NCBI GenBank assembly: GCA_020186115.1
Contig: WSYJ01000180.1
Coordinates: 62,001 to 126,000 of the forward strand
DNA: 64,000 nucleotides
Reading direction: 5' to 3'
Source: Histomonas meleagridis
Taxonomy: Eukaryota > Parabasalia > Tritrichomonadida > Dientamoebidae
In this document: in pieces, positions 1 through 64,000 of the stretch
How the letters are laid out: the number at the start of each line of letters is the position of its first letter
Position numbering within the stretch: the first letter of the stretch is position 1
Position numbers and translations under genes: made by a program
The notes under the pieces: model-generated
Database searches by the model: none
What the model was told of the DNA's origin: nothing
Seen by the model: only the letters and a program-made list of their open reading frames with translations

Positions 1-371
1 GGTTTATTTAAACTCTATGAATATCATAAATTCTTGATCTACATTAGATAAAGTTTCTCATTGTTTATCCAATTTTTTAAAATTTTTGATCAATTACAAT
101 TAATCATGCTATTTTAAAAAATATTCAATATTTTTAGTAATTCAGCTTTTTCTTCCATTTTTTTCTAAGGTAATGGTTCATAACATACACATTACATATT
201 GCGACTCGTCACATTCATATGATACATCGACTATATCATCGCCATTCGGCATGATAAAGTTTAATATAAATTCCAATTCCGATAGATCTGTTCCATGTTG
301 GATGTGTACAAACAAGAAGATTTGAACATCGATTGGTTAGATCAATTGCAAAAATAAAGAAATCGAAGTGA

Positions 372-645
372 CATGATAAAAATGGATTACAAAAAGTTAT
401 TATAGTCGATAGATTAAAATCACAGGAATTAGCTATAAGAGAAATAATGCCTGAAACAATTATTGTTTTATGTAAAATACATATGATTCGTTCAGTTGAG
501 CAAACATTTGGCCCACAACTGTGAAATTTAATTGTGGGAATGTATGAATTGGTAAAGAGTAATAAAATTTTCGTTTCGCCTACACAAGTGTCACATTTGG
601 TATCAATTACGATTACCATTATTTTTATTTTAAACAAAATTTAAA
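372..645 (+). pseudogene. Mutator-like (MULE) transposase remnant, degenerate
   Basis: One frame reads 50 codons without a stop from 372 to a TGA at 522, with the order valine-aspartate-arginine, 'ELAIREIMPE', then 'LCKIHMIRSVEQTFG'. This resembles the D...AI..FP....C..H core of MULE transposases, where a catalytic Asp is followed by a Cys-x-x-His signature. The frame resumes after the stop to about 645. Nothing upstream (1-371) reads as an intact N-terminus, and no terminal inverted repeats were found. MULE-type elements are known from trichomonads, but this match is by eye and partial. A minus-strand ORF covering 236-637 has no recognisable features and is taken as a shadow. Confidence 0.38.
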
Positions 646-698
646 TATTATTTCATATTAAAAGATATTGCACAAATTGTTAAAAAAAAAAAGAAAAT

Positions 699-1346
699 TT
701 AATTTTTAGTTACTAATTCTCGTCCAAGTTGAAAAGCCTTTTCAAGATCCTTTGGAAATTCTTCTTTTCTCCTTCTTTCCTTTTCTTTAGCATCGAACAC
801 AGTAAGCGCATATTTAGAGTAATCGTCAACTTGTTGAGTATCATATACACATAATCTTTCGGATTTTCCGCGAAACATGTATTCATTGATTCGCTTGATT
901 TCATCAAAATATTTTGGATAATGAAATTCTTTTGATAATTCAGGTGTTACGTTCATTGTATAGATCATAAGTGTTTTAATTGGTTTTGGAAGAGAAGAAT
1001 GTTCTGGCATGTATCTCAAGTTGGAGAACCACATTCTTTCGAGAGCAGTATGGAGATAAGATGAAATATGGCTCCAATATATTGGGGATCCAATAACAAG
1101 TGCATCTGCAGTTTTTATTTCTTGGAGGAGTGGTGTAAGATCATCCTTAATTGCGCATTTCCCCGCGGAATCTGGAGTTTTTTTACAGGTTAAACAGCTT
1201 AAGCATGGTTGAATCTTGAAATCAGAAATATGATAAAGCTTTGTGATGGCGCCTGCATCACGAGCACCTTCAAGAGCCTTTTCTACCACCATGTGTGTAT
1301 TCCATCCTTTTCTTGGGCTTCCATTTATTCCTATAACTTTTAGCAT
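699..1346 (-). CDS. NAD(P)H-dependent FMN reductase / iron-sulfur flavoprotein (Isf-like), 215 aa
   Basis: A flavodoxin-fold oxidoreductase. The N-terminus has a beta strand followed by 'GINGSPRKGWNT', the FMN phosphate-binding loop of the NADPH-dependent FMN reductase/Isf family. Residues near 48-64 carry four cysteines as C-x2-C-x2-C-x9-C, close to the compact cysteine motif that holds a 4Fe-4S cluster in Isf; the last gap is longer than the usual 4-7. 'ADALVIGSPIYW' is the second flavin-contact motif. Isf-type proteins in anaerobic protists reduce oxygen, peroxide or drugs using ferredoxin or NAD(P)H. ATG at 1346 is the first in frame, and the stop TAA lies in TAAA. No organelle targeting signal is obvious, so cytosolic is my guess. 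Convergent with the remnant on its left. Confidence 0.8.
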   Translation of the reverse strand: MLKVIGINGSPRKGWNTHMVVEKALEGARDAGAITKLYHISDFKIQPCLSCLTCKKTPDSAGKCAIKDDLTPLLQEIKTADALVIGSPIYWSHISSYLHTALERMWFSNLRYMPEHSSLPKPIKTLMIYTMNVTPELSKEFHYPKYFDEIKRINEYMFRGKSERLCVYDTQQVDDYSKYALTVFDAKEKERRRKEEFPKDLEKAFQLGRELVTKN

Positions 1347-1608
1347 GAAAAAAGAAATTCATCCTATAGAAAAATCAAATGCTTATAGAAATATTTCAAA
1401 GAATTTTTGACTATTCAGTAAATCACATGACCTCACATCAGAGCTCTGTTTGATCGAAATCTTAAAAAAAAAATATTCAACAAGTAAAACCAGAATTCGC
1501 CTTTTTTTTCAAAAGCATTTTCCAAATGTTCCCAATGCGTTTTTAGGAATTAATTCGCTACAAAAAATGAAAACGTTATTAGTTTAGATTTTGTTTATTT
1601 GATTATTT

Positions 1609-4600
1609 CTAGTTTGGCTTTGAACAAAGATCGGCTGTAGGCATGTAAACTTGTGCTTGTAAAGCAATTTTTTGATCTAAGCCAGGCGCCTCGAAAGGCT
1701 CGTCTACGTTTATTACGTCCAATGACTTATAACCCGGCAATTGTCTCAAGAACCAGTTCTTGTTTGACAAGAACAATTCCTTTTGATCTACGTCTGGTGT
1801 ATCCTGTAACAAAAATGCTCCGAATTCAGGAACAGAAGCTCTATAAAACTGTAAGAAAGGCATGAATTGTTGTGCACCATTTTTACTTGACTTCTTAATT
1901 TCATTTAATTTTTGGTCTTCACTAATTTCTTTATTAAGTTCTTCTTCATTAAATTTATTTTCTTCTTCATTGAAATGCTTACGCAAAATTGACAAAACAT
2001 GTAATTGAATTTCGTTAAACTTTGTTCTTATAAATATTGTAGCTGAATTCAAACCTTTAGCTTTACGTAATGCTCTAACTCTAAACTTAATTACATCAGC
2101 AGTCTTCCTTAATAACCTTTCCATGTAGAACAAATCTGGTTTGAATGGATTAGGTTCTGGGAATTTCTCGTTAACTATATCCGATTTCTTTTGGAGGACA
2201 TGAGTCCAAATGTAATCAGTGTATTCAGGAATGATTGGTGTTAATAAGAGTAAAAATGTTTCAATGTAACGTTGACGTAATGTTGAGCTAATTGATGTCT
2301 CTGACATTCCACAATATTCTGTCCAAAAGTTTTGTAACTCGAAGAATGATGACTTAAGTGCTGCCTTGAACATCATCTTCTCGTATGCTTTGTTAGCTTC
2401 GATTATAGCCTTCGATATTCTTGCGTCGAATAATTCATCCGCAAATCCTTGGATACCTTCATGCATATTCTCTGGTGGATTTTTAACAAGTTCAGTAAAT
2501 GATTGTAATCTAAGTAATGCGCTTTTAACAACAGTGCCATCGAAGTTAGCTTCATCACTACCATCTGATGCATCTGCTAATCCAATACGTACACCTGTAA
2601 CAGAGAACATGTTAATTGCTTCAACTGCTGTTAAGAAGTTTCCGGTTGATTTTGACATCTTCGCATTGTTTAATTTAACATGTCCATTAACTCGGATTCC
2701 TAATGGCCATTTATCTTCTGGAAAGATCGCAATATGATTATATAAATACATTGTTAAATGGTTTTGTACAAGATCTTTACCAGATGCTCGGACATCACAT
2801 GGATACCAAAACTCAAATTCTCTTCGGAATACTTTCATTGTTTCTTCGGGGATTCCTTCAGGTAATGGCCCATTTAAGAAGACGCAATTAAAGAATTCAT
2901 CATTAATTTTGTCGGGCGTTAACTTAGCGATTCCTGGAATTGCACCTGTGATACATCCTTGTAATAAATGTGCAATTGTATAATACGCAGGATAAATAGT
3001 GGAATCACTTAATGAATCAATAAGGAACTCGGGCGCAAATGGCATATGTGTACCTAATCCAAATTGACGTGAACATGCATGTGGCCCAAGCCATTCAAAT
3101 GTGGACTTAAACTTTTCACGGATTTCATCATGGAATACATTAACTTTGTCGAAGTAATCAGTAAGTTTCTTCTTCCAATCTTCACGGCCATATTCCATAT
3201 ACCATTGATCACAATTCATGACAACACATTCATCACCTGAACGTGAAATAACTTCTTTTTCTGGTTCATAATATGTTAATGCTGCGTTTTCTTCAACCAT
3301 TTTAAGTTTAGCCTTTTCTTTAGCTTCCGTAACTTTTTGTCCTTTAAATGGCCCTAATATCATTGTGCCATGATAAAATCCTTCTTTATATGCACGTTGT
3401 TTAGCTTCTTCAAGTTTTTCTTCCATTGGCATTTTAACATCTTTAAGTTCATCAAGAACTGCCTTAGCTGTACAATCGCCATATTTCTTTGTGGTGATGA
3501 TTAAGATTGGCTTAATGTCAGCAACATCTTCTAAATTGATATTATATTTCTTACGTAATTCAGCATTCTTTTGAAGATCAATGATTCCTTTATAGTCTGC
3601 TGGTGCATCAGATGGTACACATGTAACAATGCCTGTTCCTTTGTTCATCTTAATTCCTGGAAGTGGTAATCCTTTGATTTTATGATCAATTGTGTTGTGT
3701 GTGCATTCGGCTAAAAGGAATTTATCACTTTCGATTTCAAATAATGGATCAAAACTTTCAACAAGTTCTTGAGCTGCTAAGTTACGTAATGAACGTGCTC
3801 CACAAACATATAATTCTTTGCCATCTTTGGATCGTGCAACTTCGTATTTGACGCCAGGTTTGATCCAATAATTTGTTTGGCCAACCATTGTTTCGGGACG
3901 TAATGTCGCAGCTAATAGAAATACGGGATAATCTCCAAAGCGTTCATCAATATGCTTTGGATCAACAAGCTGAAGCTTAATAAGTGTATATTCTTGTGGT
4001 TGAACACCTTCGCCACTTGCACGATCATGATCCATACATGGTTGTTGATCCTTAATTGAGCAAATGGTTGGGCGTTTGCCAAATGTAACTAATCCAAGAC
4101 GTTTGAGAATGCGGAATTGCCATGTAACAAAATGATCAAAGTATGGATTGAACTCAGTGGTGATGAAAGATCGACGCCAGTCAACAGCTGAGCCGTAAGC
4201 TTTAAGGTCTTCCATACCAAGAGGTGGGAAATACTTAAGCCATTTGATTGGATCACGGAATTCTGGAATCTCTTCTTCTGGAACACCCATATGACGAAGA
4301 ATGTCAAATTGAGAGACGCCTTGTTCAGCTTTAGCACTTGCTTTGGAACCACGGCCAGTTGTTCCTGTTACAATAATTCCATTATCAATTTCGAGAGCAA
4401 GTTTATCTGCTGAGGCTTTAATTGGCATACCTGTGCAATGGAAACCAAATGGAAGTAATGAGTATTTGCCCTTCATACGGTTATAACGAACTGCAAATTC
4501 ACATTTTGAAAATGAGTAAAGATGTCCAAGATGGATACGACCATTCATATATGGGAATGGGAATGTAACAAAGAATTTTTTGGAATGGTCAACTGGTTCA

Positions 4601-4761
4601 ACTGGAGCATCAACTTCAAATGTATGATTCTTTTCCCAGTTTTCATGAACTTCCTTTTCAATTGGAGCAAGAGTAGCAACACGTGCTTTCAATACTTCAT
4701 CATTTGCAAATGATGTTATGTTAACTTTCTGCTGTTCTGCAGCCTTTCCTTTTGCAGGCAT
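1609..4761 (-). CDS. LARS: Cytosolic leucyl-tRNA synthetase, 1050 aa
   Basis: Class I aminoacyl-tRNA synthetase charging tRNA-Leu. The HIGH box reads HLGH (in 'NGRIHLGHLYSFSK', about 80 residues in) and the KMSKS loop is exact ('NAKMSKSTGNF', about residue 705). Between them lies the large CP1 editing insertion typical of archaeal/eukaryotic LeuRS, including 'LRPETMVGQTNYW'. Full length is about 1050 residues, normal for the cytosolic enzyme. The frame stays open 23 codons upstream but only from a TTG at 4830; the first ATG is at 4761, giving MPAKGKAAEQQ, which I take as the start. Transcribed away from the SNU23-like gene across a spacer of about 150 bp that must hold both promoters. Single-copy-type gene with no frame damage. 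Confidence 0.95.
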   Translation of the reverse strand: MPAKGKAAEQQKVNITSFANDEVLKARVATLAPIEKEVHENWEKNHTFEVDAPVEPVDHSKKFFVTFPFPYMNGRIHLGHLYSFSKCEFAVRYNRMKGKYSLLPFGFHCTGMPIKASADKLALEIDNGIIVTGTTGRGSKASAKAEQGVSQFDILRHMGVPEEEIPEFRDPIKWLKYFPPLGMEDLKAYGSAVDWRRSFITTEFNPYFDHFVTWQFRILKRLGLVTFGKRPTICSIKDQQPCMDHDRASGEGVQPQEYTLIKLQLVDPKHIDERFGDYPVFLLAATLRPETMVGQTNYWIKPGVKYEVARSKDGKELYVCGARSLRNLAAQELVESFDPLFEIESDKFLLAECTHNTIDHKIKGLPLPGIKMNKGTGIVTCVPSDAPADYKGIIDLQKNAELRKKYNINLEDVADIKPILIITTKKYGDCTAKAVLDELKDVKMPMEEKLEEAKQRAYKEGFYHGTMILGPFKGQKVTEAKEKAKLKMVEENAALTYYEPEKEVISRSGDECVVMNCDQWYMEYGREDWKKKLTDYFDKVNVFHDEIREKFKSTFEWLGPHACSRQFGLGTHMPFAPEFLIDSLSDSTIYPAYYTIAHLLQGCITGAIPGIAKLTPDKINDEFFNCVFLNGPLPEGIPEETMKVFRREFEFWYPCDVRASGKDLVQNHLTMYLYNHIAIFPEDKWPLGIRVNGHVKLNNAKMSKSTGNFLTAVEAINMFSVTGVRIGLADASDGSDEANFDGTVVKSALLRLQSFTELVKNPPENMHEGIQGFADELFDARISKAIIEANKAYEKMMFKAALKSSFFELQNFWTEYCGMSETSISSTLRQRYIETFLLLLTPIIPEYTDYIWTHVLQKKSDIVNEKFPEPNPFKPDLFYMERLLRKTADVIKFRVRALRKAKGLNSATIFIRTKFNEIQLHVLSILRKHFNEEENKFNEEELNKEISEDQKLNEIKKSSKNGAQQFMPFLQFYRASVPEFGAFLLQDTPDVDQKELFLSNKNWFLRQLPGYKSLDVINVDEPFEAPGLDQKIALQAQVYMPTADLCSKPN

Positions 4762-4913
4762 AAAAGTTAAATAAAAGCTTTGGCCGGCCTCTTTGAAATT
4801 TTGCTTATATTTTCTCACAAATTGTTCCAAAATTCAGTACTTTTATTTGTGTCGATGAAATGATTTTGAACGGCTTTGTTTCGGTTTTTCCCCTCGTTTC
4901 TTTTTAAAATTAA

Positions 4914-5411
4914 ATGTCTGTAAGAAGAGATGAATATGGAAGATATGAATGGGATGAAGAAGAATTTCAAAGAAGATTTGTTGAAAGAAAAAGAAAAGAA
5001 GCAGCAGAAAAGAAAGAACGTGAAGCATTAGCAGTAAAAAAAGTTGATCCAGATCAACTTTCAAGTTTAGCACCACACGTTACATTTGTTGATGTTAACA
5101 AAGGAATTAATAAAGTAAAAATGATTGGTGAAAATGTACCAATTTCTAAAATAGGTCAATTTTCATGTCCAATTTGTCAGTTATATTTTCGAAACTCTAC
5201 AGTTTACCTCAGACACCTTAACTCTCCTGAGCATAACCAAAAAATGGGAATGTCAATGAAGATTGCCGAAGTAACAGATGAACAAGTAATGCTGAGAGTA
5301 CAACAATGGGAAGATTTTTATACTCAGGGAAAACCTGTACCACCACTTTATAAAGAATCCAGAGAAATGGAAATCCTGGCAATAGAAGAGGAAGATAGCT
5401 CTGAAAACTGA
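4914..5411 (+). CDS. SNU23: SNU23/ZMAT2-like U4/U6.U5 tri-snRNP zinc-finger protein, 165 aa
   Basis: The middle carries one matrin/U1-type C2H2 zinc finger, C-x2-C-x12-H-x5-H ('CPICQLYF...HLNSPEH'), followed directly by 'QKMGMSMKIAEVT'. This matches the signature after the finger in human ZMAT2 and yeast Snu23 (H-x5-H then NLGMSM). The N-terminus 'DEYGRYEWDEEEFQRRF' matches the family's start ('W[DE]..EY'), followed by a basic/acidic helix. Snu23 joins the precatalytic B complex with Prp38 and MFAP1, so its presence implies a working spliceosome, which matters for the ankyrin locus at 48-52 kb. ATG 4914 is the first start. The gene is shorter than human ZMAT2 (199 aa), mostly in the C-terminal tail. 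Confidence 0.82.
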   Translation: MSVRRDEYGRYEWDEEEFQRRFVERKRKEAAEKKEREALAVKKVDPDQLSSLAPHVTFVDVNKGINKVKMIGENVPISKIGQFSCPICQLYFRNSTVYLRHLNSPEHNQKMGMSMKIAEVTDEQVMLRVQQWEDFYTQGKPVPPLYKESREMEILAIEEEDSSEN

Positions 5412-5547
5412 AATACTTAGATTTGTTGATTCGGCTAAAACCCAAATTTTCTGTAATAAATGTGTTTGACTTTGCATTTAAAGGAGCTTTTTTTAATTAA
5501 ATAATTTCACTTTCATGAAAACTATTTTCCGCATTAATACATTTGAA

Positions 5548-5667
5548 TTACCTTATAATACCCTTTATCCATATTGTTAACATCTTGTTACGCATTTTAT
5601 CAAATAGTGGATCAATCTTTGTTTCCTCAATTGGTTCAGAAGCAAATTCAACAATCTGCAGACTCAT
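5548..5667 (-). CDS. Possible small protein, 39 aa
   Basis: An ATG-initiated frame (MSLQIVEFASEPIEET...) runs 39 codons to TAA. Its base composition is less AT-rich than its surroundings and the sequence looks protein-like (acidic start, then a basic stretch ending KGIIR). It has no recognisable family. It sits tail to tail with the SNU23-like gene, 136 bp after that gene's stop. It could be a real short gene, the end of a decayed one, or chance. Confidence 0.25.
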   Translation of the reverse strand: MSLQIVEFASEPIEETKIDPLFDKMRNKMLTIWIKGIIR

Positions 5668-5739
5668 TTTTCACGTCGCTTACTGTTGTTTCAAAAATTT
5701 TTTCTGAAATAAAAATAACTTTGAAAATGTAATTGGAAT

Positions 5740-6116
5740 ATAAAAAAATTAGTTGAGTATTGTGAAAAATCATCTGTTGCAAAAGAAAAACTGGTTGGTT
5801 TTTGTAATGAAATTTCCAGAATTCTCAGAAGTATATGAAATTTCAAATTGTCCAAAACATGAGTTAGTCTTCTTGTCGAAATTAATTTTTGCTTTTCGTT
5901 ACTTTTCCATATGGAAATTGTTTAATGAAATTCAAAAGAATAAAGAATTTCACGAGATGTTCCTTCATATACATCCCATTCTTTTACGAATACGTTTTGT
6001 GCATCAAAACAAATAATTGCTTGGTTAATGCTAAAAAGCAGCATTAAATACAAGAAAGGTATTAGCTGGTTTGTGGTTTTCTTGAGTTTCTTCCCACAAA
6101 GGATGATATAATCCAT
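5740..6116 (-). pseudogene. Unidentified decayed coding remnant
   Basis: Two minus-strand frames in this stretch each hold short segments with protein-like composition: one reads 'LYHPLWEETQENHKPANT' from about 6115, another 'FVKEWDVYEGTSREILY' near 5950. They are joined by no continuous frame and contain stops. I read this as the worn remains of a gene of unknown family. The plus-strand 87-codon frame across the same DNA starts with TTG and is probably a shadow. The rest of 5412-6210 shows nothing else. Confidence 0.25.
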
Positions 6117-6163
6117 ATAGATAAACTATTGTTTTAAATAAAGATAATTTATTTAAAAATTGC

Positions 6164-6170
<7 letters not shown>

Positions 6171-6194
<24 letters not shown>
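6171..6194. repeat. (AT)12 microsatellite
   Basis: Twelve uninterrupted AT dinucleotides lie just downstream of the ankyrin fragment's stop codon. Expected to vary in length between isolates. Confidence 0.9.
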
Positions 6195-6210
6195 TAACAG
6201 TGAAGCTTCA

Positions 6211-6683
6211 TCAATTAACATAATTGTATACAATTTTTTTATTTTTGTTGTCATTTACTTCTATATTTAGAAATTCACATATTTCAGCAAAACCATGTTT
6301 AGCTGCAATAATATGTGCTTCAAATAAATTAATTAATTTCCAAAAACTTTTAAAAAACATCAAAATTTTAAGAAAAATATCAAATAAAACAAATATATAT
6401 CTTTGGCATTAATATCAATTCCTTCCTGTTCAAGAAGTATTTTAACTATTTTTGTATTATTATTCCAAGATGCTATAATAAATGCTGTCATAAATAAATT
6501 CCAAATATTATTTTGAAACATCAAATTATTAAAATAAATTATATTTTTAGCATTAATATCAATTCCTTTTTGTTCAAGAAGTAATTTAACAATTTCTATA
6601 TAACCTTTTGAAGTTTCAAGAATAAGTGCTGTATTAAATATATTCCTATCTGATTCATTAGGTCCAATAAGGTAAAATATCAT
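6211..6683 (-). pseudogene. 3' end of an ankyrin-repeat gene (three modules)
   Basis: Reading on the minus strand, two modules of the type 'TALI..(S/A)..G(Y)xEIVK(L/I)LLEQ-GIDINAK' are followed by a terminal half-repeat ('AHIIAAKHGFAEICEF') and a TGA at 6211-6213. The first two modules are joined by an open 57-nt spacer encoding 'NIWNLFMT'. The second and third are separated by a longer AT-rich spacer with an in-frame stop. The spacer matches those of the large locus at 48405-52399, including the TTTCAAAATAATATTTGGAAT box. There is no N-terminal domain: upstream of 6683 the frame simply opens, so this is a detached 3' fragment, or the tail of a gene whose front is elsewhere. Confidence 0.65.
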
Positions 6684-6814
6684 CAGCTAAAAATAAAAAA
6701 TGCAAAAAATATTTTCATATTTTCATTTTTATAAATAGAATAAAGAAAAATTTATTTTTTTTATTAATTTAATTTCTTAACACAAAAATTTTTTATTTAA
6801 TAATAAAATTCATA

Positions 6815-7591
6815 TTAAATCGATTCAAGTCTTTCTTCTATTGCACGTAATGCTCTAAGTCTTCTGTTCTGTTCAGCTTCAGATAGATTTTGATTTTGTG
6901 CCAATCCCAAAGAATCTATAATTGATGGCTGTTGAAGTATTTCTTCATCATCTTCTTTATGAATTTGATATAACATCTTCAATGTGAAATTTTCATTTCG
7001 TGGGAAGCCAAAGAATTTTTGGAGTTTGCTCAAGAAAACATAAGAAACAACAAAAGAAAGAACACCTGAAAGCATTGTTCCAATATATCTTCGAATACAT
7101 AAAATTACCCAAATTCCAACAGCATAGAAAATGTGTATCGGCTGCGCTGTAAAGTTCCCAAATATTTTCAGTTTTTGATTGAATGCATAAACGGTCGCAA
7201 ATGAAAGAGATACAAGAAGAGAAAGAGCACCATTAACTTGACATATGCTTGGACTAAACAAAAAAAGTATGAAGAAAATAACCGTGTTGCATAAAAAAGA
7301 AACTATGTAAGAATAAAGAATAATTGTTTTAAGTTCCCAACTTTGTAATAAAATATTGAATAATAGAAATGTTAAAACAGTACTAACAGCAAACATAGGG
7401 AAATCATTTTCAACAAAAATGTTGGTAAAGAAAGGAAAAATTAAATGAAAAGATTTTTTCGATAAAATATTGAGATCTGAAAAAAATAATGTAAAGATTG
7501 AGAATACAACTATAAGAGCACTATAGATAATTGACACAATTTTGAATGTGAAGTTATTTTCGTGCTGAAGAAGTGGAGATAGATCATCCAT
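6815..7591 (-). CDS. Multispan membrane protein, TMEM115/rhomboid-like candidate, 258 aa
   Basis: About five or six hydrophobic segments fill residues 20-180, followed by a charged cytosolic tail with an acidic patch (HKEDDEE) and an Arg/Glu-rich C-terminal helix (RRLRALRAIEERLE). The pattern of a polar N-terminus, rhomboid-like helices, 'GALSLLVSLSFATVYAF' and a long tail resembles the Golgi TMEM115 family of inactive rhomboid relatives, but no catalytic GxS serine is seen and the match is only by architecture. The frame extends to 7609 using TTG; ATG 7591 is preferred. It shares an 87-bp divergent promoter with the SIN3-like gene. It could equally be an unnamed trichomonad membrane protein. 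Confidence 0.6.
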   Translation of the reverse strand: MDDLSPLLQHENNFTFKIVSIIYSALIVVFSIFTLFFSDLNILSKKSFHLIFPFFTNIFVENDFPMFAVSTVLTFLLFNILLQSWELKTIILYSYIVSFLCNTVIFFILFLFSPSICQVNGALSLLVSLSFATVYAFNQKLKIFGNFTAQPIHIFYAVGIWVILCIRRYIGTMLSGVLSFVVSYVFLSKLQKFFGFPRNENFTLKMLYQIHKEDDEEILQQPSIIDSLGLAQNQNLSEAEQNRRLRALRAIEERLESI

Positions 7592-7678
7592 TGTTTTATT
7601 ATCCGTCAATAACTATTGACAATCTTTGGTCGATTATTCCATAGCGACCGTTATGATTGCAAAAAAGTGTCAAACAAC

Positions 7679-9310
7679 ATGAACCAAGAAATTATTAATC
7701 ATTCAAAATATCATCAATATTGTTATAATTTACTTCAAGATATGTATTCTCATTTCAATCAAAAAATTACAAAAAATGATGCTACAAAAATATTAAATTC
7801 TAATTATCCTATTCATCAATTATTCAAAAGCTTTAAAAAGCAAAATATAAATTTAAATAATAAAATTCATTCCTCCAATAATCCTGTTGCATCTAGAATT
7901 ACTAACTTTATGATACCATCTAGAATTAAATTTCCTGATCCACCAACTAATGATTCTCCAAAACAAGATCTTGTAGAATTTGAATGGATTTTTGAATTTT
8001 TAAGATTACGTGGTATTCCAAATCGAATGGATGAATTTATACCATTAATTCTAAGATATCAACCAGATGATCTCAGAAAATTTTGTCAACTACTACAATA
8101 CTCATCTGCTAAATTTCCTGGATTAATTTTTGATCCTTTAAACATACCTATTACTATTGGTTGGAAAACAAATTCACGAGAAGGAAGCTACACAAAATTG
8201 GAGTACCCTATTGGGAAACCGCTGAAAACGGGGCAGTCCAAAAACGATGGAAGTGTATGCAATTACGATTGGATAGCATGCGAATATCAAAGCGATGATT
8301 CTCGGAAACATACCGCTATAATACCTCAAGTTAATGAATCTCTCGAAGAAATAGAAGACCGCCATTGCATGCTTGACATAGAAATTGTAAGAAATTCAAA
8401 TGCACTTCGATATTTTATGACAAATGGGGCAGATAGCACGGCGTTTTCTTCACCGATGATACAGTTAGAGATGTGTGCTATTTATGGGAATGGTGGTACA
8501 TTAATTCTCGAAACATACTCACAAAATCCAAATTTAGTTCATCCCATAATCGTCAATCGTCTCATAGAAAGAGCTATTCAACTCAGGAAAGAAAAACTCC
8601 AAATGATGTCAAGGTGGTCAATGAATTTAGAGAAAGTTCTTCCAGCCCAGCGTGCCAAATATATGACTTTTGCACATTTCAAGAAAGAGATCACTGAATT
8701 TTCGGAAATTGGTTCAAAACCAATAGTTTATGATGCATCACTCGCCTATCTTTTAGACGAACTCGTTAATGTCTATTGTGAACTCATTGAAGGTCGTGAT
8801 CTTAGTGAATTTAATGCACTCAAGGAGGTCGTCAGTAAGATCATTGTCGATTTGAGAAAGCCGCCAAACAGCGAACCGTTTCCTGCCACTTTTTCGTATT
8901 GTACATCACTTTGCACCGGTGCAATGATTCTATCTGAAATTGGCTTTGCTCGAGAAATGGACTCAAGAGCAAACAAAGGGGTCCGCATTCCACTTGAAAT
9001 CGGAATCACAAAACGTGACATGCATGGGCATCGAAGGATGATACGCGTTATGGCGGAGACTATAATCAAAAAGAAATGGTCTGATGGAATTAGAGAATTA
9101 GCAGGCCAACTTCTTCCTATAAATTTGGATAAGGCACTTCTCATCATACGAACGGGACATCTCTTCATTAAGTGTTTGGACACATGTATACAGAATGAAT
9201 TCGAGCCAAACATAGCTTTGTGCACTGTAAGAAATGGAGTGGTCAAAATAGAATCAATTACACAACAAGGCGCACCTCTCGTGTTCAACTTGGCTAAATT
9301 CGAACAATAA
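7679..9310 (+). CDS. SIN3: SIN3-like transcriptional corepressor (HDAC-interacting domain), 543 aa
   Basis: The central part matches the SIN3 HDAC-interaction domain: 'EDRHCMLDIEIVRNSNALRYF' corresponds to the EDERFELD..I..N.....L segment. 'MCAIYGNGGTLILE...NP..VHPIIVNRLIERAIQLRKEK' corresponds to the IYG..G.E.L..L..NP...IP.VL.RL..K..EW segment, where the lysine/arginine helix and a tryptophan ('MMSRWSMNLEKVLP') follow. Residues about 8-55 ('HQYCYNLLQDMYSHF...IHQLFKSF') could be a single PAH helix bundle. SIN3 bridges DNA-binding repressors and class I deacetylases in the nucleus. The protein is much shorter than yeast Sin3 (about 1500 aa). The frame opens at 7616 from a poor upstream start (6 bp from the neighbour's frame); ATG 7679 is chosen. 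The stop TAA lies in TAAA. Confidence 0.72.
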   Translation: MNQEIINHSKYHQYCYNLLQDMYSHFNQKITKNDATKILNSNYPIHQLFKSFKKQNINLNNKIHSSNNPVASRITNFMIPSRIKFPDPPTNDSPKQDLVEFEWIFEFLRLRGIPNRMDEFIPLILRYQPDDLRKFCQLLQYSSAKFPGLIFDPLNIPITIGWKTNSREGSYTKLEYPIGKPLKTGQSKNDGSVCNYDWIACEYQSDDSRKHTAIIPQVNESLEEIEDRHCMLDIEIVRNSNALRYFMTNGADSTAFSSPMIQLEMCAIYGNGGTLILETYSQNPNLVHPIIVNRLIERAIQLRKEKLQMMSRWSMNLEKVLPAQRAKYMTFAHFKKEITEFSEIGSKPIVYDASLAYLLDELVNVYCELIEGRDLSEFNALKEVVSKIIVDLRKPPNSEPFPATFSYCTSLCTGAMILSEIGFAREMDSRANKGVRIPLEIGITKRDMHGHRRMIRVMAETIIKKKWSDGIRELAGQLLPINLDKALLIIRTGHLFIKCLDTCIQNEFEPNIALCTVRNGVVKIESITQQGAPLVFNLAKFEQ

Positions 9311-9700
9311 ATTTATGTTTACATGTCTATAAATTATTCCTAAATATAAGTAATGATTTATTTAATGTCAATCAATATAAATTTGTTTAAACAAATTGCG
9401 TTTTCTCATTCTTGGTAAATCTCTAGCGACTTAATTTCGAAATTGTGCTTTTTTGACAACAAATTTTAAAATCAAATTAATCTTTAGCATTATCATAAAG
9501 CAATTGCTTAAATATTATTTAATGAAATTGGATATAATGTTGTTCTTGTGGTTAGATGCACATTCACCGCCAACTATACTGTTAGTTTTATAAATCCACC
9601 TATTAAAAAATAGAAAATTTCATTATGAAGCAGAAAAAATTGTAATGAAGCATAATAAACGGTTTCTCAGGCCGATGAGCGGTTTTGACATGCCAAGCAA
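9311..9700. promoter_or_regulatory. Intergenic spacer with candidate promoter of the F5/8C gene
   Basis: About 390 bp without a gene. The last 45 bases hold two close copies of a CGGTTT box ('AACGGTTTCTCAGG' at about 9658 and 'GAGCGGTTTTGAC' at about 9677), 20-45 nt upstream of the ATG at 9701. Related AACGGTT/GCGGTT boxes precede other genes in this window (see findings). No RNA gene or repeat seen. Confidence 0.35.
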
Positions 9701-10528
9701 ATGAGCAAGGAAATCCTCGAACAATTTCAAGAAATATCAGAAAAAGTCAAGTCAAATCAAATCTCTGTCGAAGAAGGAGTTGAGAAAATCAAAACCCTTG
9801 ATTTTAATAAGTTATCATTTGATGAAATTGAAACTTTCGAAGATAGTGATTGGATTCCTGATGATATATATGTCGATATCATTCGTGGTTGGATTTCAAT
9901 TCAAGAACAGAATCTTACCAAAATCCGATCCTATCTATTTGTTAGTAAAATTGTAGGAAAAGATAAATTAATTCAATTTATTGATGCAATTTTCAATCCC
10001 AGCAATGTCATAAACACGGAACTTGAAAACATTATTTACCTACTTGCAACTGGTGGTGGAAGACACGAATATGAAAATCCGATGACAAATCAAATCATCA
10101 CTGCTAGTTCTAATTGTGCGCTGGAATTACCAAACTTCAAGTTAGTTAATCTTTTTTCAGGAAATCCCAATGATTTTTTCCAATCCAAACCATTCCCAAA
10201 TGCAAATTTATTAATTGAATTTCCTCCATTTATTCAAATATCAATGACATCGTACAAACTCCAAGCGCCTCCAAAGGCCGGAGGCCCACAGTCTTGGGTT
10301 TTACAAGGATCAAACGATAAGGTCAAATGGAATGATCTTGACAACCGCATTTGTGATCGGTCACTTATGGAGAAAAGCGCAATAAGCGTGTTTCAACTCC
10401 AAGAGAAGGCACCTCCATATAGATTCTTCCTTTTAACACAGAAAGACACAAACCATGCAAAGAATTTGCAGCTCATCCTTTCGACAATTGACTTCAACGG
10501 AGAACTAATATTGACAACGAATGACTAA
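9701..10528 (+). CDS. F5/8 type C (discoidin-like) domain protein, 275 aa
   Basis: The C-terminal 140 residues look like the galactose-binding-like F5/8C fold as found in BTBD9-type and many trichomonad proteins: 'LATGGG', then 'NPNDFFQSKPFPNANLLIEF', 'TSYKLQAPPKAGGPQSWVLQGSND...WNDLDNR' and 'YRFFLL'. The 'SWVLQGSNDxxxWxxLD' signature is the core of that domain (new conformation, substituted residues, 'do not match exposure' loop). The N-terminal 100 residues are acidic and helical and in relatives often hold a BTB or coiled-coil part; I see no full BTB. No signal peptide, so probably cytosolic and involved in protein contacts rather than sugar binding. ATG 9701 is the first start; TAA overlaps TAAA. 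Confidence 0.7.
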   Translation: MSKEILEQFQEISEKVKSNQISVEEGVEKIKTLDFNKLSFDEIETFEDSDWIPDDIYVDIIRGWISIQEQNLTKIRSYLFVSKIVGKDKLIQFIDAIFNPSNVINTELENIIYLLATGGGRHEYENPMTNQIITASSNCALELPNFKLVNLFSGNPNDFFQSKPFPNANLLIEFPPFIQISMTSYKLQAPPKAGGPQSWVLQGSNDKVKWNDLDNRICDRSLMEKSAISVFQLQEKAPPYRFFLLTQKDTNHAKNLQLILSTIDFNGELILTTND

Positions 10529-11304
10529 ATAAGTATTAAATAAATCTGAAAGTAAATAATAAACTGATTTTCTGATATAAAAGAATATGAACAATTCATT
10601 ACAAGGAAATATTTAAGACAATAATCTTATTTCAATGTTTGTGTCAAGATTGCTTATTACAATTAAAACTTTTTTTTGAAAATTTGAAAAATACTATTTG
10701 ATAAAAGCATTTGAAAATGTGTAATACAGAATTGGAGTGATTTTTTAATGAAGCAACTCATACTTTTTGATGTGGAATTTTTATGTACATGCAAATGAGA
10801 AAGAATCAATTACAGTTACTCGAGAATACATAGTTCCTTTCAGAGGGAATGATGTTCTTTCTTTAAGGAAATTTTAACTCATTCATTAGAAATTATCCAT
10901 TCAAGACAGAACCAAATTTTTAATGAAAGTCTAAAGTTCGCACAATTCAATTGATCGAAAAAATGGATCCGAAGTATTATGGTTAATATATAAAATGGTG
11001 TAACTATTCATGTAAAAGTTTAGATATAACTTACTTAAACATACATTAAAAACTTAATAAACGAAGAATGTAAAAAAATACACATATGATAAGCTAAAAA
11101 GTTATGTCATTTGTGCAAAATATTCTTTAAAGATGAGTTACAAATTAATTTTGGAATAATATTTCAACAACATAAAATTGAAAATAATAATGAAAAAAAA
11201 AAAATGGGAATTAAAAATGTTATTATAACTAAAGATAAGTAGAAATTCAAACCAAAACATAAGAAATACCATTTATTTTAAAACATTTTTATAAAGATTA
11301 CACT
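10529..11304. other. Gene-free spacer, about 780 bp
   Basis: Very AT-rich DNA between two convergent genes. No frame above about 50 codons, no RNA gene, no repeat or element recognised. Confidence 0.6.
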
Positions 11305-13995
11305 CTATTCTACTTTATACAAAGAAGCATCAAACTTTTCACCTTCGTCAAGTTTTTCCACTGCCTTTTGGAACCTTTCAGTTAATTCAGGTACTTTCAT
11401 TGCAACTGCTGCATTACCAAATTGTATCAACAATTCCTTAAGTCTTTTTAAAGCTCTTACTGCAACTCCTTCAGACAACCCATCTATATTTGCTATAGAT
11501 TCGGCTATTGATTTCTTTAACAAAAACGTATATACAAATTGCAAATAACGTTTTTTGGGGCACCCCAATTTAACCAAACCGTTTTCTTGCAATTTCGTAT
11601 TCAAATTTTCTAAACTTTTTTTCATAGAAGTCCACAAGTCAATTACGACGGTTGAAATTTGTTGTTTCACTTTTGGTGGCGATTCAATGAAACCGGCGAC
11701 CGCAACACAAATTTTGATGGGGTCCAAATTCATGAAGAAACCGTTAAACAACAATTCAACCGCCGGTAACGGGTCATCGATATGTAAGGAAACAGCGGTT
11801 AATCCCCTAATTTGGAGAACGTTTAAATCATTAATATAATTTAATTCAGTAAACAATTTGTAGTAATTTTCTATTATGAAATTAAATGAAGGGTTTACAA
11901 TTTCGTTAATTTTAGCTTCGATTAAAATTTGCTTTTTAAATTTTACGCAAATATCAAGTAAATTATTTATATTAGCCAAACTTTTTTCGATGATTTCGAA
12001 TTTTTTTATTAAAGATTTTAATGATTGACTTTGTATCAATGACTTAAACTTTAGCAATGGAATGTTATTATTATATTTTGATTTTATTCGATTAATTAAA
12101 CTAATCAAAAATGATGACCTTGTTCCCGAGTTAGTTATTGGATTTTTGATGATAATTTCTGATATTGCAATGATTGAACTTATTGGGAATTTAATTGTAA
12201 TAATAAACGAATTCGAAATATCATTCGATGGAACATTTTGATAATTTTCGTTTTTAATTGCCGTCGTAATTACTGTTATACTTTTGGATTCATATGATAC
12301 TAATGAGCACCATCCCCAAGTTAATTTCTTATATGATATATATAGAAGTCGTCCTGGCACAAGTATACTTTTAATGTATTGTGGTGATAACGCAATTTTC
12401 TTAAGTTGTTCAAGCATTTTAGCAAACTCATTAATGTTATTATTTCCATTAGTTTCATCATCTTCGATTTGTTCAAGTTTCCGCTTTAAATATGGTAACT
12501 TAAGTTGATTCATATAAAGTAACAATGACTTCGATATAAATTCGGAGGTGTTAATATTAATCGATATACATGAAAGAATTAATGATGACGTGATTCGAAA
12601 TCGGGAAATAAGTTTCTCAGGTAACGAACCAATTATAGTTGAGATCAAATTAGGATCTGTGTTTTCTGGTATGTAAATATATACATTTCCATATTTGTCA
12701 TAGCCTCTTCGACCGGCTCGACCAGCCATTTGTAGAAATTCCGATGTCGTTATCGATCTAAATGATGTTCCACCCCATTTAATGATTGATGAGAACATTA
12801 CTGATCGTGCTGGTGCATTAACTCCTAATGCAAAAGTCTCAGTAGCTACAAGAACTACTAATTTACCAGTAGAAAACAATAACTCAATTGTTTCCCTTAT
12901 GATTGGTAAGATACCACTATGATGTACACCAATGCCACGCGAAACTAAGTTTCGAATAAATTCAAATTGCTTTGAATTCAGAACGTCACTTTCCCAATTT
13001 TCAGAGGCTGCATCAAAGAACGTTAACGCATCAATGCTATCAGGAATGCCGTCAAGATGCTTCGCAACTTTCATACAGCGTTTACGTGATAAGCAAAAGA
13101 GAAGAAGTGGCATCTCTCCTTTGGATACCAGTAAATTTGCATGATTGGAAATTATATAATATGGTGGATCTTTGGGAAGCGATGAAATTTGATATGGTGA
13201 CCCAATGTTAGTGTACTTGAAGTCACAAAGTGTTGCAAGTTCTTTGTGATTAAGGGGAGAGTCTCCATCTTTAAGTAAAATTGGTTGGCTATTATCACTT
13301 AAGCCATATATACGAAGTGGAACTGGACGTTTTTGTTGATAAACACAATGAACTGGTGTTTGTTTGATTGAATAAATCCATTGCGCAAGAATGTAATAAT
13401 TTGGTAAAGTAGCTGTAAGTAAAACAAACCTAACATCTGGTGGACATTGAATTATGATTTGTTCCCAAATGAATCCTCTTTGTGGGTCACGAATGTAATG
13501 AGCTTCATCTAAAATAACATAATAAAATTGTGATATATTAGGTGATTGAGTAAAAAGCTGATTCCGAAGAACTTCAGCTGTCATAACTAAGCATTGAGCA
13601 GTGGGATTGGTTGTTACATCTCCTGTTATTAATCCAACATCATCAAATTTTTCACAAAGCTCTACATATTTTTGATTTGCAAGCGATTTAACAGGCGCTG
13701 TATATATAGCCATTTTACCTTTTTCTATTGATTTTGCTATGGCATGATATGCAACAACTGATTTTCCGGCTGAAGTGCTTGCAACAACAACTGTAGTGCA
13801 TCCTGTATTGATAGATTTAATGGATTCTCTTTGAAAATTATCTAAATTGAAGTCGAATGATAATGGAGTAGAATCATCTAAATCAAATGGAGCTGGTAAT
13901 GGTTTTGGAGATCCGTTGAATATGGTATGTTCTACTAATTCTTCTGAATAAGTTATGTGACTTTGATCAGGTTCTTCGTTTGGAAGGTGCTTCAA
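11305..13995 (-). CDS. Ski2/Mtr4-like DExH RNA helicase, about 896 aa, start unresolved
   Basis: Motor for RNA decay by the exosome. Visible motifs: Walker A 'STSAGKS', Ia 'TAPVKSLANQK', Ib 'TGDV', DEAH box 'VILDEAHYIRD', motif III 'LLTATLPN', motif V 'ATETFALGVNAPA' and motif VI 'QMAGRAGRRGYD'. The C-terminal 150 residues ('LHIDDPLPAVELLFNGFFMNLDP...ICVAVAGFIE') match the DSHCT domain, which separates Ski2/Mtr4 from other superfamily 2 enzymes. An insertion between the motor and DSHCT fits the arch region. This frame begins with TTG at 13995, preceded directly by TAA; the only nearby ATG (14008) is one base out of frame, joined through the run TTTAATTG. The next in-frame ATG is past Walker A. 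So either the start has an indel (biological or assembly) or initiation is unusual. Confidence 0.88.
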   Translation of the reverse strand: MKHLPNEEPDQSHITYSEELVEHTIFNGSPKPLPAPFDLDDSTPLSFDFNLDNFQRESIKSINTGCTTVVVASTSAGKSVVAYHAIAKSIEKGKMAIYTAPVKSLANQKYVELCEKFDDVGLITGDVTTNPTAQCLVMTAEVLRNQLFTQSPNISQFYYVILDEAHYIRDPQRGFIWEQIIIQCPPDVRFVLLTATLPNYYILAQWIYSIKQTPVHCVYQQKRPVPLRIYGLSDNSQPILLKDGDSPLNHKELATLCDFKYTNIGSPYQISSLPKDPPYYIISNHANLLVSKGEMPLLLFCLSRKRCMKVAKHLDGIPDSIDALTFFDAASENWESDVLNSKQFEFIRNLVSRGIGVHHSGILPIIRETIELLFSTGKLVVLVATETFALGVNAPARSVMFSSIIKWGGTSFRSITTSEFLQMAGRAGRRGYDKYGNVYIYIPENTDPNLISTIIGSLPEKLISRFRITSSLILSCISININTSEFISKSLLLYMNQLKLPYLKRKLEQIEDDETNGNNNINEFAKMLEQLKKIALSPQYIKSILVPGRLLYISYKKLTWGWCSLVSYESKSITVITTAIKNENYQNVPSNDISNSFIITIKFPISSIIAISEIIIKNPITNSGTRSSFLISLINRIKSKYNNNIPLLKFKSLIQSQSLKSLIKKFEIIEKSLANINNLLDICVKFKKQILIEAKINEIVNPSFNFIIENYYKLFTELNYINDLNVLQIRGLTAVSLHIDDPLPAVELLFNGFFMNLDPIKICVAVAGFIESPPKVKQQISTVVIDLWTSMKKSLENLNTKLQENGLVKLGCPKKRYLQFVYTFLLKKSIAESIANIDGLSEGVAVRALKRLKELLIQFGNAAVAMKVPELTERFQKAVEKLDEGEKFDASLYKVE

Positions 13996-14654
13996 TTAAA
14001 GTTTTCATATGACCAGGTAAATTGAAATGGCTTATCGTCTTTTTTGTACGTTAATATGTTTCTTTTCCCATATAAAAAACAATGAATTAGAATTATCAAA
14101 GATAAATGCAGTTTTACTCAAGGCAAACACATTACATTTGTTGCCAATACAATATATGTTTTGGAAATGCTTTTGTTATGATCTTCTAATGTTTTTATTT
14201 CCTATAAAAGATCACAGTCTTTTAATTTTCATAACAAAAGATATCGTTTATGTAAATCATTTCAATGATCAACATATTTGATGACAATGGGTAATTTTTA
14301 TATTTTTGTGAATCATAAGATTTGATACATAAGAAATATTTTCTTTATTTGAATTAAATATTATTTATTCAAGTGATGTTAAAGTTTCCATTTCGCCCCG
14401 AAAATTTTGATTCATATTTTTCCTTCCAAAAACATATTTTAAAAAAAGAGCGATCAGTTTTTGTGTAAACTATTCTATGTAAATTGTTATGCAATATACT
14501 CAACTCTTTTGGAAAAAAAGGTTTTCTAAAATTAAATAATGTTAAGGAAAAAATAAATTATCTTAGCAAAACATAAAAAACGTTTTTGTAATTAACTATG
14601 TTTGTTCGAACAAAAAGTCACCAATGACACTTTTATAGTTGGTCATTTTCAAAA
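13996..14654. other. Spacer between helicase and DSS1 with a doubtful 84-codon ORF
   Basis: A plus-strand ATG frame at 14027-14281 (MAYRLFCTLICFF...) has a hydrophobic start and no recognised family; it may be chance. The DSS1 promoter side shows 'GGTCATTTTCAAAAATG' at 14641-14657, a TCAYTW initiator ending 6 nt before the start codon. The rest is AT-rich with no structure I can name. Confidence 0.4.
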
Positions 14655-14855
14655 ATGTCTGAACAAAAGGAGAAAAATACATTTCAAGATTTCGATACCC
14701 AACATGATGACGAATTCGAAGATTTCAAGGTAGGATTTGGTGTTAAGCCTGAAATAACAAATGCACAACAAGGTGATTATCTTGACGATTGGGATGATGA
14801 CGTTGTCGAAAACTTCACAGAAATACTTAACGAACAAAGAAGGTTACTTCAATAA
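14655..14855 (+). CDS. SEM1: DSS1/SEM1, 26S proteasome lid and TREX-2 subunit, 66 aa
   Basis: A short, very acidic, probably disordered protein. Two blocks match DSS1/Sem1: 'DDEFEDF' at about residues 18-24 and 'DDWDDDVVENFTEIL' at about 44-58, equivalent to the conserved DEFEEF and WDDDNVEDDFS..L motifs. The family binds proteasome lid subunits (RPN3/RPN7), BRCA2-type proteins and PCI complexes. Length agrees with the family (about 70-90 aa). ATG 14655 is the only start, with an initiator-like TCATTT close upstream; TAA overlaps TAAA. RPN1 and RPN2 lie elsewhere in this window, but not next to it. Confidence 0.85.
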   Translation: MSEQKEKNTFQDFDTQHDDEFEDFKVGFGVKPEITNAQQGDYLDDWDDDVVENFTEILNEQRRLLQ

Positions 14856-14983
14856 ACACATATTTCTTGTACATTAATTTTTTTAAATTCTGATATCATC
14901 ATAAAAAATAAATTTAGCAAATTTTAATAAGATGTTTCTAAAAAAAGGTATTATAAAAAGAAAAATTGTATGTTTAGTTCCCT

Positions 14984-15139
14984 TTAGATATTCAACTTCC
15001 TACGTCTCCAATGACGGCGCATTGGGTTTTGGACATGGCGAACGCCAGTCATTTGTCTAATGAATTGTGGCATTGGGCGATTTTGTTTGATCTTCTTTGC
15101 AAGGATACGTTTCATGCGCAGTGTCTTGTGGGCTGTCAT
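14984..15139 (-). CDS. RPL39: Ribosomal protein eL39, 51 aa
   Basis: A 51-codon ATG frame reads [20 protein letters not shown], then '[12 protein letters not shown]' and ends '[11 protein letters not shown]'. This matches eL39 throughout (family: SHKTF.[20 protein letters not shown] and RRHWRRTKLGL) and has the exact usual length. It is a component of the large subunit exit tunnel. Codon use (GC-ending Arg, Lys, Ile) is like the other highly expressed genes here, actin and uL15. The promoter shares a 16-nt box with uL15 at the same distance from the ATG (see findings). TAA overlaps TAAA. Confidence 0.96.
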
Positions 15140-15144
15140 GATGA

Positions 15145-15160
15145 AAAAGGGTTGACCAAA
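15145..15160 (-). promoter_or_regulatory. Ribosomal-protein core promoter box, eL39
   Basis: On the minus strand the sequence is TTTGGTCAACCCTTTT, starting 21 nt and ending 5 nt before the ATG. The uL15 gene has the same box with one mismatch (TTTGGTCATCCCTTTT) at the same spacing. It contains TCA followed by CCCTTTT. In Trichomonas vaginalis a CCTTT motif (M5) is reported to overlap the transcription start in place of the Inr, so this is probably the start-site element. Confidence 0.6.
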
Positions 15161-15359
15161 CCGCAGTTTTGATTCAATTTTATATCAGATGTTTATTAAA
15201 AAGTGTATTTATTCAAAAGTTTATTTACTTTCAGGGTGCCTCAAATTTAAAATGCTGATAATTTTTCATTTTATTTATTTAAAGTATTCACAACAATTTC
15301 TTAGAACAAAAAATAAAAACGCAACCTGAAAGACAATTTAAAACTCAATTGTGATTTTA

Positions 15360-16004
15360 TTACATAAAGTCATCTTCCATATTTGGATTGAATTCAGCCT
15401 TTGGTATGTCACCAAACATGTCAATATGACCCGACTTCTTTTTGTTTTGAGTATGTGGCTTGGCTGGAGCATCTCCCCAATCATCATCGAAATCATCCCA
15501 ATCTTCTTTTTGTTTTTTGGACTTACTCTTGTTCTTTTTATTGGCAACAATGTCTTGAAGTTCTATTTCTAAGTCACTCATTGAAGCTTCTGAATAAATC
15601 TTTTCAAGTGACTTTAAAATTGCTGCATCTTTTCTTACTCCTCTATAAACACCGATTTTCTTCCTGTCATGAAATGAAACCTGACCAGGATTCATAGTTT
15701 TTGTTTTCATCAGATTGGAAGCAGGTGTGTAAACTACATCAATTGCAGGATGCTTTACACCTTCAATTGAACCATCTTTACAAATTTGACAACATATATT
15801 TGCCAAACTCTTTGGGACGACTGTTTCACCTGGGTTTAAACGAACATAAGCATGGGGACTAGAATACTTATCAGCGTGATGCCAAATAAGAGTTATTCCT
15901 GTTTCTTCCATAAAACGTTGTGAAAAATGAATAAGCTCTTCATTTTCAAACTGATCCTTTCCTACCCATATTGTATGATTCTCAACTACATAAATTATTA
16001 CCAT
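15360..16004 (-). CDS. CCDC25: CCDC25-like protein with NFACT-R (DUF814) domain, 214 aa
   Basis: The first 120 residues match the NFACT-R/DUF814 domain as in human CCDC25: 'IWVGKDQFENEELI', 'WHHADKYSSPHAYVRL', 'VKHPAIDVVYTPASNLMKTKTMNPGQVSFHDRK' correspond to the YMGKDKYENEDLI, WFHVDKLSSAHVYLRL and [24 protein letters not shown] blocks. A lysine-rich segment and an acidic tail ending 'EDDFM' follow, as in CCDC25 (ends SDEFM). The family belongs to the ribosome quality-control-related RqcH/NEMF superfamily, and human CCDC25 is also described as a DNA sensor at the membrane. No membrane segment is seen here. ATG 16004 is the first start. The gene shares a 98-bp divergent promoter with the surface protein; that spacer contains 'TTTAACGGTTATAAAA' at 16031. 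Confidence 0.85.
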   Translation of the reverse strand: MVIIYVVENHTIWVGKDQFENEELIHFSQRFMEETGITLIWHHADKYSSPHAYVRLNPGETVVPKSLANICCQICKDGSIEGVKHPAIDVVYTPASNLMKTKTMNPGQVSFHDRKKIGVYRGVRKDAAILKSLEKIYSEASMSDLEIELQDIVANKKNKSKSKKQKEDWDDFDDDWGDAPAKPHTQNKKKSGHIDMFGDIPKAEFNPNMEDDFM

Positions 16005-16102
16005 TTCTGGTTTCTTTTGTGGCCACAGATTTTAACGGTTATAAAATGGAAGTTTTTTTTGAATGAATTGATAGGTTTATTTATATATTCAGGCACGAGG
16101 CA

Positions 16103-19100
16103 ATGTTGTTGTTGTTCGGAGTTCTTTTCATCCTGCAACAAAATGTTTCTTCAGATGAAAAAACGCCTTACCCATTAAATAAAACTTCTACTCAACAAAA
16201 CGATAACCAAAATGTTTTTGATAAAAAGAAAATAATTTCAACTGTGGAAAAAGAGAATAATGGAAATGCTAGTGTAAATGTAGTCAACAATAGTGAAATA
16301 CACAATTCAACAGAAACAATTAATAATCAAAAAATGCAAGAAATTGAAGGAAATACAACTGAAATAAAGAAAGAAAATATGACGGAAATAGACGGAGAAA
16401 GTAAAAGTCAATTACCTGAAAGAAAAAGGATTCGAACCATCACAGATTTAACAACAGAAGATATAATTGAATTAAACAAAGAAAACACAACGGAAGTAGA
16501 TGGAGAAAGCACAAATCAATTAGATAAAAGAAATGAAAAAAATGATGCAACAGAGTTAACCAAAGAAAACGAAACAGAAGTAAGTAAAGAAAATACAATA
16601 AATATAACCAAAGAAAATGAAACAGAAGTAAGTAAAGAAAATACAATAAACATAACCAAAGAAAATGAAACAGAAGTAAGTAAAGAAAATACAATAAACA
16701 TAACCAAAGAAAACGAAACAGAAGTAAGTAAAGAAAGCAAAAGGAAAACAGTAAAGAACAACAAGAAACGCACACCAACAAATACAACCAAAGAAAACGA
16801 AACAGAAGTAAGTAAAGAAAATACAATAAATATAACCAAAGAAAACGCCACAGAAGTAAACAAAGAAAATGAAACAGAAGTAAATCAAGGAAATAAAGGT
16901 AAGCAAAGTGAAGAAGATAAAGAAACTGAGAATAAAAAAGGTAAAGCAAAAGATAACAATGAAGATAAAGAAAAGGAACAAAAAGATAAAGATGATAAGA
17001 AACAAAAAGATAAAAAAGATAAAGGAAATGAACAAATAGATAAAGACAAGAAACAAAAAGATAAAGATGATAAGGAAAATGAACAAAAAGATAAAGATAA
17101 GGAACAAAAAGATAATGAAGAAGAAGATAAAGGAAATGAACAAATAGATAAAGACAAGAAACAAAAAGATAATGAAGAAGAAGATAAAGAAAATGAACAA
17201 AAAGATAAAGACAAGAAACAAAAAGATAAAGACAAGAAACAAAAAGATAAAGATGATAAGGAAAATGAACAAAAAGATAAAGATGATAAGGAAAATGAAC
17301 AAAAAGATAATGAAGAAGAAGATAAAGACAAGAAACAAAAAGATAAAGATGATAAGGAAAATGAACAAAAAGATAATGAAGAAGAAGATAAAGGAAATGA
17401 ACAAATAGATAAAGACAAGAAACAAAAAGATAATGAAGAAGAAGATAAAGAAAATGAACAAAAAGATAAAGACAAGAAACAAAAAGATAAAGACAAGAAA
17501 CAAAAAGATAAGGAAAATGAACAAAAAGATAAAGATGATAAGGAAAATGAACAAAAAGATAAAGATAAGAAACAAAAAGATAATGAAGAAGAAGACAAGA
17601 AAAATGATAAAAAAGATAAAGGCAAAGAAAGTGAAGAAGATAAAGGAAATGAACAAAAAGACAAAGAAGATAAAGAGAATAAAGATAAGAAACAAAAAGA
17701 ACAGAAAGATAAAGAAGATAAAGAAAATGAACAAAAAGATAATGAAGAAGAAGATAAAGAAGATAAGAGACAAAAGGATAAAAAAGATAAAGATGATAAG
17801 GAAAATGAACAAAAAGATAAAGACAAGAAACAAAAAGATGAAGAAGATAAAGAGAATAAAGATAAGGAAAAGAAAGATAAAGAAGATAAAGGAAATGAAC
17901 AAAAAGATAAAGACAAGAAACAAAAAGATGAAGAAGATAAAGAGAATAAAGATAAGGAAAAGAAAGATAAAGAAGATAAAGGAAATGAACAAAAAGATAA
18001 AGACAAGAAACAAAAAGATGAAGAAGATAAAGAGAATAAAGATAAGGAACAGAAAGAACAGAAAGATAAAGAAGATAAAGGAAATGAACAAAAAGATAAA
18101 GACAAGAAACAAAAAGATGAAGAAGATAAAGAGAATAAAGATAAGGAAAAGAAAGATAAAGAAGATAAAGGAAATGAACAAAAAGATAAAGACAAGAAAC
18201 AAAAAGATGAAGAAGATAAAGAGAATAAAGATAAGGAACAGAAAGAACAGAAAGATAAAGAAGATGAAGAGAATAAAGATAAGAAACAAAAAGATAAAGA
18301 AGATGAAGAGAATAAAGATAAGGAACAGAAAGAACAGAAAGATAAAGAAGATAAAGATAAGGAACAGAAAGACAAAGAAGATAAGGAAAATGAACAAATA
18401 GATAAAGATAAGGAACAGAAAGAGCAGAAAGATAAAACAGATGAAGAGAATAAAGATAAGAAACAAAAAGATAAAGAAGATGAAGAGAATAAAGATAAGG
18501 AACAGAAAGAACAGAAAGATAAAGAAGATAAAGATAAGGAACAGAAAGACAAAGAAGATAAGGAAAATGAACAAATAGATAAAGATAAGGAACAGAAAGA
18601 GCAGAAAGATAAAACAGATGAAGAGAATAAAGATAAGAAACAAAAAGATGAAGAAGATAAAGAGAATAAAGATAAGGAACAGAAAGAGCAGAAAGATAAA
18701 ACAGATGAAGAGAATAAAGATAAGAAACAAAAAGATAAAGAAGATGAAGAGAATAAAGATAAGGAACAGAAAGAACAGAAAGATAAAGAAGATAAAGATA
18801 AGGAACAGAAAGACAAAGAAGATAAGGAAAATGAACAAATAGATAAAGATAAGGAACAGAAAGAGCAGAAAGATAAAACAGATGAAGAGAATAAAGATAA
18901 GGAACAGAAAGAACAGAAAGAACAGAAAGATAAAGAAGATAAAGTTAAGGAACAGAAAGACAAAGAAGATAAGGAAAATGAACAAATAGATAAAGATAAG
19001 GAACAGAAAGAGCAGAAAGATAAAACAGATGAAGAGAATAAAGATAAGGAACAGAAAGAACAGAAAGATAAAGAAGATAAAGATAAGGAACAGAAAGACA

Positions 19101-19777
19101 AAGAAGATAAGGAAAATGAACAAATAGATAAAGATAAGGAACAGAAAGAGCAGAAAGATAAAACAGATGAAGAGAATAAAGATAAGGAACAGAAAGAACA
19201 GAAAGAACAGAAAGATAAAGAAGATAAAGTTAAGGAACAGAAAGACAAAGAAGATAAGGAAAATGAACAAATAGATAAAGATAAGGAAAAAAAAGAGCAG
19301 AAAGATAAAACAGATGAAGAGAATAAAGATAAGGAACAGAAAGAACAGAAAGACAAAGAAGATAAGGAAAATGAACAAATAGATAAAGATAAGGAACAGA
19401 AAGAGCAGAAAGATAAAGAAGGTGAAGATAATAAAGACAAAGAACAGGATCAAATCAACAAGAAGCAAAAAGAAAATGATGCAGAGGACAAAGAAAAAAC
19501 GCAAAAAGACAAAGAAAGTGATGAAGATGACGACGATGACGACGATGACGAAGACGACAAAGAAAAGGACGACGACAAGGAGACGGCCACGCTAAACTAT
19601 GGCAGGTACGGCAAAAGCGAGCAAAACGACAACTTGAAGTCAACGATGTTCGGAGTCGGCGTAATTGGCTTTGTGCTTGTTGCGGTGGTTATATACACTG
19701 TGTATAGGATTAAGACCCGAAGAGCTAAAAACACCGATTCCGACGAGCCGCTCCTTGTAACTGATGAATTTTACTAA
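16103..19777 (+). CDS. Giant low-complexity type I surface protein, 1224 aa
   Basis: Residues 1-17 form a signal peptide (MLLLFGVLFILQQNVSS). Residues about 140-260 hold a repeat of about 16 residues, 'TKENETEVSKENTINI', with several N-x-T glycosylation sites. From about 270 to 1130 nearly every residue is K, D, E, Q or N in nested repeats such as KEDKENEQ and DKEQKEQKDK, with larger duplicated blocks of about 20, 28 and 60 residues. An acidic D/E run leads to one transmembrane helix (about 1177-1196) and a short tail ending 'DEPLLVTDEFY', a possible tyrosine sorting signal. The last 200 nt are clearly GC-richer than the repeat region. Family and ligand are unknown. The repeats keep the frame open for 3.7 kb, which argues for selection on the protein. 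A 982-codon antisense frame is only a by-product of the repeat composition. Confidence 0.85.
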   Translation: MLLLFGVLFILQQNVSSDEKTPYPLNKTSTQQNDNQNVFDKKKIISTVEKENNGNASVNVVNNSEIHNSTETINNQKMQEIEGNTTEIKKENMTEIDGESKSQLPERKRIRTITDLTTEDIIELNKENTTEVDGESTNQLDKRNEKNDATELTKENETEVSKENTINITKENETEVSKENTINITKENETEVSKENTINITKENETEVSKESKRKTVKNNKKRTPTNTTKENETEVSKENTINITKENATEVNKENETEVNQGNKGKQSEEDKETENKKGKAKDNNEDKEKEQKDKDDKKQKDKKDKGNEQIDKDKKQKDKDDKENEQKDKDKEQKDNEEEDKGNEQIDKDKKQKDNEEEDKENEQKDKDKKQKDKDKKQKDKDDKENEQKDKDDKENEQKDNEEEDKDKKQKDKDDKENEQKDNEEEDKGNEQIDKDKKQKDNEEEDKENEQKDKDKKQKDKDKKQKDKENEQKDKDDKENEQKDKDKKQKDNEEEDKKNDKKDKGKESEEDKGNEQKDKEDKENKDKKQKEQKDKEDKENEQKDNEEEDKEDKRQKDKKDKDDKENEQKDKDKKQKDEEDKENKDKEKKDKEDKGNEQKDKDKKQKDEEDKENKDKEKKDKEDKGNEQKDKDKKQKDEEDKENKDKEQKEQKDKEDKGNEQKDKDKKQKDEEDKENKDKEKKDKEDKGNEQKDKDKKQKDEEDKENKDKEQKEQKDKEDEENKDKKQKDKEDEENKDKEQKEQKDKEDKDKEQKDKEDKENEQIDKDKEQKEQKDKTDEENKDKKQKDKEDEENKDKEQKEQKDKEDKDKEQKDKEDKENEQIDKDKEQKEQKDKTDEENKDKKQKDEEDKENKDKEQKEQKDKTDEENKDKKQKDKEDEENKDKEQKEQKDKEDKDKEQKDKEDKENEQIDKDKEQKEQKDKTDEENKDKEQKEQKEQKDKEDKVKEQKDKEDKENEQIDKDKEQKEQKDKTDEENKDKEQKEQKDKEDKDKEQKDKEDKENEQIDKDKEQKEQKDKTDEENKDKEQKEQKEQKDKEDKVKEQKDKEDKENEQIDKDKEKKEQKDKTDEENKDKEQKEQKDKEDKENEQIDKDKEQKEQKDKEGEDNKDKEQDQINKKQKENDAEDKEKTQKDKESDEDDDDDDDDEDDKEKDDDKETATLNYGRYGKSEQNDNLKSTMFGVGVIGFVLVAVVIYTVYRIKTRRAKNTDSDEPLLVTDEFY

Positions 19778-20399
19778 AGGTCTTCTATAAATTACGTAGC
19801 ATTTGTAAATCCTTCACTTCAGAAACATCATCACAGCTTCATGTGATTGAAGAATGTGCATACGTTTTGAGATTATCATGTTCATTACTGTTTTGTAATA
19901 CAGCATCTTATGCACAAAGGTATTGTAACAGGATTAATCCCCTATCCACCAATTTCTTGGTAAAGAAAAACACAAAAAATCACCAATATTCTCAAAGTTT
20001 AAAAAAAAGATCAACCAAAATTGCATAATTATGGGTATTTGAGTTTATTTATATTGAGTTTTTTTGGGCTATGTGAGATCATAATCAGTTTATCATTACA
20101 TAAATTTGTTAAAAGATCACAAAGCTTAATCTCAATGTGAAGTAGTCATATGAGTGTGCTGTTGTGAGCATATTCTGCCTCTTTTCCTTCCATCACGAGG
20201 ATTAATCCGGTGAATCAACTTGTAAATGAAAAATCGATTAATTTCGAATACATTTTGGTAATTCTTAATTTAAATTAACATTACTTAATATTAAATAAGC
20301 ATTGTTACTTAGAACAACAATAAAAACACAAATTTTCATGTACACGAAAATGATAAAATCGGTAAAAAGCCAAAACAAAAATTCAATTATTCTTTGTGT
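19778..20399. other. Gene-free spacer, about 620 bp
   Basis: Lies between two convergent genes. Some stretches (about 20140-20215) are less AT-rich than other spacers here, with 'CATCACGAGGATTAATCCGG', but no convincing ORF, tRNA or snRNA can be assigned. A small stable RNA is possible but unsupported. Confidence 0.4.
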
Positions 20400-22007
20400 T
20401 TAGAGTGGAATGTCTTCGATAACATCATCAATTTTGAGAACCATTTTCGCTATTTGTGTTGCCAAAATGAATTGTTCTGATTTTCCATGTAATGTTTCAA
20501 TAACTTTCTGTTCTTTCATATCATTTGTACCTGTAAACAGTGCGTCAATTCCGAGCGATGTCTTTCCTGTCTCTGCCTGCATCTTCTTCACGTTCTCTAC
20601 TGTTTCGATTGGCGCGAGTCCGGAGTTCATTGCCAATGCCTGTGGAATACCTTCGAGTGCATTAGCGAACGCGCGCATTGCGTATTGATGTATAGTGCTG
20701 TCGGCCTCTGCTGCCTTACGCACTGCTGCAGCCGCTGCAATTTCACTTGCGCCACCGCCATAGACAATACGATTATCGCGAATGAGGTTACGCGCAACAC
20801 ATAACGAGTCATGGATAGAACGTTCGGCCTCTGCAAGCATAAGTTTGTTACCGCCACGAATCAAAAATGTGACACATGGCTCTTTCTCGGCTGCCTCGAT
20901 AAGAAGAAGATGTTCGCCACTGGTGCCAAATGATAATTCAGTGATCTTTGATGCTGTACCAAGTTTGGAAGAATCAATATCTTCAAATCGTTGGATGATC
21001 CTGGCACCTGTGGTAATGGCAAGCTTCTCAATATCACCTCCAAGAACCCAACGAACAGCTGGGAGATGATGCATGCATAAAAGATGATTGGCTTCATCAT
21101 CAAATCCCCATTGACACATAACAGCTGTAGCTCCTGCTTCTTGAAGCTTCTTAATTTGTTGTATGAAGTATTCTTGCTCTTGTTTGTGTAATTGTGCATA
21201 TTCCTCTGCTGTTGATATTGTAACATTGATCTTTGTCTTTGGTTTGGGTGGTTCAAATGGACATGTCAAAATGGCAACTTTAGCATTCTCAAGATTACGT
21301 GGCATTTGGGAATGACTCCATGTCTTATCGATAACGAGACCGTTAAGCAATTTCGTGTCCTCTAAACGGCCGCCGACCCTACTGACCAATTTGATGCGCT
21401 CGAGGTTGACGTCATTACGTTTAAGGTCTGCGACGCGAAGGACGGCATCGACTGACATGGCAGCAAGTTCGTTTCTAAATCTTGAGACGATTTTGCTGTT
21501 AAGTGTAGTTTCACATACTTCATCAAGAAGTCTGTGATCTTCTGGTGTAAATTCTAATTTTTCTGAAATTTCTTCAAGTCTTTTTGTTGCTATATCACAT
21601 GCACGTTCAAAACCTTCAGCAATTCGTAATGGATGAAGTCCACGATCTAGTAAACCAAGAGCTGCTTCTAAAAGACAGCCAGCAAGAACAACAACGGATG
21701 TTGTACCATCACCTATTTCATTATCCATTGATTTAGATAAGTCGACAAGTAATTTTGCAACTTGATGTTCTACGTCCATTTCTTTCATGATTGTAGCACC
21801 ATCATTAGTTACAATAACTTCATTATGTGGAGTAATAATAATTTTATCTAAGCCACGAGGACCTAGAGAAGTTTTGAGAACTGATGTTGTGGCTGTAGCA
21901 GCTTGGATGTTTGCACGGAGTGCTTCAATTCCTTTAAGACGTTCCTTTGTTCCCTGGTCTCGGATAACAATAAAAGGGTTACCACGTTCGTCAAACGCCA
22001 GCGACAT
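20400..22007 (-). CDS. CCT5: Chaperonin CCT subunit epsilon, 535 aa
   Basis: Group II chaperonin subunit of the TRiC ring that folds actin and tubulin. The start 'DERGNPFIVIRDQ..KERLKGIEALRANI' is typical of the epsilon subunit. ATPase motifs are intact: 'TSLGPRGLDK', 'VTNDGATI', 'GDGTTSVVVLAGCLLE' (phosphate loop) and 'RIVYGGGASE' near residue 410. Length is as expected (about 535-540). First ATG at 22007; TAA overlaps TAAA. The promoter side (22008-22230) contains 'CCACTTTTAAAATG' at the start codon, a weak version of the initiator. Third-position composition is GC-richer than nearby spacers, in keeping with high expression. Confidence 0.95.
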   Translation of the reverse strand: MSLAFDERGNPFIVIRDQGTKERLKGIEALRANIQAATATTSVLKTSLGPRGLDKIIITPHNEVIVTNDGATIMKEMDVEHQVAKLLVDLSKSMDNEIGDGTTSVVVLAGCLLEAALGLLDRGLHPLRIAEGFERACDIATKRLEEISEKLEFTPEDHRLLDEVCETTLNSKIVSRFRNELAAMSVDAVLRVADLKRNDVNLERIKLVSRVGGRLEDTKLLNGLVIDKTWSHSQMPRNLENAKVAILTCPFEPPKPKTKINVTISTAEEYAQLHKQEQEYFIQQIKKLQEAGATAVMCQWGFDDEANHLLCMHHLPAVRWVLGGDIEKLAITTGARIIQRFEDIDSSKLGTASKITELSFGTSGEHLLLIEAAEKEPCVTFLIRGGNKLMLAEAERSIHDSLCVARNLIRDNRIVYGGGASEIAAAAAVRKAAEADSTIHQYAMRAFANALEGIPQALAMNSGLAPIETVENVKKMQAETGKTSLGIDALFTGTNDMKEQKVIETLHGKSEQFILATQIAKMVLKIDDVIEDIPL

Positions 22008-22230
22008 TTTAAAAGTGGCCAGACAGAAATAAACGGTCGTGCCAACAACGGACTTTTGGAGATGTTCATCTTTTTATTTCTTATTTCTCACAATAAACAT
22101 CCGTCTGCATATGACATCTTTGCGTTTTTGTTCATAAAATTTGTCTCATTAATACCATCCGAAGAAATCCGAAGAAAATTCACTTTCGTTTTTGCAGAGA
22201 CCGTTAAAATTTGATCAAATTCCAATTTAT

Positions 22231-24747
22231 TCATTCTTTTGCGCTATTTGTTCTCTTACGAACAATTACAAATCCCTCCAAAATCGGTGACAATGGTTCA
22301 TAAGTCTCGTCCACGAATTCTGCTCTTTGGCCCGATGCCAATATCACTGGCGTATCCAATGTCTGGAATCCCGTGATAGTCCTTGGTCTACCTGCCTGAC
22401 CCACTACGTCTATAGCTGTACCGACTCTGACCTGCAGCGGGAGGACGTTAAGGTCCTCATCTAACGTCACCAGAAACCGCTGGCCGATAGCCGGCGCCAC
22501 GAAGAACATCAGTAACGGGTCCTGGTTCAGCACCAGCTCTGTTGTGTTTATGCAAGAGAATGCTACAGCCAAAAGTGAACCCAACGCGACCGGATGTAAC
22601 AATGTTGAGTCACCATAAGTCGGCGCGAGTGTCATTAATCCTTGTCCTAGTTGAGTCAAACCTTCAGCAATTTGTAACAAGCAAACAATTTGCTGATTAC
22701 TCTTATGGAACGAAGCTAATGCCCTCAGCACATTGATCGCTCTGCTGTTTTGCGTGCCGGCGGCCAACAAGCCAATGGCTATCGCAGCGTTACAGCATAT
22801 GTTAGTGTCAGTGTCATGGCCGATGCGGTGTAACGTGTCGACTAATTCAGGCAAAGGATTAGAGATAGATGTCAATGCGTACGCAATGGGCACCATAAGG
22901 CGCGCGCTTGGCTTGCCGTATTGTAGTATGTGCTCGAACATTCGTTGCGCCATTTGGCAACTGACTGAGTCACCTAATGCGATCATGGCTATGCCTAAGA
23001 CTGCTGCAGAGTGTTGTATCGAATCTTCGCCCGTGCAAATGCGTAATAACTCTTGGATGATGAGGACATTACCTGTGCCGGCATACGCACACGCTGTGAT
23101 TGTGGTTTGCACAAATTTGGATAAAGTGGTGTCCTTGGATGAAGCTTGGATGCATTGGATGATGCTCTTACATTGACTTTGCTTGCCCATAAACATTAAG
23201 CCTAAGCCTAACGATAATAATGGAATGTACTTCGATGGAAATGAGTCATCTTCAATGTTTGTGACAATATTTAACAGGGTATTTAAGACTTCGTCATCTG
23301 GAGAGCCAACAAATATTAAGCCGGATGCTAGGGCAACATATGAATAGATCCGGGGATTATCTGACTGTAATAATGGTAGTAATAATTCAAAGATATCTCG
23401 GCGTACCGACCCGGCATAGGCCATGGCCAAGCCAAAGATGGCGCCAACTAAGATATTGTCTTTGTTTGATTTGAGTGAATCTCCAATAAGTGCAATCGCT
23501 GGATCAAACTCACTACGGACTGCTGAAGAGATAATACCTATTCCTGTTAAGGCTCCCATTATAATATTTTCATCTTCTGAGCGAGTATACTTATCTAATA
23601 CATTAAGTCCTTCTTCAATGTCCCATAAGTTTAACATACCTATGCCTGCTACTGGTACCGATCGATATATTCCTCTATTACGTAATATACTTTCATCACC
23701 TCGGTTTGTGGTATAATACAAATCTTCTTTGATACCAGCGTTATGAAAGGCGGCAACAAAGGACTTGGCAAGCATTGGCCATGTCTTATCTTGGCGTGCA
23801 TTACGATTCCCAATAGTGGCTTGAAGCTGAAGGACATCATCGGGGGTTTTCGGTTTGGACCGCCCCAAACGGTTTGACACTTCAATGAAGCGACGATAGA
23901 GCTCTGTGTTTGTCGCAATGTCGACAAGTTCGCTATCCATGTCATCAAAGACTATTAATTGACGAGCAAGAAGAAATGCTAATTGTTTCTTTTCACTTTC
24001 GTCAGTACAATTTGTGAATATGTCATGCATTAGTTCATGATCATTTAATTTAAGGGCAATAACCATGCTTTGAACAGTCTTGTGGAGATTGGCATAGATC
24101 TTTTCAACAGTATGGAGAACTTGACTATTGACTGGATCTGGAAGATAATTATAACATTGTAAAAGATAAGTACATACACGTACATGAGATTCTTCATCAA
24201 CAAGAGCAATAATGTCATCAAGTTTTTCAACATTGAGAAGAAGATCACATGCATCTGGTTCATCGTTATGATCCATGTAATATTTAGCAATTTGGGCAAT
24301 TAATGGGTTTAAATCAACGCCTGCTGGGACGTCTTCGGGATGATCATATGCGCGAGTTAAAACGAGTGTAAGACATCTCACATATTCATGACCCCAACTT
24401 CCGATGTTTTCAATGGGACAAGCAAGACGGTAAATGAGAATATCATAACTGGTTTCGATTTTGATAATGGAAAGAAGGGAAAGAAGATCAGCTAACTTCC
24501 TCTTAAATTCATCGTTTGAAAATGTGTTATATGAATTGATCATATCATCAAGATAAGGAACAAGGTGTTTCATGGGTTTGGGAACTGAAGCCATTGATGA
24601 TGTTGACTTTTTTAATTCATCAATGAGAAAATCAACTGCTTGAATTCGCTCTTCAAGATTTCCTTTGCATAAAATTTCAACATTATCACGTAATTTAGCA
24701 ACCAAGATTTCGTCTGTTGATGCTTGGACCTGTTCAACTTCGGGCAT
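22231..24747 (-). CDS. RPN1: 26S proteasome regulatory subunit RPN1 (PSMD2), 838 aa
   Basis: Base subunit that docks ubiquitin receptors and UBL shuttles. The N-terminal helix region ('NLEERIQAVDFLIDELKKSTSSM...PKPMKHLVPYL') and the proteasome/cyclosome repeats are clear, with repeated G-x-x-x-A-x-A-G-type units such as 'ILVGAIFGLAMAYAGS', 'YSYVALASGLIFVGSP', 'SLGLGLMFMGK' and 'AVLGIAMIALGDS'. The C-terminal block 'VALGSLLAVAFSCINTTELVLNQDPLLMFFVAPAIGQRFLVTLDEDL' matches PSMD2. Length is close to yeast Rpn1 (993) but trimmed in the N-terminal part. ATG 24747 is the first start; TAA overlaps TAAA. Upstream (24750-24790) are two GCGGTT boxes on the minus strand. The frame is intact over 2.5 kb. 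Confidence 0.95.
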   Translation of the reverse strand: MPEVEQVQASTDEILVAKLRDNVEILCKGNLEERIQAVDFLIDELKKSTSSMASVPKPMKHLVPYLDDMINSYNTFSNDEFKRKLADLLSLLSIIKIETSYDILIYRLACPIENIGSWGHEYVRCLTLVLTRAYDHPEDVPAGVDLNPLIAQIAKYYMDHNDEPDACDLLLNVEKLDDIIALVDEESHVRVCTYLLQCYNYLPDPVNSQVLHTVEKIYANLHKTVQSMVIALKLNDHELMHDIFTNCTDESEKKQLAFLLARQLIVFDDMDSELVDIATNTELYRRFIEVSNRLGRSKPKTPDDVLQLQATIGNRNARQDKTWPMLAKSFVAAFHNAGIKEDLYYTTNRGDESILRNRGIYRSVPVAGIGMLNLWDIEEGLNVLDKYTRSEDENIIMGALTGIGIISSAVRSEFDPAIALIGDSLKSNKDNILVGAIFGLAMAYAGSVRRDIFELLLPLLQSDNPRIYSYVALASGLIFVGSPDDEVLNTLLNIVTNIEDDSFPSKYIPLLSLGLGLMFMGKQSQCKSIIQCIQASSKDTTLSKFVQTTITACAYAGTGNVLIIQELLRICTGEDSIQHSAAVLGIAMIALGDSVSCQMAQRMFEHILQYGKPSARLMVPIAYALTSISNPLPELVDTLHRIGHDTDTNICCNAAIAIGLLAAGTQNSRAINVLRALASFHKSNQQIVCLLQIAEGLTQLGQGLMTLAPTYGDSTLLHPVALGSLLAVAFSCINTTELVLNQDPLLMFFVAPAIGQRFLVTLDEDLNVLPLQVRVGTAIDVVGQAGRPRTITGFQTLDTPVILASGQRAEFVDETYEPLSPILEGFVIVRKRTNSAKE

Positions 24748-25095
24748 TTTATAATTAGTCGAACAAACCGCACCTAACCGCCAATAATTTTTTGCACTTT
24801 TTAAAAATCTGAACCCAGATATTTGAATTGATTATGATCGTCATCTAAAGAGAACGTTAATTTTTTCTACAATTTTTCTAAATTGTGATTAATGTTTTCT
24901 TGTTTTCACTTGTTAAAATATATTATATATTTTAAAGTCGCACAACGAAGACTGGATAATTTTTTCTTTGACTGAATTGCTGATTTGCTAGTTCCAAAAT
25001 ACTTTTTAAATATTTCAAATTTCCTGAAAATATGTCATTTAATGAAATGAATTAATATATCATAATACTAAAAAGTAAACTAATATCTTTATTTA
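24748..25095. promoter_or_regulatory. Spacer with RPN1 promoter side
   Basis: About 350 bp between RPN1 and the PGDH gene on the same strand. Minus-strand 'GGCGGTTAGGTGCGGTTTG' lies about 20-40 nt before the RPN1 ATG: two GCGGTT boxes 6 nt apart. The rest is plain AT-rich sequence. Confidence 0.4.
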
Positions 25096-26295
25096 TTAAT
25101 GCTTTATTATTCCAACGCCAATTACTCCTTCCAATTTCCCGATAGTTTCTTGGAAGTCTATTTGATTTTCATCAATTGTTAACAAACAATTTTGAATATC
25201 TTCGTTCTCTGTTAAATTCGAATTTTTAATCTCGACAATATTAATTTTATTTTCCGTGCAACAATTTACGATTTTTCCAAGTGCATCACTATGTCTTATC
25301 ATTAAAGTTATGTTTTTCATTTGCTGATTAACAATTGCCGAATTTATTTGATTTAAAATTTTCCCATATTTAACAAAATTAACAACAATTTTTGTCGCTT
25401 CTTTTGCAATCATTTCGAACGATTGCTTAGTATATGATGCAATATGACATGTCGCACTCGATGCTATTTCGGCAACTTCTGTCAGCGAAAAGTCAGCGTT
25501 TGTTGCAATTGGTTCTTCGTCATATGTGTCCAAGCCAACGAGTAAATATTTCTCTTCGACGGCACCCATTAAAGCTTGCGTATCTACAACGCTAGCGCAT
25601 GAAGTGTTAACAAATATAGAATCTTCTTGGACAAAATCAAAAAAAGTTTTGTTGATCAAATGATAATTGGAATTATTTGAATTATCAATATGAACTGAAA
25701 TTACATCACATGTTTTGGCAATGTCATTTAAGTCAGTGACATACTCAACGCCTTGAATATTGTTGGATGAGCTGGAATCGATTTTATCCCAAACTTTGAT
25801 TTTCATATTCATGGATTGAAGATGTTTAATAAGTGTTCTTGCAGCATTGCCAGTGCCAATTAAACCTGCAACACGACCTGAAAGACCATTACAGTTCATA
25901 AAAAATTTTTGTCGCCACTCACCTCTTCTTAAATGATCTGTATTTTGTACAATTGACCGACTACAAGCTAATATATGGGCAAGAGTTAGTTCTGCTATGG
26001 CATCATCACACATATTTGGAGTATCACAAACAATAATTCCTCTTTTTGAAGCAGCTTTGATATCAATTTTGCCAGGACCTGTACCGCAACGTATAATAAT
26101 ATTTAGTTTTGTTCCTAAATTTATAACATCTTCAGTGATTTCGGTTAAGTTGCATAATAAAATTGAAAAATTAGGAATTATTTTCAAAAGTTCTTCATGA
26201 GATAAATTTGTTTTGTGGGTTACTTCTAAGCCAAAATTTTGGAGCTCTTGAAGATAATGAGATGGAAATGGATTTGTTACAAGAACTTTCGCCAT
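25096..26295 (-). CDS. D-3-phosphoglycerate dehydrogenase paralogue lacking the catalytic Arg, 399 aa
   Basis: D-isomer-specific 2-hydroxyacid dehydrogenase fold, as in SerA. The substrate/NAD core is recognisable: 'IIIRCGTGPGKIDIKAASKRGIIVCDTPNM', the Rossmann loop 'GLIGTGNAARTL' with 'KVWD', and 'GLDTYDEEPI' (catalytic Glu) and 'ATCHIASYTKQS' (catalytic His). The segment that should read N-x-x-R-G-x-x-V-D reads 'NTSCASVVD', so the catalytic/substrate-binding Arg is Cys, and the next Gly is Ala; the third Gly of GxGxxG is also Ala. The last 80 residues look like an ACT-type regulatory domain. Possibly a non-catalytic or altered-substrate paralogue of serine biosynthesis. ATG 26295 is preceded by TCATTT 17 nt upstream. 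Confidence 0.8.
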   Translation of the reverse strand: MAKVLVTNPFPSHYLQELQNFGLEVTHKTNLSHEELLKIIPNFSILLCNLTEITEDVINLGTKLNIIIRCGTGPGKIDIKAASKRGIIVCDTPNMCDDAIAELTLAHILACSRSIVQNTDHLRRGEWRQKFFMNCNGLSGRVAGLIGTGNAARTLIKHLQSMNMKIKVWDKIDSSSSNNIQGVEYVTDLNDIAKTCDVISVHIDNSNNSNYHLINKTFFDFVQEDSIFVNTSCASVVDTQALMGAVEEKYLLVGLDTYDEEPIATNADFSLTEVAEIASSATCHIASYTKQSFEMIAKEATKIVVNFVKYGKILNQINSAIVNQQMKNITLMIRHSDALGKIVNCCTENKINIVEIKNSNLTENEDIQNCLLTIDENQIDFQETIGKLEGVIGVGIIKH

Positions 26296-26339
26296 TTAAA
26301 GCAAAGAAATGAATCAATCCACAAAAAAAACAAAAAAAT

Positions 26340-26413
26340 CTCCTCCCGTGTGGCTCGAACACACGACTTCCAGATTAACAGTCTGACACTCTAACCAACT
26401 GAGTTAGGGAGGA
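26340..26413 (-). tRNA. tRNA-Asn (GTT)
   Basis: On the minus strand a full cloverleaf folds: acceptor TCCTCCC pairs with GGGAGGA, D-arm ACTC/GAGT, anticodon stem TCAGA/TCTGG with loop CTGTTAA (anticodon GTT), T-arm with TTCGAGC loop. The discriminator is G. No intron. It lies 44 bp upstream of the PGDH start on the same strand; the downstream minus-strand DNA has the T-run needed for Pol III termination (about 26321-26339). Confidence 0.95.
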
Positions 26414-27033
26414 AGTCTGATGAATTTTAGATAATTAATATACAGTTATTAAATTAAACTAAAACAAATGATGATCATTCCAAAAAAAAATTTAGATGTT
26501 ATATTTTATGTTTTCAAATAATATTATGAAATTATTCATATTATTTAATACGGTACATATGAAAGCATCTTCACCTGATCATCCAAAAATAAATAAATTG
26601 ATAATAATGATAAACAAATTCCTTTGCTTTATGTAAAGCATAAATATAATATTAACTCATATATTAATAAAAATTCCATTTACCAAATGAGTACATATTT
26701 AATTTATATCATATATTAAATAGTTTTTACTAATCAAAAAATCTAAAGTGGATTCCAATCATTTTACGGAGAGAATTTTTCAATAATTTATCGTTCAAAT
26801 GAAAATATTGTCAGAAGATTTTCTCTTCAACAACATGGAAAAAACTTAAAACTCTGCGTTATCATAATAAATATCAAAATTTTAATTTTCAAAAAGTAAT
26901 TAAATATTTACAACAATCATTTCATTTAACACACGACAGGATATCAAATTATTCTGAAAACTTTTGATCTTTACCACAGTTCAATTACGTATCATGTGGG
27001 ATAAAACAAATAAAACTTGAAAATTCATATTGT
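26414..27033. other. Gene-free spacer, about 620 bp
   Basis: AT-rich DNA between the tRNA-Asn 5' side and the actin 3' end. No ORF of note, no repeats recognised. The first 100 bp upstream of the tRNA show no further Pol III element. Confidence 0.6.
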
Positions 27034-28164
27034 TTAGAAGCACTTGCGGTGAACAATTCCTGGTCCAGCTTCGTTGTATTCGTCACGTGTGATAACCATT
27101 TGTGGGAATGTGGCAAGGGAGGCGAGGATGGAGCCACCGATCCAAACTGCGTACTTACGTTCTGGTGGAGCGACGACTTTGATCTTCATTGTTGGTGGTG
27201 CGAGGCGGACCATTTCCTTCTCCATACGTTCTGGGAGACCTTCGAACATTGTGGTACCACCAGAGAGAACAATGTTAGCGTAGAGATCCTTACGGACATC
27301 AATATCGCATGCCATGATGGAGTTGAAGAGGGTTTGGTCAATACCTTCGAATTCGAAGCCGTTGAAGTGTGGCTTGAAAAGAAGTTCTGGGCACCTGAAG
27401 CGCTCGTTGGCGATGGTGATGACGTTGCCATCTGGAAGTGTGTATGAGATGTCGCATTCGGATGTTGTGGCGGCCTTGTTCATTTCTTCATCGAAATCAA
27501 GAGCAACATATGCGTGCTTCTCCTTGATGTCACGAACAATTTCCTTTTCGGCGGATGTTGTGAAGGTGTAACCACGTTCGTTGAGGATCTTTTGGAGGTA
27601 GGCTGTGAGATCACGACCAGCAAGGTTGATACGCATGATGGCGTGTGGAAGGGAGTAACCTTCGTAGATTGGAACTGTGTGGGAAACACCATCACCTGCA
27701 TCGAAAACGATACCGGTTGTACGACCTGATGAGTAAAGGGAAAGAACGGCTTGGATACCAACATAGAATGCTGGAACGTTGAATGTTTCGAATTGGAGTT
27801 GGATCATCTTTTCACGGTTGGCCTTTGGGTTCATTGGGGCTTCTGTAAGAAGAACTGGGTGTTCAGCTGGGTCAACACGTAATTCGTTGTAGAAGGTGTG
27901 GTGCCAGATCTTTTCCATATCGTCCCAGTTGGTAACGATACCGTGTTCAATTGGGTACTTGAGGATAAGGATACCTGCCTTAGCGCATGCTTCATCACCA
28001 ACATATGTATCCTTGTTTTGACCACCTGCGATTGTTTGGACATACTTTGGACGACCAACAATTGATGGGAAAACTGAGCGTGGTGCTTCATCACCAGCGA
28101 AACCAGCTTTGCACATACCGGAACCATTATCGATAACTAATGTTTGAACTTCGTCTTCAGCCAT
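27034..28164 (-). CDS. ACT: Actin, 376 aa
   Basis: A canonical actin: '[20 protein letters not shown]', '[22 protein letters not shown]', '[14 protein letters not shown]', '[20 protein letters not shown]', ATP loops '[17 protein letters not shown]' and '[17 protein letters not shown]', and the C-terminus 'GIVHRKCF'. Full length with no insertions. The frame is open upstream to 28188 but only by a GTG; ATG 28164 (MAEDEVQTL) is the actin start. On the minus strand the sequence before it reads TCATTTCACTTCTTTCTA, giving two overlapping initiator motifs (TCATTT, TCACTT) within 21 nt of the ATG. Codon use is strongly GC-ending, as expected for a highly expressed gene. TAA overlaps TAAA. A palindrome-like 'AACCAACGGTTA' lies about 120 bp upstream (28284). 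Confidence 0.98.
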
Positions 28165-28826
28165 TAGAAAGAAGTGAAATGAAACCACATGAAAGGACAG
28201 CGGACAAAGTCTTCATTCAACGATAGGTCAAACGGCAGCGGTTTTTGATGAAAAAGTTGTCGATTTTTTCGTTTGTGGGGTATAACCAACGGTTATTGTT
28301 CACTTTTTTGGCGGGGAATGTTCTATCATGAAAATCCCTTAAAATTCTTTAGTCGCAAGTATTGTAATTATGCTCCTATATTAAAATATTAGCTATGATT
28401 CCTTCTGTAAATATTTCTTACGAAAAATATCATGTTTATGTGAAGGAGGACTTTGGTTATATGAAACCATTTCTTGCCGATTAGAAAATTGAATATTAAT
28501 TGAATTGTTAACGATCACGAAAAAAAATTTTGCCAACATTTTTATCTTAAAATTCTGAATATATATTATTTATCAAAATATATATTGCTAATTTTTGCTG
28601 ATTCATTTATAATATTTACATTATTTCATTTTTTTTCTTTTTCAAAAATGAAATAATTATAAAATCAGAATTTCTAAATTTAATATCAAAATTGCGATAA
28701 ATATTAATATACACATGTTCCTTCAAATTTATTTTCAAAAATGTATTGGAAGATTGATGTTTTGTAAAACTATTTTTATTGCTTCCACAAAGTTTATCTA
28801 AGCGATAAAGATTATTTTCACATCAA
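28165..28826. promoter_or_regulatory. Divergent spacer with actin promoter
   Basis: On the minus strand, TCATTT and TCACTT initiators sit at 28168-28183, and 'TAACCGTTGGTTATA' (rev. comp. of 28282-28296) forms a near-palindromic Myb-like site about 120 nt upstream of the ATG. The plus side ends with 'TTTTCACATCAAATG', an initiator-like TCACAT close to the start of the small gene at 28827. The central 400 bp shows nothing else. Confidence 0.5.
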
Positions 28827-29105
28827 ATGTCCGCAGGATTAAAAAAGGTACGTCTATCCATTCATAAAGAGAAAATCGATCCACCAAATGAAAATGTAGA
28901 ACATGCAGATGCAAGTACGCAGTTTGTTCCCCAAGACGGATTTTTTACCAAAGATGAAATTGCTCAATGTGAAAGTGATGAAATTATTCCATGGGATTCA
29001 CCATCGCTACAAGCACCCTTATGTTCGTGGTCTCAGTTTCCTCTCAAACCTAGTGAACAACTTAAAATTCTTGTTGATTTTTTTAATCCAACAAATGATG
29101 AATAG
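28827..29105 (+). CDS. Uncharacterised small acidic protein, 92 aa
   Basis: ATG-initiated frame reading MSAGLKKVRLSIHKEK with later 'DEIAQCESDEIIPWDSPSLQAPLCSWSQFPLKP'. It has a basic N-terminus and a proline/tryptophan-rich centre, no membrane segment and no signal peptide. I do not recognise a family. An initiator-like TCACAT lies shortly before the ATG, which supports a real gene. It ends 122 bp before the large ORF at 29228 on the same strand and in a different frame; I see no splice-like motif joining them. Confidence 0.55.
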   Translation: MSAGLKKVRLSIHKEKIDPPNENVEHADASTQFVPQDGFFTKDEIAQCESDEIIPWDSPSLQAPLCSWSQFPLKPSEQLKILVDFFNPTNDE

Positions 29106-29227
29106 CGCACTCTTTAAATTTCTTTTTAATGTTGTTACATATAAAAAAAATTGTTTTAATAGTCTTGTTTTTTTTTTTCTTTTTTCCTTGGAAAATCAAT
29201 TTTTTTTGGGTGCCCCGATAGCAAATA

Positions 29228-32200
29228 ATGAGAAGAAAAGATAAAAAAGACTATTCGACTTTAAAACTGTGGGTTAAATATCTCACGGCAAAAGAAAATG
29301 ATTCGTGGATTTCTACATCGAATTTGGATCCAGATTTTGCCCTTATTTGCCAAAAGTTATATTCAACCAAATCTTCACTTTCCAAGAAAAAAACATCAAG
29401 AAGTGACTTGAACAATGAAGAACGCGTTATAGAAATCTTTCAACTAAATCAAAGTTTAACAGAAACACAAATTAAATTTGTTGAATTCTTAGATATCAAT
29501 AAACATATTTTATTCCACAAAACCCACAAAGCTACACAATTTCTTGTTCCCTATTTCATACGTATTTTTATTCAATTTATTGTTTACTTTCGTAATATAC
29601 TTAAAAACATTGATACTTGTTCATTAATTGATACCAATCGTTATATTACTGTTATAAGATTGGCTTTAGAGATCACATCTTCAGATTTAAATCTTATTTT
29701 AAATGATTTTATTTTAAATCTTCCACAATGTAAATTTGATGCATCAATTTTTGAGCATCCTAAACTTAAAGAATTCAACATTTCTCTTGCAATTACCATA
29801 AAACCCAAGATTTGTACTCACGATAATTTAGCAGTCAGGAAGTCACTTTTTCAGTTGACCGTTTGTTACTTTGAATTTTTAAGTCGACGAATTTCCCAAT
29901 TAAATCAACATGAATATAACTATATTATATTATTTTTAGAAGAGGTTACTATCTATGGGTATGGTCTTTTAGCAATTCCTCAGAACGACATTTTTTCACA
30001 TTTCATTCAAGATTGTTTATTAATTATCAATAACTTATCTACTATTCCATGTAATGAGAACATCTTAAAATTACTTTGTAACAACATCTTAATTGCATTT
30101 GAGAGGTTAATTTTATGGGACAAAAACAAGAATTTTTATTCTGTTTTTGTTATGAGTGATTTATGTGCTTCAATTATCTTATATCCATTATGGAGTTTCC
30201 AAAAGTTTTATGAGCCTAAGACAATAAAACATGATATTTCATCGATTCTAAGTCGTAAAGTTATAAGGGAAAACATGAGTTTTGATTATTCATTTCGAGA
30301 AGGCGAACCATTTGTTTATGATGAAAATCTACCGAAATTCCAAATCCAATCAAACAATCAAGTTAATCAATCAATAGTTTCAAGCATTAGTTTATTTTAT
30401 AACTTATTAAATGCTATAAATGATCGAGAGTTTAATAAGTCAGTATTAAGTTTTGCGCAACAATTTATTAATAATCAGAACAAAACTAAAAATGAAATTA
30501 TTGAAATTATTTATGAAATATCTGTAATATTTTCGAATATAAATATTAAAATTGATAATTCATTAGATTTTTCATTTTTGTTCCATCCAAATATATTAAC
30601 TATTGAAGATAATGGAGAAGAATTAGAATTATCATATTTGGCACGATTTGAATTATATAATTTAACATATAAATTATATCAATTATCAGATGAAATTGCT
30701 TATGTATTATTTGAGAAATTAGCATCGATATTTAATGATATTATTATATGTGATGAAATAATTTCTGTTTTGATTTTATTATATGAAGAAAATAGTGTTC
30801 GTTTTGCTGAATGTTTCCCATCTAAATCATTTGTTGAATCATTAACATTTTATAGTAATTCAATTCATGGAAATACAGTATCACAAAAACGATTTTATTA
30901 TTTAATAACAAAATTATTTGAAAATGATATAATTGTCGATTATTTTTTTGTTAATATAATATTTGTAGAAAATTTATTTCGGAAATTATTTGATTTTGAA
31001 ATGAATGAGTTCATATTAAAGTTATTATTAAAAACTATTGGAAGAATTAATAATTCAACAATATTTAATAACTTAATTCAAACTATAATTCGAATATTAT
31101 CGAATTATAAATCGAATTCTAATAATTGGATTAAAATTGCTCAACAATTACCAATTATTTTCGATGAAATAATTAAGAATAAAAACATTGATTTGTTATC
31201 ATTGTTTGTTGATTCGAATCATATTTCGAATTTATTAACAATATTAAGAGATCCTGAAAAAGAAGGAATTGTCTTTTCGATTATACATATGATTGGTTCG
31301 TTATCAACATTTCCTGAAATCCAAAAGAAATTAAATTCAGTTCGTTTTTATCAAACTGATTTTGAAAGTTTTGATAATATTAAAATCACTCCTAATTTAA
31401 TTAAATCAATTACATATTTAATATTTAATAAAGAGATTTTAATTGATGGAACTAATATACCAATATCGCGTCATTTAATTACTAATGTTGATGGGATATG
31501 TTTAGCACATTATATTACAATGAATGATAATTTCCATGAAATTCTTTTTAGGTTTTTAGCTAATGCAGTGAATGAATTATTCGAAAATCAATTAACTGTA
31601 TATCGATCTGAATTTTATCGATTTGCTTATCAATATATTATTGAACATAATGTTACAACAATAACTTCATCATTCTTAAGTATCTTAAAGCCAATGCTTC
31701 AATGGAACTTTCCACCATTTGTATTTAATGAATTAATTGAAAGTCAATCAGATGAACAAATTAAAATGATCTTAACTAATGTAATTACACGTGAATCATA
31801 TGAATTTCCTCGTGCATTTATATTCTTAAGTCAAGAAAAATCGGGTATTATAATAAAAGGTATTCCGACTTATATAATTAATGGTCGACATGCAATATTA
31901 ATATCATTTTGTATTGATTCTTTTTCACATTCTAATCAAACGTTATATGAATTCTTTACATTTGATGATATAAATGACTCAAATAATAATAGTAATAACC
32001 CAAATAATTTACGATTTTCTTTAAAGGTTAATCAAGGTAAACTTCAATTATATATAAATAATCAATTAATATCTGAATCACCCGAATTCTTAAAGACTCA
32101 AAAATGGTATTTCTTGGCTTCTTCTATCTTTAATCATAAGTTAACAGCAGCTATAGGTGGTGCAAAATATTTAGAAGCAAATTTGTCCACATTTGAATTC

Positions 32201-34099
32201 CCTAAAGATCAACAAGTAAAAGCAATTTTCGGACATAACTTAAATGGAATGATATCATCGATATATATCTTTAAACATAACATTTTGGAACATGATTTAA
32301 TATCAATCTCTAAAATCGAAGCGCGATTAACATTATCAATGAATTTTGGTGATGAAGCACAACTTGAATTAAAAATGATACCATTTGAACATAAGGATCA
32401 AATATTGTCGAATTTAGTTAATCAAAAAACATCACATTTCATATATGCGAAAGGTTATATATGTTCACAAGCTACAAATATATTCCAAACATTAATTGAA
32501 CAAAATGGATTATTAAAACTTATAAAGAAAACGAAAACGCCAAATTCATTTATCTTTATTATGAATTTAATAAAGAATATACTTGATATCCAACCTAAAC
32601 TTGAAAAGAAAATATTTTCTATAAATCCTTTAAATGTTTATATTAATTCATTTAAATCTGTTGATCCGAATGCTTATGATAAAACAGTAATTCCTTCAAT
32701 CATTAATTTATTTGATACATTTAAAATAGAAGAATATAAAATACATTTTTTCGTATATTATTTATTAGATTTAAATTTTTGGAAAAGTATAAATTTAGAA
32801 TTATATCAATGTTTAATATCAAAATATGGATTAAACATTATAGCAACAAACTCTAAATATATACAATATTTACATCCTTTAAATATATTAAAATTAATTC
32901 CTGAAGAAGATATAAAATATCGAAAATTTTTATGGAAATTCTTTAAAATCATTTTCACTCAAACTGCTGATGAAGAAATTATTAATGAAGTAATAAACTT
33001 CTCACAAAATAATAACGACGAATTAATACTTGAACTTGGATTTTCATTTTTTTGTCAAGCCGAAACTGATGTAATTATTAATATGTTAAGGAATAACTTT
33101 AATTTATTGTTTTATACTTTTTATAAGAAATTAAATGATTCGAAAAATTTCGATTTTTGTAAAAATGATTTATTTACGAAAAATGATTTCTTTTCAATCA
33201 AAACTAAAATTATGTCTTTAGCTGATCATTATGTATTTCATTTAACAATGTTAATATTATTAACACAATTTTTTGAAGAAGATTTTCTAAAAGAAGTTTT
33301 AAACGACTTAAAAACAAAACAAAAGTTAATAATTAGTAATCGATTTTCATTGCCTTGGTGTTTATTTTTGTTTTTGAAATACTCTGAGAATAACTTTGTA
33401 TATAATTTCTTGATATTAATCTTTGAGTCTAACTTGAGCTTTTTTAAACAATTTTTATGGTTCTTTAAAATCGTTTCATTAAAATTCCATATAAATCCAT
33501 CGAAATATATATCAAACTTGTTGAATTCGATATTTAATATGATATCGACTGAGTTTGGAATTTTTAAGTTTTTTAGAGTATTGTTCGAAAATATTTTTAT
33601 TACGATTAATAATATCCCGAATAATTTGGATGATAATATTCATCAAATTTCATTTAATGATATTATCGAAGTTTTTAATCAAAATGAAATTTTGGAATTT
33701 TGTGCATGTTCAAATGTTAATGATTATTATAACTTAGCATTAAAAGTCATGAGAATTATTTTGGATACATCGAATATCGAATCTGAAAGTTTATTCATCG
33801 TTTATATGGTATCAAGTTTGATCGAATATAACCCAATGAACTTGAAGATTCCGATTTCGGTGTTACAACATTTGACGTTTTATGAATCGCACGCTAAGTT
33901 CATTGAGGAGTTCTTGAACAAAAAACAAATTTCGAAGAATTTTTTGATGTTCTTCCCACAAAATAGACAGGGAAAAAATGAGGATTACAAGGTTGAGATA
34001 AAAAAGGCGTTGGACAAGTTGATTGGATCGGTTGAAGAATTGTATAAATCGTTCCAGAAGACACTGAAAATCGATGCAGATACAGACTTTAAGTGTTAA
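29228..34099 (+). CDS. Very large helical-repeat protein with ConA-like segment, BEACH-family-related but lacking BEACH, 1623 aa
   Basis: The protein is almost entirely helical, with no signal peptide or clear transmembrane segment. Around residues 865-1010 a beta-rich segment ('GRHAILISFCIDSF', 'LRFSLKVNQGKLQLYINNQ', 'KWYFLASSI', 'AIFGHNLNGMISSIYIFKHNI') resembles the concanavalin-A-like lectin domain that sits in the armadillo-type N-terminal halves of neurobeachin/LYST-type BEACH proteins. In those proteins a PH-BEACH-WD40 module follows, but here the gene ends soon after without any BEACH signature. So this is either a BEACH-family gene that lost its C-terminus or a distinct trichomonad family. 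Codon use is extremely AT-biased, yet the frame is uninterrupted over 4.9 kb. ATG 29228 is the first start; TAA overlaps TAAA. Confidence 0.7.
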   Translation: MRRKDKKDYSTLKLWVKYLTAKENDSWISTSNLDPDFALICQKLYSTKSSLSKKKTSRSDLNNEERVIEIFQLNQSLTETQIKFVEFLDINKHILFHKTHKATQFLVPYFIRIFIQFIVYFRNILKNIDTCSLIDTNRYITVIRLALEITSSDLNLILNDFILNLPQCKFDASIFEHPKLKEFNISLAITIKPKICTHDNLAVRKSLFQLTVCYFEFLSRRISQLNQHEYNYIILFLEEVTIYGYGLLAIPQNDIFSHFIQDCLLIINNLSTIPCNENILKLLCNNILIAFERLILWDKNKNFYSVFVMSDLCASIILYPLWSFQKFYEPKTIKHDISSILSRKVIRENMSFDYSFREGEPFVYDENLPKFQIQSNNQVNQSIVSSISLFYNLLNAINDREFNKSVLSFAQQFINNQNKTKNEIIEIIYEISVIFSNINIKIDNSLDFSFLFHPNILTIEDNGEELELSYLARFELYNLTYKLYQLSDEIAYVLFEKLASIFNDIIICDEIISVLILLYEENSVRFAECFPSKSFVESLTFYSNSIHGNTVSQKRFYYLITKLFENDIIVDYFFVNIIFVENLFRKLFDFEMNEFILKLLLKTIGRINNSTIFNNLIQTIIRILSNYKSNSNNWIKIAQQLPIIFDEIIKNKNIDLLSLFVDSNHISNLLTILRDPEKEGIVFSIIHMIGSLSTFPEIQKKLNSVRFYQTDFESFDNIKITPNLIKSITYLIFNKEILIDGTNIPISRHLITNVDGICLAHYITMNDNFHEILFRFLANAVNELFENQLTVYRSEFYRFAYQYIIEHNVTTITSSFLSILKPMLQWNFPPFVFNELIESQSDEQIKMILTNVITRESYEFPRAFIFLSQEKSGIIIKGIPTYIINGRHAILISFCIDSFSHSNQTLYEFFTFDDINDSNNNSNNPNNLRFSLKVNQGKLQLYINNQLISESPEFLKTQKWYFLASSIFNHKLTAAIGGAKYLEANLSTFEFPKDQQVKAIFGHNLNGMISSIYIFKHNILEHDLISISKIEARLTLSMNFGDEAQLELKMIPFEHKDQILSNLVNQKTSHFIYAKGYICSQATNIFQTLIEQNGLLKLIKKTKTPNSFIFIMNLIKNILDIQPKLEKKIFSINPLNVYINSFKSVDPNAYDKTVIPSIINLFDTFKIEEYKIHFFVYYLLDLNFWKSINLELYQCLISKYGLNIIATNSKYIQYLHPLNILKLIPEEDIKYRKFLWKFFKIIFTQTADEEIINEVINFSQNNNDELILELGFSFFCQAETDVIINMLRNNFNLLFYTFYKKLNDSKNFDFCKNDLFTKNDFFSIKTKIMSLADHYVFHLTMLILLTQFFEEDFLKEVLNDLKTKQKLIISNRFSLPWCLFLFLKYSENNFVYNFLILIFESNLSFFKQFLWFFKIVSLKFHINPSKYISNLLNSIFNMISTEFGIFKFFRVLFENIFITINNIPNNLDDNIHQISFNDIIEVFNQNEILEFCACSNVNDYYNLALKVMRIILDTSNIESESLFIVYMVSSLIEYNPMNLKIPISVLQHLTFYESHAKFIEEFLNKKQISKNFLMFFPQNRQGKNEDYKVEIKKALDKLIGSVEELYKSFQKTLKIDADTDFKC

Positions 34100-34471
34100 A
34101 CGGTTCTATAGTTTATAAGTTATTTTTTTTTTAAGAATTTAAATAATGTGATATAAAATTTTTTATTAACACGTGATCAAGAATTTAAGTGGTGTCAAAA
34201 TATATTATTTCTGTTCTATCTGATAAGATTTTGCGTTTATGAAAAAAGATACAATTGAATTTTTCTTTTGACCTTTATTCAGAATGTAAAATGATACTTG
34301 GAATACAGCATCTTTATTTTGGAGTTTGTTACATTTTGACAGAACAAAACTTTTAGAATCAACGTCACAAAAAAATGTGTTTTGGTACATTATTAAAACA
34401 GAATAAACAAATTTTTCACACTAAAAAATGTTTATTGACATATATTTCGAAGGAATGATAAAAAACATTTT
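34100..34471. other. Spacer with a doubtful 61-codon ORF
   Basis: Between convergent genes. A minus-strand ATG frame at 34205-34390 (MYQNTFFCDVDSK...) has no recognisable family and no promoter motif; probably chance. A T9 run follows the upstream stop. Nothing else seen. Confidence 0.35.
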
Positions 34472-36655
34472 TTAATGAAATATGTTATTATTCACATTTT
34501 TATCTTCTTGGAAATCAGCTGCAAATGGATCTTCTTCAATGTTATGCACGCTCACTTTACTAGTAAAATCACTCAAAACTTCAACATTTTGTTGATCAGA
34601 TACTTCGCTTGTGATTTCACTTTCAATAGTGTGTTTTATGTTTCGATTATGGAAAATTAATGCATAAAGTAATGCAATAACTATTATAATTGCAACTAAA
34701 ATCGCAACTACAATTGAAATAATAATTACGTTTGTTTTACTTTTGTTTGCTAATAGAGATGTTTGTTGGAAAATGGTAAAGAATTCGGAATAAAAACTAA
34801 AATATGTGGTATAAAATATTATAGTATATTTGTAGTATATAAACTTTGTATTAAAATATGTAATTTTAGATCCAATAAAAGTAAATGTATAAGAATTTGA
34901 CATATATGTATAGTTGAAAAATGTTTTGGCAATTGATATTAAATATGTTATCAAATATGAATAAGAAAATGTAAAATCAGGTGAAAACTCTGAAACCGCA
35001 TTTGATGAAATGAATGAAAATAATTCAGTGAATAAATTTGATCTTGTAAATGTATTTGAGTCACTAAATGAATTTGATTTTGTAAATGTGTTTGAATTAA
35101 AAAATGTATTTGAGTTCCTAAATGAATTTGATTGAGTGAATGTGTTTGAATTAGAGAATGTATTTGATTTAGTGAAAGAATTTGATTCAGTGAATGTTTT
35201 TGTAGATATAATTGGCATTTGGAAGCTCTTTATTTCTCCAATGTTACCAGCACAATCAACAGCTGCTACATGAACATACAATTGTTTTATAATTTCATTA
35301 TTTGTTATTTTTATATTATCATCAAATGTTTCATATAGTAATTCCGATATATTACAATTTACGTTTTCATTTATTATATACATGTATTTCATAATTCCTG
35401 TGATCACATTTACAGTTACATTATTAGATTCATTAATCAAATCACCATTCTCATTATAAGCGCAAACTTTATAAGTATATTCTGATCCATAATCTTCTGC
35501 ATTAATTTTAACCAAATAATTATTTTCATCAAATATAATATTTCCTATTTTTGGTGGTACTACATCATTTGAAAATAAATAATCATCGAATTCTTCCTCA
35601 GTTATTCTTTGTTTAAGATAAAAAATTGTATTTGCCAAAATTTTCATTTCTGTTTCAGTTGCATTACATTCACTATGACCTAGTTGTATCATCGCAGTAT
35701 TATTATATGTTGTGAGATAAAAATTATGTTTAAGTTCTCCATCAAATTGTACTCCAGTATTACCTAATGAAAACCAAACATCTCCAATCGCTGCATTACT
35801 TGTTGTGTGTGTATTATATATATCATATGTAGTATTTATTTCACCATCAATGTCCCATGGATATTTAAGGATGTTGCCTCTTTTTTGTATTGATATATTT
35901 GTTGAATAAATGGTCATAAATTTACCGTTATCAATTGGTTGTAATTTAATGCCAAACAGATCTCTTATTGCTATTAAACTAGTGGGTTCAATTTTATCTT
36001 TAACAAATGCAAGACATAAAATATCATGACCTGCAATGAATCCATAACCTCGATTAATATAATCTCTTATTGTGGTATTTGAACTGTTTGTTGATAAAGA
36101 AAAGTTAGCATTGGCATCCCAAAAACCATGGACAATAACATCAAACTGATAGATCCACGATGGATTCTGTCTAATTGTAACTTCAAATTCGTCAATTGAT
36201 TTAAGTGTTATGTTCATTAATTGCTGCTTCGTATTGATATCAACACCTATTGGTGAGAAATTGATCCCATCAACAGTACCTCCTTCCATCCATGATTTTA
36301 GTGAGGCAGATTTAGGATATATATATTCTTGCCCATTTGGATCAGTTGCAAAACTCATTGTAACATTATAAGTGGGGAAACTTTTCGCAGTCGTTCTTAT
36401 TTGACCTTCTGTGCTGTTTGTTGGATAAATATTCAAAACATTAATAAATGTGTCTTTTTTGTGGGTTCCTACAGTTTGCCATTCATCATTTTCAGAGGAC
36501 TTCTGAAATATTCTATAAAATATGTGGTCGGGTTTTGAATTGTTACCCCATCGAAGATGTACACCTCCTTTCCCTTCACCTAGTGTTAAATTTACATTTG
36601 CTTCGAGTTTAATTTCTCCAGATAATTTACATAACAAAAAAATATATATGACCAT
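34472..36655 (-). CDS. Type I surface glycoprotein with DUF5057-like domain and Ser-Asn-Thr-Phe repeats, 727 aa
   Basis: A hydrophobic N-terminus (MVIYIFLLCKLSG) acts as signal peptide. Residues about 130-340 resemble bacterial-type DUF5057/DUF5011 surface domains: 'PSWIYQFDVIVHGFWDANAN', 'YINRGYGFIAGHDILCL', and later a Bacteroidetes-like 'IQLGHSEC' strand. Many N-x-S/T sites follow. Residues about 490-565 hold a hexapeptide-type repeat, (F/S)-x-x-S-N-(S/T)-F, ten or more copies. One strong transmembrane helix (about 655-680, 'IIISIVVAILVAIIIVIALLYAL') precedes a short acidic tail ending 'EEDPFAADFQED', with DPF and F-x-x-D-like endocytic signals. The layout matches the large surface protein at 16103. 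Function unknown; likely cell-surface contact. Confidence 0.75.
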   Translation of the reverse strand: MVIYIFLLCKLSGEIKLEANVNLTLGEGKGGVHLRWGNNSKPDHIFYRIFQKSSENDEWQTVGTHKKDTFINVLNIYPTNSTEGQIRTTAKSFPTYNVTMSFATDPNGQEYIYPKSASLKSWMEGGTVDGINFSPIGVDINTKQQLMNITLKSIDEFEVTIRQNPSWIYQFDVIVHGFWDANANFSLSTNSSNTTIRDYINRGYGFIAGHDILCLAFVKDKIEPTSLIAIRDLFGIKLQPIDNGKFMTIYSTNISIQKRGNILKYPWDIDGEINTTYDIYNTHTTSNAAIGDVWFSLGNTGVQFDGELKHNFYLTTYNNTAMIQLGHSECNATETEMKILANTIFYLKQRITEEEFDDYLFSNDVVPPKIGNIIFDENNYLVKINAEDYGSEYTYKVCAYNENGDLINESNNVTVNVITGIMKYMYIINENVNCNISELLYETFDDNIKITNNEIIKQLYVHVAAVDCAGNIGEIKSFQMPIISTKTFTESNSFTKSNTFSNSNTFTQSNSFRNSNTFFNSNTFTKSNSFSDSNTFTRSNLFTELFSFISSNAVSEFSPDFTFSYSYLITYLISIAKTFFNYTYMSNSYTFTFIGSKITYFNTKFIYYKYTIIFYTTYFSFYSEFFTIFQQTSLLANKSKTNVIIISIVVAILVAIIIVIALLYALIFHNRNIKHTIESEITSEVSDQQNVEVLSDFTSKVSVHNIEEDPFAADFQEDKNVNNNIFH

Positions 36656-37126
36656 ACTAAATTTATATTGTCATTATATATTCAATCAAAGTTATTAAAA
36701 TTGGCAACACATTGACAAGGCTCAGAAACAAATTCTTCATCGATGATAATGCAATAAATAATTTGAATAAGTTTTAGTAACTTTTTAAATCGAATTAACC
36801 AATTCATGCCATTGTCATAATTAAAGATAATTCAAAGATGATTTTTCTATATAATTTGAACAACGATCAAAGTTAATAAACTTTTTGAACAAAATTTATT
36901 GAAGTAAATTTTTCAAGATTTGTATCAAATACTTTCTCTGTTAAGTCGAGAAAAGTACTCTGAAGTTTTTCATGTACTGTGACATGAATTAATAAAAACA
37001 TAATATTCATTAAGTAAAATTTGAAAAATATAAACAAAGTTGATTTAATTTAGAAAATTTTGTTATATTTTGTTATATTTATTTTTCTTGAAAATGAAAC
37101 ATACATTTTGAAACATTTAAAATTCG
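36656..37126. other. Gene-free spacer, about 470 bp
   Basis: AT-rich DNA upstream of the surface glycoprotein gene. I see no ORF or repeat beyond a short duplicated TTTTGTTATA at about 37058-37080. Confidence 0.5.
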
Positions 37127-37540
37127 GTTTATTTGCGTTCTGTATTCAATTTGATTATCTCTACATAACCTGATTTAGTTAATTTAAGTGCATTGTAAGC
37201 GCAGATTTAAATAGTTTAAACAATTTCAAATAACATTCAAAGACATAAAAATGCATAAATAAAACCAAAATAAAATATAGAAATATTTTTAGCATTAATA
37301 TCTATTCCTTTATGTACAAGAAGTAATTTAATTACCGTTTTCATATACACAAATAAGTGCTGTGTATCATAATTTAAATAAATTCCAGATATATCTATAA
37401 CCTTTTTGAGTTGCTTCAATAAGTACTATATTAAATAATTTGAATAATTATAAAGTATGATTATGAAACAAAAAATTATTAATTTTATATGAAATATCTT
37501 TAGCATTAATGTCAATTCCTTCTTGTTTTAAATTAGCCGT
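37127..37540 (-). pseudogene. Ankyrin-array remnant, broken on its 5' side
   Basis: Minus-strand pieces of the same ankyrin family as 48-52 kb: a fragment 'GYVEIIKLN' at about 37140-37190, a damaged module with 'VIKLLLVHKGIDINAKN' at about 37280-37345, and the tail of another ('EGIDINAKDIS') at about 37490-37535. The AT-rich spacer boxes are also partly kept. The similarity stops abruptly at about 37540, inside a module ('TTCTTGTTTT' then unrelated less AT-rich DNA), marking a rearrangement breakpoint. Unlike the large locus, modules here are internally damaged. Confidence 0.6.
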
Positions 37541-37706
37541 AGATCACACGAAAACCTCGCACACAAAAACTGTTTTTTAGTAATGGTCTCAGAATCTAAA
37601 CGCTAGATCTACCAGCAAAATTTGTTTGTCAAGAAATTCTCACAAAAACCTCAGAATTTGAAACCAATTTAATCGAGATTGTTCAAATTTATAATTGTTT
37701 CTGACT

Positions 37707-39500
37707 ATGATTACGAAAATTCTTATGATAATATTCACATCTATAATTTTTCCAACACATGCTCATTCTGTTATAAATCTTAATTATACTGTTGAAGATT
37801 TATGGTCAATAGACATCCTAGGCCGCGAAGAATAAAATAATTTTCTCATTCTGAACTATATACATGATCGGTATGATGAAATTTTAGAATTTCTCCTTCG
37901 AAACTTGGTGACATGGAGGATGAATGTAAAAATAACTCTCACTATGACTCCTGAAGAGCATGCTAAATTGACAAACCTTCCTGAAGGAGTAGATTTTTGT
38001 GTTGCCGGAGATTACTGGAAAGAATATTTCACACGAGCATATAATGATTCAATCGCATGTATGAAACAAGTTGACTTGTCATATTATAGCTATTTAAAAG
38101 TATCTGGTAATGGTTCGACACTTTCGAGTCAGTGGTTCCAACCTGAACATCAATATAATCAATATCCAGGTTACTACACAATTAACATGGGCTATACAGC
38201 TTCTCTCATGACCATGAACGTATTTCTCGTCAAGAAGTTGATCGAATGTTTGCAACAGGTAATTTTACCGGGTATTGTGCTGACAATGATCTACACACCG
38301 ATTACGAAAAACAAGTTGTTTTGTGGTGGTGGATTCGTGATAATGTTGAATATGCCGGGATACCTCAAAACGGAAATTCAGTCTATACAGCACTCTTCAA
38401 AAATAAAACTGTATGCCAAGGCTACTCAGCTCTAGCAACACTCTTCTTCAATCGCGCAGGCGTTGAAGGCTTTTCTGTAATTGGAGAGACGTCAAGTAAA
38501 CACGCATGCAATTGGGTCCATCTTGGGGAAGATTGGTATGCATTCGACAGCACAAATTCACGAGAAGGATTGTTCTTAATGGGAATCAAAGCTGAATATC
38601 ACAAGAAGGAATATAAATACACTGGTGGCGAATTATATTGGGGCTTACCAATGACTGATTATGACTATAAGTATAAGAAACATGAACTTATTGGACCTAA
38701 AATTAAGCTAATATTATATCAAATGGAAGCGACAGACTCTGGTAGCATCTTAGATGGACATTGAAGAAAGGGCTTCTTACTATTAAAGGAAATGGTCCAA
38801 TGCGCAATTTCGAAAGTGAAAAACTTGTTCCGTGGAAGAACTTCTTTGATAATATTACAGATCTTAAGGTTGAAGAAGGCGTTACGTCTATTGGTGATTA
38901 CACATTTTATAATGTAAAGAATATTAAATACGAAAAATGCAGAGACAAATTGGGATCAATTCAATTATGTGGGAAAAAGGCATTTTCTGATATCGACGAT
39001 TTCCTTGGTGATTTTAAAGCGAAAGCATCGAGCAAAATTAATGAATTAATGTTTTTAGATGAGAAAACAAAGCGGATAATGTTACGAAAATTTCAAATGC
39101 AAAATCTCCAAAAGAATTAAATGAAATTGTTTCAAGTGCAGAAGCTGCATCAAACAAAAACAGAGAAGCAAAAAAAGCGTTAGCAAAGAATAAAATTGAT
39201 GAGATAATGTTTTTGGGTGAAGAAAACAAAGCGGATTACACTGCGCAAATAACAAATGCAAAATCAGTAGCAGAATTAAATGAAATTGTTGCAAAAGCGC
39301 AATCACAAAATGAAGAAATAAAAATAGACAAAAAAGAAACGATACAACAAGACATCGGAAAGTTGGAGAATTTGGGCGATTTGCAACAAGAGTATATCGA
39401 CAAATTAAACAACGCCACAACAAAACAAGAGTTTAATCAGATACTACAAGAAGCAATTGCCAAAAATGAGGAAATGAAATCAAATGGAGACGACTGTTGA
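37707..39500 (+). pseudogene. Broken secreted transglutaminase-like gene with BspA-like and GA-module segments
   Basis: ATG 37707 starts a signal peptide (MITKILMIIFTSIIF..HAHS). The frame meets TAA at 37833, resumes in the same frame to about 38220, shifts frame near 38215, shifts again near 38757 and again near 39070. The parts in order: a Transglut_core domain with Cys in 'VCQGYS', His in 'NWVHLGEDW' and Asp in 'AFDST' (38390-38570), a BspA/bacterial surface-type beta segment ('LLTIKGNGPM', 'EEGVTSIGDYTF', 38765-38935), then about three GA-type three-helix modules ('NKADYTAQITNAKS..ELNEIV', 39000-39480). This domain order is that of Gram-positive surface proteins, and the base composition is less AT-rich than its neighbours, so acquisition from a bacterium followed by decay is likely. 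A few sequencing indels could mimic part of the damage. Confidence 0.7.
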
Positions 39501-39786
39501 GTAGATGCCAAATAGTTTGCGTATCGGAAATATCCCTTTTCTTGACTATCTTTATAAAAATCATGTGATATCGTGACATGACCTATTATAACGCATAACC
39601 TTTCTCAATACTATACAGTATATTTAGCAATGCATTTGGCGCATACTTATAAGCGATATGAATAAAGCTATGAAAATTTAACATTACAATTCAATGTTAT
39701 TAAAACAATTTATCAGATCATGCAATTCTATATATGAAAAAACATTTAAATGATTATTAACTCTATATTTTAATACATAAACAAAC

Positions 39787-41499
39787 TTACATATGTCTCA
39801 CTTGTCTCATTTTGTTTATATCTTCTTTCATTTGATCCATTTCCTTTTTCATTTCTTTCAGTTTAATGTTTTTTTCTTTTAATTCTTCGAGTTCTTCTTT
39901 TTCCTTTTCATAAATTTCTGTTTTTTGTTTTAATTGGTTTAAATATGTATTATAAATTTCCTTCATTTCATCCAATTGAGATTTTAACTCATTAATTACT
40001 TCATCATTTGAGTCGTCATCTTTTACATTCATTGAACTTATTGGCGATAACTCGAATACATCTGTTGAAGGATTTGGAATTTCAAAAACAGATTCGATGT
40101 TTGTTGCAGATTTTATTTCATTATTTTGTTTTGATGGCATTTCAACAACTGTTATTTTATTTTGTTGTTGAATTTTCATTTTTCTTTCCGCGCGAATCTT
40201 TGCGATATTTGTTTTTATTTCAATTATTGCTGCTTTCTTTTCATCAACAATTTTCTTTGTTCGCATAGCTTCGTTATGTTGTCTCTGTAATTCTTCAGCA
40301 GCTGATTTTGCTCTATTTTTTAGGTTTAATTCTTTTTCATTTAATTCTTCTAATATATGTTCTGCATCATGAAGTTTTATTATTGCGTTTTCTGTTTTTT
40401 GTTTAATTTTATTAACTTCTATTTCAAGTTTCTTTTTATGTTCTTCGATTAGTTCTTTATTTTTAATATATTCTTTCTGCCCATTAAATTTTAATGTTTG
40501 AAGTTGTTGTATTTTTTGTTGTTGTTCTTTTTCAAGTTGTTTTGCTTGTTCCAATTTTTCTTTAAGAGAATTTATTTCTTGTTTCTGCTCTTTTCTTGTT
40601 TTCATTATTTTTTCTCTTTGCTTCTTCGATTTTAATTCGATTTCTTCATATCGTAATCGAAGTTGTTCTATCACCTCTTCACGTGATTTTCGTAATGTTA
40701 TAATTTCTTCGATTTCGGTTTCAAGTGTTTTCTTCTGTTTTTGTTTTGTTTCAATTTCATTTATTAATTTTTCATATTTCGATTTCATTAATATATTTTC
40801 TTCTTCTTGAATTTGCGCTTTTTGTTCCATTAATATTTGAAGTTGTTTCTCCCTTTCAGTGATCTCAGATCGATTACGTTGTTGGGCATCACGTAATGAT
40901 TCAATTAATTCTTCATTTGAAATTTCAAGTTCTTTTATTTTTTGATTCATTTCATTCATTTCTAAATTATGTTTGGAATACATTTCATTTAGAATTCCAG
41001 AAACGGTATCACGCATTTGCTTGGCAACTTTTTGTAGCTCTAATATACTTTGCTCATTGGATTGTATTGAATAAATAAGTGAATTTTTTCGTTCTTCTAA
41101 TTCTTGATTTCGTTTAAATTCTTCTTCTTGTAGTCTCCGTTGGTTTTCTTGAAATTGTTTTTGAGTAGATTCTAATTCTGATTTAGATGTGTTTAAAACT
41201 GTTTGAAGATTTTCTTTTTCGATCAAATGTTCTGATATTCTTTGTTCAAGTTCATGACATCTTTCCTCAATTCGTTTTGTTTTTAATTCTATTTTTTCTT
41301 CGTTACTTTTTAATGCTTCGTTTTGTTGTTTAGCTTGCCTTAATGCTTCATTTAATCGATAAATCTCTTCATCCCTTTGTTGGATCAAATCAATATTTTT
41401 TGCTATTTCATTTGTAATACCTTTAATTTTATTTTCTAATTCTTCAATTTGTTTATCTTTTTCATTAAACGCTGCATTGAGTTGAGAAAGCAAATCCAT
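39787..41499 (-). CDS. Long coiled-coil protein, 570 aa
   Basis: Nearly the whole protein is heptad-like E/K/Q/L sequence from 'MDLLSQLNAAFNEKDKQIEELENKIKG' onward, with one break near residues 455-500 that is rich in Ser/Pro/Asn ('VFEIPNPSTDVFELSPISSMNVKDDDS'). It has no globular domain, signal peptide or membrane segment. Such proteins in trichomonads are often cytoskeletal (costa, pelta-axostyle, basal body) but the sequence does not show which. ATG 41499 is the first start. It shares a short divergent promoter (88 bp) with the acid phosphatase; that spacer contains AACGGTTA (41543) and AACCGTTT (41573). Confidence 0.75.
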   Translation of the reverse strand: MDLLSQLNAAFNEKDKQIEELENKIKGITNEIAKNIDLIQQRDEEIYRLNEALRQAKQQNEALKSNEEKIELKTKRIEERCHELEQRISEHLIEKENLQTVLNTSKSELESTQKQFQENQRRLQEEEFKRNQELEERKNSLIYSIQSNEQSILELQKVAKQMRDTVSGILNEMYSKHNLEMNEMNQKIKELEISNEELIESLRDAQQRNRSEITEREKQLQILMEQKAQIQEEENILMKSKYEKLINEIETKQKQKKTLETEIEEIITLRKSREEVIEQLRLRYEEIELKSKKQREKIMKTRKEQKQEINSLKEKLEQAKQLEKEQQQKIQQLQTLKFNGQKEYIKNKELIEEHKKKLEIEVNKIKQKTENAIIKLHDAEHILEELNEKELNLKNRAKSAAEELQRQHNEAMRTKKIVDEKKAAIIEIKTNIAKIRAERKMKIQQQNKITVVEMPSKQNNEIKSATNIESVFEIPNPSTDVFELSPISSMNVKDDDSNDEVINELKSQLDEMKEIYNTYLNQLKQKTEIYEKEKEELEELKEKNIKLKEMKKEMDQMKEDINKMRQVRHM

Positions 41500-41587
41500 G
41501 AAAAAACGTTTATTTATGTTGAATTTTAACCACCGTTAGATCAACGGTTATCGATACAGAAAAATTCTTTATAACCGTTTTGCAAAG

Positions 41588-42763
41588 ATGTTTTTCTTCC
41601 TGTTGTCATTTGCGTTTTCATTTGATCAAACATGTGTAGCATCAACATCGACTCCACCAGAACCGCCAGAAGGATATAAGCTAGTTCAAATTCAAGTTTT
41701 AACTCGTCATGGTGCTAGATCACCATTAAATGCCCTCTTAAATCGGACACAAAGAGGCCAATGGAATTGCGATTCAGATGATGCCGTTTCAGGCCGTATA
41801 AACGTTGCAAATCTCAACAAGCCAAGAAGAATTCGCCATCTAATGGATCCTCGTTTAACAGATTATCCTCCAAGTTGTGCTGTGGGCGAACTCACTTTAG
41901 AAGGTATGAATCAACACAAACTACTTGGCGCATCATATCGAAAATATTTGGTTGACAAGAAATTCCTTAGTACCGACTACATCAATCCAGATGAAATGTT
42001 TGTTCGAGCTACTACATATGATCGTACCTACAGAAGTGCAATTTCATTTCTTAATGGTTTATATCCACCAGCCCGTCCAGATGAAATAATATCCGTCATT
42101 ATTGGATCCACCTATGATGTTCTCCGTCCATCCTCTTCATATTGTCCCGAAATCAAGCAACTCGAAACAGATTTTTTAAATACGGATTCATTTAAGAATC
42201 AACTTAAAGAAGGACAAGAAATGTTTGGCGAACTAGGCAAATATCTTGACATTAGCATTACCGACAGAAGTTCTCTTGAAAAAGTTTGCGATTGGGTCAA
42301 TACATTATCATGTGATGAACGTGAAATAGGTCCAAGTGTTACCTCTCAAATGATTTCCAAATGTCGGACCATTTCTGGTAGCTTTATGTTTGGAGCTTAC
42401 GGCGGTGATAATAACAAAACACGTGGAATTGCTTTCTCCACTGGAATGAGGGAAATTTTCCGCGTCATCGATGAGGCACTTTCCGGAGTTTCACCGGTGA
42501 AGTTCGCACTTCACTCAGCACACGATACGTCGGTTGTTGCAATGTTAACCGCTTTAGGACAGAACGTTAACTCTGTACCACCATACGCATCTCATATAGC
42601 TGTTGAGCTATTCGAAAAGGATCAGAAATATTATGTGAGGTTCTCATTCAATGGAAATCCATTGGTGATACCAATGATGAATTCGAATGAGACAATATAT
42701 GATATGCACGCATTTAGATCAATGATGGAGCCACTGATTGACCATTGTAAAGAGGCACAATAA
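41588..42763 (+). CDS. Secreted histidine acid phosphatase, 391 aa
   Basis: Branch 2 histidine phosphatase. The catalytic RHGxRxP motif is intact ('LTRHGARSPLNALL', about residues 38-51) and the proton-donor HD pair is present in 'ALHSAHDTSVVAML' (about residue 310). The 'MFVRATTYDRTYRSAISFLNGLYPP' block with the third catalytic Arg is also there. Residues 1-15 form a signal peptide (MFFFLLSFAFSF), so the enzyme is lysosomal or secreted; no C-terminal membrane anchor is visible. Closest in layout to lysosomal/prostatic acid phosphatase and 2-phosphoxylose phosphatase types. ATG 41588 is the first start; TAA overlaps TAAA. Secreted acid phosphatase is a well known activity of trichomonads. Confidence 0.88.
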   Translation: MFFFLLSFAFSFDQTCVASTSTPPEPPEGYKLVQIQVLTRHGARSPLNALLNRTQRGQWNCDSDDAVSGRINVANLNKPRRIRHLMDPRLTDYPPSCAVGELTLEGMNQHKLLGASYRKYLVDKKFLSTDYINPDEMFVRATTYDRTYRSAISFLNGLYPPARPDEIISVIIGSTYDVLRPSSSYCPEIKQLETDFLNTDSFKNQLKEGQEMFGELGKYLDISITDRSSLEKVCDWVNTLSCDEREIGPSVTSQMISKCRTISGSFMFGAYGGDNNKTRGIAFSTGMREIFRVIDEALSGVSPVKFALHSAHDTSVVAMLTALGQNVNSVPPYASHIAVELFEKDQKYYVRFSFNGNPLVIPMMNSNETIYDMHAFRSMMEPLIDHCKEAQ

Positions 42764-43088
42764 ATGAACATTTGTTAATTTTAATCAAATTTAATTTGTT
42801 GATAAATTTTTTCTTTTATAGAAAATGTGAAACTTTTTATTTTCTTGTAATTGCTATTCATCATTTGATGGATTTATAAAGTTATTGGAAAAAATTTTCA
42901 TGTATGGAAATTGAAATTTAATGTTCATTTCTAAGAAAATTTTATAACAAAAACGTATGAACTTGAGCTCATAGTATTTAATCATCTTAACTACAAAAAT
43001 TGTTTCTGATCAGATGATTTTATTCAATTGCTAAAAAATTATCGCATGCTGACCTGCTCGAGGGGTACCCCAACACCAAACTTATGGA
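42764..43088. other. Spacer, about 325 bp
   Basis: AT-rich. Just before the SCAMP gene is a GC-richer patch, 'GCATGCTGACCTGCTCGAGG' at 43044-43063, followed by GGTACCCC and by a two-codon upstream frame (ATG GAA TGA at 43084) overlapping the real ATG at 43089. Confidence 0.4.
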
Positions 43089-43772
43089 ATGACTGAAAAT
43101 ATACCTGAAAGCGAAAAGTCTTTACTACCAAATCCATTTGATATGTCTATTGATCCTGTTGTATTTAATAGTGAATTAGTTGATGAAGATATATCAGCTC
43201 ATGTTTCAGAAATTAAACAAAGTAGAAAACCAAATTTCCCTTTTTTCTTCCCAGTTGTTTATCATAACATTTCACATGATATTCCAAAAAGATACTCATA
43301 TGCAGTCAAGTTTTGCTTGATTAGTTTTTTCTCCTTCTTTTTCAGCATACTTCTAATGTTTATAGCTCAAATATTTTCCAATAAAATCAATTCATCTTTA
43401 ATTTACCGATGGCGCGAGATAATTCTTTCATTTTTCATTTTAATCATATGTCCAGTTTCACTAATTTATGGACAATATTTCCCTATTTACAATGCAGCAC
43501 GCGAAGGCACAAAAAATAAGGCATTGATAATATTTCAATTTTTTACTATCTTCGTGTTTTTCTTTTTTGTGATTGGAATTCCTGGAAGCGGCATAATTGG
43601 AATTGGCTATGCCATTGTTGCTATTAGGTTTGGTGAAACCATAAACAAAGCACTTTCATTAATTATTACGCTTTGGGACATTCTAAATCTTGTTCTCCAA
43701 GTTAAAGTTTTATTATTAATTTCACCAATTGCCACACACACAGACAGTCCATTTTTTAACTTTACATCCTGA
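43089..43772 (+). CDS. SCAMP: SCAMP-like secretory carrier membrane protein, 227 aa
   Basis: The N-terminal tail has an NPF motif ('LLPNPFDMSID'), the EH-domain ligand typical of SCAMPs. The segment 'NFPFFFPVVYHNISHDIPKRY' matches the conserved cytosolic stretch before the first membrane span (family: NWPPLFPL.HHDI..EIP). Four hydrophobic segments follow at about residues 75-95, 108-128, 145-170 and 185-215, with the 'YNAAREGTKNKALIIFQFF' loop and a GIPGSG turn as in SCAMP 'FGFPGTG'. SCAMPs cycle between Golgi, endosomes and plasma membrane. Length is slightly below animal forms because the coiled coil is missing. ATG 43089 is chosen. Confidence 0.75.
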   Translation: MTENIPESEKSLLPNPFDMSIDPVVFNSELVDEDISAHVSEIKQSRKPNFPFFFPVVYHNISHDIPKRYSYAVKFCLISFFSFFFSILLMFIAQIFSNKINSSLIYRWREIILSFFILIICPVSLIYGQYFPIYNAAREGTKNKALIIFQFFTIFVFFFFVIGIPGSGIIGIGYAIVAIRFGETINKALSLIITLWDILNLVLQVKVLLLISPIATHTDSPFFNFTS

Positions 43773-44332
43773 GTTCCTTTTTTGAATAGATTTTGTTTGT
43801 TAATAAATATTTTTTAAAATCTGCTTATTTGCTTATTAATTTAAAGAAGGTGTCTTTCGAGAAAAAACAAAAAATTAAATTGTTGGATTTTTATTCTAAA
43901 AATAATTTTGTAGATTTAAATTTCAAAACAAACTTATGTTTTAAAATAATATTTTCATTTATCATTTTTAATAATGTCCTGTCCTAAAAGGCGAATTTTT
44001 TTAAGGACTTACATGATAAGATAAAATTCACCAAGAAAGACCACTGAGCAATGTTTCGTTTTTGTTTATGGAATCTGCTGATTACACGAATTGAAATTTC
44101 AGATAAATTCTTCGTCTTTCTATAAAAAACCCAAATTTCTGTGGTGGGTTCGAATTTGAACACAAATTGGTTTGAAAAACTTGTTTCAATAGTGAACATC
44201 GATTTCTTAGCAGTTATTTTTTCATATTGATTGTGTTGTTTGCAACGGCTTCTTTGAAATTCAAATGAATCCAACGCATTCAAAAGTTATCCGACGTAAA
44301 ATGAAGTTGATCAACCACTTCATTCATCAAAA
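43773..44332. other. Spacer, about 560 bp, with a doubtful minus ORF
   Basis: A minus-strand frame at 43984-44283 is 99 codons long but starts with TTG; its first ATG gives 72 codons (MFTIETSFSNQ...). No family recognised. The plus-strand end, 'CACTTCATTCATCAAAAATG', carries initiator-like TCATTC just upstream of the ubiquitin-like gene. Confidence 0.4.
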
Positions 44333-44842
44333 ATGGACAAGATTAAGATTAATGTTCATGATATGCCATCGAATACCGAAATAAAAATAGAAGTTTTCGG
44401 TAATGACAACATAGGAAAACTTAATGATGTTCTTAATATTCAAGATTCACATCAGCTAATATTTAATGGTATCATTTTATCACGAGCATTTTCTTTCTTG
44501 TTTTATGGAATAAAAAATGAAGATCATTTGTACATATATCATCAAAATAAGAATATGATACAAGAAAAAAATCCAACAGGCGAGCTTTCTAAATTGGCTA
44601 AAAAAAGGAAATCAATCCAAAATGTGTTATTAGACGAAAGGCTCAGAATCAAAGACATTTTGTATAGAAGAATTGAAGGAAATCATCACAGTCATCAAAA
44701 ATTAATAAAGGCATTTGTTCAATTCACTGAGAGGCCAGAAGAACAGAAAACGAGTACAACAACAATATCAGATATTTCCGCAACAAGTCCATCTACTACT
44801 AATCTTCCACTTCTTTGGGAATCCCGGTCCACTGGAAATTGA
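44333..44842 (+). CDS. Ubiquitin-like domain protein of trichomonad type, 169 aa
   Basis: The first 75 residues have a ubiquitin-like strand-helix-strand pattern: 'IKINVHDMPSNTEIKIEVF', 'LNDVLNI', 'HQLIFNGIILSRAFSFLFYGIKNEDHLYIY'. The 'LIFNGIIL...F..YGI...D.L' spacing parallels the L43-F45-A46-G47..L50 and I61..L67 positions of ubiquitin, but no C-terminal diglycine follows, so it is not a modifier. The rest is a Lys/Arg-rich helix ('LAKKRKSIQNVLLDERLRIKDILYRR') and a Ser/Thr-rich tail. Proteins of this layout seem to recur in trichomonads, but I cannot name a function. Confidence 0.6.
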   Translation: MDKIKINVHDMPSNTEIKIEVFGNDNIGKLNDVLNIQDSHQLIFNGIILSRAFSFLFYGIKNEDHLYIYHQNKNMIQEKNPTGELSKLAKKRKSIQNVLLDERLRIKDILYRRIEGNHHSHQKLIKAFVQFTERPEEQKTSTTTISDISATSPSTTNLPLLWESRSTGN

Positions 44843-45006
44843 TTTAATTTGCAATTTTAAGTGTGTATTCCTTTGTTTGTTAATAACTAATAAAAATATT
44901 ATGACTTTTGAATACTTTAAACGTGTTTTGTTAACTTTACTTATATTAACGGTTTCTCTGTAACACTTTTTTGAGAAAGTTTGTTTGACTCGTTTACCTA
45001 AAAAAA

Positions 45007-47577
45007 ATGTGGGGATCAGCACCTGCTTTTCTTGCAATGTTGAATGAAAAAAATATTAATCTTAGGATTTACGGTCTCCAGATGCTTCATCAAATTATGG
45101 AGAATGAATGGCCATTAATTGCTGACCAAGAATTACTTTTGATAAAACTTGCAAAAGATCAAAGTTTTGTAGCACATAAAAATGCAGCATTACTTGTCTC
45201 TCGTATGTTTTATCATTTAGGTAATCTTGCAGAAGCTGTTCATTATGCCATACTAGCAGAAGAAGAATTTAATCCTGCTTATAAATCCGAATATACGTCC
45301 ACAGTTGTATCCCAATCCATTCAAGAGTATATTAAGCTTATTAATTCGGGTCAAACACCACTAGATGCACTCAAAAGAATTATCCAAAATTTATTAGATG
45401 ACTTAATTCAACAAAATAAAATATCACAATGCTTATGCATAGCCATTGAGACACGATTTTTAGACTATGTTCAACGTTCTATTCAACTTCAACCATCATT
45501 AGTTGGACATGCCATAATTTTAACCATGAACACAGTTGCAGATTCATCATATCGACAACAACTTCTTCAAGAATTTGTTAATTTTGCCCAAAGTCATTGT
45601 AACAAGTTTCAATTATCACAATTATATCAAGCACTTCAAAAGCCAAAAAGTGTTGCTGATCTCCTTACTGCATTAATTCAAAGTCATGTTGATGACCACA
45701 CGTTATTAGCGTATCAAATTGGTTTTGAGTTAGCTGAGAATGCATCACAAAAATTCATTTCCGAAGTTAATAGTTCATTACCAGAAGATCCCGAATTCGA
45801 CACGTTAAAGAACATTATCTGTCGTCAAGTATTATTAGATCAATATTTACAATTTTTATTCAAGAACAACAAGACAGACATTCATGTAATTGTTGCACTA
45901 AAAGACACATTAAATAATTCGCGCATGTTAGTTCATTCATCAGTAATTATGGCTTATTCATTTATGTATGCAGGCACTGGTGATGATAACTTTTATCGTA
46001 ATAATACACAATGGTTTTCTACTGGTAAGAATTGGGCATTATTTATGACAATAGCAGCAGTCGGAGCAATTCATATTGGACATTTGAAGGCCGCGTTACA
46101 AGTGCTTCAATCCTTTTTAAATAAATCAACTCCACAATATGCATTAGGCGGAGGGTTATTTGCGTTAGGATTAATCTATGCAAATTATACATGGAATCAA
46201 ACAGTACTCGACAAGATAACGACGTTAATGAATAGCTCACAATCGATTGTAGTTAAACATGGCGGATGTTTAGCATTAGGTTTGATCTCTATGGGGTCAC
46301 AAAACCAAGAGTATTATCGAATAGCTAAAGAAGTATCACTATCACCATCACCAGAAGCAGGAGAAGCGGCAGGTTATGCAATCGGAATGATAATGTTAGG
46401 ATGTGGAGAATGTGACGAATTAAATGATTTAGAAAAATTAGCGTCGACTACAGAACATGAAAAAATCACAAGAGGTTGTGCAATGGGCTTAGCGTTAATG
46501 ATGTATGGCTTAGAAGAAAAGAGTGAAAAGTTAGTCGAAAGGTTATTACAAAGTCGTATTCCATTAATGCGTGAAAGTGCTGCTTGGGTAACAGCATTAG
46601 CTTATGTCGGTACTGCATCTAATACTGCGTTACAACGATTATTACATTTAGCCGTAAGTGACGTAAATCCGGACGTACGAAGAGCTGCAGTTATAGGCGT
46701 CGGATTTGTATTATCACGAAGCTATAAAGAAGTTCCAGGAATGGTCGACTTATTAGCGAAAAGTTATCATCCACATGTACGAAGTGGCGCAGCTTTAGCG
46801 TTAGGTATAGCTTGTGCAGGCACAGGGATGACTGAAGCTATTAATATACTCGAGCCATTACTTAATGACTTAGAAGACTTCGTCAAGCAAAGCGCAATGA
46901 TCGCAATGGCGATGGTATTACAACAGCAAAGTGATAAAGCTGTTCCGTATACGAAAGAGTTCAGAGCATATCTAAGGAAATTAATCACAAAGAAACGAAA
47001 TGATTTACAAGTCTTTGGTATGTGTTTAGCTTATGGCATATTAAATGCTGGCGGACGTAACGTGGTGATCTCTTGTAACTCATTACGTGGCGAAAATTCT
47101 GTTCTCGCAACAGTTGCTATAGCTTTGTTCTGTAATTACTTTTATTGGCACCCGTTGGCATTGATGTTGCCTTTAGCTTTTCATCCAACAGCAGTAATCG
47201 GATTGGATAAGAACTTAAACATCGTCGACTGGGAAATACTTAGTAGAGGAAGTCGAAAGTTATACGCAAACCCGCCGTCGTTCGATAGCGAAAAAGAAGA
47301 AATTCAACTCGGTAAAGCTGCTGTGTTATCAATCACAAAGAAAATGGCTGCAAATGAAGAAGAAAATATTAAGAAGGAAATGGAAATAGAAGAAGAAGAA
47401 GAGGACGAAGATGACGAAATAGAAGTGCTAAAGAACCCGTCGAGAGTTACATTGAACCAATTGTCAGGAATAGACTTGAACTTTAATAAAAGATATAAAC
47501 CAATTACGGGTCAGGTGTTCCACGGATTCGTAATGCTGAAAGAGGCGACAAACGAAGAGGAAGACGAGGATGAATAA
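45007..47577 (+). CDS. RPN2: 26S proteasome regulatory subunit RPN2 (PSMD1), 856 aa
   Basis: Scaffold subunit of the proteasome base and paralogue of RPN1. The N-terminal helices ('MWGSAPAFLAMLNEKNINLRIYGLQMLHQIMENEWPLIADQ') and the long series of PC repeats are clear, e.g. 'ALGGGLFALGLIYAN', 'KHGGCLALGLISMGSQ', 'GEAAGYAIGMIMLGCG', 'TRGCAMGLALMMYGLEEKS', 'RSGAALALGIACAGTGM' and 'DLQVFGMCLAYGILNAGG'. The block 'YFYWHPLALMLPLAFHPTAVIGLDKNLNIV' is diagnostic for RPN2/PSMD1. The tail has the expected acidic/KEKE segment. First ATG at 45007; TAA overlaps TAAATAAA. An 'AACGGTTTCTCTGTAACAC' box lies about 58 nt upstream. Length is near the yeast protein (945). Confidence 0.96.
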   Translation: MWGSAPAFLAMLNEKNINLRIYGLQMLHQIMENEWPLIADQELLLIKLAKDQSFVAHKNAALLVSRMFYHLGNLAEAVHYAILAEEEFNPAYKSEYTSTVVSQSIQEYIKLINSGQTPLDALKRIIQNLLDDLIQQNKISQCLCIAIETRFLDYVQRSIQLQPSLVGHAIILTMNTVADSSYRQQLLQEFVNFAQSHCNKFQLSQLYQALQKPKSVADLLTALIQSHVDDHTLLAYQIGFELAENASQKFISEVNSSLPEDPEFDTLKNIICRQVLLDQYLQFLFKNNKTDIHVIVALKDTLNNSRMLVHSSVIMAYSFMYAGTGDDNFYRNNTQWFSTGKNWALFMTIAAVGAIHIGHLKAALQVLQSFLNKSTPQYALGGGLFALGLIYANYTWNQTVLDKITTLMNSSQSIVVKHGGCLALGLISMGSQNQEYYRIAKEVSLSPSPEAGEAAGYAIGMIMLGCGECDELNDLEKLASTTEHEKITRGCAMGLALMMYGLEEKSEKLVERLLQSRIPLMRESAAWVTALAYVGTASNTALQRLLHLAVSDVNPDVRRAAVIGVGFVLSRSYKEVPGMVDLLAKSYHPHVRSGAALALGIACAGTGMTEAINILEPLLNDLEDFVKQSAMIAMAMVLQQQSDKAVPYTKEFRAYLRKLITKKRNDLQVFGMCLAYGILNAGGRNVVISCNSLRGENSVLATVAIALFCNYFYWHPLALMLPLAFHPTAVIGLDKNLNIVDWEILSRGSRKLYANPPSFDSEKEEIQLGKAAVLSITKKMAANEEENIKKEMEIEEEEEDEDDEIEVLKNPSRVTLNQLSGIDLNFNKRYKPITGQVFHGFVMLKEATNEEEDEDE

Positions 47578-48404
47578 ATAAATGAATTCATATCCATAAT
47601 GTTTAATATTAATTCGAAATGAATTGCGAATGACTGTGTTATATTATGAAGAATATGTATTATGTTTAATGTTTTGCTATGTGATGTTGGAAGGAGATAT
47701 ACAGTGTTTTGAGACTGAAATGGTTTTCACTTAGTGAAATTAGTACTCAATTAGTTATATGAATTATATATTCGAAATGTTATTGTACCTATAACATTAG
47801 AATAATTAATTTTACTAATACCATTTAGTAAGATCATTAAAACATCAGACATATGTTCAAGTTGATTTATTGCTAATCATATTTTTTCCACTATGACGTA
47901 GAATAAAACCGAATTTAAACAACTTAAAATACGGAAATGTCGAAGTAAAGATTTATCAACCATCAATGGACTCGAGAATTTCCTGAATAAAAAGCCATTA
48001 AAAAGATTTTGATAATAATGATTACATCGAAGGTTAATTTTTACCAATTTGAACGCATTTCATGAATAGTAATGATATTAAATGCATTGACATATGCAGA
48101 AAACAAATCCGTTGTGACAAAGGTTCAAGTATATTAAACATTTTAATGCATATATCTTTAATGGTATTGCTTTAAATGGTTCGAATGGTAGTTTAGATTC
48201 GATTAGAAAATGTCTGAAATCAAAATAGTTATAACTTTATTTAAAGCTTGATAACTTATAAGATATATTCCACAATGATTTCACATTGAATTGTGAAAGA
48301 AAACATCAATAGTATAGATAAGAATAAATACTTTAATTTCACAGAACCATAAATATAATTAAAATGTTTTTTATTATATTATTTATATTATATTAATTTT
48401 CATA
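47578..48404. other. Gene-free spacer, about 830 bp
   Basis: Convergent spacer between RPN2 and the ankyrin locus. It shows no ORF above about 40 codons and no RNA gene; a few segments are less AT-rich, e.g. 47695-47745, but carry no signature I recognise. Confidence 0.5.
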
Positions 48405-51184
48405 TTATGTTATATATTTTTTTAATAAACTAACAACGTCTGGATGACCACATTGAGATGCATAAGTAAATGCTGTTCTATATAATTCAAATGCATTCCA
48501 AATATAATTTTGAAACACTATTTAATTAATAAAAACAAAAAATTTATTAAATCTGCATCTGTAACATTAACATCGATTTCAGGATGTTCAACAAGTAAGC
48601 TAATTACACCTAAATAACCTTGTTTTGCTGCGTACATAAGTGCTGTTTCGAATTATTTAAAAAAATTCCAAATTTAATTTATAAATAAAAAAAGTATAAA
48701 TTAAACTAAAAATAAAACAAATTAACATTTTTAGCATTTACATTAATATCCTTATGTTCAAGAAGCATTTTAACAATTTGCGTATGACCTCTTATTGATG
48801 CTAACATTAGTGCTGTTTCGGGTAATTTATAGAAATATCAAAAATTATTATAATACATTAAACTATAAAAATGAACATCAACAAAAATTGTAAAATATTT
48901 TTAGCATTAATTTTAATATTTTCTGTATTAAGAAGTAATTGAACTATTACTGTATAACCGCATAAAGATGCTATCATAAGTGTTGTGAAAAATAATTTAA
49001 GTAAATTCCAAATATTATTTTAAAATTTCAAATTATCAAAATAAATTTCTTATAAAATGAATAAAAATTTTTTATATTAACATCAATTCCTTCTTTTCCT
49101 AAAAGTAATTTAACTATTTCAATATAACCTTTTTCAGCTGCTATTATAAGTGCTGTATTAAATGATCAAAATAATTTTCGAATAGTCATTTGAAATTCTT
49201 TATTATTAAAATAAATATTAAATAAAACAAATAAATATCTTTAGCATTAATATCAATATCTTCTTGTTCAAGAAGTAATTTAACTATTTCTGTATAACCA
49301 TTTTGAGATGCGATAATAAGCGCTGTTACAAACAAATGGAAAAATTACTAAATATCATTGTGAAACATGATAAAATCATAAAAACAAACCAAAAATAAAA
49401 CAAATAAATAGTTTTTGCATTTACATCAATTCCTTCTTGTTCAAGAAGTAAACTCACGATTTCAGTTAAACCTTTTTCAACTGCTAATATAAGTGCAGTA
49501 CTAAATAATTTAAATATTTCCCATACAATTTAATGAAATATTATATTTTTATAAGAAACATCAAATAAAATAAATATATCGATTTAGTATTAATATTAAT
49601 TTTCTTATTTTGAAGAAGTAACTTTAATAAATCAATTTGATTTTTTTCTGCTGCAATCATAAAAATTGTTTTTTATATTCGAAGGAAATTCCAATTATTC
49701 TTTTTAAACATCATTTCGAAATATAAATATTTAACATTTTTAATATTAATATTTAATTTCTTTTGTTCCAGAAGAAAGCTTACTATATCATAATGACCAT
49801 TTGATGCTGCTGAGATAAGTGGTGTTTCATATTATATGAAATAATTCCAAATATTTAATTTAAATAAAAATTTGATTAATTAAACGTCAAATAATATTTA
49901 TGAATATTTTGATTATTTATATTAATTTTTTCATTTTCCATAAGAAACTTTATAAGTTCTAATGAACCTCCTTTAGATGCATAAATAAACGCAGTCGTAA
50001 AATCATTAATGAAATACCAAATATTTATATGTAACATTATTTAATTTAAACAAACACAAAATATATAAAATAATTATCTTTAGCATTAATATTCTTACAT
50101 CCTTTCACTAGAAGTAATTTAACAATATCCAAATTTCCATTTTCACACGCCATCATTAAAGCATTTTTAAATATATTTAATATATTTTATATATTATTTT
50201 GAAATTGCAAATTATATTATGAATCTTTAAATAAAATAAATATATGTTCATAATGTTTATATCAATGTTTTCTTGATTAAGAAGTAATTTTACATTATTA
50301 ATTTTATTTTTCATACATCCTTTCATTAATGCTGTTATAATATTTTGATAGTAACTCCAAAAATTTTTGTTATAACAAATTTTAAAAGTAAACATTAACA
50401 AATATCAAAGAACATACTTAAAATTGATATTAATTCCTTCTTGTTCAAGAAGAAGTTCAACAATTTCAGTGGAATCTTTACCACATGAATATATAAGTAA
50501 ATTTTTAATAAATTATAAGTAACGCCAAATATTGATATGAAAAATTAAATAAATTTGTTGAACATATTTTGCATTTGGATTAATATGAAACTTATCAAAA
50601 AGTATCTTAAGAATTTCCACATTTCCTTTAGAGCATATGATTAAAGGTAACAAATGAAATTTAGATAAACATTAAAATATAAATAGAAACAAATTCTTTG
50701 TAAAAGAAATGCTTTTAATGTTAATATCGATTTTTTCATGATTAAGTAATAATTTAACGATATCAAAATGATCATTTTTAGCTGCATATATTAATGCAGA
50801 ATAAAATCATCAAAACTAAAACCATAAATTATATTTAAATATCAAATTAGTAGAATAAACTTTATATTAGAATAATAAAAAGTTTCGCAATTTATATCAA
50901 TATCATTTTGTTCAAGAAGGAATTTAACAATATCTATATACCCATATTGTGATGCAATAATAAGTCCATTAAAAAATATTTATATTAAATTCCAAATATT
51001 ATTTACAATTATCAAATTATTCGAATAATTTTTAAATAAAATAAATAAATTGATGCAGCATTTATATCAACACCATTTTCAACAAGAAATTTTACTATCG
51101 ATGTGTAATTATTCTCAGAAGCCAAAATGAGTGAAGTTGTAAACAAATTAAATCAATTCCAAATTTTATTTAAAAATATCAAAA
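48405..51184 (-). other. Array of 17 open ankyrin modules separated by stop-containing conserved spacers (candidate intron-dense 3' part of the ankyrin gene)
   Basis: Minus-strand modules, each about 27-29 codons of the type 'TALI.AS..G(Y/H).EIVK.LLEQ..IDINAK', lie at about 51053-51140, 50884-50971, 50713-50800, 50568-50655, 50420-50505, 50249-50336, 50079-50166, 49909-49995, 49739-49826, 49583-49669, 49413-49499, 49240-49326, 49070-49156, 48900-48986, 48730-48816, 48561-48646 and 48405-48476. None contains a stop or frameshift. The last ends naturally ('VVSLLKKYIT', TAA at 48405). Between them are spacers of about 75-95 nt that all contain an in-frame stop and share ATATTTATTTGTTTTATTT near the start and TTTCAAAATAATATTTGGAAT near the middle. 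A normal ankyrin repeat needs only about four more residues between modules, so the spacers sit where nothing should be. No consistent GT-AG ends; one spacer starts with GTATGT (50422 side). Introns, silent cassettes or selective decay are all possible. Confidence 0.7.
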
Positions 51185-52399
51185 TTATAAAACAAACTTT
51201 AAACATATAGAATTTATTTCTTTTGCATTTAAATCGACATTTTTTTGCTCTAAAACATAATTTACAACATCAATATTTCCAGATTTCAGAGCAAAAATTA
51301 AAATTTCATTCGGTAATTTATATTTTAAATGGAAATGTTTTAAAAGGAAAATATTTCCAATATTTGCAGATTCATTTATAATATAATTTGGAATTTTAAC
51401 ATTTTTCTTCTCTAAGAATGATAAAATCTCATAATTATCATAAGTTATACATTCACTTACCAAATTCGTTAAATTTTCCAATCGATTTTCATAAAGGAAA
51501 GTAAAGATATCATTTTGATGGAATTCAATTGCTGCATTAAGCGAACCAGAAAACGATGAATTGTTTTGTCTACAAAAACGAAATATTTCAAGATTTCCAC
51601 CTGCAACAGCATATTTTCCATTACATGTAAAATTAGGATCATTCATTTGTAAGAATTTGAAACAATTTATAGAGCCGAAAAATGCAGCATAATCACCTAA
51701 TGTCGGAAGATGTTTATCATCTGTAATAAAAGAACATCTTTCATATATAGAAGGTTCAATAATTTGATTAAAGTTAAACTTTTCTCGTGATGTAATTTCT
51801 TGAAGTTTTTCTACATCATTATTTCGAATAGCTGTTAATACTTCTGATGGATTAACTCCATTATGAACTAACTCTTTTTGAAGTTTCCAATTATCTTCTT
51901 GAAGATTATTTCGATCGTGAAAAAATAATCTACATAATTTATATTCACGGAAACTCAATTCTTTATAAGAAGTGCGAAGTTCTTCTTGAGTCATTCGATG
52001 TGCAAAATATGGTGATGATAAATATAATTTAGAACTAATTAATTCTTTTTCTATCAGCTTTTCAATAAGATAATATGTTTCTTGTATTTTAAACTTGAGA
52101 ATACATAGATAAAAAACAGAAAAAATATTTATTTTTGTTTTGTTTTTGGAGTTAATTTTTTCTTCTATAGTTTTTAAAAATTGAAAATATATGTCTTCTT
52201 CTTTTTTTCGTGAGATAAATGATGTAAATACCATATGACATATGATAATAATAAAAGATTGTTGTAATTCAAAATCAATCAAATTCATTGTCGATTGGAT
52301 AGATTCTTCCATATTTTCTGCACTTAGCTTTATAATTATATTTTGTAATTTTTGTAATAAGTTTAAATTAAATTCGTTAATGCTTTGTTGGCCATCCAT
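51185..52399 (-). CDS. DUF3447/ankyrin protein, N-terminal part, 404 aa as read
   Basis: ATG at 52399. The first 200 residues are helical, of the kind that begins trichomonad DUF3447 proteins. Residues about 200-290 fit DUF3447 ('LPTLGDYAAFFGSINCFKFLQMNDPNFTCNGKYAVAGGNLEIFRFC'). Ankyrin repeats follow ('LNAAIEFHQNDIFTFLYEN', 'ILIFALKSGNIDVVNYVLEQKNVDLNAK'). The frame then runs 10 codons into the first conserved spacer and stops at TAA 51185. If spacers are removed, the protein would continue through 17 more repeats to 48405 and reach roughly 950 residues, a common size for this family. If not, this is a short form ending inside an ankyrin repeat. The family's role is unknown; it is greatly expanded in trichomonads. 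Confidence 0.75.
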   Translation of the reverse strand: MDGQQSINEFNLNLLQKLQNIIIKLSAENMEESIQSTMNLIDFELQQSFIIIICHMVFTSFISRKKEEDIYFQFLKTIEEKINSKNKTKINIFSVFYLCILKFKIQETYYLIEKLIEKELISSKLYLSSPYFAHRMTQEELRTSYKELSFREYKLCRLFFHDRNNLQEDNWKLQKELVHNGVNPSEVLTAIRNNDVEKLQEITSREKFNFNQIIEPSIYERCSFITDDKHLPTLGDYAAFFGSINCFKFLQMNDPNFTCNGKYAVAGGNLEIFRFCRQNNSSFSGSLNAAIEFHQNDIFTFLYENRLENLTNLVSECITYDNYEILSFLEKKNVKIPNYIINESANIGNIFLLKHFHLKYKLPNEILIFALKSGNIDVVNYVLEQKNVDLNAKEINSICLKFVL

Positions 52400-52654
52400 T
52401 AGATCAGCGAGGAACTGGCATTTGTTTTCTATGCATTTTAATCGTTCTTGAAATCAAAAAGTTAGTGTTCTAACAAGAGCACGTTTAAATCTTTACATTT
52501 TGTCTATCAATGGAATTTGAAATACTAAAGTAATATTCGGAAATTATACAGTATTGATATTACCATCAATGTTTTAGTAATTTGATATCTCAAAATGTTA
52601 TTTGGAAATTATTTAAAAAAGATTTAATAAATTGATTAGATATAAGTTATGCGT

Positions 52655-53104
52655 TTACTTGACTTTTTCACATGCACCGCCAGCTGCTTTGATCTTGGCT
52701 TCGGCTGACTTTGAAAAATCTTTGGCACGAACTATTAATGGAATTTGTGGAAGCTCGCCACGGCCAACAACCTTGAAATAACCATTGGCAACGCAATCAA
52801 TGACTGGAACTGCATCGCCTTGCTTTTTAGAAGCAGCTTGATTGCGAACTTCTTCTGGGACTAATGTCCAAAGTTTGTCAATATTGATGATTGGTTCCCA
52901 TTCACGGCATTTGAAAATATGGAGGCGGCGCATACCAACTTTTCCAAAGTAACCTGGGTGATAACGATCGAACCAAGTTCTTTGATGGTGTTGACCACCT
53001 GCATTACCGCAACCTCCTGGTGATTTCCTGTGTTTTCCAACACGACCGTAACCCATAGATTCTTGGCCACGAAGTTTCCTTGACTTCTTAAAGCGAGTTG
53101 GCAT
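52655..53104 (-). CDS. RPL27A: Ribosomal protein uL15 (L27a), 149 aa
   Basis: Large-subunit protein, clear over its full length: '[59 protein letters not shown]', 'ECREW' region, '[48 protein letters not shown]'. The glycine-rich N-terminal half and the 'G.LP..P..V.AK.FS..AE.KI..AGG' end are diagnostic for eukaryotic uL15. The frame is open upstream to 53188, but ATG 53104 gives the family start. GC-ending codons indicate high expression. TAA overlaps TAAA. The tRNA-Met gene begins 105 bp upstream on the other strand. Confidence 0.97.
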
Positions 53105-53109
53105 TAAGC

Positions 53110-53125
53110 AAAAGGGATGACCAAA
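53110..53125 (-). promoter_or_regulatory. Ribosomal-protein core promoter box, uL15
   Basis: Minus-strand TTTGGTCATCCCTTTT ends 5 nt before the ATG, the same spacing as the near-identical box of eL39 at 15145-15160. Upstream on the same strand AAACGGTTTTGGGAG adds a CGGTTT box, also present before eL39 (TGCGGTTTGG). Confidence 0.6.
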
Positions 53126-53208
53126 CTCCCAAAACCGTTTGATGATGCTCAATATCAATAAAAGTATCTGTTTAATACTAAATAACATTATTAAAGTGAG
53201 GGAAACAG

Positions 53209-53281
53209 GCTTTGGTAGCTCAATCGGCAGAGCGCAGGTCTCATAATCCTGAGGTCGTGGGTTCGAGCCCCATCCAAAGCA
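53209..53281 (+). tRNA. Elongator tRNA-Met (CAT)
   Basis: Acceptor GCTTTGG pairs with CCAAAGC, D-arm GCTC/GAGC, anticodon loop CTCATAA (CAT), T-arm GTGGG/CCCAT with TTCGAGC loop, discriminator A. G1-C72 and the lack of three G-C pairs in the anticodon stem mark it as elongator, not initiator. The last pair of the anticodon stem is T-T. The gene is complete, but its 3' end (53265-53282) is repeated after a 5.1-kb retrotransposon, so the original 3' flank with a T8 terminator now lies at 58421-58430. A T6 run 8 nt downstream, inside the element, can serve instead. Confidence 0.95.
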
Positions 53282-53282
53282 A
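53265..53282 (+). repeat. Left target-site duplication of the retrotransposon (tRNA-Met 3' end)
   Basis: GAGCCCCATCCAAAGCAA, identical to 58404-58421. It begins inside the Pol III B-box (GGTTC|GAGCC) and ends one base past the discriminator, so it is the 3' end of the tRNA gene itself. Sixteen bases are certain; the last two As are shared by chance or duplication. Confidence 0.9.
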
Positions 53283-56200
53283 AATGGATCATTTTTTGTT
53301 TTTTTCCCCTGAAAATGCAGCTACGTGCTCGCAGGAAGGAAACAGAAGTCCTCAGCCAGGAGGGATACGAATTTTAAATCCACGAGATCGATTATCATCT
53401 AATGATTCAGAAGATCTTTTGACTTTACCTACCCCAGTTGACTCTACTCCTTCTCCCGCACATTCTACACCCTTAGGAGCTTCGATATCTCCAAAACTTA
53501 GCCCCGAAGCTTTGGAAGAAGACATCATCTACGCCGCTGATAAAACCGCTTTTGACCATCTCAAAAAACCTTCCAAATGTGAGACTATTCAAAGGACTTT
53601 TTCTTAGAAAACCGGAAATTTCTGACCCTGATCTTATAAATTCTGAAGATTCCGATGATTCCTCTGAATTTTCTTTTGAGGAGACGGATAGCAGCGAGAT
53701 TCAGCCACAAAACGATCAATTTTCAGAATCTACAGATAAATTCCTTAGAAATCCAGAAGACGACGACGATGAAAAACCCGATTCAATTTAATGTTAACAT
53801 TCAGACAGTCGATAAAGTCAATGAACAAGAAGATATTTCAAATAAAGTTATTAACAAGCTCAAAACAATCACAGATACCAAGCAACTTAAAGAATACATT
53901 GATACGCTCAACCAATCAGTTTTTGACAACTATTCAGATTTTTTGATAGAATGGAACTTAATTTAATTCAGCTTATGATTCTGAGGAACTGGTTCCCACA
54001 ACCTTATATTTATTGTTGTAAATATCATAACTGCAATTATGGAACCAACCATCACCAACAAATTGATTCACATTTATTCAATACTCATCAAGAACAATAT
54101 CAAAAACACAATTGTCTATCATCAGAAATCATTGGATATTTATTAGAAAAAGATACTGAGTGGTATGAATATGATCATACAAATAATACTTATAACAAAT
54201 TAGGACCTCAAATGGCGGGGAAAGATGCAGGCCCTTTTTGGGGGTTAATTATGAGTTATGTTAAAGAAAAATACTACATTACCTACAATTTATGAATTAT
54301 TAAGACCTAGAGATTGTTTTTAAATGTACAATATGTGGGAACAAGTAGTTAGTTCAGTCCAAGCTATGAGACTTCATAATTCCCAAACTCATATCAATTC
54401 AAGACAAACAATAAGAGGTTCTAGACCAAATAATATCCAAGAAATTCAAATAATCAATGGTTCACTAAAAGAAATTGAAATCGCAAATAGCCAAAATTAT
54501 AAAGATTCAGAAGAAGATAGCTCTATTGAAAAACAACAAAGTGAATCTTCTTCAGATAATGAGCATATAACTATAAATCAAGAAGAGACTAAAGACATAA
54601 CAGAAACTAGTCAACAAGAATCAGAAACTCAAGAAGTCGAAGAATTGCATCCATTAAACATCGAAACTCAAAACAGGGAAGAATCTAATTCATCAGTAAT
54701 TGAAGAAGAAAAACAACTAAATCATAATACCAAAAACACAGTTAAAATGTTAAACAATAACCAACTTCAATTTTATAATGACAAATGTAACAAATGGAGA
54801 AATAAATATCGAAATCAAAACGTTAGTTTCAAAAGATTAAACAAAGCACAAAGCGAAAATCTATTCAGCCGAAAATCAATGAATTATTTAAAAAATATTA
54901 TTATCAAAGAAGCTAAATTCTTATTAGACAAAGATAACATTACATGGAACATTATGGATGGATTTTTAATTAAAACAACACATAGAATTCAAAAGCTATT
55001 AACAAATACATTCCCCAATCTCAATCAAATAAATATTAAATACGATGAGAAACAAATCATAAGAAAAGAAAAACTATACTTATATCAAAATAAAATTATT
55101 GAAATCGATAAAATTATTGATTACATTTATAAAATCATAGATATTATTAATGCACATCAAGAAGATTTAAACAATAACCAAAACGCATTAAATGCTATTG
55201 CTAATATTAAAGAAGGTTTAATCAAATCATTAAGTAAATTTAGTGAAGATGATTTAAAAAAACATATTTAATATTCGATCAGTTGAAGATATAGATAATT
55301 TAATTAATGAAGACGAAGAACATCGTGAAGAAAGATTTAAATGGATTAGAACAATACTTAGAAATTATATTGATAAATTAAACCCAAATGATATAAAAGG
55401 AAGTGAAAAACTACGTAAATTTTATGATGAAGATCCTAAAAGATGTATCCGATGGAAACTTTTAGCCAATACAACACCTTCATGTAATATACCAATCGAA
55501 CAACTTGAAAAACATTTTAATAATGAATGGGCTAATAAAGAACATATTATAGAAGATGATACATGGTATCTACCTAAACTTTTATCTAATGAAGACAACA
55601 AATTTATTATTGATTATATTACAGATGAAAAGAATATCATTAATACAATTAAAATTAAAGACAATTTATCTGCATGTGGTCCAGATGGAATTCCTAATTC
55701 TGTTTGGAAAAGTAATCCAAAAAATACAGCAATTTTATTATCTCTAATTATTAAAAAACATTATTAAATTTCAAAAAATACCAGAACAATGGAAACAATC
55801 CAAAACTATTTTAATATTCAAAAAAGATGACCCATCAATACCAAAGAATTGGAGACCAATAAGTATTTCAGATACAATTTACAGAATTTTTACTACATTA
55901 TTAGCAGATAGTATTCAAATAGTAAACAAATCAAAACATATTTTCTCACCACAACAAAAAGGATTCATTAAAGGTTGTAATGGTTGCACTGAACATACAG
56001 TCACAGCCAATGAATTAATATCTGATGCTTATAGGAAAAATAGGAATATTATTATTACAACTCTAGACTTTGCTAATGCATTCGGTTCAATTCCACATAA
56101 ATTTATCTTTAATAATATGAAACAATTAGGCTTTTAACAATAATATAATCGAAATTATTCATTCTATGTATCAAAATATTTCCACAAACATTGTTATCAA

Positions 56201-58403
56201 TGGAATCAAATCAAATGATATTAGAATAAGAAGAGGAGTTAGACAAGGATGCCCTCTATCGCCTCTTTTTATTTAATCTTTGTCTCGAACCTCTAATTAG
56301 AAAGATTAATGAAGAACGAAAAGGAACAGATATCTATATTCAAGAATTAAATGATAATATTAACATGGGAATCCAAGTATATGCAGATGATGTAATGTTA
56401 ATTTCAGATGAACGAGAAAAAAATGGAAGAATTAATTAATACTACAACAAAATATTGTAATTATGCTAAAATTCAATTAGCACCACAAAAATGCCAATCA
56501 TTTTCATACATTTTAGATGGTAATCGTAGAATTCCTTTACAAGAACCTTTGATTATAAATAATGTCCCAATCCAAAATAATGATGTTTTAGCTAATATTC
56601 AATATCTAGGTTCAGCAATTTCAGTTACTAAAAAGACAACGTATGAAATTCGCAGATCGAACTATTAATGAAGTTATAAGGAAAATCGAATTAATTGGTG
56701 AATCAAAACTAAGATTAAATCAAAAATTAGATGCTCTTAAACGATTTATAATTCCACAATTAGATTTTATTATGATAAATGGACAAATTAGTCTTACAAA
56801 ACTTAAACACTTAGATCAAATAATTCGAAACTTAATTAATAATCATATCAAAAGCAATAGTACACCTAAACATTTCTTTTTATTGTAATTGGAAAGATGG
56901 AGGACTTGGAAGGCCTTCTCTTAAAGAAAGATATCTCTATTTACAAATTAAAAATTATTTATCTTTATTTTACTCGAAAAATGAAACAGTCAAACACTTC
57001 ATACAACAAATGGCAGAAGATGAAATTAATTTTTAGAAGAATAATTATCTCAGAAGTTCCTCAAAGATTTAACAATATCACTGAATATGAAAACCAAATA
57101 GCACAAGAATCAGAGAATAAAACTAATAATTTATTCATTCGAGCAATCGATGCATCACGTAAATTAAATATAGGTATCAACTTTAATAATAACTCTCTTT
57201 CCATGAAGAATCTTGATAATGATGAAATTATTGAATGTAACTCGATCAATAATTTTAACAGATCGTTAATTACGTTACTTCAAAAACGTCATCTTAATAA
57301 ACTTCAAGAATTTAAACTTCATGGTCACTCTTTTTTTACTCTTGAAAACTCTAAATACTCTAACTCTTTTTTCGGTACCTATACAAGAAAAACTTCAGAT
57401 AGTATTCAACGTTTTTGTATCAATGCAAGATGTAATAACTTACCTACTAAGGAAATTTTAAGTAAAAAGAATCCAAATACATCCAAAATTTGCCCATATT
57501 GTAGAAACCAAAACGAGATTGAATCACTGAAACATATTCTAAATCATTGTGTTCCTCAATACTCCAAATATACTCGAAGACACAATGATGTTGGTGAAAT
57601 TATTATTAAATCTATCGAAAAATCAAATAAATCTAAATTTATTTTCCATAGATCACAAGAAGTTAAAATTAATGACTTTCATTTACCTGATAGATCTAAA
57701 AGACTTAAACCAGACATATGGTATTTGGATGACAAAAAAGGCAATCTTAATATAATCGAAATAACTATACCTTATGGTGAAATCTCGAACATTAACACAT
57801 TACCAGACGAAGAGATTTCCAACTCATTAAATTATAGTCGTTACATTAAAAATAAGAAATATGAAACTTTGATTCAAGATATTACTGACACTTATCAAAT
57901 TAAAGTTAAATACTATATCATTGTTATTTCATCTCTTGGAGCAATACCATTCGAAACTTATTCGGATATCTTAAAATTATGTAATAATAATGAAATCATT
58001 ACTTCAGAAACATGTAAAAGATGCAGTGAATGTACATTAATTCATTCTATGAAAATTTTTCTGGAATGCTATCAACCCACAACCAAGGAATCGTAACGTG
58101 AATGAAGGTAGAGGCGTCCAGACCGATGAAAGTGAAGGCGAAGAATCATTAACATCAACAGAAATTGAAGACAGTATCGAAGAAGAAAGCTTTCAAGGAG
58201 AAATCCCGAATAACCAAACAGACGTGGAAGAAGAAGAGAAATCAGAAGAGGTACATCAAGAAATAAGCCAACCGAAAAGTCCCAGAAAACGAAGAAGGAA
58301 AAGAAGTCGAAGAAAACATAGTAATCTCGTTCCTGCGGAAGGAAGAGTTGCTAACGAATAGAAGAAAACATAATAACCTCGAAGGATCATATAAATAAAT
58401 AAA
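53283..58403 (+). mobile_element. tRNA-targeted non-LTR retrotransposon with restriction-like endonuclease, 5.1 kb
   Basis: Full-length insertion bounded by an 18-bp direct repeat of the tRNA-Met 3' end. Its coding start (ATG 53284) is at the very 5' end, leaving no 5' UTR. Domains in order: Ser/Pro/acidic N-terminus; C2H2 finger C-x4-C-x12-H-x4-H at 54017-54088; second finger 'CTICGNK...RLHNSQTH' at 54325-54392; Gln/Glu-rich linker; reverse transcriptase (55300-56640) with 'GPDGIPNS', 'NWRPISI', 'LDFANAFGSIPH', 'RQGCPLSP' and YADD at 56379; CPYC-type CCHC finger at about 57490-57550; restriction-like endonuclease at about 57700-57790 ('LKPDIWYLDD...IIEITIPYGE'). The 3' end is ATAAATAAATAAA with no poly(A). 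This places it with the R2/NeSL/R4-type early-branching, site-specific elements. The sequence-specific target appears to be a tRNA gene. Confidence 0.88.
53284..58361 (+). pseudogene. Retrotransposon polyprotein reading frame, interrupted by about 13 frame changes
   Basis: One continuous protein can be followed across the element by switching frames at about 53566, 53774, 53942, 54318, 54340, 55260, 55756, 56134, 56268, 56420, 56655, 56879 and 57032. Ten of these are explained by one extra base in an A, T or C run, one by a missing T, and two have no clear run. I find essentially no nonsense substitutions apart from these. The last part, after TAA at 58094, is an acidic then very basic tail (58098-58361, 'SPRKRRRKRSRRKH'), possibly the true C-terminus one frame away. 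Either the copy is recently inactivated by slippage, or the consensus of a multicopy element carries homopolymer errors. Confidence 0.75.
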
Positions 58404-58421
58404 GAGCCCCATCCAAAGCAA
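58404..58421 (+). repeat. Right target-site duplication (orphan tRNA-Met 3' end)
   Basis: Identical 18 bases to 53265-53282, followed by TAATTTTTTTTATTTATT, the T8 run being the original Pol III terminator of the tRNA gene. Confidence 0.9.
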
Positions 58422-58964
58422 TAATTTTTTTTATTTATTGCCTCTATTTTTCATATTTGAAGAAAATATAGAAAATAATAATCGCAGTAACATATACCAT
58501 CAGTGTTTTGTTGTCTTTTTGTTACTATGTCTGCATAAAGATATCAAAATATGTTGATTCTTCATCATTAAAAAAATAAATTTGAGAGAGTTTTCAGAAT
58601 GCTTTTGCAATAACTACTAGTTTTTTTACTATTCAAGAATCAACATATTTTAGGTTGTCTTCATAAATTGAATCTTTTATGGTAACTTATTTTTCGTACA
58701 TATGATGCAATTCCTAATCATTGGGATGATAACCTTCTATTTGCGTATACCTAATCAAATTTGAATGGCAAAAAATTTTTGACATAATACGATAGAAGTT
58801 TTTGAATTACCAAAAAACAAAATAACTCAATTCAATTATCACCGGATTTAAACAACAAGTGGTGTTCCTCTGAATATTTTAATTTTCAATGATTTAATTA
58901 ACCTTTTGAATTACGCTATGGGTAGCTATTACGGTGGTCTTTGACTTCACAAATCAAATCTAAA
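58422..58964. other. Spacer before the MATE gene, with a perfect 17-bp inverted repeat
   Basis: No gene. AAAATATGTTGATTCTT at 58546-58562 is exactly complementary to 58635-58651, with a 72-nt loop. The MATE side ends with 'TTGACTTCACAAATC', an initiator-like TCACAA about 18 nt before the ATG. Confidence 0.6.
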
Positions 58965-60306
58965 ATGTCTATTTACGAGCCCCTTCATGAAAATGAAAGT
59001 TCAGTTGAACATAAGGAAACTGAGGAAGAAAAAGAAAACGAAAGGTTCACAGGTCATTCACCTTTAGTAACATTATTATTTTTAAGTTTAGGTGCGATTG
59101 GATCTCTTGTTTCTGCAGCAATTGAGTCTGTAAATTTGATAATTATATCAAAAGGACTTAAAAATATTCAACCAGATGTAACAGAAATAATAGGTTTCGC
59201 ATCTACATGTGTTGTTCCAGCAACGTCGTTTGGAACAATTTTTGGACAAGCAATAACTGCTTATTCTTCAAAATTAATCGGAGCAGGGAAACGTGATATA
59301 GCTGCCAAACTTACTAATGATGTTGTTCGTTTTACAACTGTTTTATCTATATTTTATGCTGTTGGGTATGCTTTTGTTATCAAGCCATTCCTTAAATTTT
59401 GTAATTGCCCTAGTGATTCGCTTCAAGATTCATTTGAATATGTTCTTCCAGTTATTTATTTACTTCCATTTTATTCTTTAATTGTAGCAGAAACAAATTA
59501 TATTCAAAGCATTGGACGCTCAATTCTTAGCGGTCTTGTTGGTATAGCAACAAGTATAATTACTATAATTCTTACTGTTATATTTGTATTTGGATTTAAG
59601 ACAACATCTAAATATTTAAAATATCCTGCTGGAATTTCAAGAATACTTTTATCAATAATTTTATTTGTACTTATGTATAAAGGCAAATTTTCATTAAAGC
59701 TTAATTTTAAAATGTTATTAGAGAAACCAATAAAAGAAACATTTAAAGGTATTCTACTTGGATTGCCAATTGCTTTACAACTTTTATATGCGATTATTCC
59801 ACCGTCAATTATATTAAAGTCATTAACAAGTGCAGATCCTGATCATAGTGATCTAATTGGTTCTATGTATTCAACATATAGTACTCTTTCTTCTCTTGAG
59901 TTAGCTGCTGTTAGTATATTCCTTTGTGGTTTTCTTTCTGGTGCTACTTATGCATTTGGTGCCAAAAATTATGAAAGAATTTATAAATTACTAGGGTGGA
60001 CATTATTATTTTCATTTATTTGGGTTGGTTTATTTACTGTTGTTGTTGTATCTTCACCCAAAGCAATAATTAAATTGTTTTTAAATACAGAAGAAGCAAT
60101 TAATTATGCAAGTCAAATTTTACCAATTCCTTTTTATACTTCTTTTTTAAATGCACTTTCAATTATAATATGTATGTTTTTAATTGTAATTGGAAAACCT
60201 ATTTTAAGTCTTATAAATATTACGCTTCAAATGGTATTGATTTGTGTTGGAGCTACATTGCTTAAAAAAACAGGAAACACAAAGTTAGTCATGCATTCAT
60301 ACAATA

Positions 60307-61616
60307 TAGGGTGTTCAAAAAGTCCTGACCCCCCCTCCTATTATGGGCTGTGATTAGTTTATAAATAAAATATTCATATAATATTAAAATATAGTTAATG
60401 AAGATCTTATATATGTGAAATATGTGATTTTTGATTAATTGCATATCGAGAAAAATTTAATTTAAATTTTGGTGACGCAAAAAATTTGAGAAGAACCGTC
60501 ACTTTTTTTCATGGATGCCGTCGAACAAAGATTCATTATTAAATTTCTCTTCCTCTCAGGAAAAAGATACAAAGCCATATACAGAGAAATGTTCACTGTC
60601 TTGGGAAATAATACAGTTCATATAAGTACAGTCAAAAGGTGGTGAAAAAAAAAAAAAAATGGTGACTTTTCATGCCTTGATGAGGAACGTACGGGGAGAC
60701 CCCCCATCTGATCTTGTTCATCCAATTTCAAAAATTCTTCAAAAGCAACCATTTATTTCAGCCCGCTTAATTGCAAAGCAATTATCAGTGACTCCAAATA
60801 CTGTATTAAAAGTTCTTTATGAGGACATGGGGTTGAGGCGCTTCACTAGGAAATGGGTCCCCCATGATTTGACGGAAGAACAAAAATTGGAAAGAGTCGA
60901 TATGTCAAAATCAATTTTAAAAAATATTAGAAAAAAGCGGAAAAGAAAAAATTTCATTAATATAATGACTGGGGATGAGTCATGGTTTTATTTTAATTAT
61001 CAAAGTTCTTATATGTATGCAGCATCACGAGATGAAGTGCCAACCCGTACCGAATAGAAAATTGACAGTGAAAAAAATCATGCTGACAATGTTCTTCAAT
61101 GGAAATTCCCTATTATGCATTGATTTTCTACCAAAAGGCAAAAAAATATAATCAACGCTATTTCATCGATAATATTATTGAAGAAATAATTAAAAATACA
61201 AATGAGGATGAGGATCAATTGGACTTAGATCAAATGATGATTCATATGGACAATTGTAAAGTTCACAAAGGAAATTTAGTTCAACAAAAATTAAATCAAA
61301 TAAAGCTTAAATCCATTCCGCACCCACCTTATTCTCCTGACATCAGCCCATGCGACTTTTGGTTATTTGGTTATTTAAAAAAATATTTGGAAGATAAAGA
61401 GATAAAATCGAAACATCAATTAAAAACTCAAATTTTAACGGCATGGGAACACGTCAATTTTGAAGAGCTTCAAAGCGTGTTCTTGGAATGGATCAAAAGA
61501 TTGAAGTGGATAATAGAAAACAATGGAGAATACTATATCACATAAATAAACAAGAATATCTAAAATTGTTTATTCATTGAGATAGGAGGGGGGGTCATGA
61601 CTTTTTGAACACCCTA
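60307..61616 (+). mobile_element. mariner element, Tvmar-like, 1310 bp
   Basis: Inserted at a TA dinucleotide, duplicated at 60305-60306 and 61617-61618. Terminal inverted repeats of about 34 bp (60307-60340, 61583-61616) start TAGGGTGTTCAAAAAGTC and differ at one position (C/A at 19). They contain a C7/G7 run. Length and structure are close to the Trichomonas vaginalis Tvmar1 (about 1.3 kb). The repeats' near identity and the exact TA duplication show a young insertion. Confidence 0.93.
60511..61545 (+). pseudogene. mariner transposase, frame broken
   Basis: Start MDAVEQRFIIKFLFLSGK (60511). The HTH part ends in TGA where an A15 run (60645-60659) changes frame. The frame then passes a C6 run (60700-60705), a shift near 61045, and an A7 run (61140-61146). 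Catalytic residues of the DDE/D triad are visible: 'MTGDESWFYF' (D1), 'HMDNCKVHKG' (D2) and 'YSPDISPCDFWLFGYL' (D3, mariner-type DD34D spacing). Three of four breaks are homopolymer length changes. An active copy is probably present elsewhere in the genome. Confidence 0.85.
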
Positions 61617-61740
61617 TATTTCTAATGGTGTGGTTTTCATTTGTTGCTTAGGCGGTTTCTTATTTTATCACTTTAAGCTTCAAAAACAGATCAAAGAAGA
61701 ACAATTTAAAACAGAAACTGAAAATTTAGATGAAGTTTGA

Positions 61741-62075
61741 AGGAAACAAATTTTTATATTCAGAAATGAAAACGAATTCATACCAATATAATCAGTTATA
61801 TGTTAAAATAACATTTAACAAATTACTTGTTAAATCTAAATAAGAATTCTCTTTTCTTTTAAAAAAAGTTGTTGTAATTTGAGCATTATGTTATACAGAG
61901 TATCAAATTTTAATAAATGATTATCATATTATTTTTTTTAATATTTCTTAGTCAAAAACTTTTTCTAATTGATTACTCTGACTCTAAAGAAAATGTTTAC
62001 AAGCTGCTTTTGGTTAACCAAAATATGCAACAAATAATCAACCAATTTTTTTACTATATTAGGCGAAAAACATGT
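61741..62075. other. Spacer, about 335 bp
   Basis: AT-rich convergent spacer between the MATE gene and H2A. No gene or element seen; the plus frame overlapping H2A's 3' end is a shadow. Confidence 0.5.
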
Positions 62076-62477
62076 TTATTCTTCCTTCTTCTTTGTTTGA
62101 CCAAGAAGAACCTTGTGAATATGTGGAACAACACCTGCAGATGCAATTGTGATATTAGAAAGAAGTTGGTTCAATTCTTCATCATTGCGTATTGCAAGCA
62201 TAATGTGACGTGGTGAAATTCTTGTCTTCTTATTATCGCGAGCTGCATTTCCGGCAAGTTCAAGAACTTCGACTGTAAGATATTCAAGAACTGCTGCCAT
62301 GAAGACTGGAGCGCCTGCACCAACACGATCTCCATAACGACCTTCACGAAGGAAACGATGTAAACGACCTACTGGAAATTGAAGACCTGCACGACTTGAT
62401 CTTGTCTTTGGATGAGCACGTTCTCCATCAACTGCTGTCTTTGTAGCTGTTTTCTTAACACCTTTCTTAGCTGGCAT
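62076..62477 (-). CDS. H2A: Histone H2A, 133 aa
   Basis: Complete core histone: '[65 protein letters not shown]' and '[11 protein letters not shown]', '[22 protein letters not shown]'. The N-terminal tail is Lys/Thr-rich and diverged ([27 protein letters not shown]), as in trichomonads. There is no H2A.Z or H2A.X tail motif (SQ[ED]). ATG 62477 is the first start; minus-strand TTCATAATTTTAG lies directly upstream. TAA overlaps TAAA. Divergent from H2B with a 144-bp shared promoter. Confidence 0.96.
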
Positions 62478-62621
62478 CTAAAATTATGAACTTATTTTTT
62501 TCCCGCGGTTCATACAGAAAAAGGCGCCCTTGGCATGTATTGAAATATTGCAGGAGTAAAACGACAGCATTGAAAAAATTGATCATGGTGAAGCGCGGGT
62601 AAAATTTTTCATTTTTATATT
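62478..62621. promoter_or_regulatory. Divergent H2A/H2B promoter
   Basis: Two related boxes face outward: plus-strand GCGCGGGTAAAA at 62592-62603 toward H2B, and minus-strand CCGCGGGAAAAAAA (rev. comp. of about 62496-62509) toward H2A. Each is followed by an initiator: TCATTT at 62609-62614 (about 8 nt before the H2B ATG) and TCATAA about 8 nt before the H2A ATG. The middle holds GC-richer sequence with no other motif I recognise. Confidence 0.55.
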
Positions 62622-63008
62622 ATGTCAACTAAAAAACCAGCATCAAAGACACCAACAGAAAAGAAGCCAGCCGTTGAAGGAGAAGCTCCAGCTGAAACCG
62701 AAAAAGAAAAGAAGCAACGTCATAAGAAGAGAAATGAATCTTTCTCATCTTACATTTTCAAAGTTCTTAAACAAGTTCACCCAGACATTGGTATCTCAAA
62801 CAAGGCAATGCTAGTAATGAACAACTTTGTTACTGATATCTTTGAACGTATTGCAAGAGAAGGTGCCCGTCTTGTTGATATGAATGATCGAAACACACTT
62901 GGATCTCGTGAAATACAAACAGCTGTTCGTCTTGTTCTTCCAGGAGATCTTGCTAAGCATGCTGTATCAGAAGGAGGAAAAGCTGTTGCTAAATTCAATG
63001 CAGAGTAA
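62622..63008 (+). CDS. H2B: Histone H2B, 128 aa
   Basis: Core histone fold clear: '[50 protein letters not shown]', '[33 protein letters not shown]'. The tail is Lys/Pro/Glu-rich ([32 protein letters not shown]) and diverged from animal H2B. The C-terminus has no 'AVTKYTSSK' but the equivalent 'AVAKFNAE', without the usual ubiquitinated lysine near the end. ATG 62622 is preceded by the TCATTTTTATAT initiator. TAA overlaps TAAA. Confidence 0.96.
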
Positions 63009-63524
63009 ATACATTTTAAGTACTTTATATTACATTTGTTTTTTCCAATGAGCCCTACTTTTAAATGTTCTATTATTAAATTAATAAATCTTTTTTAAAA
63101 ATAATTATCAGTGTTGAAATGTGAAAGAAAATTTATAGCTAAACACATGGTATAATGAGTAAATAACATTGGTTCGTGCCAAGCAAATTCAAATTGAATA
63201 TCATGAATTATAAAATATCTTGAATTATATATTTAATGTGTAACTCTTTTTGGATAAAATTGCCATATTACTGGGGAACAACAATAATAATTTTACTTTA
63301 ACACTATATTTCGAGCTTATATTAAACATAATACAATGCTACCAGTATTCTGATTATCATTTATCTGAATGTATTTCGCTAAATTGATTAAACTTTACTT
63401 TTTCTTTATTCTGCATAAAACAAGAGATACCAAAATTTTTAAAAAATAACCCAAAATCTTGTCCAATTCAATTTTATATTAAAGATTTTACTATGAATTA
63501 GGTTCACGTTATCATTTCACAATA
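63009..63524. other. Spacer, about 515 bp
   Basis: AT-rich, no ORF or RNA gene. Its last bases 'TCATTTCACAATAATG' hold TCATTT and TCACAA initiator motifs just upstream of the next ATG. Confidence 0.5.
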
Positions 63525-63896
63525 ATGAGACCGAATCGTTTTAGAAGTTTCTCTCATACAAAAACATATGCAGAAAAAAGAAGAGTACCATGTCATTTCA
63601 TTGCTGAAGAAGAAGAAGAACAAAAAGAAATTATTCAAAAAGATGATCAAAATAAAGAAACAAAAAACGAAAAAAGAGCAAAGGAAAACAAACTTAAAAG
63701 TCCAGAATTTATGCCTTTTCAATTCCAAGACAATTTTGATGATTTCAAATCATTTGAAGATAAAGAACCTTCAATAGACTTTTTCATTGATTATAATGGC
63801 AAAGATGATAATTTTGATGGATTTGAAGATGCCTTCGAAGAGCAAAATCAGGAAAACTTGTTTTTTAATGATAATTTTAATTTTGGTGATTTTTGA
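63525..63896 (+). CDS. Small acidic protein with FxxF/DxF clathrin-adaptor-like motifs, 123 aa
   Basis: A basic N-terminus (MRPNRFRSFSHTKTYAEKRR) leads to a short Glu/Lys coiled region and a C-terminal 60 residues rich in Asp-Asn-Phe: 'FQDNFDDFKSFED', 'DDNFDGFEDAFEEQ', 'FFNDNFNFGDF'. Motifs of the type F-x-D-x-F and D-x-F bind adaptor ears of AP-1/AP-2, so an endocytic or trafficking role is possible but not shown. No known family. An initiator (TCATTTCACAA) directly precedes the ATG, supporting expression. At the window's end (63992) an ATG could start another gene. Confidence 0.65.
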   Translation: MRPNRFRSFSHTKTYAEKRRVPCHFIAEEEEEQKEIIQKDDQNKETKNEKRAKENKLKSPEFMPFQFQDNFDDFKSFEDKEPSIDFFIDYNGKDDNFDGFEDAFEEQNQENLFFNDNFNFGDF

Positions 63897-64000
63897 ATGT
63901 TAATAAAATAATTTTTATAAATTTAAAGATCATTAACAGTCAATGAAATTAAGAGATAAATCAATTAGATTAATAACTTTCTTTGTACAAAATGGTAAAT

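What the first reader, a model, noticed from the sequence alone, without database searches (positions are those of the whole stretch)
48405..52399. Ankyrin gene whose repeats are each split by conserved, stop-bearing spacers: candidate intron-dense gene in a nearly intron-free lineage
Read module by module on the minus strand. All 17 downstream ankyrin modules are open and end in a natural C-terminus, and all 17 spacers before or between them contain an in-frame stop relative to the module before. In DNA this AT-rich, such a contrast is hard to get by neutral decay: stops should fall in modules too. Spacers occur at the same place in every repeat (between 'NAK' and 'TAL') and share sequence boxes, as if exon plus spacer were duplicated together. 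Removing them would give the usual DUF3447-ankyrin size. Known trichomonad introns use GTAYGT and an ACTAACACACAG-like 3' end; these spacers mostly do not (most begin [AG]TATTT). A new intron class, RNA-level skipping, or silent cassettes for gene conversion are all possible.
Basis: partly seen in the sequence, partly recalled or inferred. Interest (0 to 1): 0.92.

Follow-up and report, generated by a model that had tools for sequence, protein, structure and literature searches.

The report
Ankyrin genes split by 17-nt elements
In the poultry parasite Histomonas meleagridis, ankyrin genes appear to have single codons of their repeats walled off by 17-nucleotide inserts that must be cut out or skipped for the protein to be made, an arrangement of which I found no description.

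Summary
The window is Histomonas meleagridis. Each spacer is not one intron but 3-4 AT-rich elements of 17 nt, each followed by one codon: 80 nt = 4x17 + 4 codons; 63 nt = 3x17 + 4 codons. Element-free repeats in the same genome have the 4-codon (12-nt) linker. The stranded triplets behave as translated codons: 0 stops in 599 from unique spacers (38.6 expected within class and offset), while the other offsets match expectation. They spell the ankyrin linker xxGx (Gly in 52 of 66 class-I 80-nt spacers), although they lie in different phases of the unprocessed RNA. Structural codons of the modules are constrained (dN/dS-like 0.27-0.41, class I); linker codons are hypervariable. A 28-nt core occurs 4,720 times in the genome (backward control 1). 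Two proteins of a relative keep the geometry; a Tritrichomonas foetus homologue lacks it. The elements lack GT-AG, matched take-off/landing codons and RNA folds. I judge that they are removed from the RNA as tiny introns by unknown means (0.6). Translational skipping, DNA removal and dead arrays are rivals. No RNA data were available; cDNA across 48405-52399 would decide.

The parts
48405..52399 (-). whole gene: N-terminal DUF3447 exon, 17 ankyrin modules, 17 element-bearing spacers (about 65 elements by my parse of the letters)
51218..52399 (-). exon 1, 394 codons: N-terminal domain with DUF3447 and first ankyrin repeats, ends ...DLNAKE; the ORF then runs into the first element and stops at 51185
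51138..51217 (-). spacer 1, 80 nt: elements at offsets 0-16, 20-36, 40-56, 60-76; codons at offsets 17, 37, 57, 77 (same for every 80-nt spacer); Gly at the third of the four codons
51051..51137 (-). ankyrin module 1
50971..51050 (-). spacer 2, 80 nt, Gly kept
50881..50970 (-). ankyrin module 2
50801..50880 (-). spacer 3, 80 nt, Gly kept
50711..50800 (-). ankyrin module 3
50651..50710 (-). spacer 4, 60 nt: three elements and three codons, no Gly
50564..50650 (-). ankyrin module 4 (29 codons)
50504..50563 (-). spacer 5, 60 nt: three elements and three codons, Gly kept
50414..50503 (-). ankyrin module 5
50336..50413 (-). spacer 6, 78 nt: two nt short of the 17-nt rule, worst parse of the gene
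50246..50335 (-). ankyrin module 6
50166..50245 (-). spacer 7, 80 nt, no Gly
50076..50165 (-). ankyrin module 7
49996..50075 (-). spacer 8, 80 nt, Gly kept
49906..49995 (-). ankyrin module 8
49826..49905 (-). spacer 9, 80 nt, Gly kept
49736..49825 (-). ankyrin module 9
49670..49735 (-). spacer 10, 66 nt: three elements, five codons; the second element is absent
49580..49669 (-). ankyrin module 10
49500..49579 (-). spacer 11, 80 nt, Gly kept
49410..49499 (-). ankyrin module 11
49327..49409 (-). spacer 12, 83 nt: four elements, five codons, no Gly; open in the frame of the module before, stop straddles its end
49237..49326 (-). ankyrin module 12
49157..49236 (-). spacer 13, 80 nt, no Gly
49067..49156 (-). 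ankyrin module 13
48987..49066 (-). spacer 14, 80 nt, Gly kept
48897..48986 (-). ankyrin module 14
48817..48896 (-). spacer 15, 80 nt, no Gly
48727..48816 (-). ankyrin module 15
48647..48726 (-). spacer 16, 80 nt, Gly kept
48557..48646 (-). ankyrin module 16
48477..48556 (-). spacer 17, 80 nt, Gly kept
48405..48476 (-). last module, natural C-terminus ...LLKKYIT and stop

Best explanation
A working gene of a large family of DUF3447-ankyrin genes. Every beta-hairpin loop of its downstream ankyrin repeats (D-x-x-G-x-T) is cut at codon boundaries by AT-rich elements of 17 nt (now and then 18), so that single codons stand alone between elements. The elements are present in the DNA and are taken out of the RNA before translation, as phase-0 tiny introns with degenerate ends (RTTT...TTT), probably one after another, leaving the ordinary 34-residue repeat. 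SHOWN by sequence: the geometry, its genome-wide abundance, stop avoidance and ankyrin identity of the isolated codons, constraint on structural codons, hypervariability of linker codons, no GT-AG, no fold, the same geometry in two proteins of a relative. INFERRED: transcription, removal at RNA level, sequential order, and the machinery (a relaxed or dedicated spliceosome, or another cut-and-join enzyme; I cannot choose).
For: Element-free repeats in this genome have a 12-nt linker (14 of the 16 gaps of 15 nt or less), and split linkers measure 12+17n: 80 nt (87 of 238 gaps) and 63 nt (35 of 238). Triplets left by 17-nt removal hold 0 stops of 599 from unique spacers, 38.6 expected when letters are shuffled within class and offset (least of 1000 permutations 26); with spacers at least 30% apart 0 of 128, 7.7 expected (least 2). 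The other offsets of the same spacers are well calibrated: 447 seen v 451.3 expected (class-I 80 nt), 168 v 165.0 (class-I 63 nt), 220 v 223.0 (class-H 60 nt). Gly at its ankyrin place: 52 of 66 (class-I 80 nt), 29 of 33 (class-I 63 nt). Structural codons dN/dS-like 0.27-0.41 in class I, others 0.77-1.17. Element ends are more conserved than their middles (0.258 v 0.424, bootstrap difference 0.117-0.203), and in the window tandem elements occur only on the strand of ankyrin modules: 24 clusters on minus, 0 on plus. N-terminal domain found in 19 of 20 array loci. A relative: Gly at offset 57/60, next module fitting best at 80/83. U2, U6 and Prp8 are present. Precedent: Stentor introns of 15 nt (92.8%) and 16 nt (7.2%) (PMC9505925 passages).
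Against: No transcript or peptide was seen. 0 of 142 elements are GT-AG, and the 3' end is TT, not AG, in 107 of 142. U6 has the ordinary ACAGAGA box, so nothing in it explains the sites. Exons of 3 nt between 17-nt introns, thousands of times, have no precedent known to me. The class with TALH modules (spacers in multiples of 20 nt) gives linkers of varying codon number without a fixed Gly, and constraint there is unproven (structural 0.53, other codons 3.73, few counts). 40 of 238 gaps are 60 nt (3 codons), and some spacers break the rule (71, 77, 78, 81 nt). Only 10 of 20 array loci show a stop soon after the last module found; 7 run into a further spacer. In 63-nt unit pairs the Gly codon differed in 13 of 25, though 14 of the partner slots fall on two Gly-less units. 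Fragments elsewhere in the window look decayed.
Confidence: 0.6

Rival explanations
1. Translational skipping: the elements stay in the mRNA and ribosomes hop over each one (like byps of Magnusiomyces mitochondria or T4 gene 60; both recalled).
For: Fits every coding test as well as RNA removal does; strict length and weak sequence constraint would suit a hop of fixed size.
Against: The take-off codon matches the last triplet of the element in only 3 of 142 elements; no unusual fold in 6 of 6 window spacers tried; up to four hops with one codon between each has no precedent known to me; 18-nt elements seem to exist.
Confidence: 0.13
2. Dead or silent arrays: pseudogenes or donor cassettes whose codons are relics of ancestors that had no elements.
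For: Decayed relatives exist in the window; the H class shows little constraint; 10 of 20 array loci lack a tidy end after the last module found; no RNA evidence.
Against: 0 stops in 128 triplets although the spacers have diverged by 30% or more (7.7 expected); structural codons under constraint; N-terminal exon in 19 of 20 loci; linker codons diversify with 50 nonsynonymous to 1 synonymous differing codons among units whose elements are about 3% apart.
Confidence: 0.17
3. Programmed DNA removal: an expressed copy without elements is made by excision, as ciliates remove internal eliminated sequences.
For: Short AT-rich elements with weak RTTT...TTT ends.
Against: Parabasalids are not known to have a somatic genome (recalled); the same assembly carries thousands of unexcised copies.
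Confidence: 0.04
4. Plain reading: the spacers are translated as low-complexity inserts.
For: About half of the 63-nt spacers are open in frame (16 of 31 unique).
Against: 64 of 84 unique 80-nt and 35 of 36 unique 60-nt spacers hold stops in the frame of the module before, and 80 nt shifts the frame; it cannot explain stop avoidance in triplets of three phases.
Confidence: 0.03
5. One intron per spacer.
For: Would also rejoin the modules.
Against: Codons are conserved inside each spacer (Gly 52 of 66; 0 stops) where a single intron would have none.
Confidence: 0.03

Closest known systems
Tiny spliceosomal introns of Stentor coeruleus (15-16 nt; PMC9505925, passages)
   Same: Fixed tiny length with a minor class one nt longer, AU-rich, thousands per genome (8806 annotated).
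   Different: Most Stentor introns are GU-AG; here no GT-AG, one-codon exons, and found by me only beside ankyrin modules (of one window and the fetched loci).
Type B introns of Trichomonas vaginalis (23-25 nt; PMC12316389, passages)
   Same: Same phylum, very short, T-rich interior.
   Different: They carry an extended 5' motif and a branch site fused with the 3' motif and are few (24); the pattern I searched for (recalled and from the finding) is absent here.
Nonconventional introns of euglenids (PMC6221363, PMC4770533; starts of abstracts in the listing)
   Same: No conserved borders, removal mechanism unknown.
   Different: They form a stable structure joining both ends; the 17-nt elements have none, and are far shorter as I recall.
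Translational bypassing elements (byps; PMC4592705, one passage; details recalled)
   Same: Short insertions inside coding sequence.
   Different: No matched take-off and landing codons here (3 of 142); byps are not, as I recall, separated by single codons.
DUF3447-ankyrin proteins of trichomonads (TRFO_20532 of Tritrichomonas foetus, P0024; paralogues L026, L040)
   Same: Same N-terminal domain, same ankyrin repeat and linker.
   Different: Uninterrupted linkers.

Membership tests
Spliceosomal U2-type introns | GT at 5' end and AG at 3' end | tested here: not met
   0 of 142 elements, from 36 class-I spacers at least 25% apart out of 101 unique
Spliceosomal U2-type introns | spliceosome present in the organism | tested here: met
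   Prp8 RRM_4 E 2.7e-42 in a 2333-aa open frame, U2 over its cut-off at two places, U6 just below its cut-off (43.7 v 44 bits) with ACAGAGA box; U1 not found, but that search rang nowhere
Spliceosomal U2-type introns | removal seen in cDNA | not testable with these tools
   no RNA data held
Trichomonad introns | GTAYGT ... CTAACACACAG | tested here: not met
   0 in 43.3 Mb; the looser GTATGT...ACTAACNNAG 2 against control 16
Nonconventional euglenid introns | stable fold joining both ends | tested here: not met
   4 of 4 consensus elements fold at 0 kcal/mol; 6 of the 17 window spacers folded, z -1.87 to 0.43
Byps | matched take-off and landing triplets | tested here: not met
   3 of 142
Protein-coding ankyrin repeat gene | codon-level constraint | tested here: met
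   structural codons dN/dS-like 0.27 in window pairs, 0.30-0.41 in other class-I sets; class H 0.53 on few counts
Protein-coding ankyrin repeat gene | xxGx linker of four codons | tested here: met
   Gly 52 of 66 and 29 of 33; window 80-nt spacers 9 of 12; 12-nt linker in element-free repeats; not met in class H
Dead pseudogene array | stops at chance rate in the retained codons | tested here: not met
   0 of 599, 38.6 expected

The most novel reading that the evidence does not exclude
Histomonas has an undescribed removal system for thousands of 17-nt elements without GT-AG that isolate single codons, and these sit at the target-binding positions of ankyrin repeats, so the elements may also serve as crossover points by which individual binding-site codons are shuffled: a natural library generator of ankyrin binders, read out through one-codon exons.
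Probability: 0.35. Interest if true: 0.98.

Novelty: categorically new. Interest (0 to 1): 0.93.

Why it matters
If the elements are removed from RNA, a genome annotated with at most one intron per gene (PMC8529796, passages) would hold thousands of introns among the shortest known, without GT-AG and with one-codon exons, which would force a new view of what can define an intron. If ribosomes skip them, it would be an extreme form of recoding. Either way a large, fast-diversifying ankyrin family of a poultry parasite is poorly annotated (two protein searches found only two annotated members with this N-terminal domain), and the question can be settled with one cDNA experiment.

Tried and rejected
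Single intron per spacer, plain translation, byps, euglenid-type introns, T. vaginalis-type introns and dead arrays were tested and set aside as told in the rivals. Boundary shifts of the element by -1, +1 or 3 nt were reasoned through: each loses the Gly codon, or the reason for stop avoidance, or leaves near-constant Phe or Ile/Val codons (inference).

Limits of the tests. My first stop count (0 of 699, about 60 expected; thinned: 0 of 190, 14.0 expected) pooled classes and offsets, which inflates the expectation; the pooled register scan also shows deficits at other registers (for example 5 seen v 43.0 expected at shift 4, 25 v 99.6 at shift 6). I therefore rest, where letters are shuffled within class and offset; there the other offsets match expectation, though five of them in the 80-nt class with 1.3-2.7 expected also show none. 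The stop tests used only spacers of length 40, 60, 63, 80, 100, 120, 140, 160, 180: 179 of 238 gaps, 167 unique; further leaves out groups of fewer than 5. The other 59 gaps (16 of them element-free linkers) were dropped, and gaps of 200 nt or more were never counted. The parse forbids stops in codons and favours 17 nt, so it is description, not evidence; it also includes gaps of the element-free genes L026 and L040, which parse badly. In one search a label was cut to two letters and the expected counts came out zero; one search repeats it correctly. The regular expression demands Gly, so its 28 intact linkers say nothing about how often Gly is kept.

Viral and prokaryote collections gave no related locus for the three queries tried. 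Papers: no report of such elements appeared among the listed titles and starts of abstracts (some lists are capped). I saw passages of PMC8529796 (and its section 19), PMC12316389, PMC9505925, PMC10063853 and PMC4592705; a term search in PMC6679479 found none of its six terms; I read no whole paper. The U1 search rang nowhere and says nothing.
Full report
Where it is. The window is C114:62001-126000 of a 43,276,120-base genome in 121 contigs. Its contig C120 is 3,384,422 bases long, the length given for the largest contig of the virulent strain of Histomonas meleagridis in PMC8529796 (passages), which also reports 43 Mb (187 contigs there), 573 introns and at most one intron per gene. That assembly used Nanopore reads polished with Illumina reads (section 19).

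The observation. On the minus strand an exon of 394 codons with a DUF3447 match is followed by 17 modules and 17 spacers. All modules are open and multiples of three; the last ends in a natural stop. A stop in the frame of the module before lies inside 16 of 17 spacers and straddles the end of the other one.

The structure of the spacers. I fetched 20 stretches of the genome with interrupted arrays and later 20 with long ankyrin frames. Over all 238 gaps under 200 nt between neighbouring modules, lengths fall on a few values: 80 (87), 60 (40), 63 (35), 12 (14), 81 (11), 100 (7), 83 (6), the rest in ones to threes. The 12-nt gaps are ordinary element-free linkers of four codons. 80 is 12+4x17, and 63 is 12+3x17. 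Read this way, the triplets left between 17-nt elements spell the ankyrin loop x-x-G-x before TAL: in 66 class-I spacers of 80 nt the third of the four is Gly in 52, while the other three vary widely; in 33 of 63 nt it is Gly in 29. In the 63-nt class the first element is missing, its codon kept. In the window's 12 spacers of 80 nt, Gly stands in 9. A second class (H), with modules beginning TALH, has spacers in multiples of 20 (17+3), a variable number of codons, and no fixed Gly.

The triplets are codons. In unique spacers, shuffling letters within class and offset, 599 linker triplets hold 0 stops where 38.6 are expected (1000 permutations, least 26). Copies are related, so I thinned them: at 10% apart 0 of 361 (24.2 expected), at 20% 0 of 203 (12.0), at 30% 0 of 128 (7.7, least of 1000 permutations 2). 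All other offsets taken together match expectation: 447 v 451.3 in 70 class-I 80-nt spacers, 168 v 165.0 in 30 class-I 63-nt, 220 v 223.0 in 29 class-H 60-nt. In the 80-nt set, of the offsets with at least 3 stops expected only 37 and 77 have none, and both are linker triplets; the other two linker offsets, 17 and 57, also have none, with 2.5 and 0.8 expected. The four triplets lie in phases 2, 1, 0, 2 of the unprocessed sequence, so no straight reading sees all of them as codons. The search for modules does not filter stops from these places (inference). An earlier pooled count (0 of 699, about 60 expected) has an inflated expectation and is not relied on.

Selection. Between similar units, structural codons of the module show dN/dS-like ratios of 0.39 and 0.30 (80 nt, near and far pairs), 0.41 (63 nt) and 0.27 (window only); other codons 0.77 to 1.17. 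In the H class the ratios are 0.53 and 3.73 on few counts, so constraint there is unproven. In 20 pairs of 80-nt units whose elements differ by about 3%, linker codons other than Gly differ in 75-85% and Gly in 15%, with 50 nonsynonymous and 1 synonymous differing codons; in 25 pairs of 63-nt units the figures are 40-68% and Gly 52% (13 of 25; two Gly-less units fill 14 partner slots). Linker divergence is near its plateau even when elements are under 3% apart (0.49 against 0.58). From memory, these are the positions randomised in designed ankyrin binders. Elements diverge somewhat more slowly than module third positions (0.335 v 0.381 in the window, 0.099 v 0.127 in near 80-nt pairs), with their ends slower than their middles (0.258 v 0.424, bootstrap difference 0.117-0.203), while their length hardly changes.

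How many. The 28-nt core element-GGA-element with up to 3 mismatches occurs at 4,720 places in the genome, against 1 for the pattern read backwards; the H-class pattern at 613, against 0. The N-terminal exon has a match in 19 of 20 array loci, L018 being the exception; order and strand were not tallied. About 100 matches to it were found in the genome in a search that scored only 99 of 8,255 candidates. After the last module found, 10 of the 20 array loci show a stop close behind, 7 run into a further spacer, 3 are otherwise. In the window, tandem elements above 18 bits occur in 24 clusters on the minus strand, all in this gene or in two ankyrin fragments, and in none on the plus strand.

Elsewhere. 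Fourteen of the 16 homologues of exon 1 come from short ENA contigs. The one of them searched against the genome, P0002, reaches at most 55% identity in the matches listed, so I take it to come from another organism (inference). Two of these proteins run on through the first spacer: they place Gly at offsets 57 (P0002) and 60 (P0010), and of the offsets tried the next module fits best at 80 and 83 (a few others allow one to three of the motifs), as the 17-nt rule predicts. The Tritrichomonas foetus homologue P0024 has uninterrupted linkers, as do paralogues L026 and L040 here. So the elements were probably gained after the split from Tritrichomonas (inference).

Mechanism. The elements are not GT-AG (0 of 142), end in TT in 107 of 142, and show no matched take-off and landing codons (3 of 142); four consensus 17-mers do not fold, and six window spacers fold about as well as shuffles. 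The genome has Prp8, U2 and a U6 with the usual ACAGAGA box, but no T. vaginalis-type introns by pattern. Stentor splices introns of 15-16 nt with a similarly tight length (PMC9505925 passages). I therefore rank removal from RNA first, with the machinery open, and silent arrays or translational skipping next. Single-codon exons need sequential removal if splicing does it; that is inference. No RNA was seen, and everything about removal rests on the DNA.

Noticed in passing
window 36700-37531, minus strand: Decayed-looking ankyrin fragment with elements: modules truncated and interrupted, a natural contrast to the gene at 48405-52399.
   Followed up: partly
window 6220-6640, minus strand: Orphan run of about three ankyrin modules with element-bearing spacers, one spacer with a shortened element; the search with exon 1 found no N-terminal exon there.
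   Followed up: partly
window 16103-19777, plus strand: A 1224-aa frame with extreme purine skew (GC skew 0.37-0.43, AT skew 0.61-0.63 in 2-kb windows) and no Pfam match; long overlapping frames on the other strand.
   Followed up: no
G000 whole genome: No match to the strict T. vaginalis-type intron pattern and fewer loose matches (2) than the backward control (16), which leaves open what the 573 annotated introns are.
   Followed up: partly
P0015, P0019: The two annotated H. meleagridis proteins found with this N-terminal domain are named caskin; the window gene's first exon was not itself among the hits of its own search.
   Followed up: no
H-class arrays, e.g. L001, L007, L015, L020: Spacers in multiples of 20 nt from 40 to 180: tandem growth of 17+3 units with hypervariable triplets.
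   Followed up: partly
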